Below are positions 1-64,000 of a stretch of DNA of 64,000 nucleotides, one piece after another. Position 1 is the stretch's first letter. Every line of letters starts with the position of its first letter. The DNA comes from Rugalucina vietnamica (lineage: Eukaryota > Mollusca > Bivalvia > Lucinida > Lucinidae), in NCBI GenBank assembly GCA_964017185.1, contig OZ024880.1, positions 31,462,329-31,526,328 on the forward strand, given 5' to 3'. Position numbers and translations under genes: made by a program. The notes beneath the pieces were generated by a model. It had not been told where the DNA came from. It saw nothing but the letters and a program-made list of their open reading frames with translations, and did no database searches.

Positions 1-71
1 GGCTGCTAGAAAATGGTCTACTAATAAACGACTCTGCAAGCTGCTTACCTGCTGGAGTAAACTGTATATTT

Positions 72-304
72 GAGCCGCGACGCGAGAAAACCGGTATTCG
101 GGGTGACCAACCAAGTCCGACACAAACCGGCCTGTTAATTTATAAAAGAATGCTAGAAGCTTGAGATATTGGATATAGGTAGAGGAAGAATTGTATTATC
201 CGTGTAACGAAAATAAAGGCGCTGATCAGCTATGCAGTTACTGCACAGCTGATCTGCGCCTTTGTTTTTGCATAGGCAAAATCCGGGTTTCTCATGACGC
301 GGCT
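72..304 (+). mobile_element. Family C MITE
   Basis: TIRs GAGCCGC.../...GCGGCT, internal hairpin built on AAGGCGCTGATCAGC and its complement. Diverged copy, same length as the others (about 234 bases). Confidence 0.75.
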
Positions 305-309
305 TAATA

Positions 310-560
310 ATAAAAGAGGAAGGAATGCTTCAAAGCAATGATTAATAAAATGATTTGTATTTCACGTAAAATGAACACTAGCGTTCCACAAATGGTCATG
401 GAAGGTTTAAAGACCACAGCGACTTAGAATAAACCGTAATGCAGAAATCGTGTAAGCTTATGACAGATTATGTTATGACGCCAAACACAATAACAAATAT
501 TATTCAGATACAATGGATATGTTCACGGGAAATGATACGGGGTTGAACTTGCTTTGAATC
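310..560 (+). repeat. Family R dispersed repeat
   Basis: Shares blocks with 8460-8690 and 28235-28480 (CAAATGGT, TAATGYAGAAATC, TAAGCTTAT). Each copy lies beside other mobile elements. No ORF. Confidence 0.45.
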
Positions 561-644
561 TATGCAGCCGAATTCTTCCCACATTGCAGATAAGCGTTTG
601 TCTGTTTTTCGATTTTGTTTTGAAAATGTTGCTTTGTTTAGTAA

Positions 645-927
645 CATCAGGAAAACATATCCGTGCAATGAATACCCCCTTAAACCCCACTTTTATATAG
701 TAAAACTGGGGTATGCAGGGGTACATAATACCTAATTTTCTTATTTTTGATCCAAAACATACATTGTGGGTACTCGTTAGAACCGCCTCGGCGAGGCGGT
801 TCTAACGTGTACCCACAATGTATGTTATGAGCAAAAATATTTAAAAAATCAAAAATTTTCGGGTGAAATTTTCAATTTTTACAGCTTAAAAAATCCCTGT
901 ATATTGCATGGGCAAGTTTTCGTAATG
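645..927 (+). mobile_element. Family A palindromic element, copy 1
   Basis: Starts CATCAGGAAAACAT and ends ATGGGCAAGTTTTCGTAATG, imperfect TIRs of each other. The centre is a long palindrome around GAACCGCCTCGGCGAGGCGG, flanked by CATACATTGTGGGTAC and its complement. Confidence 0.8.
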
Positions 928-1040
928 AGACTGTACACACTTTTTTAAAACTTCAATGGCTTTGTTGAATATGAGTGGTTTATAAGATGGTTTCAATTTT
1001 ATAGATGTATCGGACCGTTGGGTAGATCCAGCTCCGTTTT

Positions 1041-1319
1041 CATCAGGAAAACAAGTCCATGAAATAAAGTACCCCTTATACCCCACTTTTATTAAGTAAA
1101 ACTGGGGTATGCAGGGGTATACCTATTTTTTCTTATTTTTGCTCCAAAACAGATTTTGGGTACTCGTTAGAACCGCATCGCGGAGGCGGTTCTAACGTGT
1201 ACCCACAACCTATGTTTTGAGCAAAAATAAGAACAATATAAAAAAAAATTCTACTGAAAATTTTCAATTTTTACAACTTCGGAAAAATCAGTATATTACG
1301 TGGGCATGTTTTCGTAATG
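1041..1319 (+). mobile_element. Family A palindromic element, copy 2
   Basis: Same orientation as copy 1 and only about 110 bases from it, with the same TIRs and the central GAACCGC palindrome (one arm mutated). Confidence 0.8.
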
Positions 1320-1891
1320 ATCCGTAATGTGCCACGAAGGATATCTTAACACCAACATACTCGTATAGAATTGCAACATTTTAATATGACTAGTAATCAG
1401 TAATCAGAGAACAAATGATATATTTAAATCTCATCCAAATATGACAGTAAATTTGATTGTCCACGTTATTTAAACTTAATCAGGGATTCGAGATTTCTGG
1501 ATTTCGTTATTTTTGATGTTAATGCTTTTATTCCCTAGCTAAATGATGGAGTCAGTTGGTTAATAATACGATTATGCACGAACTTGTGTCACGGTTTGCC
1601 TGTTTTTATACAAAAATACACACTTGGGAGGCACATATCCGTGCAAGAAAGTAAGCAAATAAATGAGCAACGTTCTTTCAGTCACAAAGCAATCAACGAG
1701 ACATATTTTCCAATCAGATGGACTTAAACCTGATAAGACAGACTGTTCCTCGAGATTCGAACTTTCTCAATCCATGTTCCTCGATCGTTGGATCCAAAGA
1801 TTCGAACTTCTCAATCCAGTCATACATGTACGTACTCAAAGTTAAAATTATTCTAATAAAATGTATTTTTCTTTTTATATTGTATTTAAGA
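1320..1891. other. No gene recognised
   Basis: AT-rich; only a short direct repeat of GATTCGAACTTYTCAATCCA at about 1754 and 1800. Short open frames here have no recognisable content. Confidence 0.5.
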
Positions 1892-2059
1892 AATAGATCA
1901 GCTCTAGCAGTGAATTGTTGAGTAATAATTCACTGTTTGGAGGTCAGTTGTAAAGAAGATCAAATCACGAGCGCGTAGCGCGAGTGATTTATCTTCTTAC
2001 AACTGACCGACAAACAGTGAATTATTACTCAACAATTCACGCACTTGAGCTGATCTATT
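1892..2059. repeat. Long near-perfect palindrome (foldback)
   Basis: Arms of about 75-80 bases from AATAGATCAGCTC to GAGCTGATCTATT, including GTGAATTGTTGAGTAATAAT and its complement, with the turn at GAGCGCGTAGCGCGAG (about 1969-1984). Probably a foldback transposon. Confidence 0.8.
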
Positions 2060-2061
2060 TC

Positions 2062-2355
2062 GATTCTAACACACAATAAACGGAATAAATGTTGCTGAAA
2101 CCGTCGATATCGTTCAGCTTTCCGCCATTGCAATGCAGATATCCCGCCAAATATTTGACTGTAATGCTGGTATTTACACACATTTAGTACGTATGTTGTG
2201 CGCTAAAACGACGTTTCACCGTCTAACGCTGCTTTGTGGGATAGCTGACGTCATAAATGCCGCAAAGTAACGTCACGCTTATTCGCCCAGTGAAATTGTT
2301 GCACAATATAACACGTTTTTTACCATTGGCTATATAGGCGAGGTGTGTTAGAATC
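2062..2355. mobile_element. Possible TIR element next to the palindrome
   Basis: GATTCTAACACAC at 2062-2074 is repeated inverted at 2343-2355. No ORF and no clear TSD. Confidence 0.35.
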
Positions 2356-2650
2356 AAACCTTCAATGAGCGCATGCAAAATATTACGCTGTTTTAAACTC
2401 CCGCTTTTAGGATGTCCATTAAGACATAATCACATGAATAATTAGGGGCGAAAGTTTGTTGCTTTTTATAGAATATTCAATCGGATTCGATAGCTTATTT
2501 AGAGTGTCCATTCTACAAATGAGAATTCCAAAACATTCCGGTACATGCGCTTGCATTCTGTTTTTGTAGAAGTTTTAGAAAATTTTGATTGGTCAGTGGT
2601 CAGCCTCAAAGCGACACGCTAATTTTAGATGAAATATGTATACTGGTAAA

Positions 2651-3173
2651 AAAGTTAGAGATCAAACTTTAAAGGATGCATTTTTGGGCCAATCCATAAT
2701 TAACCAACATTCATTTATATGGTGGATTAGCAGTTTTTATCGCACTTTCACATGCCACCAATTTGGAAATTGTGCATCATCTGATTGAAGCACAGCTGTT
2801 CGTTAAACCACATTACCCTAAAAACCGTTTTTTAGTGATAAAAAGGTCCATAATATCTGATTCAACAAAAAATCATTTTTGCCATTTCTAAGGTCAGCCA
2901 GCCCAAAAAGATTGGAAATTTCTTGGTATTTTAAAAGTTTTGCTCGAGAAAACTTACACACCATCCATTCTCTATGGGAATTTCATACCATTTTCATTTT
3001 AAGTGTAGTCTGACTTAAAGCTTGGCCTTGTTGAATGCAAAGACCATTATTGTGTTGATCCTCAAGTGTACAAAGCTTACAAAATGAATTACCTTGATGA
3101 TAAAAATGTTTCATTTAACCAGCAGTTCGAAATCTTCTTGAAAGTGTATGTTAAATGTTTGATCCCTAACTTT
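2651..3173. mobile_element. TIR element, about 520 bases
   Basis: Ends AAAGTTAGAGATCAAAC (left) and its near complement (GTTTGATCCCTAACTTT, right), about 22 bases of TIR. No coding potential; the TSD is unclear, with TA-rich edges. Confidence 0.55.
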
Positions 3174-3464
3174 ATTTGTCGAGTATAAGTACACCTATCA
3201 CTTTCATTTCAGATGATATCTACAGCTGAAAAGTACACCTGCCAGTGCTCATAACATGTAAACAGGGTCTCAGTTCAACACCATCAATACCCTCCTATTA
3301 CGTCATCTCAGGGAATTAATGACATAATTTCCCAACGACTCTTAAATCGCAAAAAAAGTGTTGTCCGTTAAAACGCGATATGTTTCTATTGTAGAGATAC
3401 ATTTGGTATTTAACAATATCCATTATTTTCATATTTCATGACCATGACAAACTCAGTGACATAT
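3174..3464. other. No feature recognised
   Basis: AT-rich single-copy-looking sequence without an ORF of note. Confidence 0.4.
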
Positions 3465-4097
3465 TAAAAGGTACAAGTAGGCAACGATCAGGAAAAGAGG
3501 CAATCAGAAAAAGATTCCCACCCCAAAAACCGAGGTGGGAAAAAAACTAAACCAACAATCAGGTACTTATACATGAAAACATATCGTAAGCCGAATGAGC
3601 AGCTATTTTCCCAATAGGTGGCCACTCAGTTACCTAAACTTAACTAAAAATATGATAACATACATAAGACGCCAACAGCACACACACACACACACAAAAA
3701 TTAAACACCAAGACACAAAACAATAAGAACCACCACAGAAGTATCGCTCTGGAACGATCAGTAATATAAAATTACTGGCGGGCCTTAACCGGTTTTACAG
3801 GTACCTAACCTCGCCATCAGCTTCTGCAGTGGTTCACATTTAGTTAGTTGTTCGGTCCTCGTGGTGAATCTCTAACTTGTCAATAAATCAACAAATAAAT
3901 CATGATAAACTCCATGATGAATCAAAAACGAGGACTCACAGATTGAGTAAGCTGCCCGACGATGGAGATCCCTGGGCGCCGAATAACTAACTAACTCCGG
4001 AGCAAAAGAAAAACACCAGTTGAACCCCGGTGGGCCAAGCAATAGACAAGAAGCTCCGGTCCCAACCAACTAAAATGAATAGCTTTTAAGTAGCCAT
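3465..4097 (-). mobile_element. Family B retroposon, near full length
   Basis: Minus-strand copy whose 3' end (CAATGATCAGGAAAAGGCGC-type in this orientation) is at 3465-3500. It runs through CCACTCAGTTACC and the GGAACGATCAGTAATATAAA block to the 5' part CCGGAGCTTCTTGTCTATTG near 4050. It contains a CA microsatellite (3678-3696). Matches 47850-48472 end to end. Confidence 0.75.
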
Positions 4098-4640
4098 TAA
4101 ATATAGTTCTTAATGATTAACCGCCATCAATTCGATAGCTTGAATTTTTTCTAGCGAGAAATGATAATGACTACTAGTTCTTTTCCATCCAGCTAGCAAC
4201 AACCAACTACAAAGTGACAAGTACAACACAGAGACAGAAATTGGTCGGGCATCTATCCACGTATTTAACGCAGCCAAGTGAATTACCACTTTGTAGCTTC
4301 TCTCAGCAATCAATACTCTCAGCAATCAACATCTAAGTAATTTACCTGTGGACACCTATATATATCCGACAAAATAAGAAGTGCACGGGTATCGTTCATA
4401 AATTTTTCATAAAGATTATGAGGAATGGTACAATTTCGAAAAACTGCAAAGAGTATTTCTGTTTCAGCTTAATGATTGAAACACCTACCCAAAACTTGAA
4501 TTGATGGTACCATTGGATAATCACATTCAAATCATGCTTGCCGGTTGCATTGATGTATGTAATTCTTCTATACGAAAATAAATTACTGTACTCCAACTGT
4601 GAATAAGTATAGGCTTTTTTCAAAAGTGGATTCTTTTTTT
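4098..4640. other. No gene recognised
   Basis: AT-rich; CTCTCAGCAATCAA is repeated in tandem at about 4300. Nothing else was identified. Confidence 0.4.
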
Positions 4641-4714
4641 ACATTTGGACTTCTTAATCAAAGCCAATGCCAGAATTTATACCATGCTGTCTTGGTTTTG
4701 TTAAATTCAAATAT

Positions 4715-4945
4715 GAGCCACCGCATGGGAAAACCAACAATCTGCATAGGCGAAAACAAAGCTGCAGATCATCTGTGAGTAACTGCACAGCCGATTAGCG
4801 CCTTTGTTTTCGCTGCACGGACAGCACAACCCTTCTTCTTAAATCCGAAATTTCAAGCTTATAGCCTGCTTCTGAGACTGTACATGCTGGTTTGTGTCAG
4901 ACCTGGTCAGAACCCAAATTGTTAGTTTGCTCACGCACAGGCTTA
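4715..4945 (-). mobile_element. Family C MITE, degenerate, reverse orientation
   Basis: GAGCCACCGCATGGGAAAAC at the left, and the hairpin GGCGAAAACAAAG.../...GCGCCTTTGTTTTCGC shifted to the left side, as expected for a reversed copy. Confidence 0.65.
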
Positions 4946-5207
4946 TGTACAATTTTAAGGAACATTGAATGGGCTTCTGCAGTGCTGATTAGATTGTGAA
5001 TAATGGATCCATTCTTAATAATTTCAGCAAGTTCTTAATGTTTGCTTTAATTAAAGGCAAGCCCAATTCGTGTTCAGATAAAATAATCTTGATGAAAAAA
5101 GCATTGCTATTACATAATAGGTATATATATGTAATGATGTACTGGTTCAGTCGAAATATCTAATAGAGAGTGCTGTGTACTGTATATTTGAACAAATCCC
5201 AAATAGT

Positions 5208-5434
5208 GGGGCCTTACCAGGGATTTTGAGGCTCTGGGTGAGAGAGGCCATTTATTTTCAGGGATTTGAGGTGAATTGCAAATTATTTTCAGGGAGTTCC
5301 GGAGCACGCAAACATTTGGGCTTTAGGGAGCATGGAGCATAAATCTGACGAAATATAGTTTCGGGAGTTGGGGGGAAAAACGTCATTTTTTCAAGGAGCA
5401 GAGAGCTTCGATCCCCAATCCCCGGTAGGGCCTC
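5208..5434. mobile_element. 227-base MITE with 6-base TSD
   Basis: TIR GGGGCCTTACCAGGGATT versus GAGGCCCTACCGGGGATT, flanked by AATAGT on both sides (5202-5207 and 5435-5440). Confidence 0.7.
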
Positions 5435-5944
5435 AATAGTTTTTATTGTGTCGTATACCCCTACTTTGCCTAACTATCCTGGTAAAATTAAATTACAATT
5501 TCATGGGCTTTTTCTGTTAAAGATAAAGCCACAATCTACAACGACTATTCATACAAGTTTTCTAATACCTATCATAGTAATGACAGAAACACGTTGTTTG
5601 ACGACGATGCTAGAGTATATTGTACAGCGATCAGTGTATTTAAAGAAAGAAAAGCGAAATCCATAAATAACAATGCCCGGAGTGCAAAAGTATTCTCGAC
5701 ATAAGAAATGATTTATTCATCAAAGCGAATATTGACTTCAAGTGACATTTTATTTACTAAGTGTGTGGATAAATACTGGCTCAATAACAAACAAAAGGAA
5801 ATACGAGAACACTCCCACTGGGACCTTTGTTTGAAAGATTTTTCATAACCTTTAGATATTTTTTACTGTTTACTGAGTCGATCAATTTCTGGCCATTACC
5901 TCGGGAGCTGTGGAAATGTGACTTGCTCAAGGCCACAACGAAAG

Positions 5945-6015
5945 GCGCCCCGGCTGAGGATTGAAACCGGGACCTCTGGGACCGGAGTCAACCACTCTAC
6001 CCCTGTGTCAGTCCG
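5945..6015 (-). other. tRNA-like sequence
   Basis: Minus strand: box A-like AGGGGTAGAGTGGTTGAC and box B-like CGGTTTCAATCCTC in tRNA spacing; no full cloverleaf checked. Confidence 0.4.
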
Positions 6016-6200
6016 CTGGGGTTTAAGTATAGATCACCTGATCCAATTTTGAGAAGTTTGTGTCAAATTATGACAGAATTACGGAATTTTAATAAACTGT
6101 ACGTAGAGACGGTCATTGCCCTATGACAGATCTGTCCGTTTTGTTTAATAGTGTTTTCGCCACTGATAAGCGCTCAAAGGAAGTGTCGTAGGCACTAATG

Positions 6201-6585
6201 AAATACATAAAAGCGAATATGAAATTTAATCCTGTATTTAAAAAATCTGGTATTGAATATGAATGAATAAATATCTTTCAAAATGAGACTTCTGCAATTC
6301 CTAGTGCTGATGGTATCTCCGTTTTACAAAGGCATGTAAATGTTTATTATTATACGCTTCTTTGTTCGTATTTCCTTCAGTCGCTTAAGTTGAATGAACT
6401 TTTTTTTTTTAAAGATTTGTACATCAACAGCACGATAAAGTAGATAATATAATAATATAATACAATATCCATAATTAATCGGGGTTCGGACAAGAGAAAA
6501 TATTTCAAATGGGTCCTTTTCTTCCATAGTTTGACAAGCACTGATCAAACTACTGTTACGTCCCATCGCAACACTCATTCATTCT
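6201..6585. other. No gene recognised
   Basis: AT-rich sequence without identifiable features. Confidence 0.4.
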
Positions 6586-6589
6586 AGAT

Positions 6590-7170
6590 TATCTGTCGTG
6601 GTTGGAAGGTCGGGTTGGCAAGTCACATAATGCATAGCCTCTATTAATAGCACAACTATTCGATGCAATGTACCATATAAGTACAACCTCTGACTGCCTG
6701 ACTGCGTCAGAAAGTCGACTCATTGGCTCAGTGGTTATAACATTGGATTTCTACCCGGCGATCCGGGTTCGAACCCCATTAGGGACATGGGATTTTTTAA
6801 AACTATGCATCATTTCTTAGTTACGCGATTTCACCATATTTTTAAGATGGGGGCTCGTCGGAAATGGACCATATAGTCATTAAAATGACATTCTCGTAAT
6901 CATAAATGATTTCTCTCTCGAAATGGATGTGTGTTATCCCACTGCACGACTCATTCGGGATTATCTGCCGTGGTTGGAAGGTCAGGTTGGCAGATCACAT
7001 GATGCGTAGCTTCTATAATAGCACAGGTATTGGATGCATCCGATAAGTATAATCTCTGACATACATGTACTGCGTCAGGGAGTCGATTCTTTGGCTCAGT
7101 GGTTAGAGCACTGGATTTCTCCCCCGGCGATTTTGATTTGAATCCCAGTTTCTAACTATGCATCGCTTAT
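6590..7170 (+). repeat. Tandem duplication of about 370 bases with tRNA-like heads
   Basis: 6590-6790 and 6958-7150 are paralogous (TTATCTGYCGTGGTTGGAAG, then CTGACTGCGTCAG, then TTGGCTCAGTGGTTA). The first tRNA-like sequence is 6717-6786, with box B CCGGGTTCGAACCCC intact; the second is 7085-7150, with box B decayed. A third relative is at 49895. Confidence 0.65.
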
Positions 7171-7209
7171 GAATTTTCATATTCGTAAGACTTCCGTATT
7201 TTACTGATG

Positions 7210-7530
7210 ATATGTTTTATATCCTCGCATGCCAAATGACATCAAGGATATTTTGACTAAAACTCTGATTTGCCTCTGTCTTGTACAAGTAACATTAAAG
7301 TGCGTTGAACTATCTGTACATCATAGTAACTCCAAAGCCCTTAAGGGAAAAAGAAGCTCATTTGTTTTCATCAAAATTGCAAATTACTGAAGCATTAATG
7401 TTTTCTTGAAAGAACTTGTTCAAGATTTCTCCAGTGATGAAATGTTGTGTTTGAAATTATCCTCCGAAGATTAAGAAGTTTTTAGTGCCCAAAGCGGTTT
7501 CTAGAGTGAATTGTCTGCAATGCAAACTTG
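7210..7530 (+). repeat. Dispersed repeat; empty site for the family D insertion
   Basis: Matches 43940-44031 joined to 45367-45530. Here CCCTTAAGGGA runs directly into AAAAGAAGCTCATTTG, with no family D element between them. Confidence 0.7.
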
Positions 7531-8459
7531 TAGGAAATGATTCAGAGCACTGTTTTACTTAATATACTATTGGCATAAAGTTAAGCATATTCCACTTTCA
7601 TTAGCAAATATGATGATATCAGATGTCCGAAAATAATATGCTTCATACACCAGTCAGAGATACTTATTTGAAGGTCGCTGCAAATTTTCGGTTTTCAAAA
7701 TGACAATTTTCAACTCGAATGAATGGCATTTCGACATGTACTACCAGTAGGCGAAATGCCAAAAGTCGATGCTGTTCTAAGATAACGTCATAAAATGTGT
7801 CTAATTGTTTCAGAATTCAAGGGAAATTGTTCAGTCTAAGATTTGGCAGTCAAGATTTACAGATCATGTGATCATGTAGGCAGAAAAATGAAAGTAAAAA
7901 ATTACAAATTTTGATCACAAAAAGTGCCATTGTTTCCCAGTTTTGTTTATAAATTTGTTTTTTGGCTGTTTTTGCTGCCCATACTTTGTTCAAAGTATTG
8001 TTTTAAGATGGAAAAAGAGACACAGTCACATTTAAAGGCACTGAAAACTATCAAAGGATTTTGCAAGTCATTACCATGAATACACCTTAAATCAAATGAG
8101 CAAAAATTCATTACTGTTTTACCCCTGTATTTATTGACATGACTATTGAACTATGCCAGTTCCATAAACTAGAGATGCATATCTTAAAACTTTGATAGAA
8201 AATCAATGATAGAATTCCCGAATTCTGGAGAAATACACGTGTTTGGTTATAGGGGGTGTCTAATTAGGCGCATGAATTGGTCTGTCATGACGTCACAGAG
8301 ATTAGTAGAAGTACATGGTTTTGAATTTTGGAATGTTGAATAACAGTGCTTTCAAAAAGGCAATAAACAATTTAAGTAAATTTTACATTCTGAAAAATAT
8401 ATACAGAAATATCAAAATATGCTTAACTTTATGCCATTAGTATATTTTACTTAAAATAA
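7531..8459. other. No gene recognised
   Basis: About 0.9 kb, AT-rich. Two similar phrases near 7570 and 8420 (GGCATAAAGTTAAGCATATT and its complement) suggest a decayed inverted pair; nothing else was seen. Confidence 0.4.
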
Positions 8460-8690
8460 ATTATAGCGTTTACAAGTATTAATGCAAGACATTTAGATCA
8501 CAGTGTCTTAAAATGAACCATAATGTAGAAATCACGTAAGCTTATCGACACATGCTGTTTTGATGTCGAAGAAAATCAGAAATATTTTCAGAAAAAAAAA
8601 ATGGTTAGCTGATTTAATGTTGACAGTCCAACAACCACGGGAGATGAAATGCGATTGAAACGAATCTGACTCTACGCAGCTGAGGCATTG
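8460..8690 (+). repeat. Family R dispersed repeat, copy 2
   Basis: Shares TAATGTAGAAATC, TAAGCTTAT and GAAAATCAGAAATATTTTCA-type blocks with 310-560 and 28235-28480. Confidence 0.45.
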
Positions 8691-8695
8691 AAAAT

Positions 8696-8929
8696 GAGCC
8701 TGTGCGTGAGAAAACCAATAAATTGGGTTCAGGCCAGATTCGACATAAACCGGGCTGTACAGTCAAGGAAGCAGGCTAGAAGCTTGATATTTTGGATATA
8801 AGTAGAAGAGGAATTGCACTATGCATGTAGCGAAAACAAAGGCTCTGATCAGCTTCGCAGTTACTGCGAAGCTGATCTGCTTCTTTGTTTTCGCATATGC
8901 ATATTGTTGGATTTCCCATGCGGCGGCTC
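8696..8929 (+). mobile_element. Family C MITE, full length
   Basis: 234 bases from GAGCCTGTGCGTGAGAAAAC to CCCATGCGGCGGCTC. Hairpin around CAGCTTCGCAGTTACTGCGA. Flanked by AAAAT on both sides. An ORF starting within it is an artefact of the palindrome. Confidence 0.8.
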
Positions 8930-11298
8930 AAAATGGTTTGCATATAGGCTATTCCTTTTTGTTCTTAATGTGTCTTGTTGAGACGTCGCGTCAGGAATTG
9001 CCTTCATGTTTGTAACGTCAAAATCGACGTAAATTACGGCGTTTCATAAATGAACGTGAATATTAAGGTTTCGTTGCAAAGAGTACATAGTTTCTTCAAG
9101 TTACTCACCAAATGCTATAGTACGTCATGTACATGAAGCGCGTGGTAACAGCGATGGACGAAAAAAAGTAGTCTGTGTGATTTATGTAACAACAGCAAAA
9201 GCTTTTACTTCCACAGTAAGCAGGCTCCAGTCGTGTAAGGAAGCTCAGTCATGCTAACCACACTGTCCTATAGCATGCATACTTGAGGCAGATTATCAGT
9301 ATTTTGTGTTCATTCTGTGTTCAGTCTAACAAACTCTTCATGGATCACTTAGAATGAAGATACATGATGTCTTTACGAAAGCATGTTCGAAGACAGTATT
9401 TAATGCAAATATAACGCGACGTTAAAAGTACGTCATTTTTCGTCTGTGTTACAAGCTGTAAACGCACATTTAAAAATTCGCCAACAATTCAATAGTTGCA
9501 GTTTTAGGACAAAATTTCATACACAACGACTTTAGAATGTGATGATTTTTGTCATCAATGTATTTGTTTGATATGCATACCTATAGCTACGTCTTGTGTT
9601 TGCAAATACCATGGCTAGTTTCAATACTTCACAAAATTTGACGATTTTTGAAAATTGTTACAAATAAACATACGGCTTTTCATTGCATCTCTACTTTGTA
9701 ACATGTGCAAATAATCAAATGAAAATTTGTTAAATTATTAGTCATTATGTTAGCACTTGATCCATGTATGAGGATAAATAATAGCAACTAAAGAACCTTT
9801 GCAATTCTACATTTAAAATCCGCGTGAGGATCAAAATATTAAGAAAAACGTCACTTTCTAATATTGTGACATATCCATCAAACGCAAAAACTACTGGCAA
9901 TGTGTAATTTCCCTAACGTCTGTTGGCTTGAAAGTTTAATAAAATGCGCCAAACATTTTACCAATGCATACTGGTGTGCAAACACGTCAGAATATGCAAG
10001 CTACGATTATATTTCTTGTATGCAAATGTGATTTGCAGTTTTAGAAAATTGTGACATATTTTCCGTTTTAAAATAATCGCTCATATTTCGAAAAATAAAA
10101 AGTTAAGAACCAAAAAAATAATATTAGTCAACTCTAGGTGAATTTGTTTATATAACTATGAATTAAAATGATACGATGCGCAACATAAACTAAATTGATT
10201 GCCATGGAAACTGAGATTATCACAGTTAAAAGTTCTTAAAAACGCAAAGTTTACAGGTTATGACATACGTTAAATGCTTTATCTTGGGTCGTTCTAGTCA
10301 ACGCATTTAAGAATGCAAATGTACGACACATCCAGAAATCATTTGTAAAAACGAAGAATGCTTACGCGTTAAATTCGACGGAATAAATACCGAGCTATGT
10401 TTAATTGAATGCTCGGTAGTGCAGACCGTTGTTACAAGTTTACAGACCGGTTTTTAGACAGAATCGCCGCGAAAATCCAAGGTACCATGGTAAAATGCGA
10501 CGCAGCAAAATATCAATTCAATCTTTATCGGATTGCGCATTTCAAACCGATTATTTTGTTGAAATTTGAGCAGAATGCCTCCACAAATAGGCATGTTACA
10601 CGTACATTCATAAATCGTTATGTCGACTTTTCCGTATGACGGCAACTTCTGACGCAACATCTCAACGTTGTGTACTGTATTGTAATGTCTTGTATTGTAC
10701 TTTTATTCCGACAGGTGTATGGGTTGGAATTTAAAACCAGAGGACCAATGGTCCTGTAAACGCTCACCTCAGATCTATACCAATAAATTTGTTTGCTAAA
10801 CACGTGTATATAGCCCCAGGGCAGTGTCACATATAACACATGACTCCATTTCGTTTTCAAAATCATAAATATTATGTCCATTTGTCCATTTCTTGAAGTT
10901 TTTCCCTTCAATGTCATTTTAACAGCTTTCTGCGTATGTGAACTAAATTAACGTTGCCTTACAATTTGTCAAGGTCATCACAGTGTCATTATGTATAAAC
11001 AGATAAACTGAGACCGCATAGAGCTTACTGTCGCTTCTAATCACATGAATAAATTATCATGGGCATTAAAATACATGTATACATCTGTGCAGTTTATTCC
11101 ATATCTTAAATCATATGAAATGCCAACTCTAAATGTTCCCTTGTAACAGCTGTTTTCTGTAAAGTGGTCACAATATTCAGCTCTGTGACGGGACAGTTTC
11201 GCCACAATTTATTTAAATTTTTGTTCACGTGGCCTCAGGCAATATATATGTATTTATTACCAGTCGAACTCCATCAGTGTACTTGTTAATTCTGGAAG
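8930..11298. other. No gene recognised upstream of gene A
   Basis: About 2.4 kb, AT-rich. 10660-10780 resembles 28500-28570 (TTGTMTTTTTATCCKGACAGGTGT-type block). Short frames near 10.4-10.9 kb show no recognisable domain. Confidence 0.4.
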
Positions 11299-11306
11299 TT
11301 TAAATA
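11299..11306 (+). promoter_or_regulatory. Possible TATA-like box of gene A
   Basis: TTTAAATA lies about 30 bases before the gene A start codon. It would give a very short 5' UTR, so it is only a candidate; no matching element was seen before gene B. Confidence 0.2.
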
Positions 11307-11335
11307 CCGAAAGCCCTGCTGAATAAACAAACTAG

Positions 11336-11408
11336 ATGAAAACTGTTTACATGTTAACCCTTCTCTGCCTTTGCGTTCTTCTAGGGACACTTCCTGACAC
11401 CATTGCAA
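11336..11408 (+). CDS. Gene A exon 1 (signal peptide)
   Basis: ATG at 11336 opens 24 codons of a typical signal peptide (charged start, Leu/Cys-rich core, small residues before the exon end at TIA). Donor GTAATC follows at 11409; one base of the next codon remains (phase 1). Confidence 0.72.
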
Positions 11409-14400
11409 GTAATCTTGTTTTTGTTTTCTTTTCCAGCATCGGTTCCATATTCGATGCACTGTTATTCAGGCCTTTCCGTATTTGATAAATGGGTCATTTG
11501 GGTGAGTCTACTTTCATTTTAGAGGAGGGGGACGTCGGGAGTGATTTTTATTTTTGAACCCATTTTGTGATAATTTTTTAAGCAAGCAGTATAGCCCCAG
11601 ACGGGTTGCCGCGGTTGCGTATGTGCCATAAATAGGACGCTAGGCTTATAGCGAGGTCGCTCAAAGAGGAAAGCCGTTTGGATTCAAAGTCACATAAAGC
11701 ACGTGATTTTGCTAATGTTCAAGAGTGAGCGAAGTCTCTTAACGTACAGATATAGATACAGAGCTATTGGTATAAACAACTCTCATACATCCCAGCAAAA
11801 TAAAACTGACAAAGAAATCTGACATTTCTGCGGAATCATTTATGACGTCACATTTCGTATCTCGACGTCTATTAGCCAGATCACTGTGTCTGTTTCGCCT
11901 TTGACTATTCGGCTCACCTCTTATGTAGGAAGTGAAAATCAATAAATTTTGACTCATGCGACTTACTTATTGGTATTAATACAAAAGTTAAAATTCATAT
12001 AAATTATGACTTTACCTGTGGTGATGATCAGATTGAAAATGATCGACTCAGTAACTGAAGATAAATTATATGATCATATAGTTTTTGTCGATGTCGTCCT
12101 TAGGCTATGCCGAATTGTAATGAATAAATGAGCATGTACAGTTGTTTACAACAACCAATTTGAGAAGCCTAATATTCAAAATTTGAGCTGCTACAAAAAT
12201 AAAGAAAACAAGGACCAAAACGAAACGTCACGTATACGAGTATTTCAGTTGATCATAATCAGAGATATCTCAAGTGAACCCAAGTTTAAGGGTATTTTCA
12301 CCTAGATTATGAAAACTCAGCTAAGTTATACAGGTCTTTCTGCAAACATGATAGTGACGCGTTGGAACATACTATGATAGAGAGGGTAGACAGGTTACAC
12401 CGTTATATACCGTTATTAACGGCGAAGTAACGGAGACAACCTACGTGGCATTTACCTAGTAGTATAAAAATGCAAGCGATGTTGTCTACCCGTCATAGCT
12501 CAAATGGTAGAGGATACGACATACATAATGTTTATTCGGCGTTCAGGAAAGTTATGATGAGGTTTCGAATCCCTGTATTTCATTTAATTTTTATCATCTT
12601 TGTTGCTTTTTTGTAATTTCATTGTTTGTCTGTTTGTTTTTGTTTTGGTTGTTTTTGAAAAGAAAGCAGCAGCAGCAGCTTGTCTTCGTCTTCTCATCTT
12701 TCTTTCAAAATAACTGATTGGCAAACAAAAAGTAAAAATCAAAACGCAAAATAATGATAATAATAATAATGAATAAATAAATAAAATAAAAAAGATATTC
12801 GTTAAGCGGGATTCGAACCTGCGACAGCGACACTTCAGCAAAACATTATATACATGCATTGGGTCTAGCACTATACCACTGCGCTAATGTGATAACGACG
12901 AAAATTTAGGTTAAAATAGTTGAGTTAACAACAGTAGCAAAACTGGATTACCTATTTACAACAGTCGGCAATGCCCATTTACCGTTACATTCTCTGACGT
13001 CACTATCATGTTTATTGCCGAGACCTGTACATATGATATTTTCAGTTGAAAAAAAAAATATATTTTTTATCTTATGTTTACTCAAAACATATATACTTAA
13101 CAAACTTCCCAACGCACCCAGTAATACTATGTTAAATATTTCAAAAACGAAACGACTGTAGGTCTTCAAATTCTCTACATGATGAAAATAACCATTTTCA
13201 AACAGAAATTTTATAGAAAATCATGATCTTTTCAATAATGTTATTAGTAAAAAACAACACCCATTGACATGAAAGTCAGTTTTGTATCGAACAAAAAGCG
13301 TCTCAAAAAACTTCTTATTAACAACTTGATTTCGTAAGGATCCAGATCGTTTTATCTTACATGTACCCAGTACCTGGTGGATACTCGAACTCCATTTGCT
13401 CTAAAAGCGATTTCGCATTGATAGAAGGTGGCCAGGTCACAATTTTAAAACTGTTAGCCCACTGAGCAACGCAAATTTGAAACCAAACTTTTACCACTTG
13501 CATGTGAGTTATTGTTATTGTTGGAACGACAGACAGAATTAAAGGTGACTGCAAATGTCAATGATAAGAAGAAACGGTTGACGCCCAAACTAGAGGTACC
13601 ATGATATCATGCGACTTGTTAGAATAAAAAGGCGAAAATAAAACGCTATTGTTCCATTGATTGTAAACGTATTTTGAACGTACACGTATATGCGCTAAAC
13701 GAGCTACCCTCTCTACTTAGCCGGGCGCTCTAGTGAATAGTTCGACAGAGAGACGAATTCTTTTTTGTGACTTCTCATCAAGAAAACATGTCCGTGCAAT
13801 GAATACCACCTTAAACCCCACTTTTATATAGTAAAACTGGGGTATGCAGGGGTATACCTATTTTTCTTAGTTTTGCTTCAAAACATAGATTGTGGGTACT
13901 CATTAGAACCGCCTCGTCGAGGCGGTTCTAATGTGTACCCACAATCTATATTTTGAGCAAACTGAAAAAGAAAAATATAAAAAATAATACCATGAAAATT
14001 TACACTTTTTACTGGTGAAAAATCTCTGTATATTGCATGGGCAAGTTTTCATAATGCTATTTGACGAACTTAAAACTAATTCCATTCAAAGATTGCCAAA
14101 AGACAGTCACCACGAGCAGCAGGTGCAGAAAAACTGTATTTGCATGATCCTCCTATGACGTGGTCACGTGATTAAATTTATTTGAAATAATCTAGTCATT
14201 ATGGAGGCTTGTATAGGGTATTTTAGGATACGGGATATTGGCCTATTTTTTAAGGGATACTGGGATATTTGTGTGTTTTTTTATTTTGGGATATGGGATA
14301 TTTAGGATTTTTGGGATATGGGATATTGGAATTTATTTTGGGATACGAGTTAAATTAATTTTGGGATATGGGATATACTGGACGGTTTATTTTGGGATAT

Positions 14401-14863
14401 GGGATATTGCCTCCCCCCCCCTAACCAAGCCTCATTATGCGCAAATTTTCGTCAAGGAATAGTATGCAAAATTTGAAAGCTAAATTTTTAAGGAAACGAA
14501 AGGTATTCCATTTTTAAAATTGATGCGTTGGCAATCTTGCCAAAGTATTGATTGTGGGTATAAACGAGTACCCATAATCTATGTTTTGGATGAACAATAA
14601 GAACAATTGTATACCCCTTTATACCCCAGTTTTTCTATATATAAAATTAGGGTTCAAGGGGATAAACTTTTGATGGTCATGTTTTTCTGATGAATATTTT
14701 TGGACATTCATATAATACATGTATGATAGACTATTTTGGCAATTGTAGGATCCAGTGTCAGTGAATGCAGTGCAGACAAAGACTGTCCACCGGCAAGACC
14801 TTACTGCATATATCATATGCTAATTGCAGCAGGCTTTTGTTCATCGAAGAATGTAAGTATCAA

Positions 14864-14916
<53 letters not shown>

Positions 14917-16192
14917 TATATAGATGTATGATGTATGGTTGAAAAAGTCCAATGCAAAGGTGTGTTTTGCAATTTTATCGTTCAATATTCGAGAATATCT
15001 ACAATCTTTTAAAATCATCATATTTTTCTGATATTCTGTATAATTGTTTAGAATGTCACATGCCGCTTTTAATCGGTTCTAAAACATCACTTCACTATTA
15101 CTTAGAAAATGGCGTTTTCACTCAGTTAAGCCCGTCTCACACAGAACACACGGTTGGCCACCCGTGTAAACCGTACATACAACCGAATAAACCGTGGCCT
15201 TATCCGACTTACACTCGGGCCATTCGAGTGTATCCGTGTAAGCCGTGTATGATTTTTAAAACTTTTAAAAAACTGGCACGGGTGCGATGTCCGTGTATAA
15301 TAGTATAAGCGACCGTAGAAGACCGTGAGAGACCGTGTGAGCCCGTACGAGACCGTATATACAACCGTACATGCCAAAATTCAGCCAAAATTATCTCAAT
15401 GTTTATCAGTCTTATCATGATTTCTAATTCTCTTATTCTGTCATCTGCCATTTTGTAATAATGCTCCACGGAAAGTTCGAAAATTTATGAAGTCAAGCCA
15501 TCAAAACGAGTCAATTTATATCAAACCATACACGAATGTGTGATAATTCGAGCATAACTCGAACAAAAGTCGATGGGACCGTATATAGACTCTGTAAATG
15601 TCCAGTAAATCGTGTTAACGTCGTGTTTAATCGTACTAGGCCGTAATAGACCGAACTAGACCGTACTTGGAACCGTAAAACAATCGTATGAAAATCGTTT
15701 GCAAATCGTGTTCAAACCGTGACAAACATTGCTTGATCGAGTATATCCGTGCTTTGTTCGTACTCACTCTTGCTACATTCGAGTATAAATCGTACCAACT
15801 CATCCTCAGGCACGGTTGGAGCTCAATACTCGTACCAGTCAATCCGTGTATAACCGAGTAAACCGTATTGGAACCGTGTGCCCAACCGTGTTCTGTGTGA
15901 GACGGCCTTTAGTTCCGAGTCCTTTTAACGGTACGTGGACAATTCGGACCTTGATTAATTCGGACCTTGGCTAATTCGGACCTGATTCGGACCTCAGCTG
16001 TGGACAATTCGGACCTTGGCTAATTCCTTTTAACCTGTAGTGATTGAAAATGCATACATGTAACCTTTATCACTGAATGATTTGTGTTGCAAAGCATATG
16101 CTAAATAAGATGCTACATACGTAAAAATAATATGTTTATTTTTACAGGGACGAAAACGTGCAATTGAATTGAATGAGGCAATTGCTGCCTAG
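11336..16192 (+). CDS. Gene A: small secreted four-cysteine peptide precursor (3 exons)
   Basis: Spliced model: exons 11336-11408, 14749-14852 and 16148-16192, encoding 73 residues. Residues 1-24 (MKTVYMLTLLCLCVLLG...) form a signal peptide. Residues 25-59 hold the core with four Cys spaced x5, x6 and x10, a CPP motif after the second Cys, and GFC at the fourth. Exon 3 gives GRKR and a 10-residue tail. All junctions are GT/AG; phases 1 and 0 match gene B. Known biology: Gly followed by a basic cluster is the usual prohormone-convertase plus amidation site, so the likely product is a secreted peptide of about 35 residues with two disulfides and an amidated Asn. Function is not recognised; a neuropeptide or a defence peptide are both possible. 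Intron 1 (3.3 kb) and intron 2 (1.3 kb) are filled with mobile elements. A poly(A) signal lies 92 bases after the stop. Confidence 0.8.
11512..11660 (+). repeat. Dispersed repeat in gene A intron 1
   Basis: Matches 56945-57115: GGGAGTGATTTTTATTTTT, TATAGCCCCAGACGGG, CCATAAATAGGACGCTAGGC. Starts about 100 bases after the exon 1 donor. Confidence 0.6.
11661..12328. other. Intron 1 of gene A, no feature recognised
   Basis: AT-rich intronic sequence without identifiable structure. Confidence 0.4.
12490..12576 (+). other. tRNA-like sequence
   Basis: Box A CATAGCTCAAATGGTAGAGG and box B GGTTTCGAATCCC, about 20 bases too far apart for a plain tRNA; box A is close to the minus-strand one at 35946. 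Confidence 0.45.
12804..12892 (-). other. tRNA-like sequence with intron-like spacer
   Basis: Minus strand box A TAGCGCAGTGGTATAGTGC and a perfect box B AGGTTCGAATCC. The interval suggests an intron-containing tRNA or a tRNA-derived pseudogene. Confidence 0.5.
13030..13775. other. Intron 1 of gene A, no feature recognised
   Basis: AT-rich intronic sequence; open frames on the minus strand lack recognisable content. Confidence 0.4.
13776..14056 (+). mobile_element. Family A palindromic element in gene A intron 1
   Basis: CATCAAGAAAACATGTCCGT to GGGCAAGTTTTCATAATG, with an intact central palindrome (GAACCGCCTCGTCGAGGCGG). Confidence 0.8.
14210..14412 (+). repeat. GGGATAT-based short tandem repeat region
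   Basis: At least ten occurrences of GGGATAT(G) in phrases such as TTTTGGGATATGGGATATT, ending in a C-run. Confidence 0.7.
14546..14693 (-). mobile_element. Family A half element just before gene A exon 2
   Basis: Reverse-orientation left half: GAGTACCCATAATCTATGTT, the TATACCCC block and CATGTTTTTCTGATGA. The other half is missing. Ends 55 bases before exon 2. Confidence 0.65.
14749..14852 (+). CDS. Gene A exon 2 (cysteine core)
   Basis: Acceptor TTGTAG ends at 14748 and donor GTAAGT starts at 14853. Translation with the split codon gives Arg then SSVSECSADKDCPP..., with four Cys and ending SSKN. The similarity to gene B exon 2 (same Cys spacing, CPP, GFC) supports it as real coding sequence. 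Confidence 0.82.
14873..14912 (+). repeat. A-tract followed by TA repeat
   Basis: About 40 consecutive A (one short TA run after), directly downstream of the gene A exon 2 donor; possible retroposon tail. Confidence 0.6.
15129..15908. mobile_element. Harbinger-like element in gene A intron 2
   Basis: TIR AGCCCGTCTCACACAGAACA versus AGGCCGTCTCACACAGAACA, flanked by TTA on both sides (15126-15128 and 15909-15911), as in PIF/Harbinger elements. The 780-base interior is a field of degenerate ACCGT/ACGGT and CCGTGTA pentamer-like words. Open frames inside follow this low-complexity pattern and are not genes. Confidence 0.75.
15940..16026 (+). repeat. AATTCGGACCTTGG short tandem repeat
   Basis: Five copies of ATTCGGACCT at spacing of 11-34 bases, just right of the Harbinger-like element. 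Confidence 0.65.
16148..16192 (+). CDS. Gene A exon 3 (GRKR processing site and tail)
   Basis: Acceptor TTTACAG ends at 16147. Phase 0 reading gives GRKR, AIELNEAIAA and a stop. The first 15 bases are identical to gene B exon 3. Confidence 0.8.
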   Translation, partial: GRKRAIELNEAIAA

Positions 16193-16283
16193 TAGCATAG
16201 AAGTGGAGATAAAGAAGTATGTCTGGTTGGTTCTGTAATTCACCATATTTGTAACACAGCATTGAAGGAAATAATAGAAAAAT

Positions 16284-16289
16284 AATAAA
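16284..16289 (+). terminator. Poly(A) signal of gene A
   Basis: AATAAA, 92 bases after the gene A stop codon and in the right orientation. Confidence 0.6.
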
Positions 16290-16292
16290 GGC

Positions 16293-16943
16293 ACTAAAAT
16301 TATTAACTGTTGCTTTTCATTGGTTAACGCGGTTGTAACAGTTGCTCAGCAATCAATATGGAGTTGAACCTGAACAGTAGGTTATCTCAGTAGATAGTCA
16401 AAGAACAAATGATCCCGATTCCTCTTTTATTGCAACGTACTAGTTTTACCTATTAGAATCGTTATCTCCAAGGCAATAATTTTAGTTCATATCAGATTTT
16501 AATAAAATACTGTTTAAAAATTTATGACGCCATGATTGTACTGAAATTAATGCTCGCTCCAGGCTAATGAACAACAACCACCAAAACATCCTCCAGATGG
16601 CTTCATTATGTTGTTATTATCTGAGTCGTATCAGTTAAAAAGTAACAGACAAAATACGAAAATAAAAGTTGCTCGCACAATAACACATCCTAGATTTAAT
16701 TTGGATAGGCTCGTGCTGACTTAATAGAAGTTTGCCCATGGATGATACCTTTTCTCAGTATGTTTTCCAAATTCATTAGATCTTTTCGTTTTTTGTTTTT
16801 TTCTGTTTTCATAAATAATCAGGCACGTTTTCAACCAACGCTGATCTTTAATGCTCTCCTGAGTTCTTAAAAATGTCCGTTTGCTGTCGCCAGTGAAATT
16901 TTGTCCAAACATTTTACCCGTTACAATCGATCATCTGTATAAC
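16293..16943. other. Spacer between genes A and B
   Basis: 650 bases, AT-rich, no mobile element recognised. It presumably holds the gene B promoter; no clear TATA box was seen and it shows no obvious similarity to the gene A upstream region. Confidence 0.4.
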
Positions 16944-17004
16944 ATGAAGACCGCCGTTGTTTTGTGCTTTTGTTTCCTTATGGGATCAATCTACACTTCA
17001 GCAG
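16944..17004 (+). CDS. Gene B exon 1 (signal peptide)
   Basis: ATG at 16944 opens 20 codons of a signal peptide ending TSA, then one base before donor GTAAAC at 17005 (phase 1, as in gene A). Confidence 0.8.
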
Positions 17005-18556
17005 GTAAACGATATTTATTAATTTGTTTATCTATTTTTTTTAATTTTTATTTTAATTAATTAGTTAATTAATTAATTTATTTATTTATTTAGTAAGGGT
17101 GTTGCTTGACGTCTAGTTAAACATTTTTAGTAATTTCTTGATGGACTCGCTGCTCCTTGTGTCCTAAACCAGTTCTCTGGTGAACTTCAAGCGTCTTGTT
17201 CCAGAATACACAAACAAACTACATTTTATAGTTCCCGGACGATCGTAGTAGACTATCGTCACAGATTTACCGTTATAAATATGAATGACACCCCTGTTCT
17301 TATTCGTCAAACACATTAATTTAATTCACATACATACTGGTAAACCTGTGACGTAAGTCTACTCCAATCGTCCGGGATCTATACAAACAACACAAAGTAT
17401 TCAATATTATTGCACAACGAAATTAGATCTAACAGGTGTGTATTAAAGTAAAAAAAACAACAAATAAACATGTATTAATGCTGCCATTCGCGTGAGCACG
17501 TTTGCGGGCTGCTAACACACGGCTTTTAGTTATTCTGTTAACCGGGCTTCACACAAAACACGTGCTAGCGTTGAGCAATCGAACTCCACCCGGGACGAAT
17601 AAAAATGAAAGCACACATACTCGCTTCGGCGAGGCGGTTCTAACGTGTACCCACAATCTATGTTTTGAGCAAAAATAAGAAAAATATCAAAAATTTTCTA
17701 CTGACAATTTTCATTTCTGAACTTAAAAATTAATAATCGTTTTCATTTCTATTATAGCCAACTCAGAGTGCAGCTCCAATAGAGACTGTCCACCAGACAA
17801 ACCGATCTGTGTTGTCATATCCGAGGTGTCCGGGGGATTCTGTATACCAGCTAAGGTAAATGTCTATTTCTATGATCTGAAAGATCAAAAAGACATGCAA
17901 ATTGATAATTTTAAAGTTATTACAATAAGAAAAACTAACAACATGAACACTATACATATATGTATAAGTGTACGAGAACGTATTTACAAAAAACAATGTC
18001 AGAGGACAACCTACGCGTCTCGTACCATTAAAGTTCCGAAAGTGCATGCACCAAAAGTAGATGAATAGGATCGGCTTTTGCATGCACCTAATAAAATTCT
18101 TCTGATGATTATTCTAGTTAGCAATTTTCTTTGTTAAGACTAGGATAGATTTATGAATATAAAAAGGTACAAGTAGGCAAAGATCAGGAAAAGGCGCAAT
18201 CAGAAAAAGATTCCCACTCCAAAAACCGAGGTGGGAAACAAACAAACTAACAATCAGGTACTTATACCATGAAACAATCGTAAGCCGAATGGGCAGCTAT
18301 TTTCCCAATAGGTGGCCACTCAGTTACCTTAACTTAACTAAAAATATGAAAACATACATAAGGCGCCAACAGCACAAAAAATTTTAAACACCAAGACATA
18401 AAACAAAAAGAACCACCACAGAAGTATCGACTTGGAACTAAAAAGGCTATTTAACAGACACTGAACAGACTATAGACACATGCAAGCTATTCTTTGTTTC
18501 AGGGACGAAAACGTGCAGCAATGTTTAATACAGCTTCAGCAAGACCAAAGCGTTGA
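16944..18556 (+). CDS. Gene B: tandem paralogue of gene A, four-cysteine peptide precursor (3 exons)
   Basis: Spliced model: exons 16944-17004, 17758-17855 and 18503-18556, encoding 70 residues. Residues 1-20 (MKTAVVLCFCFLMGSIYTSA) are a signal peptide. Residues 21-53 carry the core (ANSECSSNRDCPPDKPIC..., later SGGFCIPAK) with the same C-x5-C-x6-C-x10-C pattern as gene A. Exon 3 gives GRKR followed by a 13-residue tail ending in RPKR. Phases are 1 and 0, as in gene A. The predicted mature peptide would end in Lys-amide instead of Asn-amide. Residues between the third and fourth Cys differ most between the copies, while the Cys frame, CPP and GRKR are kept. Intron 1 (0.75 kb) contains half of a family A element and intron 2 (0.65 kb) contains a family B retroposon. 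The family is not recognised. Confidence 0.83.
17615..17735 (+). mobile_element. Family A right half in gene B intron 1
   Basis: GGCGAGGCGGTTCTAACGTG, GTACCCACAATCTATG, GAGCAAAAATAAGAAAAATA, then the element is cut off. Ends about 25 bases before gene B exon 2. Confidence 0.7.
17758..17855 (+). CDS. Gene B exon 2 (cysteine core)
   Basis: Acceptor ATTATAG ends at 17757 and donor GTAAAT starts at 17856. The exon encodes the four-Cys core ending in IPAK in phase 0. Confidence 0.85.
18163..18450 (-). mobile_element. Family B retroposon in gene B intron 2
   Basis: Minus-strand copy with intact 3' end (AAAGGTACAAGTAGGCAAAG), truncated at its 5' end near GAAGTATCGACTTGGAAC. Confidence 0.75.
18503..18556 (+). 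CDS. Gene B exon 3 (GRKR processing site and tail)
   Basis: Acceptor TTTCAG ends at 18502. Translation GRKRAAMFNTASARPKR then TGA. It shares its first 15 bases with gene A exon 3. Confidence 0.82.
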   Translation, partial: GRKRAAMFNTASARPKR

Positions 18557-18601
18557 AGATTCCTCGTACATTGAACAAGCATGTATTTATACGATGACCA
18601 A

Positions 18602-18607
18602 AATAAA
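18602..18607 (+). terminator. Poly(A) signal of gene B
   Basis: AATAAA about 45 bases after the gene B stop. Confidence 0.6.
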
Positions 18608-18849
18608 CCACTCGTCAAAATTGTCTTAAGTTATGAATGACATTTGTTAATTTAAAATAGATTCCCATTGTGTTAGTAGCCGATTGTTAATCCTTGGTTT
18701 TTGGAGTGGGAAATTCCTTCTGATTGTGCCATTTTCTGATCATTGATTACTTATCATTTTGTATTCCATCGAGTGAAAAAAAAGAAATTTAAAGACAATC
18801 TAGAATTTAACAGGTCTATAAATTTATGTCAGCTATTTTTCCTGTTTAA

Positions 18850-18985
18850 TATATAGAAAGGTACCGATCAGGTAGGATCAGGAAAAGGCGCAATCAGAAA
18901 GAAAATCCCGCTCCAAAAACCGATGCGGAAAAACAAATTGATAATTAGGTACTTATTCTTAGAGAACATATCGTAATCGTAAGAC
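18850..18985 (-). mobile_element. Family B retroposon, short copy
   Basis: GGATCAGGAAAAGGCGCAAT, then TCCCGCTCCAAAAACC and TAGGTACTTAT; strongly 5' truncated. Confidence 0.65.
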
Positions 18986-19011
18986 AATCCATAAGGTTAG
19001 CAAGTCTATAA

Positions 19012-19289
19012 ATTACGAAAACTTGCCCATGCAATAAATATAGATTTTTTTAGCTCTAAAAACTGAAATTTTTTATTTGAAAAATTTTGATATTTTTCTT
19101 ATTTTTGCTCAAAACATAGATTGTGGGTACACGTTAGAACCGCATCGCCGAGGCGGTTCTAACGAGTACCCACAATATATGTTTTGGAGCAAAAATAAGA
19201 AAAATAGGTATACCCCTGCAAACCCCAGTTTTTCTATATAAAAGTGGGGTACGAGGGGTATATATTTCACAGACATGTTTTCCTGATGA
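19012..19289 (-). mobile_element. Family A palindromic element, reverse copy
   Basis: ATTACGAAAACTTGCCCATG at left, CATGTTTTCCTGATGA at right, central palindrome intact (GAACCGCATCGCCGAGGCGG). Confidence 0.8.
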
Positions 19290-19413
19290 ATTCATGTCAG
19301 CTCTTAGAACTGTATAGGTATAGTCCTGGCTGTTTCTGGCTCGTTCAATAGCCATTAACAAGCAAATACACGAGAACACTGTCGGGAAACAAACTCCCTG
19401 TAAGCTACCATTT

Positions 19414-19626
19414 GAGCCGCCTCGTGGGAAAACCCACAATGTGGTTTCCGAACAGGTCCGACACAAACCGACCTGTATAAGCACAGAAAAGAGCTAGAAG
19501 CTTGAAATTTGGGATTTAAGTAGAAGAGGAATAAATTATTGTACTATCCGAGTAGCGAAAACAAAGGCGCTGATCTGCGTCTTTGTTTTTGCCTTTGCAG
19601 ATTGTTGGTTTTCCCATGAGGCGGCT
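19414..19626 (+). mobile_element. Family C MITE, hairpin shortened
   Basis: GAGCCGCCTCGTGGGAAAAC to CCATGAGGCGGCT. The hairpin top is deleted (GCGCTGATCTGCG). Flanked by ATTT on both sides. Confidence 0.75.
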
Positions 19627-19849
19627 AATTTGTGTACACGTTAGTGACGTCGCAGGTAAATTTAACAGTTCGGTCGGATAATTTGTGGTGCCGTTTGAGT
19701 AACTTATTTGTGAAATATTTTATATCCTATCATATGCAGCGCACATAATTTATCATATAATTGTAAAACGTTTCACATGTTTTCCTCTGGTCGGTGATTC
19801 GGAAACTTGAAAGCTCCGTAGAGTTCAAAATGTTGACAAAGGTTAAGGT

Positions 19850-20170
19850 ACATGTTCATCATCCATAGTGCAAATTATATTTTCCTTTTGGTCCTTTGAG
19901 ATCAGCGAGAGTACATGTATTCTGAGAAATCAGAAAATTATTATCGGCTCAGATTAAGTTTCTAACTACGTTTAGTATATTTGGTCCCTTTATTTATTTT
20001 AATAGTCTTTGTATCGACTATCCTGTTAAAAGTTGCAAAATTACAGCAATTCTACTTCCATGTTGCCAAATCTATAGGGTCACTGAAGAGGCTTAATTAG
20101 CCGAAACCCCCCCCCCCCTTTCATTAATATGCTCACTGCTCTTAAAGGATCTCAGTTTTATTTTTATTCA
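19850..20170 (+). mobile_element. Second hammerhead-family element, ribozyme inactive
   Basis: Matches the 33235-33500 unit along its length (TTTGGTCCTTTGAGATCAGC, ATTATTATCGG, TTGCCAAATCTA). The ribozyme at 20077-20107 keeps GGGTCA, CTGAAGA, stem II and GAAAC, but the stem III and cleavage segment is replaced by a run of C. It ends with the family 3' end (CTCTTAAAGGATCTCAG). Confidence 0.65.
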
Positions 20171-20459
20171 AAGAATAAAAATATTGCTAAACAGCTTTTT
20201 AATATGTCGCATATGATAGAATATATGTAAAACATTTTTCTTTAATGATGGAGACACATGTAGCAGTGCGTGATTTCCGAAATCATGTGCAGTACGAACA
20301 CGCGCTCTATCGTACGACGCAAATACAAATTATAGCAAACACGGGCTTTGTTTCTCGACACTGTATATGGTAATAGGCAAAGCAACAGACATAAAAAAGA
20401 ACATAATGAACACAACTGAAGTATAGTGCAAATACTTTGACCGTGCCGATTAGTTACAT

Positions 20460-20770
20460 TTGCTTTACGATTACCCTACGATGACCGTACGATGTAATTT
20501 GTTGAATTTTCTTGCGGTCTCCGCAGGGCGACCTCACGATGTTCCTACGATTCTACGTCTTCCTACGATCGCTGTTGCTTCTGCGATTTTGCAACATACT
20601 GAACTTTGACAATTTTATTTTTAAAAACCGTAAGCCCGTAGGCCGTAGACACGTCGTAGTGGCATCATACGGAGGCGGTGCGGAGACCCTGCGGTCATCG
20701 CACGATTTTTTATGATAATTTGGGTACAAAAGTCGTGAGGTAACCCTAGGGTGATCGTGTTTGGCAGGAG
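20460..20770. mobile_element. ACGAT-rich probable TIR element
   Basis: Left ACGATTACCCTACGATGACC resembles the complement of the right end (ACGATCACCCTAGGGTTACC). The interior is rich in CCTACGAT and ACGTCGTAG words. No TSD resolved. Confidence 0.45.
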
Positions 20771-20919
20771 TCCTGTAAGTGGAGGCAACGTTTCGACATG
20801 ATCAACATGATCATAGCTTTTGGCTGGGGTCTAATCAAACAAATAAACATATAGATTTTCCACAATTTGTAGATTTTTTTTATTTACACAGATTTGTTGA
20901 CGTAATGACTATGTTTGTT

Positions 20920-21130
20920 TTATCCTTCCAGAATAACTCGAATGTTTCATTTGAACACGAATTGGGTTTTCCTTTAATCAAAATGAACATTAAGAACTTG
21001 CTAAAATTATTAAGAATGGATCCATTACACTCAATCTAATCAGCACTGCAGAAGCCCGTCTAGTGTTTATTGGCGTTCTGCATTTGGATTTTGCCAAACA
21101 GAGACAGCATGGTATAAATTCTGACATTAG
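20920..21130 (-). repeat. Inverted fragment of the array unit
   Basis: Complement of blocks seen at 4970, 30550 and 32830 (AAGAACTTGCTAAAATTATT, CAGCACTGCAGAAGCCC, ACAGCATGGTATAAATTCTG). Confidence 0.6.
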
Positions 21131-21174
21131 ATACGGTATGGAGGACTAACCAATGAATAAAATACAGATTTTTA

Positions 21175-21590
21175 GCTCGCCCGAGTCAAGGCTCATATGT
21201 GAGCTTATAGTAAAGCAGTCGTTCACAATTTCCAAGATCTTCTCCTCTGAAACCGCTGGGCCAATCAAAGCCAAACTTCATGTGGGACATCGTTAGGAAT
21301 GGGTAACGAAAGCTGGTATAAATGGTCCCGGTCACATGACCAAGGTGTAAATAGCAAAAACCTTTAAAAAATCTTCTTCTCCAGAACCTGAAGGCCTATG
21401 ATTTTGAAACTGAAACTTGGCATGAAGCATTGTGTAATAGAGCTCTAAAACGTTTTTATATCTCATGACCCTGGGATGACCTTGACCTATTTTACCGCAA
21501 CTGAGGTCAACTTAGGTTATCCATGCATTTGAATGGGCAAAATTAGTAAAATAACTGTCAAAAATTTTGCCACGTGTCTACGGTTATCAC
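21175..21590 (+). repeat. Family D-type interspersed repeat
   Basis: GGCTCATATGTGAGCTTATA, then conserved phrases such as GAAACCGCTGGGCCAATCAA and GGTCACATGACC that recur at 26520 and 44.2-45.3 kb. Confidence 0.55.
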
Positions 21591-21869
21591 GGCCAGCTAC
21601 GTTTGCCTATCCCGTTCCCCTGCGTTGCCTTTTGGTTAAAGACGCTTTTACGTGAGGGCCTTTCAGAACCAGAATTTTATGGTGACTTGGTTTATAATTT
21701 TAAGAAACTTGTAGGAAGGAATGATTTTTCTTTCTAGTTTCTTTCCAGTTTAGAAAATCATTATACGTTACAAACGTATAGGATATAACTTAAATGTTAT
21801 GCGACAGTCTGCATGCTTAGTTTTTAACCCAATCATGGTTGATAACTATGCTGCTTTCTTTAATTGCAC

Positions 21870-22335
21870 GCCGGTGGGTCGGGCGTCAGACTCTATGATA
21901 GCCCCGACATGAAGCTATTCATCTTAGTTGGTTGAGGCCGGAGCTTCTTCTCTGTTGCTTGGCCCACCTCACTTCAATAGTTGCTCACCCTGATTTCCGT
22001 TTCACATGTTACATGTTGGTACCTATGTATTATATTTTCTTAACATGATATTCCTTATTTCTTGTTCATATTTGTGTATAGTAGAACCACTGCAGAAGCT
22101 GAGGGTGAGGTTATGGTCATGTAAAACTAGATTAAGCTCGCCAGTAATTTTATATTACTGTTCGTTCCAAGGCGAAACTTATGTTGTGGTTCTTATTGTT
22201 TTATGTCTTGGTGTTGAATGTTTGTGCTGTTTGCACCTTATGTGCGTTTTCATATTTCTAGTTAGGTTTGTGTAACTGAGTGGCCACCTATTGGGAAATG
22301 TCTGCTCACTCTGTTTACGATATGTTTCCTTAGTA
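21870..22335 (+). mobile_element. Family B retroposon, 5' part kept, internal deletion
   Basis: Starts AAGCTATTCATCTTAGTTGG and runs through CCAGTAATTTTATATTACTG to GAGTGGCCACCTATTGGG; the 3' end is lost. Confidence 0.65.
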
Positions 22336-22640
22336 CACTGAATAGCTTTAAAAACGCAAAATAGAAAATTGGTATTTTTGTACCAAGGACATTTTTAGTT
22401 TTCCTTAACAGATGAAAGGGGTCGGTAACTGTACTCTACTTCTATTTTTACATGAAACCGGCATTTGTGAAGCCACTGACCACCCCACAGCAATAAAAAA
22501 AGCCATTTTACACTTTTTGCCACGTGGCGTCTCGTTGAATTAATGAAGAGAAATATTTGACCATTTCACACAAAGCTTGTAGTAATCCATATATAAAAAC
22601 ACTTAAGTTTTAGTTTTGTCTTATTTTTGACCATTCTATG
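22336..22640. other. No feature recognised
   Basis: AT-rich spacer before the hAT-like MITE. Confidence 0.4.
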
Positions 22641-22972
22641 GGCTTATACTTCATACTCCCGGTCCCGAATATCTACACAATGGAAAGGTACAGTGTCACA
22701 TCTCAACTCAGCTCAACTTACTCAGCTCATCATGCTCAGCACATAGGGACAAAAAGTATGCACATATTTTGGCTGATAGTTCGGGTCTTTCTTGAGGCGA
22801 AAACGCAACGAATTCTCAGCTTAGCTTAACTCATCTAGCTCAGCTTACAGCTTACCGTATTTATTCTGTGGACCGTTATATTCTTTATATATTGAAGATA
22901 CTTATACCATACGGGATGATCAAAGATGTAAGTTGAGTAGGATAAGTTGTTATAGTTGCATTTAATATAACA
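22641..22972 (-). mobile_element. hAT-like MITE, one end lost
   Basis: Begins GGCTTATACTTCATACTCCC and matches the complement of 51800-52144 almost base for base, ending with GTAAGTTGAGTAGGATAAGT. The other TIR is missing; AAGTTGAG/GGATAAGTTG motifs continue to the right into the minisatellite. Confidence 0.75.
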
Positions 22973-23101
22973 AATAGTAGCTGATGTGTAGAACGAACTA
23001 TTCATGGATACTAAACAATGTAAGTTGAGTTGGATGAGTTATAATAGTTAGCATATAGGTTGGGGAACATAGGATATCATACTTTATAATATGTCTTAAT
23101 A

Positions 23102-25982
23102 TTTAAGTTAAGTTCGAAGAGTTCAGTAAGTTGAGTAACCTAAGTTGAATGTTAAGTTCGATGCATGTTGAATTCGCTGAGTTGGATAAGTTAAAGAATA
23201 AGTTCGATGAGTTGGATAAGTTGAACAGTAAGTTAAATGAGTTGGATAAGTTGCATAAGTTGAACAGTAAGTTCGAGGAGTTGGATAAGTTATACGCTGA
23301 GTTCCATGAGTTTGATAAGCTGCATGTTGAGTTAGATGAGTTGGATAAGTTATACGCTGAGTTTGATGAGTTGGATAAGTTGCATGCTGAGTTCGATGAC
23401 TTGCATAAGTTATACGCGGAGTTGGGTAAGCTGCATAAGTTGAACAGTAAGTTCGATGAGTTGGATGAGTTGGATAAGTTATATGAAATGTTCGATGAGT
23501 TGTATAAGTTGCATGCTGAGTTGGATGAGTTGCATAAGTTGAACTATAAGTTCGTTAAGTTCGATAAGTTGAAAAGTAAGTTGGATGAGTTGGATAAGTT
23601 GTAAGCTGAGTTGGGTAAGTTGCATAAGTTGAACAGTAAGTTAGATGAGTTGGATAAGTTGTAATCTGGGTAGGGTAAGTTGCATAAGTTGAACAGTAAG
23701 TTCGATGAGTTCGATAAGTTGAACAGTAAGTTCGATAAGTTGAACAGTAAGTTCGATGAGCTTGATAAGTTGTAAGCTGAGTTGGATGAGTTGTATAAGT
23801 TGTAAGCTAAGTTGAGTAAGTTCGATAAGTTGAACAGTAAGTTGGATGAGTTGGATAAGTTGTAAGCTGAGTTGGGTAAGTTGAACAGCAAGTTCGATAA
23901 GTTCGATAAGTTGAACAGTAAGTTGGATGAGTTGGGTAAGTTGTAAGCTGAGTTCGATGAGTTGGATAAGTTGTAAGCTGAGTTGGAAGAGTTGGATAAG
24001 TTATACGAAATGTTCGATGAGTTGGATAAGTTGCATGCTGAGTTGGATGAGTTGCATAAGTTGAACTATAAGTTCGTTAAGTTCGATAAGTTGAACAGTA
24101 AGTTGGATGAGTTGGATAAGTTGTAAGCTGAGTTCTATGAGTTGGATAAGTTGTAAGCTGAGTTGGAAGAGTTGGATAAGTTGAACTATAAGTTCGTTAA
24201 GTTCGATACGTTGAACAGTAAGTTGGATGAGTTGGATAAGTTGTAAGCTGAGTTGGGTAAGTTGCATAAGTTGAACAGTAAGTTCGATGAGTTCGATAAG
24301 TTGCAAGCTGAGTTGGGTAAGTTGCATAAGTTGAACAGTAAGTTCGATGAGTTCAATAAGTTGAACAGTGAGTTGGATGAGTTGGATAAGTTATAAGCTG
24401 AGTTCGATGAACAGTAAGTTGGATGAGTTGGATAAGTTGTAAGCTGCGTTGGGTAAGTGGCATAAGTTGAACAGTAAGTTTGATGAGTTCGATAAGTTGA
24501 ACAGTAAGTTCGATGAGTTCGATAAGTTGAACAGTAAGTTGGATGAGTTCGATAAGTTGTAAGCTGAGTTCGATGAGTTGGATAAGTTGCATGTTGAGTC
24601 CGATGAGTTTGATAAGTTATACAATGTGTTCGATGAGTTGGAGAAGTTGCATGCTGGGTTGGGTGAGTTGCGTAAGTTGAACTATAAGTTCGTTAAGTTC
24701 GATAAGTTGAACAGTAAGTTGGATGAGTTGGATAAGTTGTAAGCTGAGTTGGGTAAGTTGCATAAGTTGAACAGTAAGTTTGATGAGTTCGATAAGTTGA
24801 ACAGTAAGTTCGATGATTTTGATAAGTTGAACAGTAAGTTGGATGAGTTGGATAAGTTGTAAGCTGAGTTCGATGAGTTGGATAAGTTGAACAGTAAGTT
24901 GGATGAGTTGGTAAAGTTGTAAGCTGAGTTTGATGAGTTGGATAAATTGTATGTTGAGTCCGATGAGTTTGATAAGTTATACGATGTGTTCGATGAGTTG
25001 GATAAGTTGCATGCTGAGTTGGATGAGTTGCATAAGTTGAACTATAAGTTCGTTAAGTTCGATAAGTTGAACAGTAAGTTGGATGAGTTGGATAAGTTGT
25101 AAGCTGAGTTGGGTAAAGTTCGATAAGTTCGATAAGTTGAACAGTAAGTTCGATGAGTTCGATATGTTGAACAGTAAGTTGAATGAGTTGGATAAGTTGT
25201 AAGCTGAGTTCGATGAGTTGGATGAGTTAAACAGTATGTTGGATGAGTTGGATAAGTTGTAAGATGAGTTCGATGAGTTGGATAAGTTGCATGTTCAGTT
25301 GGATAAGTTGGATAAGTTATACGCTGAGTTCGATGAGTTGCATAAGTTGTAAAGTAAGTTGGATGAGTTGAATAAGTTGTAAGCTGAGTTGGGTAAGTTG
25401 CATAAGTTTAACAGCACGTTCGATGAGTTCGATAAGTTGAACAGTAAGTTGGATGAGTTGGATAAGTTGTAAGCTGAGTTGGGTAAGTTGCATAAGTTGA
25501 GCAGTATGTTGGATGAGTTGGATAAGTTGTAAGCTGAGTTGGGTAAGTTGCATAAGTTGAACAGTAAGTGCGATGAGTTCAATAAGTTAAACAGTAAGTT
25601 GGATGAGTTGGATAAGTTGCATGTTGAGTTGGATGAGTTGGATAAGTTATACAAAGAGTTCGATGAGTTGGATAAGTTGCATGCTGAGTTGGATGAGTTG
25701 CATAAGTTGAACTATAAGTTCGTTAAGTTTGATAAGTTGAACAGTAAGTTGGATGAGTTGGATAAGTTGTAAGCTGAGTTGGGTAAGTTGCATAAGTTGA
25801 ACAGTAAGTTTGATGAGTTCGATAAGTTGAACAGTAAGTTCGATGAGTTCGATAAGTTGAACAGTAAGTTGGATAAGTTGGATAAGTTGTAAGATGAGTT
25901 CGATGAGTTGGGTAAGTTGAACAGTAAATTGGATGAGTTGGAAAAGTTGTAAGATGAGTTCGATGAGTTGGATAAGTTGCAT
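23102..25982 (+). repeat. 30-base minisatellite, about 2.9 kb
   Basis: About 95 units of a 30-base period (for example TTGAACAGTAAG + TTCGATGAG + TTCGATAAG), itself three 10-base subunits like AGTTGGATGA. Because 30 is a multiple of three, long open frames appear on both strands (decapeptide FDELDKLNSK-like on plus, QLIQLIEL-like on minus), but most units contain TTGTAAGCT with an in-frame TAA. Confidence 0.9.
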
Positions 25983-25983
25983 C

Positions 25984-26409
25984 TTCTGTTTTCGGCCTTC
26001 GTCATCGTTTTTATAGCGATGACAGCCAGACTAAAACGAAAAAAATCTTTGACAAAATGTTTTTCATTTTTTCTGCTGGGAGGGTTTGGTACACCATAAC
26101 TCCACCCATGGGTGAGATAGAAAAGTTCTGTTTTTGGCCTTCGTCATCGTTTTCTATAGCGATGACAGCCAGACTAAAACGAAAAAAATCTTTGACAAAA
26201 AATTTTTCATTTTTTCTGCTGGGAGGGTTTGGTACACCATTACTCCGCCCATGGGTGAGATAGAAAAGTTCTGTTTTCGGCTTTCGTCATCGTTTTCTAT
26301 AGCGATGACAGCCAGACTAAAACGAAAAAAAAAATCTTTGACAATAAATTTTTCATTTTTTTTCTGCTGGGAGGGTTTGGTACACCATAACTCCGCCTAT
26401 GGGTGAGAT
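25984..26409 (+). repeat. Three tandem copies of a 142-base unit
   Basis: Units start at 25984, 26126 and 26269, each with TTCTGTTTTCGGCCTTCGTC, ATGACAGCCAGACTAAAACG and GGGAGGGTTTGGTACACCAT. Directly abuts the minisatellite. Confidence 0.85.
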
Positions 26410-26519
26410 TTTATTAACTTTCCTTTCAATCCTAACTGAATGAGATTTTTCTAAATCTTCTGTAATGCCATGAAATCGTGGCCCGGCTTGTCTTGTTTTT
26501 GTTTATTTAAGTCACTTGT

Positions 26520-27440
26520 TAGCTCATCTGAACCGAAGGCTCACAGGTGAGCTTATAGGATAGGCAGGCATCCGGCGTCCGTCGTCGTTGTCCGTCCACA
26601 ATTTCAATGTAGAATATTTCTGAACCTAGTGGGCCGATCTTGGTCATTTAAAGTGAACCATCCTTGGGTTGGGGATTGACTGCATTAGGTTTTGGAGCAG
26701 ATTGTATCAAAATTGCGGTTTCCATCGCAACATATAGCTCCCATAGACTTTCAACGGGAAAACTAAAACAATCTCCCTTGAAATCACAGGGCCCACAGCT
26801 TTGATATTTAGTATGTAGCAATGTTTGCTAGTCCCCATTATAGATTGTGCTAATCATGCCCCTGGGGTCAAATTTGGCCACGCCCCGGGGGTCGATAGTC
26901 TCCATAGACATAATATAGGAAAACATTCAAACATCAATATCTGCAAAGCCAGTAGGTGGGTCTTGATCAAATTACACACACACAGCATCACTGGGCAGTA
27001 GGAAAATTTGCATATTATTTTGGGCATATCGGACTGGAACTCTGGTTGCCATAACAACATATACGCTTAAATAAAAAAAATCAAAACTCTCTCAAAGCAC
27101 AGGGCCTACAGCTTTGATATTTGTTATGGCTTATGGTCCTCTACATAAATTGTGCCAATCATGCCCCTGTGATCAAATTTGGCCACGCCCTGGGGGTCGA
27201 TAGTCTCCATAGACTTACTATAATAGGAAAACGTTCAAATATCAATATTGCCAAAACCAGTAGGCGGATCTTTATCAAGTTACACAAGGCAAAAGGCCCA
27301 CCGCTTTGATATTTTATTTGTGGCAATGGCCAATGGTCATCTACATAAATTGTACCAATCATGTCCCTGGAGTCAAATTTTACCACGCCCCGGGGGTCGA
27401 TAGTCTCCATAGACCTACTACTATAGGAAAACCTTCAACC
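26520..27440 (+). repeat. Family D-type repeat with three internal copies
   Basis: Opens AGCTCATCTGAACCGAAGGC and GAGCTTATAGG. A block with CAGCTTTGATATTT, GTGCCAATCATGCCCCTG, CAAATTTGGCCACGCCC and GGGGTCGATAGTCTCCATAG occurs near 26800, 27110 and 27300. Confidence 0.7.
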
Positions 27441-27938
27441 TCCCCCATTGGCTCTTTGTTCATATGAAAGTAAAGCTGTTCAGATCACATGAGCGTTTAC
27501 GGGTCCTCTGGTTTGAAAACTGATTCTTAAACAGTTATAAATTTGATTGCATCACGAGTATTGAGGCTGATACGGTGATTTGATGAATCATTAGTGCCAA
27601 AGAAACTATTAGAATTTGTTATCCAAATGATAAAAGCTATAATCAAATTCAAAATTTTCTCTGTGAGCAGAAAATGTATTTCCTTTTTTAATTTTAAAAG
27701 TGGTAAATTCGGCGACGGTAAATCCACACATTTATGTACAATCTTATTCAATTTTTGAAAACACTTTTGTAAAATCATGCTCAGAGCACGAAGCGGAAAA
27801 TACAAATTTCTAAACATACTTGGCCAACTAAAATTCGTCTGCAATTCAATTATGAGCCATGCAAATTGAATGTTTTGGGCATTGATAGGTCTCAAAACAA
27901 AACTAATGGAACAGATTTTTATATCGGAGTGTCGGTCA
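27441..27938. other. No gene recognised
   Basis: A 122-codon open frame on the minus strand (27527-27895) shows no recognisable domain and no clear splice sites; not called. Confidence 0.4.
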
Positions 27939-28178
27939 ACAGCAAATATTCGGTAAATTTGCTATTACCAGACGTCTGTCAATAGCAATTATTAGATAAA
28001 TGTGCTATTATCAGACGTCTGTCAATAGCAAATATTCGGTAAATGCGCTATTACCAGACGTCTGTCAATAGCAAATATTCGGTACATGTGCTATTACCAT
28101 ACGTCTTTCAACAGCAAATATTCGGTAAATGCGCTATTACCAGACGTCTGTCAATAGCAAATATTCGGTGAATGCAGG
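27939..28178 (+). repeat. 43-base tandem repeat, 5-6 copies
   Basis: Unit CAATAGCAAATATTCGGTAA + ATGCGCTATTACC + AGACGTCTGT; each unit contains the palindrome AGACGTCT and the inverted pair AATAGCA/TGCTATT. Confidence 0.85.
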
Positions 28179-28234
28179 TCAAAGAACGTGGTATTTTATT
28201 ATGCCTTTAACCAAATGAAACAAGCTGTATACAG

Positions 28235-28640
28235 TGTGAATAGGAAGGATTCAAAGCATTATATTTATACTCTACTTAAAACGAATTATAGTGTTTCACA
28301 AATGGTTAATATGCTAAATTTATTGACCACACTCTTAAAATGACCGATAATGTACAAATCGTGTAAAGTTATTGACTAATGTTGTTAAGATGTCAAAGAA
28401 AATCAGAAATATAATTCAGAAATAATGGATAGGAATGTGTCTGAATCAGCTGAGGTTGAAACTGATGCGTGAAAGAGCTAGTCCTTTTTGCTCTTTATGA
28501 GTCTTGTTCAAAGTTTTGCTATATGTATCTCGTGTATTGTCTTTTTATCCTGACAGGTGTCCGAGTTGGAACTTTATATTCAATCGAAACTAAGTTCTGG
28601 ACCTCCTTAGTTTCTGAAAAATGACAGATATGGCAGTGAA
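28235..28640 (+). repeat. Family R dispersed repeat, copy 3
   Basis: TTTCACAAATGGTTAATATG, AATGTACAAATCGTGTAAAG and GTCAAAGAAAATCAGAAATA match 310-560 and 8460-8690; the part after 28480 resembles 10660-10760. Confidence 0.5.
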
Positions 28641-28773
28641 GTTTAAAATTTAATCCCCCATTTTCCCGTAAATTGTTTATTTACATAGCCATCCATGTAA
28701 TGCGCGTTTAACCTTAATATCATATTAGTAGCGGTAGAAATGAAATCGGCCCCTCCCATTGGGGCCTAAAGAA

Positions 28774-29033
28774 CATTACGAAAACATGCCCATGCAATAT
28801 ACAGAGATTTTTAAAGTTGTAGAAATTGTTTGCTATTTTTCTTATTTTTGCTCAAAACATAGATTGTGGGTACACGTTAGAACCGCATCGCCGAGGCGGT
28901 TCTAACGAGTACCCACAATCTATGTTTTGGAACAAAAATAAGAAAAATAGGTATAACCCTGCATACCCCAGTTTCGCTATATAAAAGTGGGGTTCAAGGG
29001 GGTATATATCACACGGACACGTTTACCTGATGA
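28774..29033 (-). mobile_element. Family A palindromic element, reverse copy
   Basis: CATTACGAAAACATGCCCAT to GTTTACCTGATGA, central palindrome intact. Confidence 0.8.
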
Positions 29034-29044
29034 AATAGATGTAC

Positions 29045-29320
29045 TGCTTGTGCCTCCAGGTTAGGCTTATACACTACTGACTGACCATCTAATTACTGGT
29101 AAACCGCTGGTTTGCGCCTACCCATGAAAAGTGGTTCAAGTCAAACCATCCGTACATATAAGCCTTTGTGGCTTAGTTAGATGGTTATTTTAAGCACTTG
29201 TTGGGTGTCATGGCATCCTAATTTTGGATAAAAGTCCCCTAAAATTGAGGCAAGGTCCCGACATGACCTTTGCTGTTGACTGGGACTTTATGTATCAATT
29301 CGAACGAAAAACAAAAGAAA
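29045..29320 (+). mobile_element. SINE-like repeat, copy 1
   Basis: Shared with 49155-49860 and 57885-58165: CTGACCATCTAATTACTGGT, CATATAAGCCTT, CATGGCATCCTAATTTTGG, GACATGACC...GCTGTTGACTGGGAC, then an AAA-rich tail. The box-B-like GGTTCAAGTCAAACC suggests a tRNA-type head. Confidence 0.55.
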
Positions 29321-29556
29321 TGACATCATGATGTTTAGAATTTAGTAATAGTTAAAACGTGTAAACGCAATTGTTTGCTATCAATGCATTATTTCCTTGT
29401 TTGAGTATAGCAAATAATAGCCATTTACAATCTCCAATAAACTTAAATGTCACTGAACTGCTGCTATATTTTTCTTCTTCCAGAATTCCTTCACGCGATC
29501 CGTTTATTCCATATGCATTACTTACAGACAGCAAATTCTTTAAAAATAAAAAAAAA

Positions 29557-29759
29557 CCGCTTCATGAGATAACCAAAAATGTGGTTTCCGAACAGGTTCC
29601 ACACAAGCTCTAAAGATGACTGGAGACTGGAAATAGATGAATTGTACTATCTGTGTAGCGAAAACAAAGGCGCTGAATATCTTCGCAGTTACTGCGAAGC
29701 TGACCTGCGCCTTTGTTTTCGCATATTATGCAAAATGTTGGTTTTCTCGTGATGCTGAG
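29557..29759 (+). mobile_element. Family C MITE in array unit 1
   Basis: Terminal repeats decayed; hairpin GCGAAAACAAAGGCGC...CGCAGTTACTGCGAAGC...GCGCCTTTGTTTTCGC intact. Orthologous copies lie at 32288 and 41773. Confidence 0.7.
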
Positions 29760-30905
29760 ATCATTAATGATCATCTTCGCAGGAACAAAAATGCAAGAAT
29801 GTCGTTCTCTATGTACAACCTCATATATCGTGTCAAAGTGACCTGCTAATAAGGAAAAGTACATTATGAGCTGGCAAGCCGTAAGTTCCTTAATTAAGTG
29901 TTTGTTGAAATTCATTCAGAAACTTGAAAGAAAAATCTAAAAAGAGAAATGGAAACACTATTCTTTGTTAGTTTTTTTTTTATTTATTTTTTTATTTATT
30001 TATTTTATTTTTTTCCAAATTATAGCTAATTTCAGAGTTAATACCGTGCTGTCTTGTGTTTGTCAAATTCATTTTGACAGGAATCAGACCACAATTAATT
30101 CCCCTGATTCGTTGAACACGATACGGATATACTTCCACACAAAAGTAGTTCCCCTATTTACTGGGTGTAAAGTTGACAGATCATGTTAAATTGTTGTTAT
30201 TTATATAATTCTGGTTCGAATATTGTCTTAGCTCACAGGAAATGTTAAATTAGTGGAGATATCTTGTCACTTCAGGTATTTAAGTGCCAACCGAACCACT
30301 CCTTATGCGGTTGCTCCTATACAAGCGGACAAAACACCGGTAGGTATAAAATTGGCAGACATCTCCCAAACGAGCAAGTCAATCCACATTTTAATCTTGA
30401 TTAAAAGTACTACCACACAGTTGAGACTTGGGGAAAAGCTAAAACAAAGCCAGCAATGTCAGTATAGAACATGTGAGGCGAAACAAATGATTAATTTATA
30501 TAATAAAATTAATTGTGGTCTGTGTCCAAATATAAAACGCTAATGAACACGTAATGGGCTTCTGTAGTGCTGATTAGAATGTGAATAATGGATCCATTCT
30601 TAATAATTTCAGCAAGTTCTTAATGACTGTTTTAATTAAAGGCAAGTCCAATTCTTGTCTAGATGAAATAATCTTGACACTCTGCAAGGATAAACAAGCA
30701 TTGCCATCACGACAACAGTTATGTGTAAATAAGCAATTCTACAATTGCAGATTTTACGGATAAAAATTAAAGATTTTAATATTGTTCAAACTCAAATTAA
30801 TTGCACGTTATTGTTCAGCACCTGAATACTAATCCATAATTAACAATGCTCGGGGTTCAAAAGTAAATGTCAACCTAATTAAAGTATTTATTCATCAAAG
30901 CGAAT

Positions 30906-31184
30906 CATCAGGTAAACATGTCCGTGAAATAAATACCCCTTTTACCCCACTTTTATATAGTAAAACTGGGGTATGCAGGGGTATACCTATTTTTCTTATT
31001 TTTGCTCCAAAACATAGATTGTGCCTACTCGTTAGAACCGCCTCGGCGAAGCGGTTCTAACGTGTACCCACAATCTATGTTTTGAGCAAAAATAAGAAAA
31101 ATATCAAAATTTTTATACTGAAAATTTTCATTTTTTTATAACTTTAAAAATCTCTGTATATTGCATGGGCAAGTTTTCGTAATG
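30906..31184 (+). mobile_element. Family A palindromic element in array unit 1
   Basis: Interrupts a site that is intact at 38515 and 43015: filled GCGAAT|element|TATTG against empty GCGAATATTG. Central palindrome intact apart from one arm change. Confidence 0.8.
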
Positions 31185-32287
31185 TATTGGCTACAAACGC
31201 CGCGATCAGTGACATTCTAAAATCATCATTAACAGATCTATTTGTGTCGTTAAATAGTTATTTATCACTGATATTTTCCAGCGCTCGATGTGTCGTAGGC
31301 ACAAATATAATACATCCACAAATGAATATAAAAAATGACATTTTATCAGAGACAACAAAAGCGACAATAACCATTTGAAAATATCTCTCGGGAAACCAGT
31401 GTTAACTTCTTCATATGAGACTATGTCTATGCCCTCTGTTGCCCTCTGTTGACGTTTGTAGGGGTCCGGAATGTCCGCAGGTCCGTATTGTCCCCAAATA
31501 TTTTTGTTTAACAGACGTTGAAAATCATAAGTGGGTCACAAGAGGAGAAATTGTCCCTTAGAGCTACTTTTGAGTATTTGAAAAGAAAACAAAATACTTT
31601 GAATGTATAATGTTTCAAGAGACTGTGTTATTTTCTTTACTTGACTGGATTATTCAAGTTATGTGGTGATATGCCAACCTTATTATATGAACCCTACAGA
31701 CATGATTGTTCTGTAAATTAAGTTTCTATCATGTATTTTGCTTGTTTATTGTAGTGCCTGCAAAATTCTACACATTCGGGAAAACTAAAAACAGGTACTA
31801 ACATAAAGAAAAGATATCGTAAGCAGAATGAGCATATATTTCCCAGTAGGTGGGCACTAAGTTGCACGGCCTTAATATCTAAAAACGTACATAAATATGC
31901 AACAAGTTCAAAAATCAACACCAAAACATTGAACAAATAGAGCCGCAGCAGAAGTACCGCCTTGGAACGGTCAGTAATCTAAACTTCTGGGCCTCAGTAA
32001 GAGATATAATGCACTTTTAACCTTAATAGTATGTTTGAAGCCGTAGAAATGACAGCTTGCTGTTTAGAACGTACATGTAGTTATTCTTTCAATCATTAAA
32101 CGACATTCTTAGCTACCAATAAATATTTCCTGGTTTACGTGAAGCAAACAGCCTTTCGCAATCTCCAATAAACATGATGTCACCGAGCTGCTACGTTTCT
32201 TCTACATTTTTCTTCTTCCAGCTTTCTTTCACGCGATCAGTTTATTCCATATGATTTGCTTACAGACAGCAATTTATTTGAAATATG

Positions 32288-32478
32288 TGCCGCTTCATGA
32301 GAAGATACAGAATGTGTTTCCGAACAGGTTCGACACAAGCACTGAAGATAACTGGATGCTGAGAAAATAGAGAACTTGTACTATTCGTGTAGCGAAAATC
32401 AGCTTCGCACTTACTGCGAAGTTGACCTGCACCTTTATTTCTACATATGCAAATTATGGTTTTCTTATGATGCGGTTC
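32288..32478 (+). mobile_element. Family C MITE in array unit 2
   Basis: Orthologue of 29557 and 41773 with part of the hairpin deleted (AGCGAAAATCAGCTTCGCAC). Confidence 0.65.
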
Positions 32479-33114
32479 AAATTAAGGTTTCCGGGAGCAA
32501 CGTCTGTGGTGATCGGTAGAAACAAATTTGAAGATGACATTAATTTTCGTAGGAACAAAATTGCAAGAACGTCGTTCTCTACAACCTCATATATCGTGTC
32601 ACAGTGACCCGCTAATGAGGTAAAGTGCATTATAATCTGGCAAGCCGTAAGTTCTTTAATTATTTTTTTTTGTTGAAATTTACTCAGAAACTTGAAAGAA
32701 AAAATCTAAAAAGAGAAATGGAAACACTATTTTTTTTTTTTTTTTTTTTCAAAATCATTGCTAATTTCAGAGTTTATACCGTGCTGTCTTGTGTTTGTCA
32801 AATTCAAATATAAAACGCTAATGAACACGTAATGGGCTTCTGCAGTGCTGATTAGATTGTGAATAATGGGTCCATTCTTGATAATTTCAGCAAGATTTTA
32901 ATGTCTGCTTTAATTAAAGGCAAGTCTAATTCGTGTTTAGATGAAATAATTTTTAAACTCAGCAAGGATAAATAAGGATTGTCATCACGACTTTAGATCG
33001 GTGTAAATGAAACGAATCTACAATCATTGCAGAAATTATTTTGCTGATAGAAATATTTTTTTTTACATTGTTCAAACTAAAATTGCATGTTCTTGTTCAG
33101 TACCTAAATGAGAC

Positions 33115-33140
33115 AGTTTTTAGGCTAAAATAGCCGAAAC
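33115..33140 (+). ncRNA. Decayed hammerhead ribozyme copy
   Basis: Keeps stem II (GGCT/AGCC with loop AAAAT) and GAAAC, but the CUGANGA core and the cleavage triplet are gone. It lies 358 bases upstream of the intact ribozyme in the same orientation, so the two mark one repeat unit. Confidence 0.6.
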
Positions 33141-34540
33141 ATTGCCTTTCTCATTAATATGTTTGCTGCTCTTCAAGGATCTCAGTCTTAATTTCTATTA
33201 CTGCAGCTGGTGTTGTGCCATGTGGCGGCCATAAAAAGTCTCCCCGTACATCATCCGTAGTGCAGATTATATTTTTCGTTTGGTCCTTTGAGATCAGCGA
33301 GGATATTCTGAGAAATCTGAAAATTATTATCGGTTTAGACGCATTTTTTAACCATATTTTAATATATTCGGCCCCATTTTGATAATACTAGTTATATTAT
33401 ATTGACTGCTCCGTTGAAAGTTTAAAATTACAGTAATTCTTTTTGGCTCCATATTGCCAAATCTAAAGGGTCACTGACGAGGCTGAAATAGCCGAAACCG
33501 CGGTATGGCCCATTGCCTTTCTCATAAAGACGGGGGGGGGGGGGGGGGGGGTAGAAAAGTTCGAGGAAAACTGCTGCCAAATTTGTAATTGTCATGGAAA
33601 ATTTACGTTCTCTGTGCATGTTGTAAATTTACCTTTATTCAATATATGCTCAAAATTTGAATCAATTCGAATGAAAATTAAGCATTAAATCACGTGAGTT
33701 TCTAGAACCGGCCCAACGTCGAAGCAACTTCATGCTACACGCATCCATGCCGCTGTTTGCAAGCTCTGAAGCATTTTTGGAATCAACCTGGCATACGGGC
33801 GTCTAATTGTCAGTTCTTTGTGTATAATGCGGTGAATTCTGCCGAAACTACAATTCGATATATTGTGTATTTCACGAATTCTACTCTTTTCTATCACGAC
33901 GATCATTTTCGACAGTATGGCGTTATTTGACGTTACACTGCGCGAGTCGACATGGACGCTTTTCTGGTCGTGTAGAAATTATGCATACTACTTACAGATT
34001 GCCGTTTTCTTAATTTCCTTGTCGCCATATGCGTTTAATTCTCTTAGCAGTGTTTCTCCCTTTTAAAATCCGTTCCAAACACATAATTTTTAAAGGCCGT
34101 TGTTCCCCTCTCATTTTAGGCATAGGGCCTACTTACTAAACAATATGGCCGCTTAACGCCTAAATGACGTCACTCAATTATGTAACGCCATTTTCTTATC
34201 ACCAACATTTGAACTTTACTCATACGTACAAAGTTTGGTGAAAATAGCACGATAAACTATTAAATGCAACGTCATCATTAAACATCGACTTTTTGTAAAA
34301 ATGATCAAAAGTGGGCCGGTAATCGTGATGTGCGGTTTCCATAGCAACCGCTTATAATATTGTAATCATGCCAGAGCAGCAAAATTTGCAGTATAAGTAC
34401 AGAATATGTTTATCTATATAACTGTACGAGTTTAATTCATCTGATTTATAAAATAAGCCATGATGACACTTTTCCGCGAACTTTTTGAACACCCTTCGTA
34501 TCTTTGCTGCTCTTAAAGGATCTCAGTCTTATTTTTTATT
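33121..34540 (+). mobile_element. Hammerhead-carrying (retrozyme-like) insertion
   Basis: Absent from the equivalent place in two other array units (near 37675 and 42710): those run directly from the sequence left of 33121 into the sequence right of 34540. It contains a decayed and an intact hammerhead 358 bases apart. A shared end segment (TGCTGCTCTT, GGATCTCAGTCTTA) occurs at 33163-33195 and again at 34503-34536. A G-run (33532-33551) and about 950 bases without similarity interrupt the second unit; a 49-codon ORF there (33917-34066) is not recognised. Likely non-autonomous, moved by another element's reverse transcriptase. Confidence 0.65.
33468..33511 (+). ncRNA. Hammerhead self-cleaving ribozyme (complete core)
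   Basis: All core parts of a type I hammerhead are present in order. Stem I 5' strand GGGTCA (33468-33473), CTGACGA (33474-33480), stem II GGCT/AGCC (33481-33484 with 33490-33493) around a GAAAT loop, GAAA (33494-33497), a two-pair stem III with a CGCG loop, the GTA cleavage triplet (33503-33505), and stem I 3' strand TGGCCC (33506-33511). The stem I strands pair over six positions with one G-T wobble. Cleavage would fall after 33505. Very short stem III is known for retroelement hammerheads. Confidence 0.85.
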
Positions 34541-35251
34541 TTCTATGTTATAGCAAACCCTAAAAAGAAATTATCATTCGTTTACACACACACGGCAAAT
34601 TGGTTTCACGTGCTTAAATTATATGGGCATGATACATCATCAGTGTTGCAGGGTGGTGCCAGTTTAAACTATAGAAACTACGGGTTCAAGTTTCCTGATA
34701 CCTACAATAGCTACATGTATGAGAGAATCCCGTTTATTTACATGTATGAGTCGAATTGTGTACAACACTTATACTGCATAAAAACGCATCCATATACAGC
34801 TTCACTAATATGCTTCACAATATTTTATAGGTGATCGTTGAAACATACCATGCAACAAAACTTTTGATATCTGCAGATGGCTGCCCCGTTTATTACATTG
34901 AGGTATGTCAATAATTATGAGAAAAATCGCTACCTACGTATAAAAATATATATCAATGTCGGAGTGCTTTTTTAAAAGTATTGTCGACCTAAGAAAATAT
35001 TTATTCATCAAAGCAAATATTGACTTCAAACGCTGCGATCAGTGACATTTTGTCTACTATGTGACGGATATATATAGTCCAAAAATATTCACCCGACGTT
35101 GACCTTTATGCAATGCATAAATTAAATCGCTATGACGCTGTATAATAAATTGTCGATATTATCGTAATTGATTCGTGCACTGTCGGTAAGACTCGCTAAA
35201 GTACGTGAAGAATGTGTACCCAGTATATAAACAGTTTGCTACATCATGTAT

Positions 35252-35316
35252 CACAATAGCTCAGTGGTTAGGACACCGGATTTGTAACATGGGGATCCCT
35301 GTTTCGAATCACATAG
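35252..35316 (+). other. tRNA-like sequence (Thr-like), left side of transposon
   Basis: Box A TAGCTCAGTGGTTAGGAC, anticodon-loop-like TTTGTAA (anticodon TGT) and box B GTTTCGAATC in tRNA spacing. Acceptor pairing is poor, so it is a tRNA-derived promoter or pseudogene, not a clear functional tRNA. Confidence 0.5.
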
Positions 35317-35481
35317 AAGTTGAAAAATATATTTTCTTTTTATTTTATTAAATAAAATGCACATCACGTTTTATCATCCTGCAATCGAACGGAGAACATG
35401 ATATTCTTGCTTTATTGTACTTTTCATGTGTCATACATGTATCATGCAACATAAGGGTTTTCAAACAACCACATTGACAAT

Positions 35482-35673
35482 ATGTCTAAGCAGAAGTCAA
35501 ACCATTTCTTATCTTCTAAAGCCAAAGAAATTATTTTCAACGTTTCTGACGCCTTCGAGAAAGAACAGACGCTGGGCTCTGGGTCATTCTTGGACAGAAC
35601 AGTGAAGGTTACGGGTGTGAGCCGCAACACAGTGGATCGAGTTCGACGGGAGAAGAAGGAAACTGATATATGA
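35482..35673 (+). CDS. Helix-turn-helix protein inside a DNA transposon
   Basis: Intact 63-residue ORF from ATG to TGA, centred in the transposon at 35077-36124. Residues about 12-29 (SKAKEIIFNVSDAFEKEQ) look like one helix; residues 39-58 contain TGVSRNTVDRVRREKK, which reads as the turn and recognition helix of a helix-turn-helix domain. From memory of the family type, similar segments occur as the N-terminal DNA-binding part of invertebrate DDE transposase-like proteins; no catalytic domain follows here. It may be a transposase remnant or a stand-alone DNA-binding protein of the element. Basic and hydrophilic, no membrane segment. Confidence 0.5.
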   Translation: MSKQKSNHFLSSKAKEIIFNVSDAFEKEQTLGSGSFLDRTVKVTGVSRNTVDRVRREKKETDI

Positions 35674-35861
35674 TCATATATTGCTGTCTCCCAAAAAGAC
35701 TAGGCGAATAGATGAAATTAATTAGTGTATGAAATATACATATGTATTAAAATAGAAATAAAACATACAAAAAATTGACTAAAAAAAAACAACAAATTAT
35801 AAAATACGACAGAGAATGAATGGGGTACATAAGAAATAATAATAAAAAAAAATGCGATCAA

Positions 35862-35946
35862 TCGTGGGACTCGAACCCGCTATCTGTAAAATGAAAAGTA
35901 ATATCATCTTGATCTGCGTGCTCTACCATTTGAGCTATGCAGTCCT
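35862..35946 (-). other. tRNA-like sequence, right side of transposon
   Basis: On the minus strand: box A ATAGCTCAAATGGTAGAGC and box B GGGTTCGAGTCCC, separated by about 20 bases more than a normal tRNA, like an intron-containing tRNA. Confidence 0.5.
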
Positions 35947-36442
35947 GAACAATTGTTTGGCATAGCAACCTTATATACCGATACATTTACTTTGCTTATA
36001 ATCACGAAGCGTCACGATGATGTACGAGCAACCACGAGGCGTTCCGAAGATAAATTTAGAATTGCAACGAACTATAATTATATACTAATAGAGTTCATCC
36101 AACACCAGGTGAATATTTTTGGACTATACAGGCGCAATAACAAAAGGAAATACGCAAAAACTCCCTCTGGGACCTTTGTTTAGAATCTGTCCGGGCATTA
36201 CCTTTAAATATGAAGAGATAGTCATTAAAAGATATATTCGTGCTGATCAATAGTTATTTATCATTGATGTTTCCAGCGCTCCAGGTGTCGTAGGCACAAA
36301 TATAATACATCCACAAATGAATACAAAAAATGACATTTTATCAAAGACAACAAAAGCGACAATAACCCTTTGAAAATGTCCCTCGAGACATCAGTGTTTA
36401 CTTCTTCATATGAGACTATTTCTATGCCCTATGTTGACGTTT

Positions 36443-36720
36443 CATCAGGAAAACATGTCCGTGCAATGAATACCCAAGTAAATCCCACTTTTATATAGAA
36501 AAACTGGGGTATGCAGGGGTAAACCCATTTTTCTTATTTTTGCTCCAAAACATAGATTGTGGGTACTCGTTAGAACCGCCTCAGCGAGGCGGTTCTAACG
36601 TGTACCCACAATCTATGTATTGAGCAAAAATAAGAAAAACATCAAAATTTTTCAGCTGAAAATGTTCAATTTCTAAGCTCAAAAAATCTCTGTTTATTGC
36701 ATGGGCAAGTTTTCGTAATG
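36443..36720 (+). mobile_element. Family A palindromic element in array unit 2
   Basis: CATCAGGAAAACATGTCCGT to CAAGTTTTCGTAATG with a perfect palindrome centre. Units 3 and 4 lack it at 40620 and 43395; about 40 target bases seem to be lost at the insertion. Confidence 0.8.
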
Positions 36721-38713
36721 TTCTCATTTGTTTTGTTTAACAGACGTTGAAAATCATACGGGGGCCACAACAGGAGAACATGTCCCTTAGAGCTATTTAT
36801 GAGTATTTGAAAAGAAAAAATACTTTAATTGTATAATGTTTCAAAAGACTGTGTAATTTTCTTTACTTGGCTGGATTATTCAAGTTATTTGGTGATATGC
36901 CATTCATATTATATGAACCCTACAGACATGATTGTTCTGCAAATTACGTCAAAGTTTCAAGTTGTATCATGTATTTATTTTTGCTTGTTTATTCGGTTGT
37001 GCCTGCAAAATTCTACAAATTTGTTAAAAATCGTTTGAGACATCGGTGTGATAAACGCATATCATCCTAACAGGCTTTTTGTCGATTCTTGTGATTTTGT
37101 CTAATACATCTAAATTTCGACGTCAAAACAAGTTTGGGAAAACTAAATTGAAAATTAGTAACACAAGGGGAAGATATCGTAAGCCAAGTGAGCAGATATT
37201 TTCCAATAGGTGGCCACTCAGTTACACGGACTTAATATATAAAAACGTACATAAGATGCAACCAAGTCAAAAATCAACTTAAAAACATTAAACAGTTAGA
37301 ACCACAACAGAAGTTCCGCCTGGGAACGGTCAGTTATATAAACGTCTGGGGCAACAATAAGAAATATCATGCACTTTTAAACTTAATGGTATGTTTGAAT
37401 CCGTAGAAATGACAGCTTGCTGTTTAGAACTTAGTTATTCTTAAAATCATTAAACGACGTTGTTAGCTACCAATGAATATTTCCTGGTTTAAGTGAAGCA
37501 AAAAGCCTTTCTCAATCTCCAATAAAATGATGTCACCAAACTGCTACCTTTCTTCTACATTTTTCTTCTTCCAGCTTTCTGAAATTATTTTGTTGATAGA
37601 AATTAAAAGATTTTATATTTTTCAAACTCAAAGTGCATGGCCTTCTTCAGTACATAAATCGAACAGTTTTGCCTATGTTTATGCAAACCCTTAAAAGAAA
37701 TTGATGGGGTAAGTGCAAGAAGGTGTCTTAAGTCATTTTTTGTAAGTTTCTAGAAAAACGCGAAAAACATAAAATTTTGTCATAGGTTTGGCAACCATTT
37801 AAAAAGAGAACCAAATTATTGGTCAAACATGTATTAAATAGAAAACGTCATGAAATTTGTTGAACGATACGGGAGAAAAAATGCTCCATGATTTGCTTAA
37901 TGTGGTTTTTTGAGCTCCTAAAACTATACCAGAACAAATTAGTTTTACATCAGCAAATAGGAACATGTTCTTTGGACTTAGGTGTGTTCTTGCATATAAA
38001 ACACTGTGCAATGTGTGGATTTAGGAATTTTCTGTGGCTTAGCATCCCCTGGTAAAAATTTAAAATAAAAATTTCGCGCATCAAAGTGTAAAAAAGCATC
38101 ACAAACTATACATCAACATGTAGCGTTTTGTATGTAGAAAGCAGTGACATCAAAAACTCATTTTTTGCCAAAAGACATGTTCTTGCACTAACCCCTTCAG
38201 TAATCATGTTATATACACACACGGCAAATTGATTTCACGTGCTTAAATTGCATGGGCATGATACATCATCAGTGTTGCAGGGTGGTGCCAGTTTAAAATA
38301 TGGCCACAGTTAAACTATAAAAACTACGTCGTCAAGTTTTCTGATACCTGTAATAGCTATGACAGAATGTCGTTGTTTTATGAGTCGACTTGTGTACAAC
38401 ACTTATACATTGTACTGCATTATACATTGTACTGCATTAAAAAAAAAAATCATTAATATCAATGTTCGGAACGCAAAAGTATTGTCGACCGAAGAAAGTT
38501 TTTATTCATCAAAGCGAACATTGACTTCAAACGCCGCGATCAGTGACATTTTGTGTAGACGTTTGCGAAAACTCCAAGTGGGACCTTTGTTTTAAATCTG
38601 TTTCTCGCATTACCTTTGGATATGTGTAGAGATAGTCATTAAAATGATATCATTAACAGATCTATTCGTGTCACGAAATAGTTATTTATCATTGATATTT
38701 TCCAGCGCCCCAG

Positions 38714-39155
38714 TAACCCGGATGGTCCAGTCGTCTAATTACGTCCTGTCTGTCCTCCATAGACGCCTGGATCCGTCACTTAATTTTTCTCTTCACGAAT
38801 GACGTCATCGCTGTGAATTGTGGGAAGGGTATTTTCTCGAGATCACGCGTGCATCATGGGAAAAACATTTATATACAAAATATTTTAAGAATAATAATTT
38901 ATTTGACATACAAAATATCATAAACTTAACACATTTTCCCGCTCCCTTGTCATTTTTACCTGTATTTTTTCGATACTCGTGATTTTGAAAAACCAATAAA
39001 ATGTAAACAATGCGTTGCATTATGGGTAAAATGGGAATCCTGCTCTCTGATTGGCCCTCTAAATTTTTTAAGAACGTGAAGCGGTTTTTGATAGGTAGGT
39101 GATCACGCCCTCATGGAGGCTCTGCCTGCCGATAGAGGGCGTGATAAATCGCGTT
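38714..39155. mobile_element. 442-base insertion with 10-base TSD
   Basis: AGCGCCCCAG on both sides (38704-38713 and 39156-39165); other units have the single site (near 36280 and 43230). No TIRs seen, but a hairpin TCACGCCCTC/GAGGGCGTGA lies near the right end. Confidence 0.7.
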
Positions 39156-39224
39156 AGCGCCCCAGGTGTCGTAGGCAGAAATATAATGCATGCACTAATG
39201 AATATAATTTTAAAAAACAATTGA

Positions 39225-40527
39225 TTCCTTTACTAGTTAGAGATTCACAACGAGGACCGAACAATTAGCAAAATGTTATGAACGGCTGCAGAAGATGAGG
39301 TTGAGGTTAGGGCCCTGTAAAACCGGTTTAAGCCCCCCAGTAATTTTATATTCGATTCAATTCAATAGTTTATTTGAGTCTCATGTTGATATACAATATA
39401 CATACAATTATAAACATAGAACAATATGAACTATATCAACCCATTCTATATAGAATTACAAGAGACTATCGTTTGCAAATATCTAAACATTGTACATACA
39501 TATATACATATAAAAGAAATGAATACGATTTCAACGAGTAGCAGGATATTTCAAAACGTATTAACATAACCTGTATATATACATCAGAATGTACAAACGG
39601 CAGAGCATCTGTGACGGAAACAGCTGTCCAGACAGCAAGCGCTCTGCCTCGAAAATGTTCTAACAAGGACATATTCGTAGCTTTGCTACGAATTTAATCT
39701 TGCAATGTCAATCTCATTAGGTACTACACTGTACAAAAGAAAAGGAAGCAAAAATAAATTAGCCTTTCTAATAGAAAAAATATATTTCAGAAAATATATA
39801 TTACCTTCTAATGTGCTTCTAGCGTCATATGGCTAACGCAAGGTCATAGTTCTCAACAACCGAGTGCACAGTTGGTACAAGAACCACCAGCAATGCACAC
39901 AGAATATGAACTTTAAGATGTCGTTTTATTTACACAGATATACAAGTTACTGTAAAAAATATTAATTTAGCAGTGACATCACAACATGACACATACGGTT
40001 AAAATTGTACTTTACAAGGTATCTATACATATATGTAGCGTACATAATATGGTACAGTTAAAATGAAAGCAACACAATAGCTTGTGTGCCCCACACCACC
40101 CACACACGGGGCCCGAACCCCCAGAAATTCTTGTATAAGAAGCTATAAAAACCACAGAGCAAAAGGAGTGCGTCTTATAAGGAGTGGTCCTACAAAGGTC
40201 GTTCCCAACACACACCCCGTCTGTAGTTTAAGAAATGACAAGAAGACGTATACTTGTGCGATACTTCTGTTGTTGTTCTATTTGTTTTATGTTTTGGAGT
40301 CGAATTTTGTGCTGTTTGAACCTTATGTAAGTTTTCTTAGTTTTAGTTATGTTCGGGAAACTGAGTGGCCGCCTATTGGAAAATAGCTGTTCAATCGACT
40401 TACGATATGTCTATAAGTATAAGTATATTATCAATTTGTTTTTTTCCCACCTCGGTTTTTGGAGTGGGAATTTCATTCTGATTGCGCCTTTTCCTGATCA
40501 TTGCATACTTTTACCTTTTTATCAGAG
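39225..40527 (+). mobile_element. Family B retroposon split by a later insertion
   Basis: Family B sequence at 39225-39352 (CTAGTTAGAGATTC to CCAGTAATTTTATATT) resumes at about 40236 (GATACTTCTGTTG) and ends with the family 3' end at 40527. Confidence 0.65.
39353..40235 (-). mobile_element. LINE-like 3' fragment nested in family B
   Basis: Starts with TTCAATTCAATAG; on the minus strand this is a (TTGAA)n-type tail after AATAAACTA, typical of some LINE 3' ends. A 68-codon minus ORF (39466-39672) is not recognised. Classification is tentative. Confidence 0.4.
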
Positions 40528-41057
40528 ATAGTAAAAGCGACAATAACCCTTTGAAAATGTCCCTCAGGACATCAGTGTTTACTTCTTCATATGAAACTAT
40601 TTCTATGCCCTATGTTGACGTTTGTAGGGTCCTGAATGTCCGCAGGACCGTATTGTCCCAAAATCTTTTTGTTTAACAGACGTTGAAAATCAAAAGTGGG
40701 CCACAAGAGGAGAAAATGTCCCTTAGAGCTATTTTTGAGTATTTGAAAAGAAAAAAAAAAAGTACTTTGAACATATAATGTTTCAAGAGACTGTGTAATT
40801 GTTTTACTTAACTGGATTATTCAAATTATTTGGTGATATGCCATGCTTATTATATATATGAACCCTACAGACATGATTGTTCTGCAAATTACGTCAAAGT
40901 ATCAAGTTGTATAATGTATTTTGGCTTGTTTATTGTAGTGCCTGCAAAATTCTACACATAAGCTAAAATTGTTTGAGCCATTATTACAATGACAAACGCA
41001 TATCATCCTAACAGGCATTTTGTCGAAATTAGTTCGTCTATTCTTGTGATTTTTGTC

Positions 41058-41240
41058 TTGATACGGTTATCGCTCAACGATAAAAATTGGGAAATTTGGG
41101 TTATCGCTCAACGATAAATATAGGAAAATTTGGGTTGTCGCTCAACGATAAATATAAAAAAATTTGGGTTATCGCTCAACGATAAATATACGAAAATTTG
41201 GGTTATCGCTCAACGATAAATATAGGAAAATTTGGGCTTA
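41058..41240 (+). repeat. 34-base tandem repeat with a hairpin in each unit
   Basis: Five copies of GGTTATCGCTCAACGATAA plus ATATAGGAAAATTTG. TTATCG and CGATAA pair around CTCAA in each unit. Present only in array unit 3. Confidence 0.85.
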
Positions 41241-41772
41241 CACAAATCAAATGCCTACTTATTTTTCTATCTAAATTTCAACGTCAAGTTTGGGAAAACT
41301 AAATCTAAACTTAGGTACTAACATAAAGACAAGATATCGTTAGACGAGTAAATAGATATTTCCCAATAGGTGGCCACCCAGTTACACGGACATAATATAT
41401 ATAAAACGTACATAAGATGAAACCAGTTCAAAAATCAACACCAAAACAGTGAACAATTAGAACCACAACAGAAGTACCACCTTGGAACGGTCAGTAATAT
41501 AAACATCTAGGGCAACAATAAGAAATATAATGCACTTTTAACCTTAATAGTGTGTTTGAAGCCGTAGAAATGATAGCTTGCTGTTTAGAACTTGTTAGCT
41601 ACCAATGAATATTTCCTGGTTTAAGTGAAGCAAAAAGCCTTTCGTAATCTCCAATAAAAATGATGTCACCTAACTGCTACCTTTCTTCTACATTTTTCTT
41701 CTGCAATCTTTCTTTCACGCGATCAATTTATTCCATATGATTTGCTTACAGATAGCAATTTCTTTTAAATAT

Positions 41773-41971
41773 GTGCCAATACATGAGAAAACCGAGAATG
41801 TGGTTTCCGAACAGGTCCGAGACATGCACTGAAGATAACTGGATGCTTAGAAAATATAGAAATTGTACTATCCGTGTAGCGAAAACAAAGGCGCTAATCA
41901 GCTTCGCATTTACTGCGAAGTTGACCTGCACCTTTACATATGCAAATTATGGTTTTCTCATGATGCGGCTC
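41773..41971 (+). mobile_element. Family C MITE in array unit 4
   Basis: Orthologue of the copies at 29557 and 32288; the right arm of the hairpin is deleted after GCACCTTT. Confidence 0.65.
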
Positions 41972-43628
41972 AAATAAAGGTTTCCGGGAGCAACGTCTCT
42001 GGTGATCGGTAGAAACAAATTTGAAGATGACATTAATCTTCGTAGGAACAAAAATGCAAGAACCTCATTCTCTGTATACAACCTCATATATCGTGTCTAA
42101 GTGACCCGCTAATGAGGTAAAGTGCATGATGAGCTGGCAAGCCGTAAGTTCCTTAATTAAGTTTTTGTTAAAATTCACTCAGAAACTTGATAGAAAACTA
42201 TCAAAAAAAGAAATGGAAAAACTTCTTTTTTTCCATACTCATAATCTGGTAGCAGCTAAACCTCAATTTTAGATAAAGATAGTTTGCCTTCCAAATCATA
42301 GCTAATTACATAACTTATACCATGTTGTCTTGTGAATTATGGATCCTTTCTTAATAATTTCAGCAAGTTTGTTTTAATTAAAGGCGAGTCCAATTCTTGT
42401 TTAGATGAAATATTCTTTAGACTCTACTACAATTAAGCCAAGACAAAGCTAACACCCTGTGTGCACATGGAGTGCACTAGTAATCACTATCAAAATTGCA
42501 AGTAAAGTGCACTTTGTCATGCACATCAAGTGCACTTACTGTTACCTTTCGTCTTGGTAGTACTGTAGGATAAATAAGCATTGTCATCACGACAGCAGGT
42601 CTGTGTAGAAATTAAACAAATCTACAATTATAGAAATTATTTTGCTGATAGAAATTGACGATGTTTATATTGTTCAAACTAAAATTGCATCTTCTTGTCC
42701 AGTACATGTTATAGTTAACCCTAAAAGAAATTATCATGTCGTTTACACACACGGCAAATTGGTTTCACGTGCTTAAATTGCATGGGCATGATACATCATC
42801 AGTGTTGCAGGGTGGTGCCAGTTTAAAATATGGCCACAGTTAAACTATAAAAACTACGCCTTCAAGTTTTCTGATAGTATTACAGTACCTGTAATAGCTA
42901 TGTAAGAATCCCGTTGATTTACACTTATACTGCATAGAAAAAAAAACACGAATCCATATATATTAATGTCGGAATGCAAAAGTATTTGTCGACCTAAGAA
43001 AATGTTTATTCATCAAGCGAATATTGACTTCAAACGCCGCGATCAGTGACATTTTGTCTACTGTGTGACGGATATATACAGGCACAATTATATAAGGAAA
43101 TACGCAAAAACTCCCCTGGGGTCTTTGTTTAAAAACCGTTTCCGGGCATTACCTTTGCATATATGTAGAGATAGCCATTAAAAGATCTATTCGTGTCGAT
43201 CAATGGTTATCTAACATTGATGTGTCCCGGCGCTACAGGTGTCGTAGGCACAAATATGATACGTACAACCGCAAATGAATATAAAATTGACATTTTATCA
43301 ACGACAACAAAAGGTACAATAACCTTTTGAAATTGTCCCTCGGGACATCAGTGTTTACTTCTTCATAGAAGACTATTTCTATGCCCTGTGTTGACGTTTG
43401 TAGGGGTCCGCGATGTCCGCAGGACAGTATTTTTAATTGTTTAACAGACGTTGAAAATCATAACTGGGCTACAATAGGAGAAAATGTTCTTTGAGCTATT
43501 TCTGAGTATTTAAAAAGAAAAAAAAAGTTTATTTTGAAAGTACAATGCTTCAAGAGAGTAATTTTCTTTTCTTGACTGAATTATTCTAGTTATTTGGTGA
43601 TATGTTATCCTTTCTATATGAACCCTAC

Positions 43629-43675
<47 letters not shown>

Positions 43676-43676
43676 G
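43629..43676 (+). repeat. CTAT microsatellite
   Basis: About 12 copies of CTAT at the right end of the array. Confidence 0.95.
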
Positions 43677-43736
43677 GTTACTATTTTCGTTAAGCTAGCT
43701 ACGTTTTGCTATGATACAGTATTCTAATCAAAAATG

Positions 43737-43770
43737 CTCACTGCTCTTAAAGGATCTCAGTTTTACTTTA
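43737..43770 (+). mobile_element. 34-base 5'-truncated copy of the hammerhead-family 3' end
   Basis: CTCACTGCTCTTAAAGGATC and 14 further bases of the family 3' end, flanked on both sides by the identical 16-base sequence ATTCTAATCAAAAATG (43721-43736 and 43771-43786). This is the signature of target-primed insertion of a severely truncated retroposon. Confidence 0.8.
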
Positions 43771-44031
43771 ATTCTAATCAAAAATGATTTATTTCTTCTA
43801 ATTTGATTTTGTTGTTGTTACATTTGTTTATCTAGACAGACCTACATACATCAATTTTCGTATTATCGTTAGGTATTTAAAATTGAAAAAAAGGTTTAAT
43901 ATTCTTCAGTGGTATTTTAAAAGGATATATTCTGACGAAAACGCTGATCATTATGTTACTGTCTGGTATAAATAACATTAAAGTGCGTTTAATTATCTAT
44001 ACATCAAAGCAACTCTTAAACCCTTAAGGGA

Positions 44032-45366
44032 GCCAGAGGACCAATGGTTCTGATATCGCTCACCTGTGATTTTGACTTTGATGAATGACCTTTGGCTTTG
44101 GCAATGTTGGCCAACGTAAAACTTGACCTAAAATAGTCACATAATTATTAACACTATAAACTGTCTGTATCTACTAACTTTCAGATCTTTCTGGCAATAT
44201 TTGACCCTTCTGTTTAAATTAACAGTTTAATAGGTCAAGGCCAACCCAAGGTCATGATTTATATAAACTAAACTATGAAGGGTCAGAGCCCCTAATGCTT
44301 CATACCAAGTTTCATTGAAAACGGTCCATCCATTCGGGAGAAGTTGATTTTTAAAGGATTTTACCACATATATGGGCATGGCCGCCATCTTGGTCATGTG
44401 ACCTGGACCATTTATTAAAATTTTAAATTTTATATGTAAATGACCTTTGGCCAATGTCAAAAGATGACTTTGACTTTGAATACTCATAAGACTTCATTAA
44501 CTCAATAAGTTGTATGTATGTACAAACTTTCAGGTCACAGGCCACAAAACTTCCATTTTTTCCATTGAGAAGCCTATGTGACCAATGTTGACCTTGCCAT
44601 AAAACAGGTCAAGGTAAAACCAAGGTCATGATTTATACAAACTATGATGGGCCAGAGTCCCCGATGCTACATACCAAGTTTTATTGAAAGCGGTCCAGCA
44701 GTTCCAGAGAAGAAGATTTTTAAAGTTTTTACCATATATGGGCATGACAGCCATCTTGGTCAGGAGACCTAGACCATTTATACACACTTTGATTTCCCCT
44801 TCCTAAGGATACCACATATAAAATTTGGCCTTTTTGGTTAACTGGTTTCTGAGAAAATTAAGTTTTAAATTTAATATGTAAATGACCTTTGGCCGCGGTC
44901 AAGATATGACCTTGACCTTTATTACTCCTATGACTTCGTTAAATCAATAAGTTATATGTATCTACCAACTTTCAGGTCACAGACCAGAAAACTTCCTGAA
45001 AAATCCAATGTATTCACTTTTTTCCATTGAAAGCCTATGTGAACAAAGTTGACCTTGCCGTAAAATAGGTCAGGGTCAACCAAAGGTCATGATTTATACA
45101 AACTTTAATGGGCCAGAGTCCCCATTGCTACATACCAAGTTTCATTGAAATCGGTCAACCGGTTTCAGAGAAGAATATTTTTTAAGGTTTTTACCATAAA
45201 TGGGTATGGCGGCCATCCTGGTCATGTGACCTGGACCATTTATACAAACTTTAATTCCCCCTTCCTAAGGATGCTCCACATGAAGTTTGCTCCACATGAA
45301 CGACGGGCGACGGAGCATGGCCATCTTATAAGCTCACCTTTTGAGCCTTCAGCTCAGGTGAGCTTA
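44032..45366 (+). mobile_element. Family D long interspersed repeat
   Basis: From GCCAGAGGACCAATGGTTC to AGCTCAGGTGAGCT, inserted in a dispersed repeat whose empty form is at 7320. The interior has three paralogous blocks of about 430 bases (GGTCATGATTTATACAAACT, CATACCAAGTTT, GTCATGTGACCTGGACC). No long ORF. Confidence 0.65.
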
Positions 45367-45699
45367 AAAGAAACTCATTTGCTTTTATCAAAATTGTAAA
45401 TTAAAGAGGCATTAATGTTTTCTTCAAGATTGTTCAAGATTTCTTTTGTATTGAAATACTGTGTTTGAAAGTGTCTTCTGAAGATTTAGTTAGTGCCCAA
45501 AGCGGGTTTGTTAACATTGTCTTTAATTTCTAATTAGATACTTCTCAGTCTTGTGGTGTCAAAATATCTCATCATTTAAAAAGCACATTTCTTCGCGCGA
45601 CGTGTGGTGTTGCGCTGTAATTAATTAATAAATTTTGTTGCATATCTATGTAGGGTTCTGTGAGGAATGTTTTGTGTCAATTACTGATTAGAAAAAGAT

Positions 45700-45900
45700 G
45701 AAAGTAAGCAATGATCAATGACTGAAGTAATCAGAAAGAAATTCTAATAACCAAGGTGGGAAAAAACTAAATCAGGCACTAATATAAGGAGAACACATTG
45801 TAAGCCGAATAGAATGAGAACATACCGAAAGCTATTTCTTAAAATGTTGCCATGCAGTAACAATTAATTAAATATATAAATAACTAGAAAAAAGTGCCTT
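45700..45900 (-). mobile_element. Family B retroposon, decayed
   Basis: GTAAGCAATGATCAATGACT, then ACCAAGGTGGGAAAAAACT and GCTATTTCTTAAAATGTTGCC. Confidence 0.5.
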
Positions 45901-46565
45901 GAGAGGCGCGCATAACCCCCGCTGGTAGCCACCAATCTTCGCCACTTCCTACCCACTACCGAAACAACCAGGCACATGCTCACCCCTGACACTGAACCCC
46001 AAAGACAGTATCATTATCAAGTTCATTTTAGAAATAAGCATTAAGTGAGTAAAGTTTTAGAATGACATATCTATTTTCGAGCAGTATAATACAGAGCTGA
46101 CGTGTATACTCAATCAAGAACTTAATCACATACATTGTGTGTCAGGTCCTCAGTCCTAGATTGAAATGAAAATAGAATGTCATTCTTGAAACCTATTGCC
46201 CTAGATCTTGACCTCTAGTCCCAACACCAACACCAACCCCATACATGGACCCTAAGGTCTATCCCATATGTGGTACCTATGTTGTAAGACCGAATTGCTT
46301 CTGACACATTGTTGTCAAGATATAGACCTACAGAATATTAATATTGGTAAAATTGTATAAAATAAATGTGTCCTAGATTTTGACCTCCAGTACCAATCGA
46401 TATGTATTTTGCATATCGATTGAATATCAGGGTGTAACTTTGTAAAGAGTTCTCTTGTAAGAGTGCTCTCAAAGACACAAAATTTTGTACAAAATTGGTT
46501 TTTCTTTTATAAATTACAATTAAAATTGCAAATCATTAGCCATGGTCTTTGTGGAATCTTTGAAA
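45901..46565. other. No gene recognised
   Basis: AT-rich; no structure identified apart from a short inverted ATCGATATG/CATATCGAT near 46400. Confidence 0.4.
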
Positions 46566-46579
46566 CTCGAATATCAGCA

Positions 46580-46626
46580 TTTTTTTTTTTTTTTTTTTTT
46601 TGTTTTTTTTTTGTTTTTTTTTTTGT
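46580..46626 (+). repeat. T-rich tract
   Basis: Runs of T broken by single G. Confidence 0.9.
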
Positions 46627-46944
46627 TAACAAATTGGGCCCCTTTATTATGTAATCAATTTAGGCATACAGCATCACAAGATCTGGAGGTTCAATATACA
46701 CAGTAAATATCTATCCTCATACAAAACACAATATATAAACAAATTTTACAGTTATCCATTTCTTGCCCGTGACGATTGTTCAAAAACAAGAAGAGTTGTC
46801 AATTTATTTCTGAATATCGCAGGGGCATATTAATGACTGAACGCAGCTGTAGTAATTTATCCTGCAAGTTGAGCATAAAAACGTTTTACGGGCTGTAATA
46901 GTGTAAAATCTTATAAGATAGAAAAATGATAGTTTTAATATGTT

Positions 46945-47095
46945 TGCTCAAAACATTGATTGCTCATAACATTGAGTACCAACAATCTATGTTTTGGATC
47001 AATAATAAGAAACGTATGCATACCCTTGTAAACCGCAGTTTTACTAGATAAAAGATGGGTATAAGGGTATATATCATGATGTAGAACTCCTGATC
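46945..47095 (-). mobile_element. Family A fragment
   Basis: AACAATCTATGTTTTGGATC, then the ATACCC block; central palindrome deleted. Confidence 0.5.
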
Positions 47096-47384
47096 CTACT
47101 TTCATCGACCTTTTTTTTCTGGAAATGTCCTATTAGTAAATGATTTTATTACCAACATATGTCTTTGAAATGCTAGGACAAAGTGAACCCAGGAAAACAT
47201 AAAATTGTGAAAATTACAGGACACTGATCTACAATTTCTGTTTAATTTGGTTTATTTTTGTTTTGTCGGGGTTAAAATTGCTTCTAGCTACTTGCGACGG
47301 TGATAAATAATACAATTATCAAGTTTGTCAGGCAAAGTATCAATTTGTCCTTTGTAGCAAGACAAACTGGCCTTGATTTTCTCA

Positions 47385-47515
47385 GATACCATATCGACAA
47401 CATCTCCGTGTAATGTATACCCCCTTATACCGAATTGTTATAGTTTACAAGGGTATGCCTATTTTTGCTCTAAAACATAAATTGTGGGTACTCGTTAGAA
47501 TCACCTCGAGGCTCG
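47385..47515 (+). mobile_element. Family A left-half fragment
   Basis: CCGTGTAATGTATACCCCC, TTTTGCTCTAAAACATAAAT and GTGGGTACTCGTTAGAATC, then cut. Confidence 0.55.
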
Positions 47516-47690
47516 ATTGGATCAAAAATAGGTCTAATACAAACCGAACTGTACATTCATAGAATATAACTAGAAGCTTGAAAATTCAGATTAAAGAAAA
47601 AGAGGGATTTACTTTCTATCTAGCGAAAACGAAGACGCTGCGCAGCTGTGCAGTCGCCTAATCATGTTGTTGTTTTTTTAAGCCGCAGCT
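47516..47690 (+). mobile_element. Family C MITE, decayed
   Basis: TAATACAAACCGAACTGTAC, ACTAGAAGCTTGAAA and TAGCGAAAACGAAGACGCTG keep the family order; the right arm is lost. Confidence 0.5.
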
Positions 47691-47849
47691 TGAATTATTT
47701 CTGTAACATGAAGCGCTTGATTCATTGCGGGTCATGCGAATCGGTAATAAATCTGGCTTTTTGAAGTTTTACTTCCAGGAAAACAGAGTGGGAAGAAATG
47801 GAGTTATACTACAGATTAATCATACCAAGCGTCATGAAAGCATACTTTA

Positions 47850-48472
47850 AAGCTATTTATTTTAGTTGGTTGGGGCCGGAGCTTCTTGTCTGTTGCTTGG
47901 CCCATCGGGGTTCAACTAGTGTTTTTCTTTTGCTCCGGGTTTCACTAAGTTATTCGGCGCCCAGGGATCTCCATCGTCGGGCAGCTTACTGAGTCTGTTG
48001 AGTCCTCGTTTTTCATTCATCAAGGTGGTTATCATGATTTATTCGTTTGTCCTTGATGATTCATTGACTAGTTAGAGATTCACCACAAGGACCGAACAAC
48101 TAACTAAATGTTGTGAATTACAGCAGAAGATGAGGGTGAGGTTAGGCGCCTGTAAAACCGGTTTTAGCCCCCCAGTAATTTTATATTACTGATCGTTCCA
48201 AGGCGATACTTCTGTTGTGGTTCTAATTGTTTTGTGTTTGGAGTCGAATTTTTGTGCTGTTTGAGCCTTATGTACGTATTCATATTTTTGTTCAGTTATG
48301 GTAACTGAGTGGCCACCTATTGGGGAATAGCTGCTCACTCCGCTTACGACATGTTTTTTGGTATAAGGACTTAAGTTTCTTTTTAGTTTTTTCCCACCCC
48401 TCGGTTTATGGAATGGGAATTTCTTTCTGATTGCGCCATTTCCTGATCATTGCCTATTTGTATATTTTTTGT
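47850..48472 (+). mobile_element. Family B retroposon, near full length
   Basis: From TTTTAGTTGGTTGGGGCCGG to CCTGATCATTGCCTATTTG; the best forward reference copy for the family. The short ORF 47798-47992 is part of the repeat and also occurs reversed at 3872-4069. Confidence 0.75.
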
Positions 48473-49150
48473 ATGGCCAGACTCTCTTACAAAATAATTG
48501 TTCAAATCCATTTGTCTGTGGGTTGCATCATTTTTATGGGTTTTTATAATATCAATACTAAAAGGGAACAATGAAAATATGGACAATCGATGCTGGTAAA
48601 ATTATTATAAAAACTGTTTTGGGATTATGTACTTGATAGTATGGTGATAAGCAATATACCGCTTCGAGTATTTCGTAACACGTCAAAAGAATACACGTAC
48701 ACTTTGAAGTTTGGCCCATTCTATTCGCAGTTTCATGTCATAAAGTGGTTGACTGGTAAACTTGAATTGTTCACCGTTAAGCGTTAACTGAAATGAAAAG
48801 TTGAATTAGTATTTTTGCCTTAATATAAACTAAAGATCCGAGATCGAATTCATTTTTTCTCTTTTTTTTTCTATTTTCTTTCTGTTTCAATATAAATACA
48901 TGTACTTAGATCTACCAACTGTTTCATTGTAATGCTTTAGACTATTTCGTCTGTAAATCTAAACCAAATCTCATTAACACCAGTGTTGGCCTTATACACT
49001 GTATGATAAACCTGATGCATCGGGCGGCCGATCTGTTTATCAAAGCCCTGTTATAGTCAATTTGCCATATTGAACTTAGGCCTAGTTATACTCGCAATTA
49101 TGTATACAGTTCATGAATAAAAATTGGCCCCATTGGGGCCGTGAGAAATA
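48473..49150. other. No gene recognised
   Basis: AT-rich, no identifiable structure. Confidence 0.4.
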
Positions 49151-49154
49151 ATAG

Positions 49155-49860
49155 ATGGACTGCTTGTACCCGCGGCTCCAAGCATAGTTTATACGCTACT
49201 TACTGGCCTTCTGATTAGGCTACTGGTTAACCGCTCAGGTCTAAGACTGCCTTGAAAAAACGTTGTTAGGTCAAAGCATCCATACACATAAGCCTTACTT
49301 TGGTAGTTGCATGTATATACTGAGCCAAACAAAAAGCATCCCGATTATGGCATGCATTCGCATTTCAATGAAATGTAAGAGGGTCACATGCTGGTCAGCA
49401 ATCGCCTACATGTACAAAAGTGTTTTGTTGTCAGAGTATGTACCATATTGAGCTCAAATGGGTTTGACCAAAGCGGGTATGTTAGTGGAATGCGTCTCCT
49501 GAGAGAATCTGGAAGTCAGTTTTAACACAAATTACTTCTTTATGGGTCGTGAAAAAATGATTTATTTCTTGGGACGCATAATACAGAATGTTACAACCAA
49601 CATATTGTTAGATGTGTCAATCGACTTGCAATCTTATTCATTGGAAACAAAGTTTATTTGTATAACATAACAAATAAACCGATGTTGCGTTATAAGTTGC
49701 GCTCGGTATATTTGAAGCATATTTTGGATGCCATGACATCCTAATTTTGTATAAACGTTCCATTAAATGGAGGCAACGTCTCGACATGAAAATATCTGCT
49801 GACTGAGACGTTATGCATTAATTCAAAGAAACAAACTAAAATAAAATGCATTCTATTGGC
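49155..49860 (+). mobile_element. SINE-like repeat, copy 2, interrupted
   Basis: Left part to about 49315 and right part from about 49720 (GGATGCCATGACATCCTAAT) match 29045-29320; the 400 bases between are unrelated. Confidence 0.5.
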
Positions 49861-49894
49861 CTTTATCAATTTTGAACCAATGAATGAAAATTAT

Positions 49895-49965
49895 GACTCG
49901 GTGGCTCAGTGGTAAGCTATGTTGTCTTCTGTCCAGGCGATCCGAATTCGAATCCTGTCTAGGTA
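49895..49965 (+). other. tRNA-like sequence
   Basis: GACTCGGTGGCTCAGTGGTA and GGCGATCCGAATTCGAATCC parallel the heads at 6717 and 7085. Confidence 0.45.
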
Positions 49966-50159
49966 ATATTTTGTTGTTTCTTGCCCTCACATAAACACGG
50001 CCGCCATTTTAGTTTACTATTAAATAAGATCAATCATAAGATATGTCCTATTGTTAGGACTAAAGTTAGGATATCTTAAGGATGAGACATATCTTATACC
50101 GAAATTAGTACATGTAATAAGTTCTGACTTACGATAAGAAATGTCATAAAACGCTTCGT

Positions 50160-50490
50160 GAAACGAGCCCTAGAGCCGCCAGTAAAATTTCATAACCGTT
50201 CCAAGTGATACATGTACTTCTGTTGTAGTCATAATTGTTTTACGTTTTGATGTTATTTATTTTTGTGTGCGCGTTTTCAAATATTTAGTTATAATAATGT
50301 CTGGGTAACTGAGTGGACACGTACTGGGGAAAACTAAACTGCTCACTCGGCTTACTCGACTTATGATGTTCGCTTTGTATTAGTACATTATCGTTAATTT
50401 ATTTTCCCAATCTCTGTTTTTGGAATGTGACTTTCCATCTGATTGTGTCATTTCGTTATCGTTGCTTAAAACTTTTTCTACAATTGGAAG
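50160..50490 (+). mobile_element. Family B retroposon, diverged
   Basis: CCAGTAAAATTTCATAACCG, GTAACTGAGTGGACACGTA, TTTTTGGAATGTGACTTTCC. Confidence 0.6.
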
Positions 50491-50599
50491 CATTTATTTC
50501 ATTCGCTTTTAAATGTACATTTCTTATGTAAAATATATTTGCTACTTAAAATTGTTAGATATTTCATGTTCTCTATTCATATGCTATAAACATTGTAAA

Positions 50600-50660
50600 G
50601 GTGAGGTGGTTCTAACGTGTGCCCACAATCAATGTTTTGAGCAAAATTTATTTTAAAAAA
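50600..50660 (+). mobile_element. Family A fragment (right arm)
   Basis: GAGGTGGTTCTAACGTGTGC then CACAATCAATGTTTTGAGC. Confidence 0.55.
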
Positions 50661-51605
50661 TTATTATTTTTTTCAATTAAATTTTTAATTTGAACAGCTG
50701 GAAAAATGTTATATGCATGTGTGTGGAAAATTTAATTGATAGATTCCATTCATCTGTCTTTTATAACTATACTGAGTTCCACAGCCAACGCAACTCGTCA
50801 TTAAAATTTAAATCGATTTATCCGAAATTCCGAATATATGTAGCCCAACCATTTTCAAAATCAGCCGTGACACTTTTTTCATTCGCCTACAATTGCGTTA
50901 AAACTGGCGAAGAGGCCATTTTGAAAAATGAAAGAAATAAGCGATTTTGAGGAGTTTCTTGCTAAAATGTGCAAACCACCCTATTCACGCAGTCCAATCA
51001 ATAACTGAGCGACGGAACGGAGGGGTTGGTTTAAAGCGTACTTCCGGATAGGTGGGATGAATAAATTGTGTAAACAAACCATGGATAAATGAATCTGCCA
51101 GGTAAGATCATTGTTACTCATTTCTCTGTAGATAGTGGTTGTAATATGTGTATGCGCAGTATAAAATGCATCTCATAAGCTTTAAACTGATATGAAAATG
51201 ACCTTGCAACACTTCGTAGAAACAGCGTGATGGATGCGCCAAAATTTTATTCGAAGCTTTGTGCCTTACCTGTTCTGTCATGCGACATCATGAAATGATA
51301 AGTTTCGAGCAATTCCATCTAACCTGTACAATTTTTGATGATGTCTGACCTTCACAGTAGCCGAATAATGATCTATACTATCCTAAATTAAAATGAGATG
51401 CCACATGGCTGATTTTTTCAGGTATACGTAGTTTCTTCGTAGGTGGCATTTGTAATAGGTACCTTTCTTCCGGAGGGGATGGATATTAAAATCTTCAGTG
51501 AAGCTGTTTAAAGCATACAAAATACGTTTAGCGTTTGTGCTATTGTAATGCACAATGCCTATACGAAGGTTACATACGTTGCTGACTAAAATGAAAAATG
51601 AAAAT
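50661..51605. other. Mostly unrecognised; possible promoter-like segment
   Basis: Around 51030-51110 there is CGTACTTCCGGATA (ETS-site-like) followed by ATGAATCTGCCAG and a GTAAGA donor-like sequence. This could be a first exon, but no following exon was found, so no gene is called. Confidence 0.25.
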
Positions 51606-52625
51606 TTAAACATGTTTAAAACCTTCGCGAACAGTTCGAGACTAGATTGCGACACTTGAAAATTCTCACGACACTCGTGCGACACTCGCACGAATGTCGT
51701 GCGAATGTCCGCCACAAATTCGCAAAACAGTCGCGAAAAATTCGCATGCCAGTGAGATACTAGCTTAAGGGCAGGTACTTCATACTCCCGGTCCCGAAAT
51801 GTATCCAGGCATGTGCACATTAAATACAACTATAACAACTTATCCTACTCAACTTTCATCTTTGATCATCCCGTATGGTATAAGTATCTTCAATATATAA
51901 GGAATATAACGGTCCACAGAATAAATACGGTAAGCTGTAAGCTGAGCTAGATGAGTTAAGCTAAGCTGTAAATTCGTTGCGTTTTCGCCTCAAGAAAGAC
52001 CCGAACTATCAGCCAAAATATGTGCATACTTTTTGTCCCTATGTGCTGAGCATGATGAGCTGAGTAAGCTGAGCTGAGTTGAGATGTGACACTGTACCTT
52101 TCCATTGTGTAGATATTCGGGACCTGGAGTATGAAGTATAAGCCAGCTTAAGACTGATATGCGACAACTGGAGACTAGTTCGCGAATAGTTCTCGACTAT
52201 TTCGCGACAAAGATTAACGATTAGACAAACACAGCTTTTACGTTGCATTCTCATTGAATGGACATTTATGCGACAAATTCGCGAATTTCGGTCTAATTTT
52301 GAACATATACCTCGCGACTGTCGCGCGACTGTTGCACGACAGTCGCGAGACATTGGAGAGAGTGTCTCACGACTTTCCCGCGAATGTGGCTTATTTTCAT
52401 TTTCATTATTACGACAGTCGCGCGACAGTCTTGCGAAATATTTTGACGAAAACATGGTTGCATATTTTTTTTAAACCTGCTTAAAAACTTCGCGACCAGT
52501 TCGCGACACATGGAAATTTTCAAGATACTTGTGCGACACTCGCAAGAATGTCATACGTGCGAAAGCCCGCGACAAAATTGGCAAACAGTCGCTTGAATTT
52601 CGCATGCCAGTGACATTCTAGCTTA
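51606..52625. repeat. GCGAC/GTCGC-rich repeat with duplicated flanks
   Basis: Blocks 51610-51769 and 52480-52625 are direct copies (TTCGCGAMCAGTTCG, CACTCGCAMGAATGTC, AAACAGTCGC, TTCGCATGCCAGTGA, CTAGCTTA). Between them are many TCGCGAC words and the hairpin GACTGTCGCGCGACTG. Confidence 0.65.
51770..52144 (+). mobile_element. hAT-like MITE, complete, 8-base TSD
   Basis: 375 bases with TIRs GGCAGGTACTTCATACTCCC versus GGCTTATACTTCATACTCCA, flanked by AGCTTAAG at 51762-51769 and 52145-52152. An 8-base TSD fits hAT. It sits inside the GCGAC repeat. Its interior includes the ancestor-like AAGTTGAGTAGGATAAGTTG (minus strand). Confidence 0.85.
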
Positions 52626-52741
52626 CTTGAATTTTTATTTCATTTTGTCGATTTCACCTACAGTCAGTGTATATTTCATGGCCCATGCCGAAAATATAAG
52701 GGCATATTTTAATGATTTATGGTTATAACTTCAAATGCATG

Positions 52742-52995
52742 TGCGAAAACTTGCCCATGCAATACGCAGACATTTTTTGATATGTAAAAATTGAAAATTT
52801 CACCAGGAAAAATTGATATTTTTAATACTTTCCTCAAAACATAGATCGTCTCTGGGGCTGTTCTAACGAGTACCCACAATCTATGTTTAAGACCAAACAT
52901 TAGAAAAATAGGTTAACCCCTGCATACCCCATTTTTACTATATACAAGCGAGAAACAATGTGTTATTCATATTACGGACATGTTTTCCTGATGAA
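52742..52995 (-). mobile_element. Family A element, degenerate reverse copy
   Basis: GCGAAAACTTGCCCATGCAA to ACATGTTTTCCTGATGA; one palindrome arm is mostly lost. Confidence 0.65.
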
Positions 52996-53481
52996 TTATG
53001 TATATTTATGGCATTGGTATAAAAGAACATACGTTGCTGAACTTAAAATATACTATTACAGCTCAAAATACACATTTACCTATTTTTGCAGTAATTTGTT
53101 ACGCACTAGTCATTTGTATCTACTGGGGAAAACGAGGCCTACGTGCCAGGATTTAACTTCTGATGTGCCGGGGATGTGCCGCGGGCTTACTTTAGTGCAC
53201 GTACATGCAAATTACTAAGCCCCTCTCGAATATATTGTTTGTCATAACTTTCAGATGTTGATTCTCATTATTGTCATCGTTCAGGTCCGGGCCTTGGGAT
53301 ATAACCACAAATTTGACCCACATTGCCTGGATTTTATGTGGATTTTAAAACTTTAAAAGTATATACAGACTCTATTGTCTGAACGTTTTGCTCAATGACA
53401 GAAATCTTCATGTACATCCTTTTACATGTAAGTGATTGACGTAAATTGTCACGTGATCGATCTCAAAGCAACAGTCAAGCC

Positions 53482-53829
53482 ATCAGGAAAACATGTCTAT
53501 GAATTGTATACCCCATTGAACCCCAACTTTATACAGTAAAATTGGGGACTACAGTGGCATACCTATTATTCTTACATTTGATCCAAAACATAGATTGTGG
53601 GTACTCGTAAATTGGGGATTACAGGGTTATACCTATTTTTCTTCAATATTTGATCCCAAACATACATTGTGGGTACTCCTTAAAACCGCCTCGGCGAGGC
53701 GGTTGTACGTGAACCGACAATCAATGTTTTAGCAAATATATTATAAAGATTTTTTTCTACGGATTTTTTCTTCAATTTTTACACATGAAAAAAATAATCT
53801 GTATATTGCATGGGCAAGTTTTGGTAATG
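53482..53829 (+). mobile_element. Family A element with internal duplication
   Basis: CATCAGGAAAACATGTCTAT to GGGCAAGTTTTGGTAATG. The segment AAATTGGGGAYTACAG...ACATTGTGGGTACTC occurs twice in tandem (about 53530-53610 and 53610-53680). Confidence 0.65.
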
Positions 53830-55990
53830 ATATGCTCTGAGCCTTTGCATGTGAAAACCAACAATTTTGTTTCCAATCATGTTCGATAATAACCGACCTT
53901 TACAGTCACACAATCAGCCTAGAGGTTTAAATATCGGATTTAACAAAATTGTAGATTTGCCCATTGATTGTAGATTTGCCCCCTCCCCCCACCCGCCCCG
54001 GCCAAAAATAATATAATAAAATTTAAACGAACGAAGATGCCACATTTCTGAAATATGACAAATTGCTACAATATCTTCTCATTCATTATTTCCCGTCGCT
54101 GTTTCGTAATTACCCGAACCTCACACGGTAATAGAACGAGATACCGAAGCGGAGCGGAGTGAAATTTACTTTCCTGATCTAAGTTCAAAAGATTTTATCA
54201 GAACCTTTGTTGTTTTTACAATGAGAAAGGATAATCCTTAGTTAGTTTTTATGCGTTTTACATTGAATTTAACATGCATCTGGGTAGTGGGGTGCCTTAT
54301 ATTTTGAGCTCAGGGGTCAGGATCGAGAAATAATGGGTTCGATACCTACCTTCGCCGTGCTGTGCCCATACACAAGACACTTTAATCTCCTCCATGGAAC
54401 TGTGTAGCATCAAGGAATCAGTGGTTTCGTCCCGACATGACTGAAAAACCTGTTGACTTGGACGAAAACCCATAGCCACATCAAAATAACATTCATGAAA
54501 CAAGAATGCCACTCCGTAAAAGTATACGTATACTCACACCCTCCATCGTAGGAGACGACGTAATTGATTTATATCAACATATTTTCAAAAGTGTGGGGCT
54601 TTAAACAAAAATAGTAATTTAAAGTATACAATAATACGTAGTCCAAATAGCATTTAACTCTGTATGCGCTATATCGTTTGGATCAAAAATAGCAGAGAAT
54701 GGGTTTAAAAACGACATTTTTGTCGTAAAAATGCAAGTACCGTCTCTAAAATGGGTGTATTCTTTTCCCACCCGCTCATTATCGAACTATAGATTGGACT
54801 GCGTGCTATTCTTTAGCAGCGAAACACAGTGAAAAACGATTTTTTCATAGCTGCAATACACTGTATTCAATAAGACTAGGCCGTCAGTACAACATAAAGC
54901 ATATGGTTGACATCTGCAGTGATGTCGTCCGCGTGGCCAAGTGACGCTGAACGCCTTAAAACAGGTACTGAAAATCAATGCCAATTCCTGGCGTTGAGCG
55001 GTAGGTTTCAACATTGATATTGACATACACTCATCGGACGACCTTCCAGGATTTATCTCACGTGAATTGTTTTGAAAAAATCGAGCACGCGCGACACGGA
55101 AAATGCATTTTTGTACCATGGGACGTGTTCCCGCGCACGCGCACTAAAACCTCAGATTTGATAGCACATATAGATTTTCGAGTCATTTTAAAGACGATTG
55201 GGCATAAACGTTTTTATGTAAATGACCAATTTAAAAGATGAGAGGAAAAATAGTAATAATGCGTTGGCTGTGGAACTAAGAATCTAAGTTACTTGGTACA
55301 TGTATCACATGTTAGTTAATATGCTGCTTAACACGCATTTCTAGAAAAAGTGCAAAAAATATCACTCTTGATTTTTGATGAAAATAAACACGCGTTGCTT
55401 AATGGTCACCTAGGGCTGTATTTAATATGGATTTTAATGATTTGGTTTCTATTATTTTTCTCTATCAGGGGGTTTATTTGACTCTCAATAATATGATGCC
55501 ATTATTTTCATTTTAGCGCCGATTGACAAAATCAAAATCCTATATTAATTTGAAGGAGACTCAATTATTAGGTATATTCAAACTAAACATACAACTGTAT
55601 ATGGCTTTAGAGCTGGCTTGTGCTTTTAAATTGCAATAAAGTTACTTCTGATACATACATATGCTGCATAAGGATAGCAAACACTCATGTCGATTTAACG
55701 GTCAAGGTCGTATAAGCAAGCTTTCTCATGGCAGGGTTTCATTTTTCTGTTGCTCGAAGAAAAAATATTTTAAATCGAATCTACGACGCAGATTACATGG
55801 CTTTCCTATTATCTTTGACACCGAGCGCATCGGAGGCACTTCTGTGACCGCAAATCAATCAATCATCTCTCTTTTTTACATTAAGAACAATTTCCTCTAT
55901 ACATGAATATGAATCCATGATGCCTGTCCAGAAGTTCATGCACTTTACGTACTCAAGAGTTTCGCTTGATCTACGAGAAATGTATTTAAT
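53830..55990. other. No gene recognised
   Basis: About 2.1 kb without recognised elements. Open frames at 54297-54512 (minus), 54787-55119 (minus) and 55661-55906 (plus) have no recognisable domains or supporting splice sites. Confidence 0.4.
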
Positions 55991-56223
55991 ATATGTATCG
56001 CAATAAGATTCTTAAGGAATATTTCTATTTATCATATGACGTCGCAGTTTTCCAGTGGATAACGTTATGTCATAAAAATCATATGACCACACGTGTATTA
56101 ACACTTTTGCGGGAATACGTAACGTCATTGACGACGTCCGTAACAACAATGCAAATTTTCATCGAAAATATGTCCACTTCGAAGGCGATAAAATACTATT
56201 TTAAACGTCATATGATAAAACGA

Positions 56224-56316
56224 ATCTTACACTCGTGGTCATTTCATATGAAATTTATTAAACTCGCCGAAGGCTCGTTTAATAAATTTCATATGAAATG
56301 ACCACTCGTGTAAGAT
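56224..56316. repeat. Near-perfect palindrome, 45-base arms
   Basis: ATCTTACACTCGTGGTCATT on the left and its near complement on the right, turning at CGCCGAAGGC. Outer partial symmetry (ATCATATGACGTCGC at 56034, ACGTCATATGATAAAA at 56205) suggests a larger foldback element from about 56025. Confidence 0.85.
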
Positions 56317-56574
56317 CCTCTCTATATATTTTGCATTAACTCAGAAATGCTCTTCATCACACTAGAATAAAAACTGGAAGAGATCAAAAGACAATGCGAA
56401 CAATTGCTAATGTCAATTGTCTACGGTGTTTGACTCGGCTCAAATGCAATTAAGTATAAATAAAAAAAATAAATAAAAAGATAAAGAAACGGTGACTAGA
56501 AATTTTCACACGCTTAAACAAACTCATGTCCATGCATACCTAATGGAAAATAACAAACAGGATATAAATATGCT

Positions 56575-56720
56575 TATTACTGATCGTTCCAAGGTGATAC
56601 TTCAGTTGTGGTCCTATAATAGCTGCTCACTCGGCTTACGATATGTTTTCTAAGTATCGGTACCTAACTGCCAATTTAGTTTTTCCACCTCGGATTTTTT
56701 GAGTGGGAACGGTCCGCTAC
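56575..56720 (+). mobile_element. Family B retroposon, fragment
   Basis: TTACTGATCGTTCCAAGGTG, GCTGCTCACTCGGCTTACGA, TTTGAGTGGGAACGG. Confidence 0.6.
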
Positions 56721-56944
56721 ATTGGAACGGTCACTAATAGGTGTCTATAAAAGGGACACACGTTACGTTTTTCTTGGTATGTACTCAAACATAAATGGTA
56801 AACACACACTATTTATGTAGCATAATCTATTAGAAAATATCTCTGAGAAGAGTAGGCTGACGCTGCCGTAAAATTGGCATTCCATGCGCATATTTACCCA
56901 TATTTGACGAATGGATTTTCCCATCATTATCATTTGGAAGAGTC

Positions 56945-57115
56945 CATTTTCATTATTGGGGCGTTAGGAGTGATTTCTTTTAATTTTTATCCTAATTTTC
57001 GATGAATTTCCGTTTAGCAAACAGAATAGCCCCAGATGGGACGCCGCGTTCTGCGGCGTCACATCTGGGAATATACTGTTTGCCTATGTCCCATAAAAAG
57101 GACACCAGGCTTAAA
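56945..57115 (+). repeat. Dispersed repeat with GC-rich hairpin
   Basis: Relative of 11512-11660 (TAGCCCCAGA, CCCATAAAAAGGACACCAGG). Here it carries the hairpin CCCAGATGGGACGCCGC/GCGGCGTCACATCTGGG. Confidence 0.6.
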
Positions 57116-57450
57116 TGAGTTAACTTAATGGTACGGCCTATACAAAAGACTTACAATTTGCCTTGTGCAAACAATAATTTTTCTCTTTTGTCCTGTTATA
57201 TTTTCAGAACCAATTTTAGAAATGATTACTAAACTCTTGCAACAAAATTATATACACAAGAAACACATATAATCAAAGACAAGCCGTCTTTGTCAGCAAA
57301 TATGAACAATCATTGCTGAAAAGATATTATCGATAAAGGCTTGGTTATTTGAAGGTTATCATGACATAAGAAAAGCGATGATTAAGATGAATCATAACGG
57401 CTCTCAAGATTTTCATGCTAGTTCACAAATGCAACACGGAGATCATCGAA
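57116..57450. other. No feature recognised
   Basis: AT-rich spacer. Confidence 0.4.
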
Positions 57451-57451
57451 T

Positions 57452-57790
57452 GAAAAGGTACAAGATCAGATCAGGAAAAGGCGCAAACTGAAAGAAATTC
57501 CCACTCCTAAAACCGAGGTGGGACAAAACTTAATTGACAATTAGGTACTTATACTTACATAACATACGGTAAGCCGAGCGAGCAGCTATTTCCCAATAGG
57601 CGGCCACTCAGTTAACCCCAACTTGACTAGAACTATGAAAACGTACATAAGGTTCAAACAGCACAAACATTCGACTCCAAAACATAAAACAAAAATAATC
57701 AGAACAGAAGCGTAGCCTTGGAACGATCAGTACTATAAGATTACTGGGGGCTTAAATCAAGTTCCACAGAACTGCAAGCGACAACCTAAA
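57452..57790 (-). mobile_element. Family B retroposon, reverse copy
   Basis: AAAAGGTACAAGATCAGATC, ATTCCCACTCCTAAAACCGA, GGCGGCCACTCAGTTAAC, GGAACGATCAGTACTATAAG. Confidence 0.7.
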
Positions 57791-57884
57791 GAACTTAAAG
57801 AAATATCATGTGAACATTTAAGGGTGGCAGGGTGGGTGTGAGAGCCTCGGCTATTAAGGTCGAGAGGAACACATGAACTGGGTG

Positions 57885-58165
57885 TGCCTCCAGGCAAAGC
57901 TAATTATCGATTGACCGACCACCTGATTACTGGTTAACCGTTTTTGGTGTCCAAGCATACCCAAGCAAAGTGCTGTATTCAAACCACCCATACATAAAAG
58001 CCTTAGCTGTTTGCTCGGGTAGTTATATTCAAAATACATTTCGGATGTCATGACATCCCCACTTTTGGGTAGAAGTTAAAAATCGAGGCAACGTCTCGAC
58101 ATGACCATAGCTGTTGACTGGGGCGTACAGCTACAATTCAAAGAAACAAACAATATAATGACAAA
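57885..58165 (+). mobile_element. SINE-like repeat, copy 3
   Basis: GACCACCTGATTACTGGTTA, CATACATAAAAGCCTTAG, GATGTCATGACATCCCCAC, GCTGTTGACTGGGGCG, then a CAAA-rich tail and AAAGAAAGAAAG. Confidence 0.55.
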
Positions 58166-58835
58166 GAAAGAAAGAAAGAAATATTAATATAATACAGAAT
58201 TGGCTCTAGTTAATGCAGAGAATACTCGAGTCGGTCTTCACACAGTATTATACCCATGACGCCCTTCACTCCTAAAGGGTGATAAGAAAGTTCGTTCCGC
58301 TGTTTAGCACATGATTTGAAAGCGTTTTAGAGATAAAACCTTTTTAAATGATGCATTTTCTATGAATTTGTTGTTTTCTCAGATACAATATTGCAGTTGA
58401 ATCGCTGTCTAAAGTCGAGTTGCTTCACAGATACATTTTCTGGATACGTCATTTCACAAATTCAGGAATAATTCGATTTTCTGAAAAAAAATGTAAAAAA
58501 AAAATGACAATCGAAATTTCTTTATAGGTTTATAATTGAATGCATCACAAAACTATTGTAAATGGCAAACAAGTAGTCAAAAGACAATGCGAGCAATTAC
58601 TAATGTCAATTGTCTATAGTGGTGTATGTCCGGCTTCGTATTTCTCAATTTCGCCATCTTCCATTTGTACTGACTAACCGTTATGTAATATGCTTTTAAT
58701 ATCGTATATCAATTATAATCAATTCAGAAAATACACATAGAAGCTGATACTTCATATACCCAAAGACTAAGAATAGAGCTACAAAATCAGTAAACCTGGG
58801 ATGTATGGGCCAGCGCGTAGTATTTTTTTTTATTT
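58166..58835. other. No gene recognised
   Basis: AT-rich; the phrase AGACAATGCGARCAATTRCT AATGTCAATTGTCTA (two adjacent parts) also occurs at 56390, so a short dispersed repeat is present. Confidence 0.4.
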
Positions 58836-58839
58836 AGTT

Positions 58840-58925
58840 TTAATCTAAAACACAGAGTGTTGGTACCCAAGGCGGTTCTTACGTATATCCACAATCTACA
58901 ATATATGTTTTGAGGAAACATTCTG
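58840..58925 (-). mobile_element. Family A fragment
   Basis: AAAACACAGAGTGTTGGTAC and GGCGGTTCTTACG with ATATGTTTTGAGGAAA; strongly decayed. A 134-codon minus frame starting left of it is not called. Confidence 0.45.
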
Positions 58926-59598
58926 GAAGACAGTAAGCCATCGATGGCAACGTGCATGCCCTGTATTCCGGTTACGCCAGGATTGAAGCCATTAATTCTG
59001 TAAAATAGATAAATTTGTATATAAAGCGTTGGCGAATCAAATGTTCCCCTCATGCTAATTGCTTCACAAAGCAATAAGGATTCATTTATTAGCCCACTCG
59101 AAGTCTGGTAAATGTCCAGTTTTGCATATTGGGTTTCTTTTAATGCTAATCCTGTTTCTTTATGCGGCGTAAGAATTTTTGCATTTGACACAATGTCAAA
59201 ATGGTAGGTTTCACTTAAATATCAACCGTACTGACAACCCTTTTAGTCTAACATAGTGATACGTCAAAATGAATTCAAATAAAAAAAATTTCCCGTCTCT
59301 AAATGCTTCTAATGCTAACTCTGCTTAGAAATGCATGAAATTACTTTTTACGTAACGGCGAAAAATACCTGTACCTTCAAAATCTCGTTTAGAATGCGCT
59401 AATATATACAGGTCGTCCCGGGTATTTTACAGGTAAGCCTGTCTGGAACATCCAGCTCGATGCTCTACAAAACCTCATCAACTACAAGGAAGTATTGTTT
59501 CTGTTTTGTCAATTTGAAAAATGATCACTTGTCTTTGCACCGCCGTTCATAACCAAAGTGCTGCCTGGTATACACATTGTCATCAAATATAATTGATA
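58926..59598. other. No gene recognised
   Basis: The minus strand has an acceptor-like TCTATTTTACAG before an open stretch (about 58930-58997), but no coherent exon set. Confidence 0.35.
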
Positions 59599-59600
59599 TA

Positions 59601-60421
59601 TACTTAAACGCAAAAGTTTCGCAACACTTAAAAAATGCAAATCTCTTCTTATCAACTCATAAATTGCTTTCGGTGATATTACGATTGACAAGTCCAGGTC
59701 TTTGCCTTGCATACAACGCAAAAATCAGAACGCTGCTGCTTATGGTTGCAGAGAAAACGCCAAAACTTCAAGGTAACCCATTTTTTAAAAGCCACATAGG
59801 TACAATATTTGACATTGTAAGCGAAAATGAAATTTCAAATCAATGTTTGTTTTCAAAAGCAAAAAGGACAACAAACGCATATATGGAAAATTTATGCCTT
59901 TGTCGACGTTTATAACGTGTCTGTGACGTGTTTAAATTTTGACGTAATTGGCAGTTAATTGGCAAACGAATATCAATAATCGAAACCTTTTAATGGCATA
60001 ATGTAGCCCACACTACATAGCACAAAGGACAAAAAAGATCGCGACCTAGTCGTCCATAATGAGTATGTAATGACTGTTTGAAAAAATAAGCTAACGTCAA
60101 CAAAGAAACGCATCTACTAAGATTGCTGCTAAACAATAATTTCCCAACATTTTTGTTGTTTTCTGCTAGTATAGACACCAGGCTATTGATTGATGCTGTT
60201 TGTTTTCAAATCGAAATAAATATCCATATTTTAGACGCAAATTATTGAAAAACACAAACGTCACATTAACGTCAGAACGAAAACCTGCGATCAAATCCCG
60301 TTTATGGCAAATCATTACTCATTCTGTAGGGACATAAAATATACTTTCAAAAATATCCTTACATGGGTAATGTAGAAGAAAACTAGAATGTAAATTGTTG
60401 CGTTTCTTTTGCGTTTAAGTA
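59601..60421. mobile_element. Mariner-like non-autonomous element
   Basis: TIR TACTTAAACGCAAAAG, then GAAACGCAACA-like, at both ends (59601 and the complement ending 60421), flanked by TA. 821 bases. Open frames inside (including 59577-59915) do not resemble a transposase. Confidence 0.7.
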
Positions 60422-60449
60422 TATTAATTTGAAAATGTTTTACCTACAG

Positions 60450-60700
60450 GTAAAAGAAAGTAATGACCAGGGAATGTCGCAATCAAAACAAAATTCCCAC
60501 TCCAAAAACCGAGGTGGAAAAAAACTAAATTGACAATCAGGTACAAATATATAAAAAAGATCAAATTATAAGCCGAGTGAGCAGCTATTTCCCATTAGGT
60601 GGCCACTCTGTTACCCAAACTTAACTAAATAGATGAAAATAAACATTAAATGCAAACAGTTAAATTCAACACCATAACATAAAGCATTTACAACCATAGA
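60450..60700 (-). mobile_element. Family B retroposon, reverse copy
   Basis: CAGGTAAAAGAAAGTAATGA, TTCCCACTCCAAAAACCGAG, GGTGGCCACTCTGTTACCC. Confidence 0.7.
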
Positions 60701-60714
60701 AAAAGTATAGTATG

Positions 60715-60862
60715 AGGCTGAGGTGGTTCTAACGAGTACCCACATTCTATGTTTTGGAGCAAAAATAAGAAAAATAGGTATACCCCTGCATACCCCAGTT
60801 TTGCTATATAAAAGTGGGGTATAAGGGGGTATATATTACACAGACATGTTTTCATGATGAAA
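60715..60862 (-). mobile_element. Family A left half, reverse
   Basis: GAGGTGGTTCTAACGAGTAC to ACATGTTTTCATGATGA; the other half is absent. Confidence 0.7.
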
Positions 60863-61145
60863 CAGTCATTGGCACAAAGAATGAAGCTAGTAAAAAGGTT
60901 GTTACAAACGCTTAATGTACGGATGGATAACGACTGGTCTGCGATAAGTAACACGTACATGTATAGCAAATGCATGATTTCTAAAAACGCGGCTGAATAA
61001 AATGTCTGATATAAGTATATACATCTAGCTGGTTTGAATTTCCAGTGGGATTACGAGGAGAAATAAATATTATTCTGGACTCCGCCAAATTAATTCCGGT
61101 GGGAGATAATATCGTGCATAGATAATATTTCTGTAGTTGACAAAT

Positions 61146-61379
61146 GAGCCGCCTCGTGGGAAAACAAACAATGTGGTTTCCGAACAGGTCTGATACAAAC
61201 CGACTGGTACAAGCACAGAAAAGAGCTAGAAGCTTGAAATTTTGGATTTAAGTAGAAGAGGAATTGTACTATCCGAGTAGCGAAAACAAAGGCGCTGATC
61301 AGCTTCGCGGTTAACGCGAAGCTGATCTGCGCCTTTGTTTTCGCCTATGCAGATTGTTGGTTTTCCCATGTGGCGGCTC
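61146..61379 (+). mobile_element. Family C MITE, best-preserved copy
   Basis: GAGCCGCCTCGTGGGAAAAC to CCCATGTGGCGGCTC, 234 bases. Perfect hairpin GCGAAAACAAAGGCGCTGAT.../... around GCGGTTAACGC. Flanked by AAAT on both sides. Confidence 0.85.
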
Positions 61380-61740
61380 AAATGATGACATTAAGCTTCG
61401 AGATCAAAACACTGTATACATTGATTTGCAGGCAACATATTGTTAGAGTTCCGAAAAATGAAATTTTAAATGTACGTTGGAAACTCCAGAGTAAAAAGAG
61501 ACGGAATTCACAATTTAATGTAATGGTCAGTGGTGTAGCGTTCCAAAGGTTTAGGACGAAAAAATAACAACAAGTAAATGCATTTGTTCCTGTAAAATGT
61601 CGTGTTAAGGCCGTGCCCTTTTGTCTCTTTTTCGCATCAGAGATCATTTTCAAATGAACTTATAATGATGTTTTTGATTGAGTAAGAAATGTTTGGAGAT
61701 GGGTAATGTGAATGTACATTGAATCCCAGTCTTACGGAGT
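61380..61740. other. No gene recognised
   Basis: A 65-codon frame (61370-61567) overlaps the MITE end; no splice or domain support. Confidence 0.35.
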
Positions 61741-61744
61741 TGTA

Positions 61745-61890
61745 GCCTATTGCTCACTCAGCTTACGATTTGTTTTCGTTGAAATCGTACCTGATTTATT
61801 TTTCCCTTACTCGGTTTCCGGAGTGGGACTTCTCTTCTGATTGTGTAATTTCCACACCATGGCCGCTACTTACGTTTACCTTTTTATAGC
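61745..61890 (+). mobile_element. Family B retroposon, short copy
   Basis: TATTGCTCACTCAGCTTACG, CTCGGTTTCCGGAGTGGGAC, then the tail TTTACCTTTTTATAG. Confidence 0.65.
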
Positions 61891-62434
61891 ATTATAATGG
61901 CAAGCTACAACAACACATAAAGTGGGTTTCGCAAGATGCAAATAATTCCGCAAATGATTCCTTATACTTTTTGTATCTATTTTCCCGTTATGTCCCAGTG
62001 TATGCAAGCCATAGATTAAATCATATTATGCAATATTTTAAAGGTTGCCATGAAATATTTCTTAGACTTATTTTATAAAAGAAAAACACTCTTGAACCCA
62101 TCTTTTACCCGAAATGGTGCTTACTTAATATACAAATGTCCAGTAAATGGCTGTTCCAGATTAGTATTTGGTGAGATATGAATTTGCATGTGCTACTTTT
62201 ATCTCATTGATTTTCCCCTCCAGACAGTTGCGAAAAAAAAATCTTTAAAGTCTCTATAAACCGATTTTTGGTGTCACCAATAAACGTTTGGGTCTGTTAT
62301 ATGAGATACGACATTACTTAATAATATAGCGGCGTATCAGTCGTATCCTATTTCCAGATGAAATAAATCATTTATTGACTCTCAGACAAAAACTAATAAA
62401 AACGCTTGTCTATTGTGATTGATTCTTTAACCAG
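61891..62434. other. Region upstream of gene C exon
   Basis: AT-rich; no upstream exon identified. Confidence 0.35.
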
Positions 62435-63878
62435 GAGGACCCTATCAATGCTTTATTTACATGCCAGCAATATGCTGTACGTCAATATCTATTACCCAGA
62501 TCTTAGAGTCCAGAAGTGTGAAATGATTACCCGCGACGGGGTGGTTATGTACCCCTTAGATCCGTATACTGGATGTGAGTTCAGAGCATTTGTTAAGGTA
62601 AATGAGACACAAGATTAAAACAACTTAAAACCTTTATTTAGGTAGAAATAGGTACAAGTAGGCAAAGATCAGGAAAGGGCGCAATCAGAGGGAGATTCCC
62701 ACTCCAAGAACCGAGGTGTTGAGAAACAGTTCAAACGCTTTAAATATATATATATAAGGCAGCATGCGACGGCTTTAGCATACATTTTTCAAGCATTAGT
62801 TGAACCATAAAGATCAAAATAAAAATATACTAATCATACCATGTATGCTTTTATCCCACATTGCCAAATGAATTCAGTATCAGTTTGCATATCTATTTCT
62901 TAGTGTTACTCAATAGGCACAGAACATGTAGATTTGAAAGCATTGCGTTTTGGATAATCAACCAAACTTTGTATGTGGAAAGTGAATATGACAGAACGAG
63001 ATAAGCATATTGGGTTTGTTTGTGTCTGCACAAATCGTCGAAGACCTTGTCAAGCCCAAGAGAACCAAAATCAGCATTTGTTGTAAACAAAACAAGTGTT
63101 GTCTGAGGTTTAAAATGTTATCTATACTTATAACATATGTGTTAATAGACATTACACTTATACTTGTACCAAAATAATTTCACATTGTTTGCGCATTTGT
63201 GTAAACAAAATTCAAATGCGTCTAGACTGTTGGGCTAAGATTACAGCTAAAGGCGAGCTTAGGCGACTGTAAATTAGGTTTAAGCACCCGGTAATCTTAT
63301 ATTCTAGCCTTTTTAAGTTGGTTCCTCTTTTGTGGATTTATTTATTCCAACTTTTGGTGTCTTTTTGTGCTGTTTGTGCCTTATGTATATTTTCATATTT
63401 TTAGTTAAGTTTGAGTGGCCACCTATTGGGAAAATAGCTGCTCATTCGGCTTCCGATATGTTTTCATGGTATAAGTACCTGATTGTTAATTTAGTTTTTT
63501 CCCACCTCGATTTTTATTTTGGAATGGGAATCTCTTTCTGACTGATCCTTTTCCTGATCATTGCCTACTTGTATCTTTCTATGTGCATATACATGTACAT
63601 GTACTTAGTTGAGTGGCCACCAATAGGGATATAACCGCCCATTCAGCTTGCAATATGTTCTCAGTACCTTATTGTCATTTTTACAACTGTGTTTTAGGGT
63701 GTGGCTGCAGTTCTTGACCATTATTTATTTAACCAATTCATTTTCAAATTGTCAGGAATCAAAGACTGACAGTAGAATGATATCCAAAACTTTTCGAACC
63801 CGTAAACGTTATGTTTTTCTGTGTCAATCAAAAGTCGCGAGAGTATGTGGTGATGAAAATTCTTTTTTACCCCTTTAA
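62435..63878 (+). CDS. Gene C: last two exons of an unrecognised gene (partial)
   Basis: Candidate exons 62435-62597 (acceptor AACCAG, donor GTAAAT) and 63756-63878 (acceptor TTGTCAG, stop TAA). The first exon starts in phase 2 and ends in phase 0; the second opens in phase 0, so they join cleanly. The joined reading has four Cys and contains NIYYPDLRVQKCEMITRDG, DPYTGCEFRAFVK, and in the last exon FRTRKRYVFLCQSK with a basic cluster that could be a convertase site. The intron contains family B fragments. I found no upstream exon with a phase 2 donor, no signal peptide and no close poly(A) signal, and I do not recognise the protein. It could be a chance pairing of open frames. Confidence 0.38.
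62648..62735 (-). mobile_element. Family B fragment in gene C intron
   Basis: AGGTACAAGTAGGCAAAGAT, TTCCCACTCCAAGAACCGAG. Confidence 0.65.
62736..63224. other. Intron-like sequence, no feature recognised
   Basis: AT-rich; overlapping minus-strand frames (62893-63152) have no recognisable content. Confidence 0.35.
63225..63590 (+). mobile_element. Family B retroposon in gene C intron
   Basis: CGACTGTAAATTAGGTTTAA, GAGTGGCCACCTATTGGG, then the complete 3' end CCTGATCATTGCCTACTTGT. Another short piece follows at 63608-63668 and an isolated 3' end at 63951-63983. Confidence 0.7.
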
Positions 63879-64000
63879 ACAAACTTCTTATGCCACTTTG
63901 TTTTCTTAAAACGATATTTATATTCTTGACAGCTTTCTTACGAATAAGGACTTTCCTGATCATTGCCTACTTGAACCTTTTCATCCGCCATCCATATCCC

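Follow-up and report, generated by a model that had tools for sequence, protein, structure and literature searches.

A complete hammerhead motif in a fossil non-LTR retrozyme of Rugalucina vietnamica, and a proposal for paired cutting and Penelope-type copying

The window analyzed here, a stretch of 64,000 nucleotides from contig OZ024880.1 of the lucinid bivalve Rugalucina vietnamica, carries a complete type I hammerhead ribozyme motif with open stem I on its plus strand at 33468-33511. Read directly, the motif is GGGUCA-CUGACGA-GGCU-GAAAU-AGCC-GAAA-CC-GC-GGUA-UGGCCC. Stem I is formed by GGGUCA (33468-33473) and UGGCCC (33506-33511) with six pairs, one of them a G-U wobble; the conserved core blocks are CUGACGA (33474-33480) and GAAA (33494-33497); stem II has four pairs between GGCU (33481-33484) and AGCC (33490-33493); and stem III, ACC-GC-GGU (33497-33504), comprises one A-U and two C-G pairs closed by a two-base tip. 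The invariant core (CUGANGA ... GAA ... H at the cut), stems I-III and the open stem I are all present in this copy, and the cut is predicted after A33505, so that the parts, coordinates and cut site given in a preliminary description of this DNA were borne out by the reading.

The same description had named a covariance search as a check, which failed with the public library and succeeded with a model of the family itself. A scan of the window with Rfam returned no family at its gathering score, the best hammerhead score being 15.1 bits to RF00008 against a gathering score of 48.5, and no Rfam hammerhead with E up to 5 was found in six loci of the family. Rfam was rejected as arbiter, being insensitive to such a short form; its gathering score is a library threshold and no chemical requirement. 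A covariance model built from 29 family copies chosen on the tail of the element, none of them from the window, scored 33468-33511 with 70.8 bits (E 3.1e-21), and also scored positions 20077-20109 with 29.8 bits and 33122-33141 with 9.6 bits (E 1.9). A loose core pattern allowing up to two mismatches is at chance level in the 64-kb window (19 matches against 16.8 expected); just two of them match exactly, each in a copy of the family described below. We regard the predicted ribozyme at 33468-33511 as confirmed in sequence, i.e., as real, complete and not a product of chance, because the family hammerhead pattern with up to three mismatches matched 13,451 places in the whole genome (1.09 Gb in 47 contigs; 6,657 and 6,794 on the two strands) while the reversed pattern used as control matched none, and because the model from outside copies gave the 70.8 bits mentioned above.

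The intact motif lies in an array on the plus strand (33122-33528) of about 1.1 units. The first, partial unit (33122-33199, consensus 287-376), recognized by reading, repeat spacing and model score, has a gutted hammerhead; the second (33195-33528, consensus about 3-335) holds the intact one and has lost its 3' end, since it stops at consensus 335 before a run of 20 G (33532-33551, read directly) that replaces the rest. A decayed upstream copy had been announced and is indeed present at 33122-33141, but it lacks CUGANGA and 13 bases including the cut site. The 358-base spacing was likewise recovered (the repeat spacings are 358 and 371), but it is the spacing of the decayed copy, the unit of the family being about 376 bp. 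The suggestion that circles of about 360 nt could be released here found no support: only one of its two motifs is intact, its own 3' end is lost, and the locus is thus broken and, judged from its sequence, should release no circle, because the upstream hammerhead is gutted and the second unit ends before the G run.

Three further pieces of the same element were found in the window, all on the plus strand. A second copy at 19854-20168 (consensus 54-376) has an intact 3' end and a broken hammerhead (20077-20109), in which a C run replaces both the cut site and stem III. A fragment of the 3' end (consensus 336-373) lies at 34499-34536, and another, at 43737-43773, is flanked by 16-nt direct repeats, ATTCTAATCAAAAATG. 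This is a clear target-site duplication (43721-43736 and 43771-43786, 16 nt) around a fragment of about 37 bases, of which the last ATT (43771-43773) can be assigned to the element or to the repeat. Long G or C runs occur in or beside the hammerhead or 3' region of three copies, at 33532-33551, at about 20107-20118 and in locus L089.

The family to which these copies belong is large. Beside the matches to the hammerhead pattern, a 33-mer of the 3' end matched 11,112 places in the genome and its control none. The repeating unit measures 376 bp with 39.4% GC, and copies are single, partial or arranged head to tail with up to more than five units. The longest stop-free stretch in two tandem units is 73 codons, and the unit does not encode reverse transcriptase (RT) and GIY-YIG, hence it is not itself a Penelope-like element (PLE). 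According to the accessible part of Cervera & de la Pena (2020, PMC7229834), metazoan non-LTR retrozymes carry type I hammerheads in units of 150-450 bp with low GC and target-site duplications of more than 4 bp, and coexist with PLEs. The present family shows a non-coding tandem repeat within 150-450 bp, a type I hammerhead, a GC content below 45-50% and two clear duplications of 11-16 nt (2/95 arrays). The proposal of a non-coding mobile element is supported by thousands of genome matches, tandem units of about 376 bp and a shared 3' end, and its assignment to the retrozyme type gains further from variable 5' ends and the two clear target-site duplications. Almost certainly, therefore, this is an abundant non-coding family of non-LTR retrozymes, and the element in the window is one of its fossils.

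In total 98 loci and the window were read. Apart from 30 loci chosen on the tail, they were picked by exact hammerhead pattern and are biased in favor of the hammerhead; tests of hammerhead conservation were restricted to the 30 tail-chosen loci, and tallies of stem III octamers within loci used both locus sets and the window. L005, L080, L086 and L097 were dropped as overlapping or duplicated, in some counts also L036, L045 and L050, whereas the hammerhead identities and the flank-permutation counts included the tail loci that overlap. Also left out were arrays truncated at the edge of a locus and BLAST pieces below the length or identity limits. Two intact motifs in a row were met in L004 (positions 1501 and 1862), and arrays like this one could, as far as their sequence tells, release units of that size.

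Average copies gave no sign that the hammerhead is better conserved than other parts of the unit, mean identity being 0.900 for the hammerhead and 0.904 for the remainder (55 units). The hammerhead core was intact in 25 of 40 copies; shifted masks gave a mean of 0.39, and 32 of 256 shifts were as high. Average copies thus behave as neutral fossils, and pair counts within stems I-III of 29 copies revealed no covariation beyond shuffles. The placement of variable columns is one of two remaining signs of ribozyme use: in the tail-chosen loci, 21 columns per unit have a second allele of at least 20%, and the three inside the hammerhead fall on sites that the fold tolerates, N7 once and loop II twice (P 0.0015 for three of three at six tolerant of 44 places, the tolerant set having been chosen by the analyst). 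The other sign is stem III, treated below.

The ends of the copies are asymmetric. The common 3' end follows CTCTTAAAGGATCTCAGTTTTATTTTTATT, 64 nt downstream of the ribozyme cut, and was reached (consensus at least 368) by 101 of 137 arrays overall: 50/63 chosen on the hammerhead only, 16/29 bystander arrays in hammerhead-chosen loci, 32/41 in tail-chosen loci, where it is partly a matter of choice, and 3/4 in the window. The 5' ends of the 137 arrays are scattered over the whole unit; a few of those counted are breaks by another inserted repeat and were left in the count. Where both ends lay within the locus and the 3' end was kept (n = 99), array length ranged from 0.07 to 5.42 units with a median of 0.72, 29 arrays being longer than one unit and two longer than two. 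Beside the duplication in the window, a second insertion with clear duplication was found in L006. Over 95 arrays the flanks were more alike than after permutation, an equally high similarity arising in 6 of 2000 permutations, and exact flank repeats of at least eight bases occurred in 2/95 arrays against 0.43 expected, so clear duplications are few.

Units of one array resemble each other: identity was 0.915 within arrays (54 pairs) and 0.840 between them (6,809 pairs), and agreement at diagnostic columns 0.866 versus 0.535. They look as if derived from one template, and the pattern of ends and arrays is as expected from an RT that begins at a single site on a circular or multimeric RNA and then proceeds for varying lengths; local tandem duplication could contribute to it. 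A circle or multimer is, in our view, the probable template rather than a cut linear monomer. Three other patterns were tried and rejected. An accumulation of 5' ends around the cut (311-315), as a sign of cut linear templates, was unconvincing with 5/137 against 1.8 expected (P 0.037, uncorrected and post hoc). A second 3' end shorter by 30-40 nt, resembling the tail pair of PLEs, dissolved into scattered ends (6/137 at 331-350 and 8/137 at 351-360). Template jumping, suggested by retrozymes that start at varying points next to a constant repeat upstream, was discarded, since L034 has retrozyme sequence on both sides and the upstream repeat is another repeat inserted into retrozymes.

Elements that might supply such an RT are present in the genome. 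Of 451 candidates for GIY-YIG matches 150 were scored, with open frames of up to 977 aa, and the 841-base spacer after one GIY-YIG element (L099) carries a minimal hammerhead, GCCU-CUGAAGA-AGCCGAAAGGC-GAAA-GCGCGCUC-AGGC, the 29-base core of which, with up to three mismatches, matched 911 places in the genome. Of the 51 GIY-YIG matches listed for contigs C1 to C5, 21 are followed by an exact copy of this minimal hammerhead 693-724 nt downstream, and no such copy was present within 1.5 kb of the other 30. Judged by GIY-YIG matches, open frames, spacing and the spacer hammerhead, the genome appears to hold Penelope-type elements with minimal hammerheads. Four GIY-YIG matches stand head to tail at a spacing of 3,893 bp in G000:C15:425918-437860; elsewhere, many pairs occur on opposite strands within a few kb. 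Sequence kinship between the retrozyme and the one spacer compared, that of L099, was rejected, the best match (E 0.13) being at chance level.

The Anolis PLE offers a model for the position of the common 3' end (PMC11167929). There, the hammerhead cuts at +26 of the ORF, the RT initiates internally between +111 and +118, which is also where genomic copies end, targets are AT-rich ATT sites, and internal initiation is described as unique to PLEs (PMC11167929). In the same system, ribozyme mutants left insertion in vitro unchanged, cleavage depended on the PLE protein, and reads ending at the cut were absent (PMC11167929); therefore caution is due in assuming that cutting is needed for copying. 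The likeness in layout between the retrozyme end and the Anolis start is an analogy and no proof. That a PLE mobilizes the retrozyme may, on this analogy, be given a nearly even chance; our confidence was lowered because the 3' flanks are just slightly AT-rich (about 69% A+T by manual count over bases 2-12 in 50 flanks, against 64% in the window). The common 3' end past the hammerhead and the GIY-YIG elements of the same genome make the idea directly testable.

A LINE-type non-LTR retrotransposon could have copied the retrozyme instead, by target-primed reverse transcription from a recognized 3' end. SINEs copied by LINEs show a shared 3' end, 5' truncation, short lengths and target-site duplications, and the retrozyme arrays agree with this in their common 3' end, their 5' truncation, a median length below one unit and the duplications of 11-16 nt in the two clear cases. 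A LINE would, however, have to initiate internally, because neither a circle nor a multimer naturally ends 3' there, and internal initiation is the property called unique to PLEs (PMC11167929); the retrozyme moreover ends just past its hammerhead, as does the Anolis PLE (PMC11167929), and no LINE with the same 3' sequence, CTGCTCTTAAAGGATCTCAGTTTTATTTTTATT, was found in the 30 tail-chosen loci inspected. Copying by a LINE consequently seems doubtful to us.

Whichever element provides the enzyme, the ribozyme itself may work in pairs. The stem III octamer at 33497-33504 on the plus strand, ACCGCGGT in DNA and ACCGCGGU in RNA, is its own reverse complement over 8 nt and was proposed, from predicted co-folding and octamer counts, as the contact of a double hammerhead. 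In the predictions, a single motif preferred a non-hammerhead fold (-14.4 to -14.5 kcal/mol) to the hammerhead form (-10.7 or -10.1), the window copy alone giving -14.5 for the other structure and -10.1 for the hammerhead. Two consensus motifs co-folded unprompted into a double hammerhead joined through an eight-pair stem III, at -39.3 kcal/mol compared with -14.4 for one; two window motifs did so at -39.1 kcal/mol with stem II longer by one G-U pair, and a pair of the minimal PLE motifs behaved likewise (-29.7 versus -7.9 for one).

The second line of evidence is the variation of the octamer, counted genome-wide in an identical 25-base context. The GC octamer ACCGCGGT was found 1,884 times and the AT octamer ACCATGGT 666 times, while the single-step forms ACCGTGGT (GT) and ACCACGGT (AC) reached 177 and 90; the palindrome-keeping double change exceeds either single step, with an odds ratio of 78.8. 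The first 100 listed of the 666 AT places represent 82 loci, 14 of which have two or more in tandem, mostly spaced 373-379 bp among the places listed. All 90 places of ACCACGGT contain four close pairs, at 244-600 bp, and inspection by eye of 100 listed of the 177 places of ACCGTGGT showed none. Among 38 multi-unit arrays, ACCATGGT is the sole variant octamer common to every unit of an array, namely in L010 and in the plus array of L075, an inverted arrangement; another variant octamer occurs twice in L011 by segmental duplication.

These counts call for caution, since octamer counts are not events, a double change can spread by descent from founders, and both steps are CpG decay. Other CpG pairs co-vary too (median odds ratio 1.72 over 45 pairs); the stem III pair, at 9.8, ranks third of the 45, and the two above it rest on small counts. 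Taken together, the predicted folds and the variant counts make a dimeric hammerhead quite probable, and the octamer counts may be read as a genome-scale sign of a ribozyme working as a pair.

Cutting by monomers, the palindrome being accidental or kept for other reasons such as a founder effect of CCATGG lineages, draws on the ability of a stem III of two to three pairs to form alone, on the efficient monomer cleavage given for most invertebrate retrozymes in the accessible text of PMC7229834, and on the chance that AT copies trace to few founders. Nearest-neighbor folding, however, favors the double hammerhead when two motifs are present and a different structure when there is one, and few founders fit poorly with ten AT units that, when read, fell into three N7/loop-II haplotypes, with an identity between loci that is no higher among AT units (AT-AT 0.850) than among GC units (GC-GC 0.851), and with at least five parsimony changes of the AT state over nine tips, on a weakly resolved tree. 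The two arrays of 38 with ACCATGGT in all units also speak against monomer cutting, which we consider unlikely.

Very improbable is a satellite DNA whose tandem units arose by unequal crossing-over and in which the hammerhead is today a mere passenger: tandem units, high identity within arrays and, in average copies, the lack of extra conservation of the hammerhead would suit it, but copies are dispersed (all 90 places of ACCACGGT span C1 to C17), arrays are mostly short (29/99 above one unit, 2/99 above two), ends are asymmetric with the 3' end common and the 5' end variable, two target-site duplications are clear, diagnostic hammerhead changes sit at tolerant positions, and the palindrome-keeping double change is in excess.

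We therefore favor, with a probability of roughly 0.7 for the explanation as a whole, a fossil copy of a retrozyme with paired cutting, circles and PLE-type copying. Tandem copies would, as we infer, be transcribed into multimers, in which neighboring hammerheads would join by their palindromic stem III, ACCGCGGU, and cleave after GUA, freeing units of 376 nt; this paired step is based on the predicted fold and the variant counts. Closure of circles by a host ligase is established for other retrozymes and would presumably operate here as well. A borrowed RT, most likely that of a PLE of the genome, would then begin at a fixed site inside the RNA, 64 nt beyond the cut, and follow the circle or multimer for varying lengths, leaving one 3' end and scattered 5' ends over 0.07 to more than five units; for this copying step the end pattern is what was observed and the enzyme what we infer. 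As a more tentative extension, with the odds against it, retrozymes could be strict parasites of PLEs, their 3' end corresponding to the internal start of the PLE RT and their ribozyme being selected as an obligate pair. If so, only tandem transcripts would be cut and only stem III variants keeping the palindrome passed on, and the PLE start site would be set at a fixed distance past the hammerhead and read on circular or multimeric RNA.

Among known systems, compared by description, the family of Mytilus galloprovincialis is closest in size, with about 350-390 bp and about 5,000 motifs in the accessible part of PMC7229834 against 376 bp and 13,451 matches here, and it shares the type I hammerhead, the non-coding unit, the low GC and the tandem repeats. 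Dependence on dimers, proposed here, is a property that the paper assigns to amphibian hammerheads and not to those of most invertebrates, and a common 3' end, a feature of the present family, is not described for metazoan retrozymes in that part of the paper (PMC7229834). The axolotl HHR_Amex1/2, in units of 330-350 bp, likewise have a short stem III and act as dimers; the stem III of HHR_Amex1 has a palindromic tetraloop, whereas here stem III consists of A-U and two C-G pairs and the whole octamer is palindromic (PMC7229834, accessible part). Plant LTR retrozymes (PMC4918200), non-coding units flanked by hammerheads and giving RNA circles, resemble the family in hammerhead and non-coding unit; they differ in their type III hammerheads, their LTRs with primer binding site and their length of about 700 bp (PMC7229834 and PMC7761336, as far as accessible). 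With Poseidon PAc of Anolis (PMC11167929) the retrozyme has in common a minimal hammerhead, tandem arrangement and an insertion end shortly downstream of the cut, at 64 nt compared with 85-92 nt; unlike PLEs its unit codes for nothing, and it showed no sequence kinship to the one PLE-type spacer read in the present genome.

According to the accessible portion of PMC7761336, retrozyme repeats have no conserved motif pointing to a partner element, and the accessible portion of PMC11722881 (2024) keeps LINEs or PLEs as candidate partners; a literature search gave no paper that was, judged by its title, on the partner element. The present family belongs to a known kind, either as a new member or as an unrecognized copy of one already published, and the new information lies in its common internal 3' end and the octamer counts.

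Some other features were recorded in passing. A 2.8-kb minisatellite with periods of 30, 21 and 9 bases (TGAGTTGGATAAGTTG...) and long open frames on both strands occupies 23178-25979 of the window and adjoins a 143-base unit in three tandem copies, 94% alike, at 25984-26409; four ORFs of the window gave no match in Pfam. Many copies of another, very abundant repeat, which ends in CTTGTACCTTT and contains a CCCACCTC/GAGTGGG hairpin, occur in the window and the loci, in some cases inserted into retrozymes, e.g., in L034 on the minus strand. Finally, L037 contains on its minus strand (213-280) a SECIS element scoring 39 bits against an Rfam gathering score of 35, hinting at a selenoprotein gene nearby.
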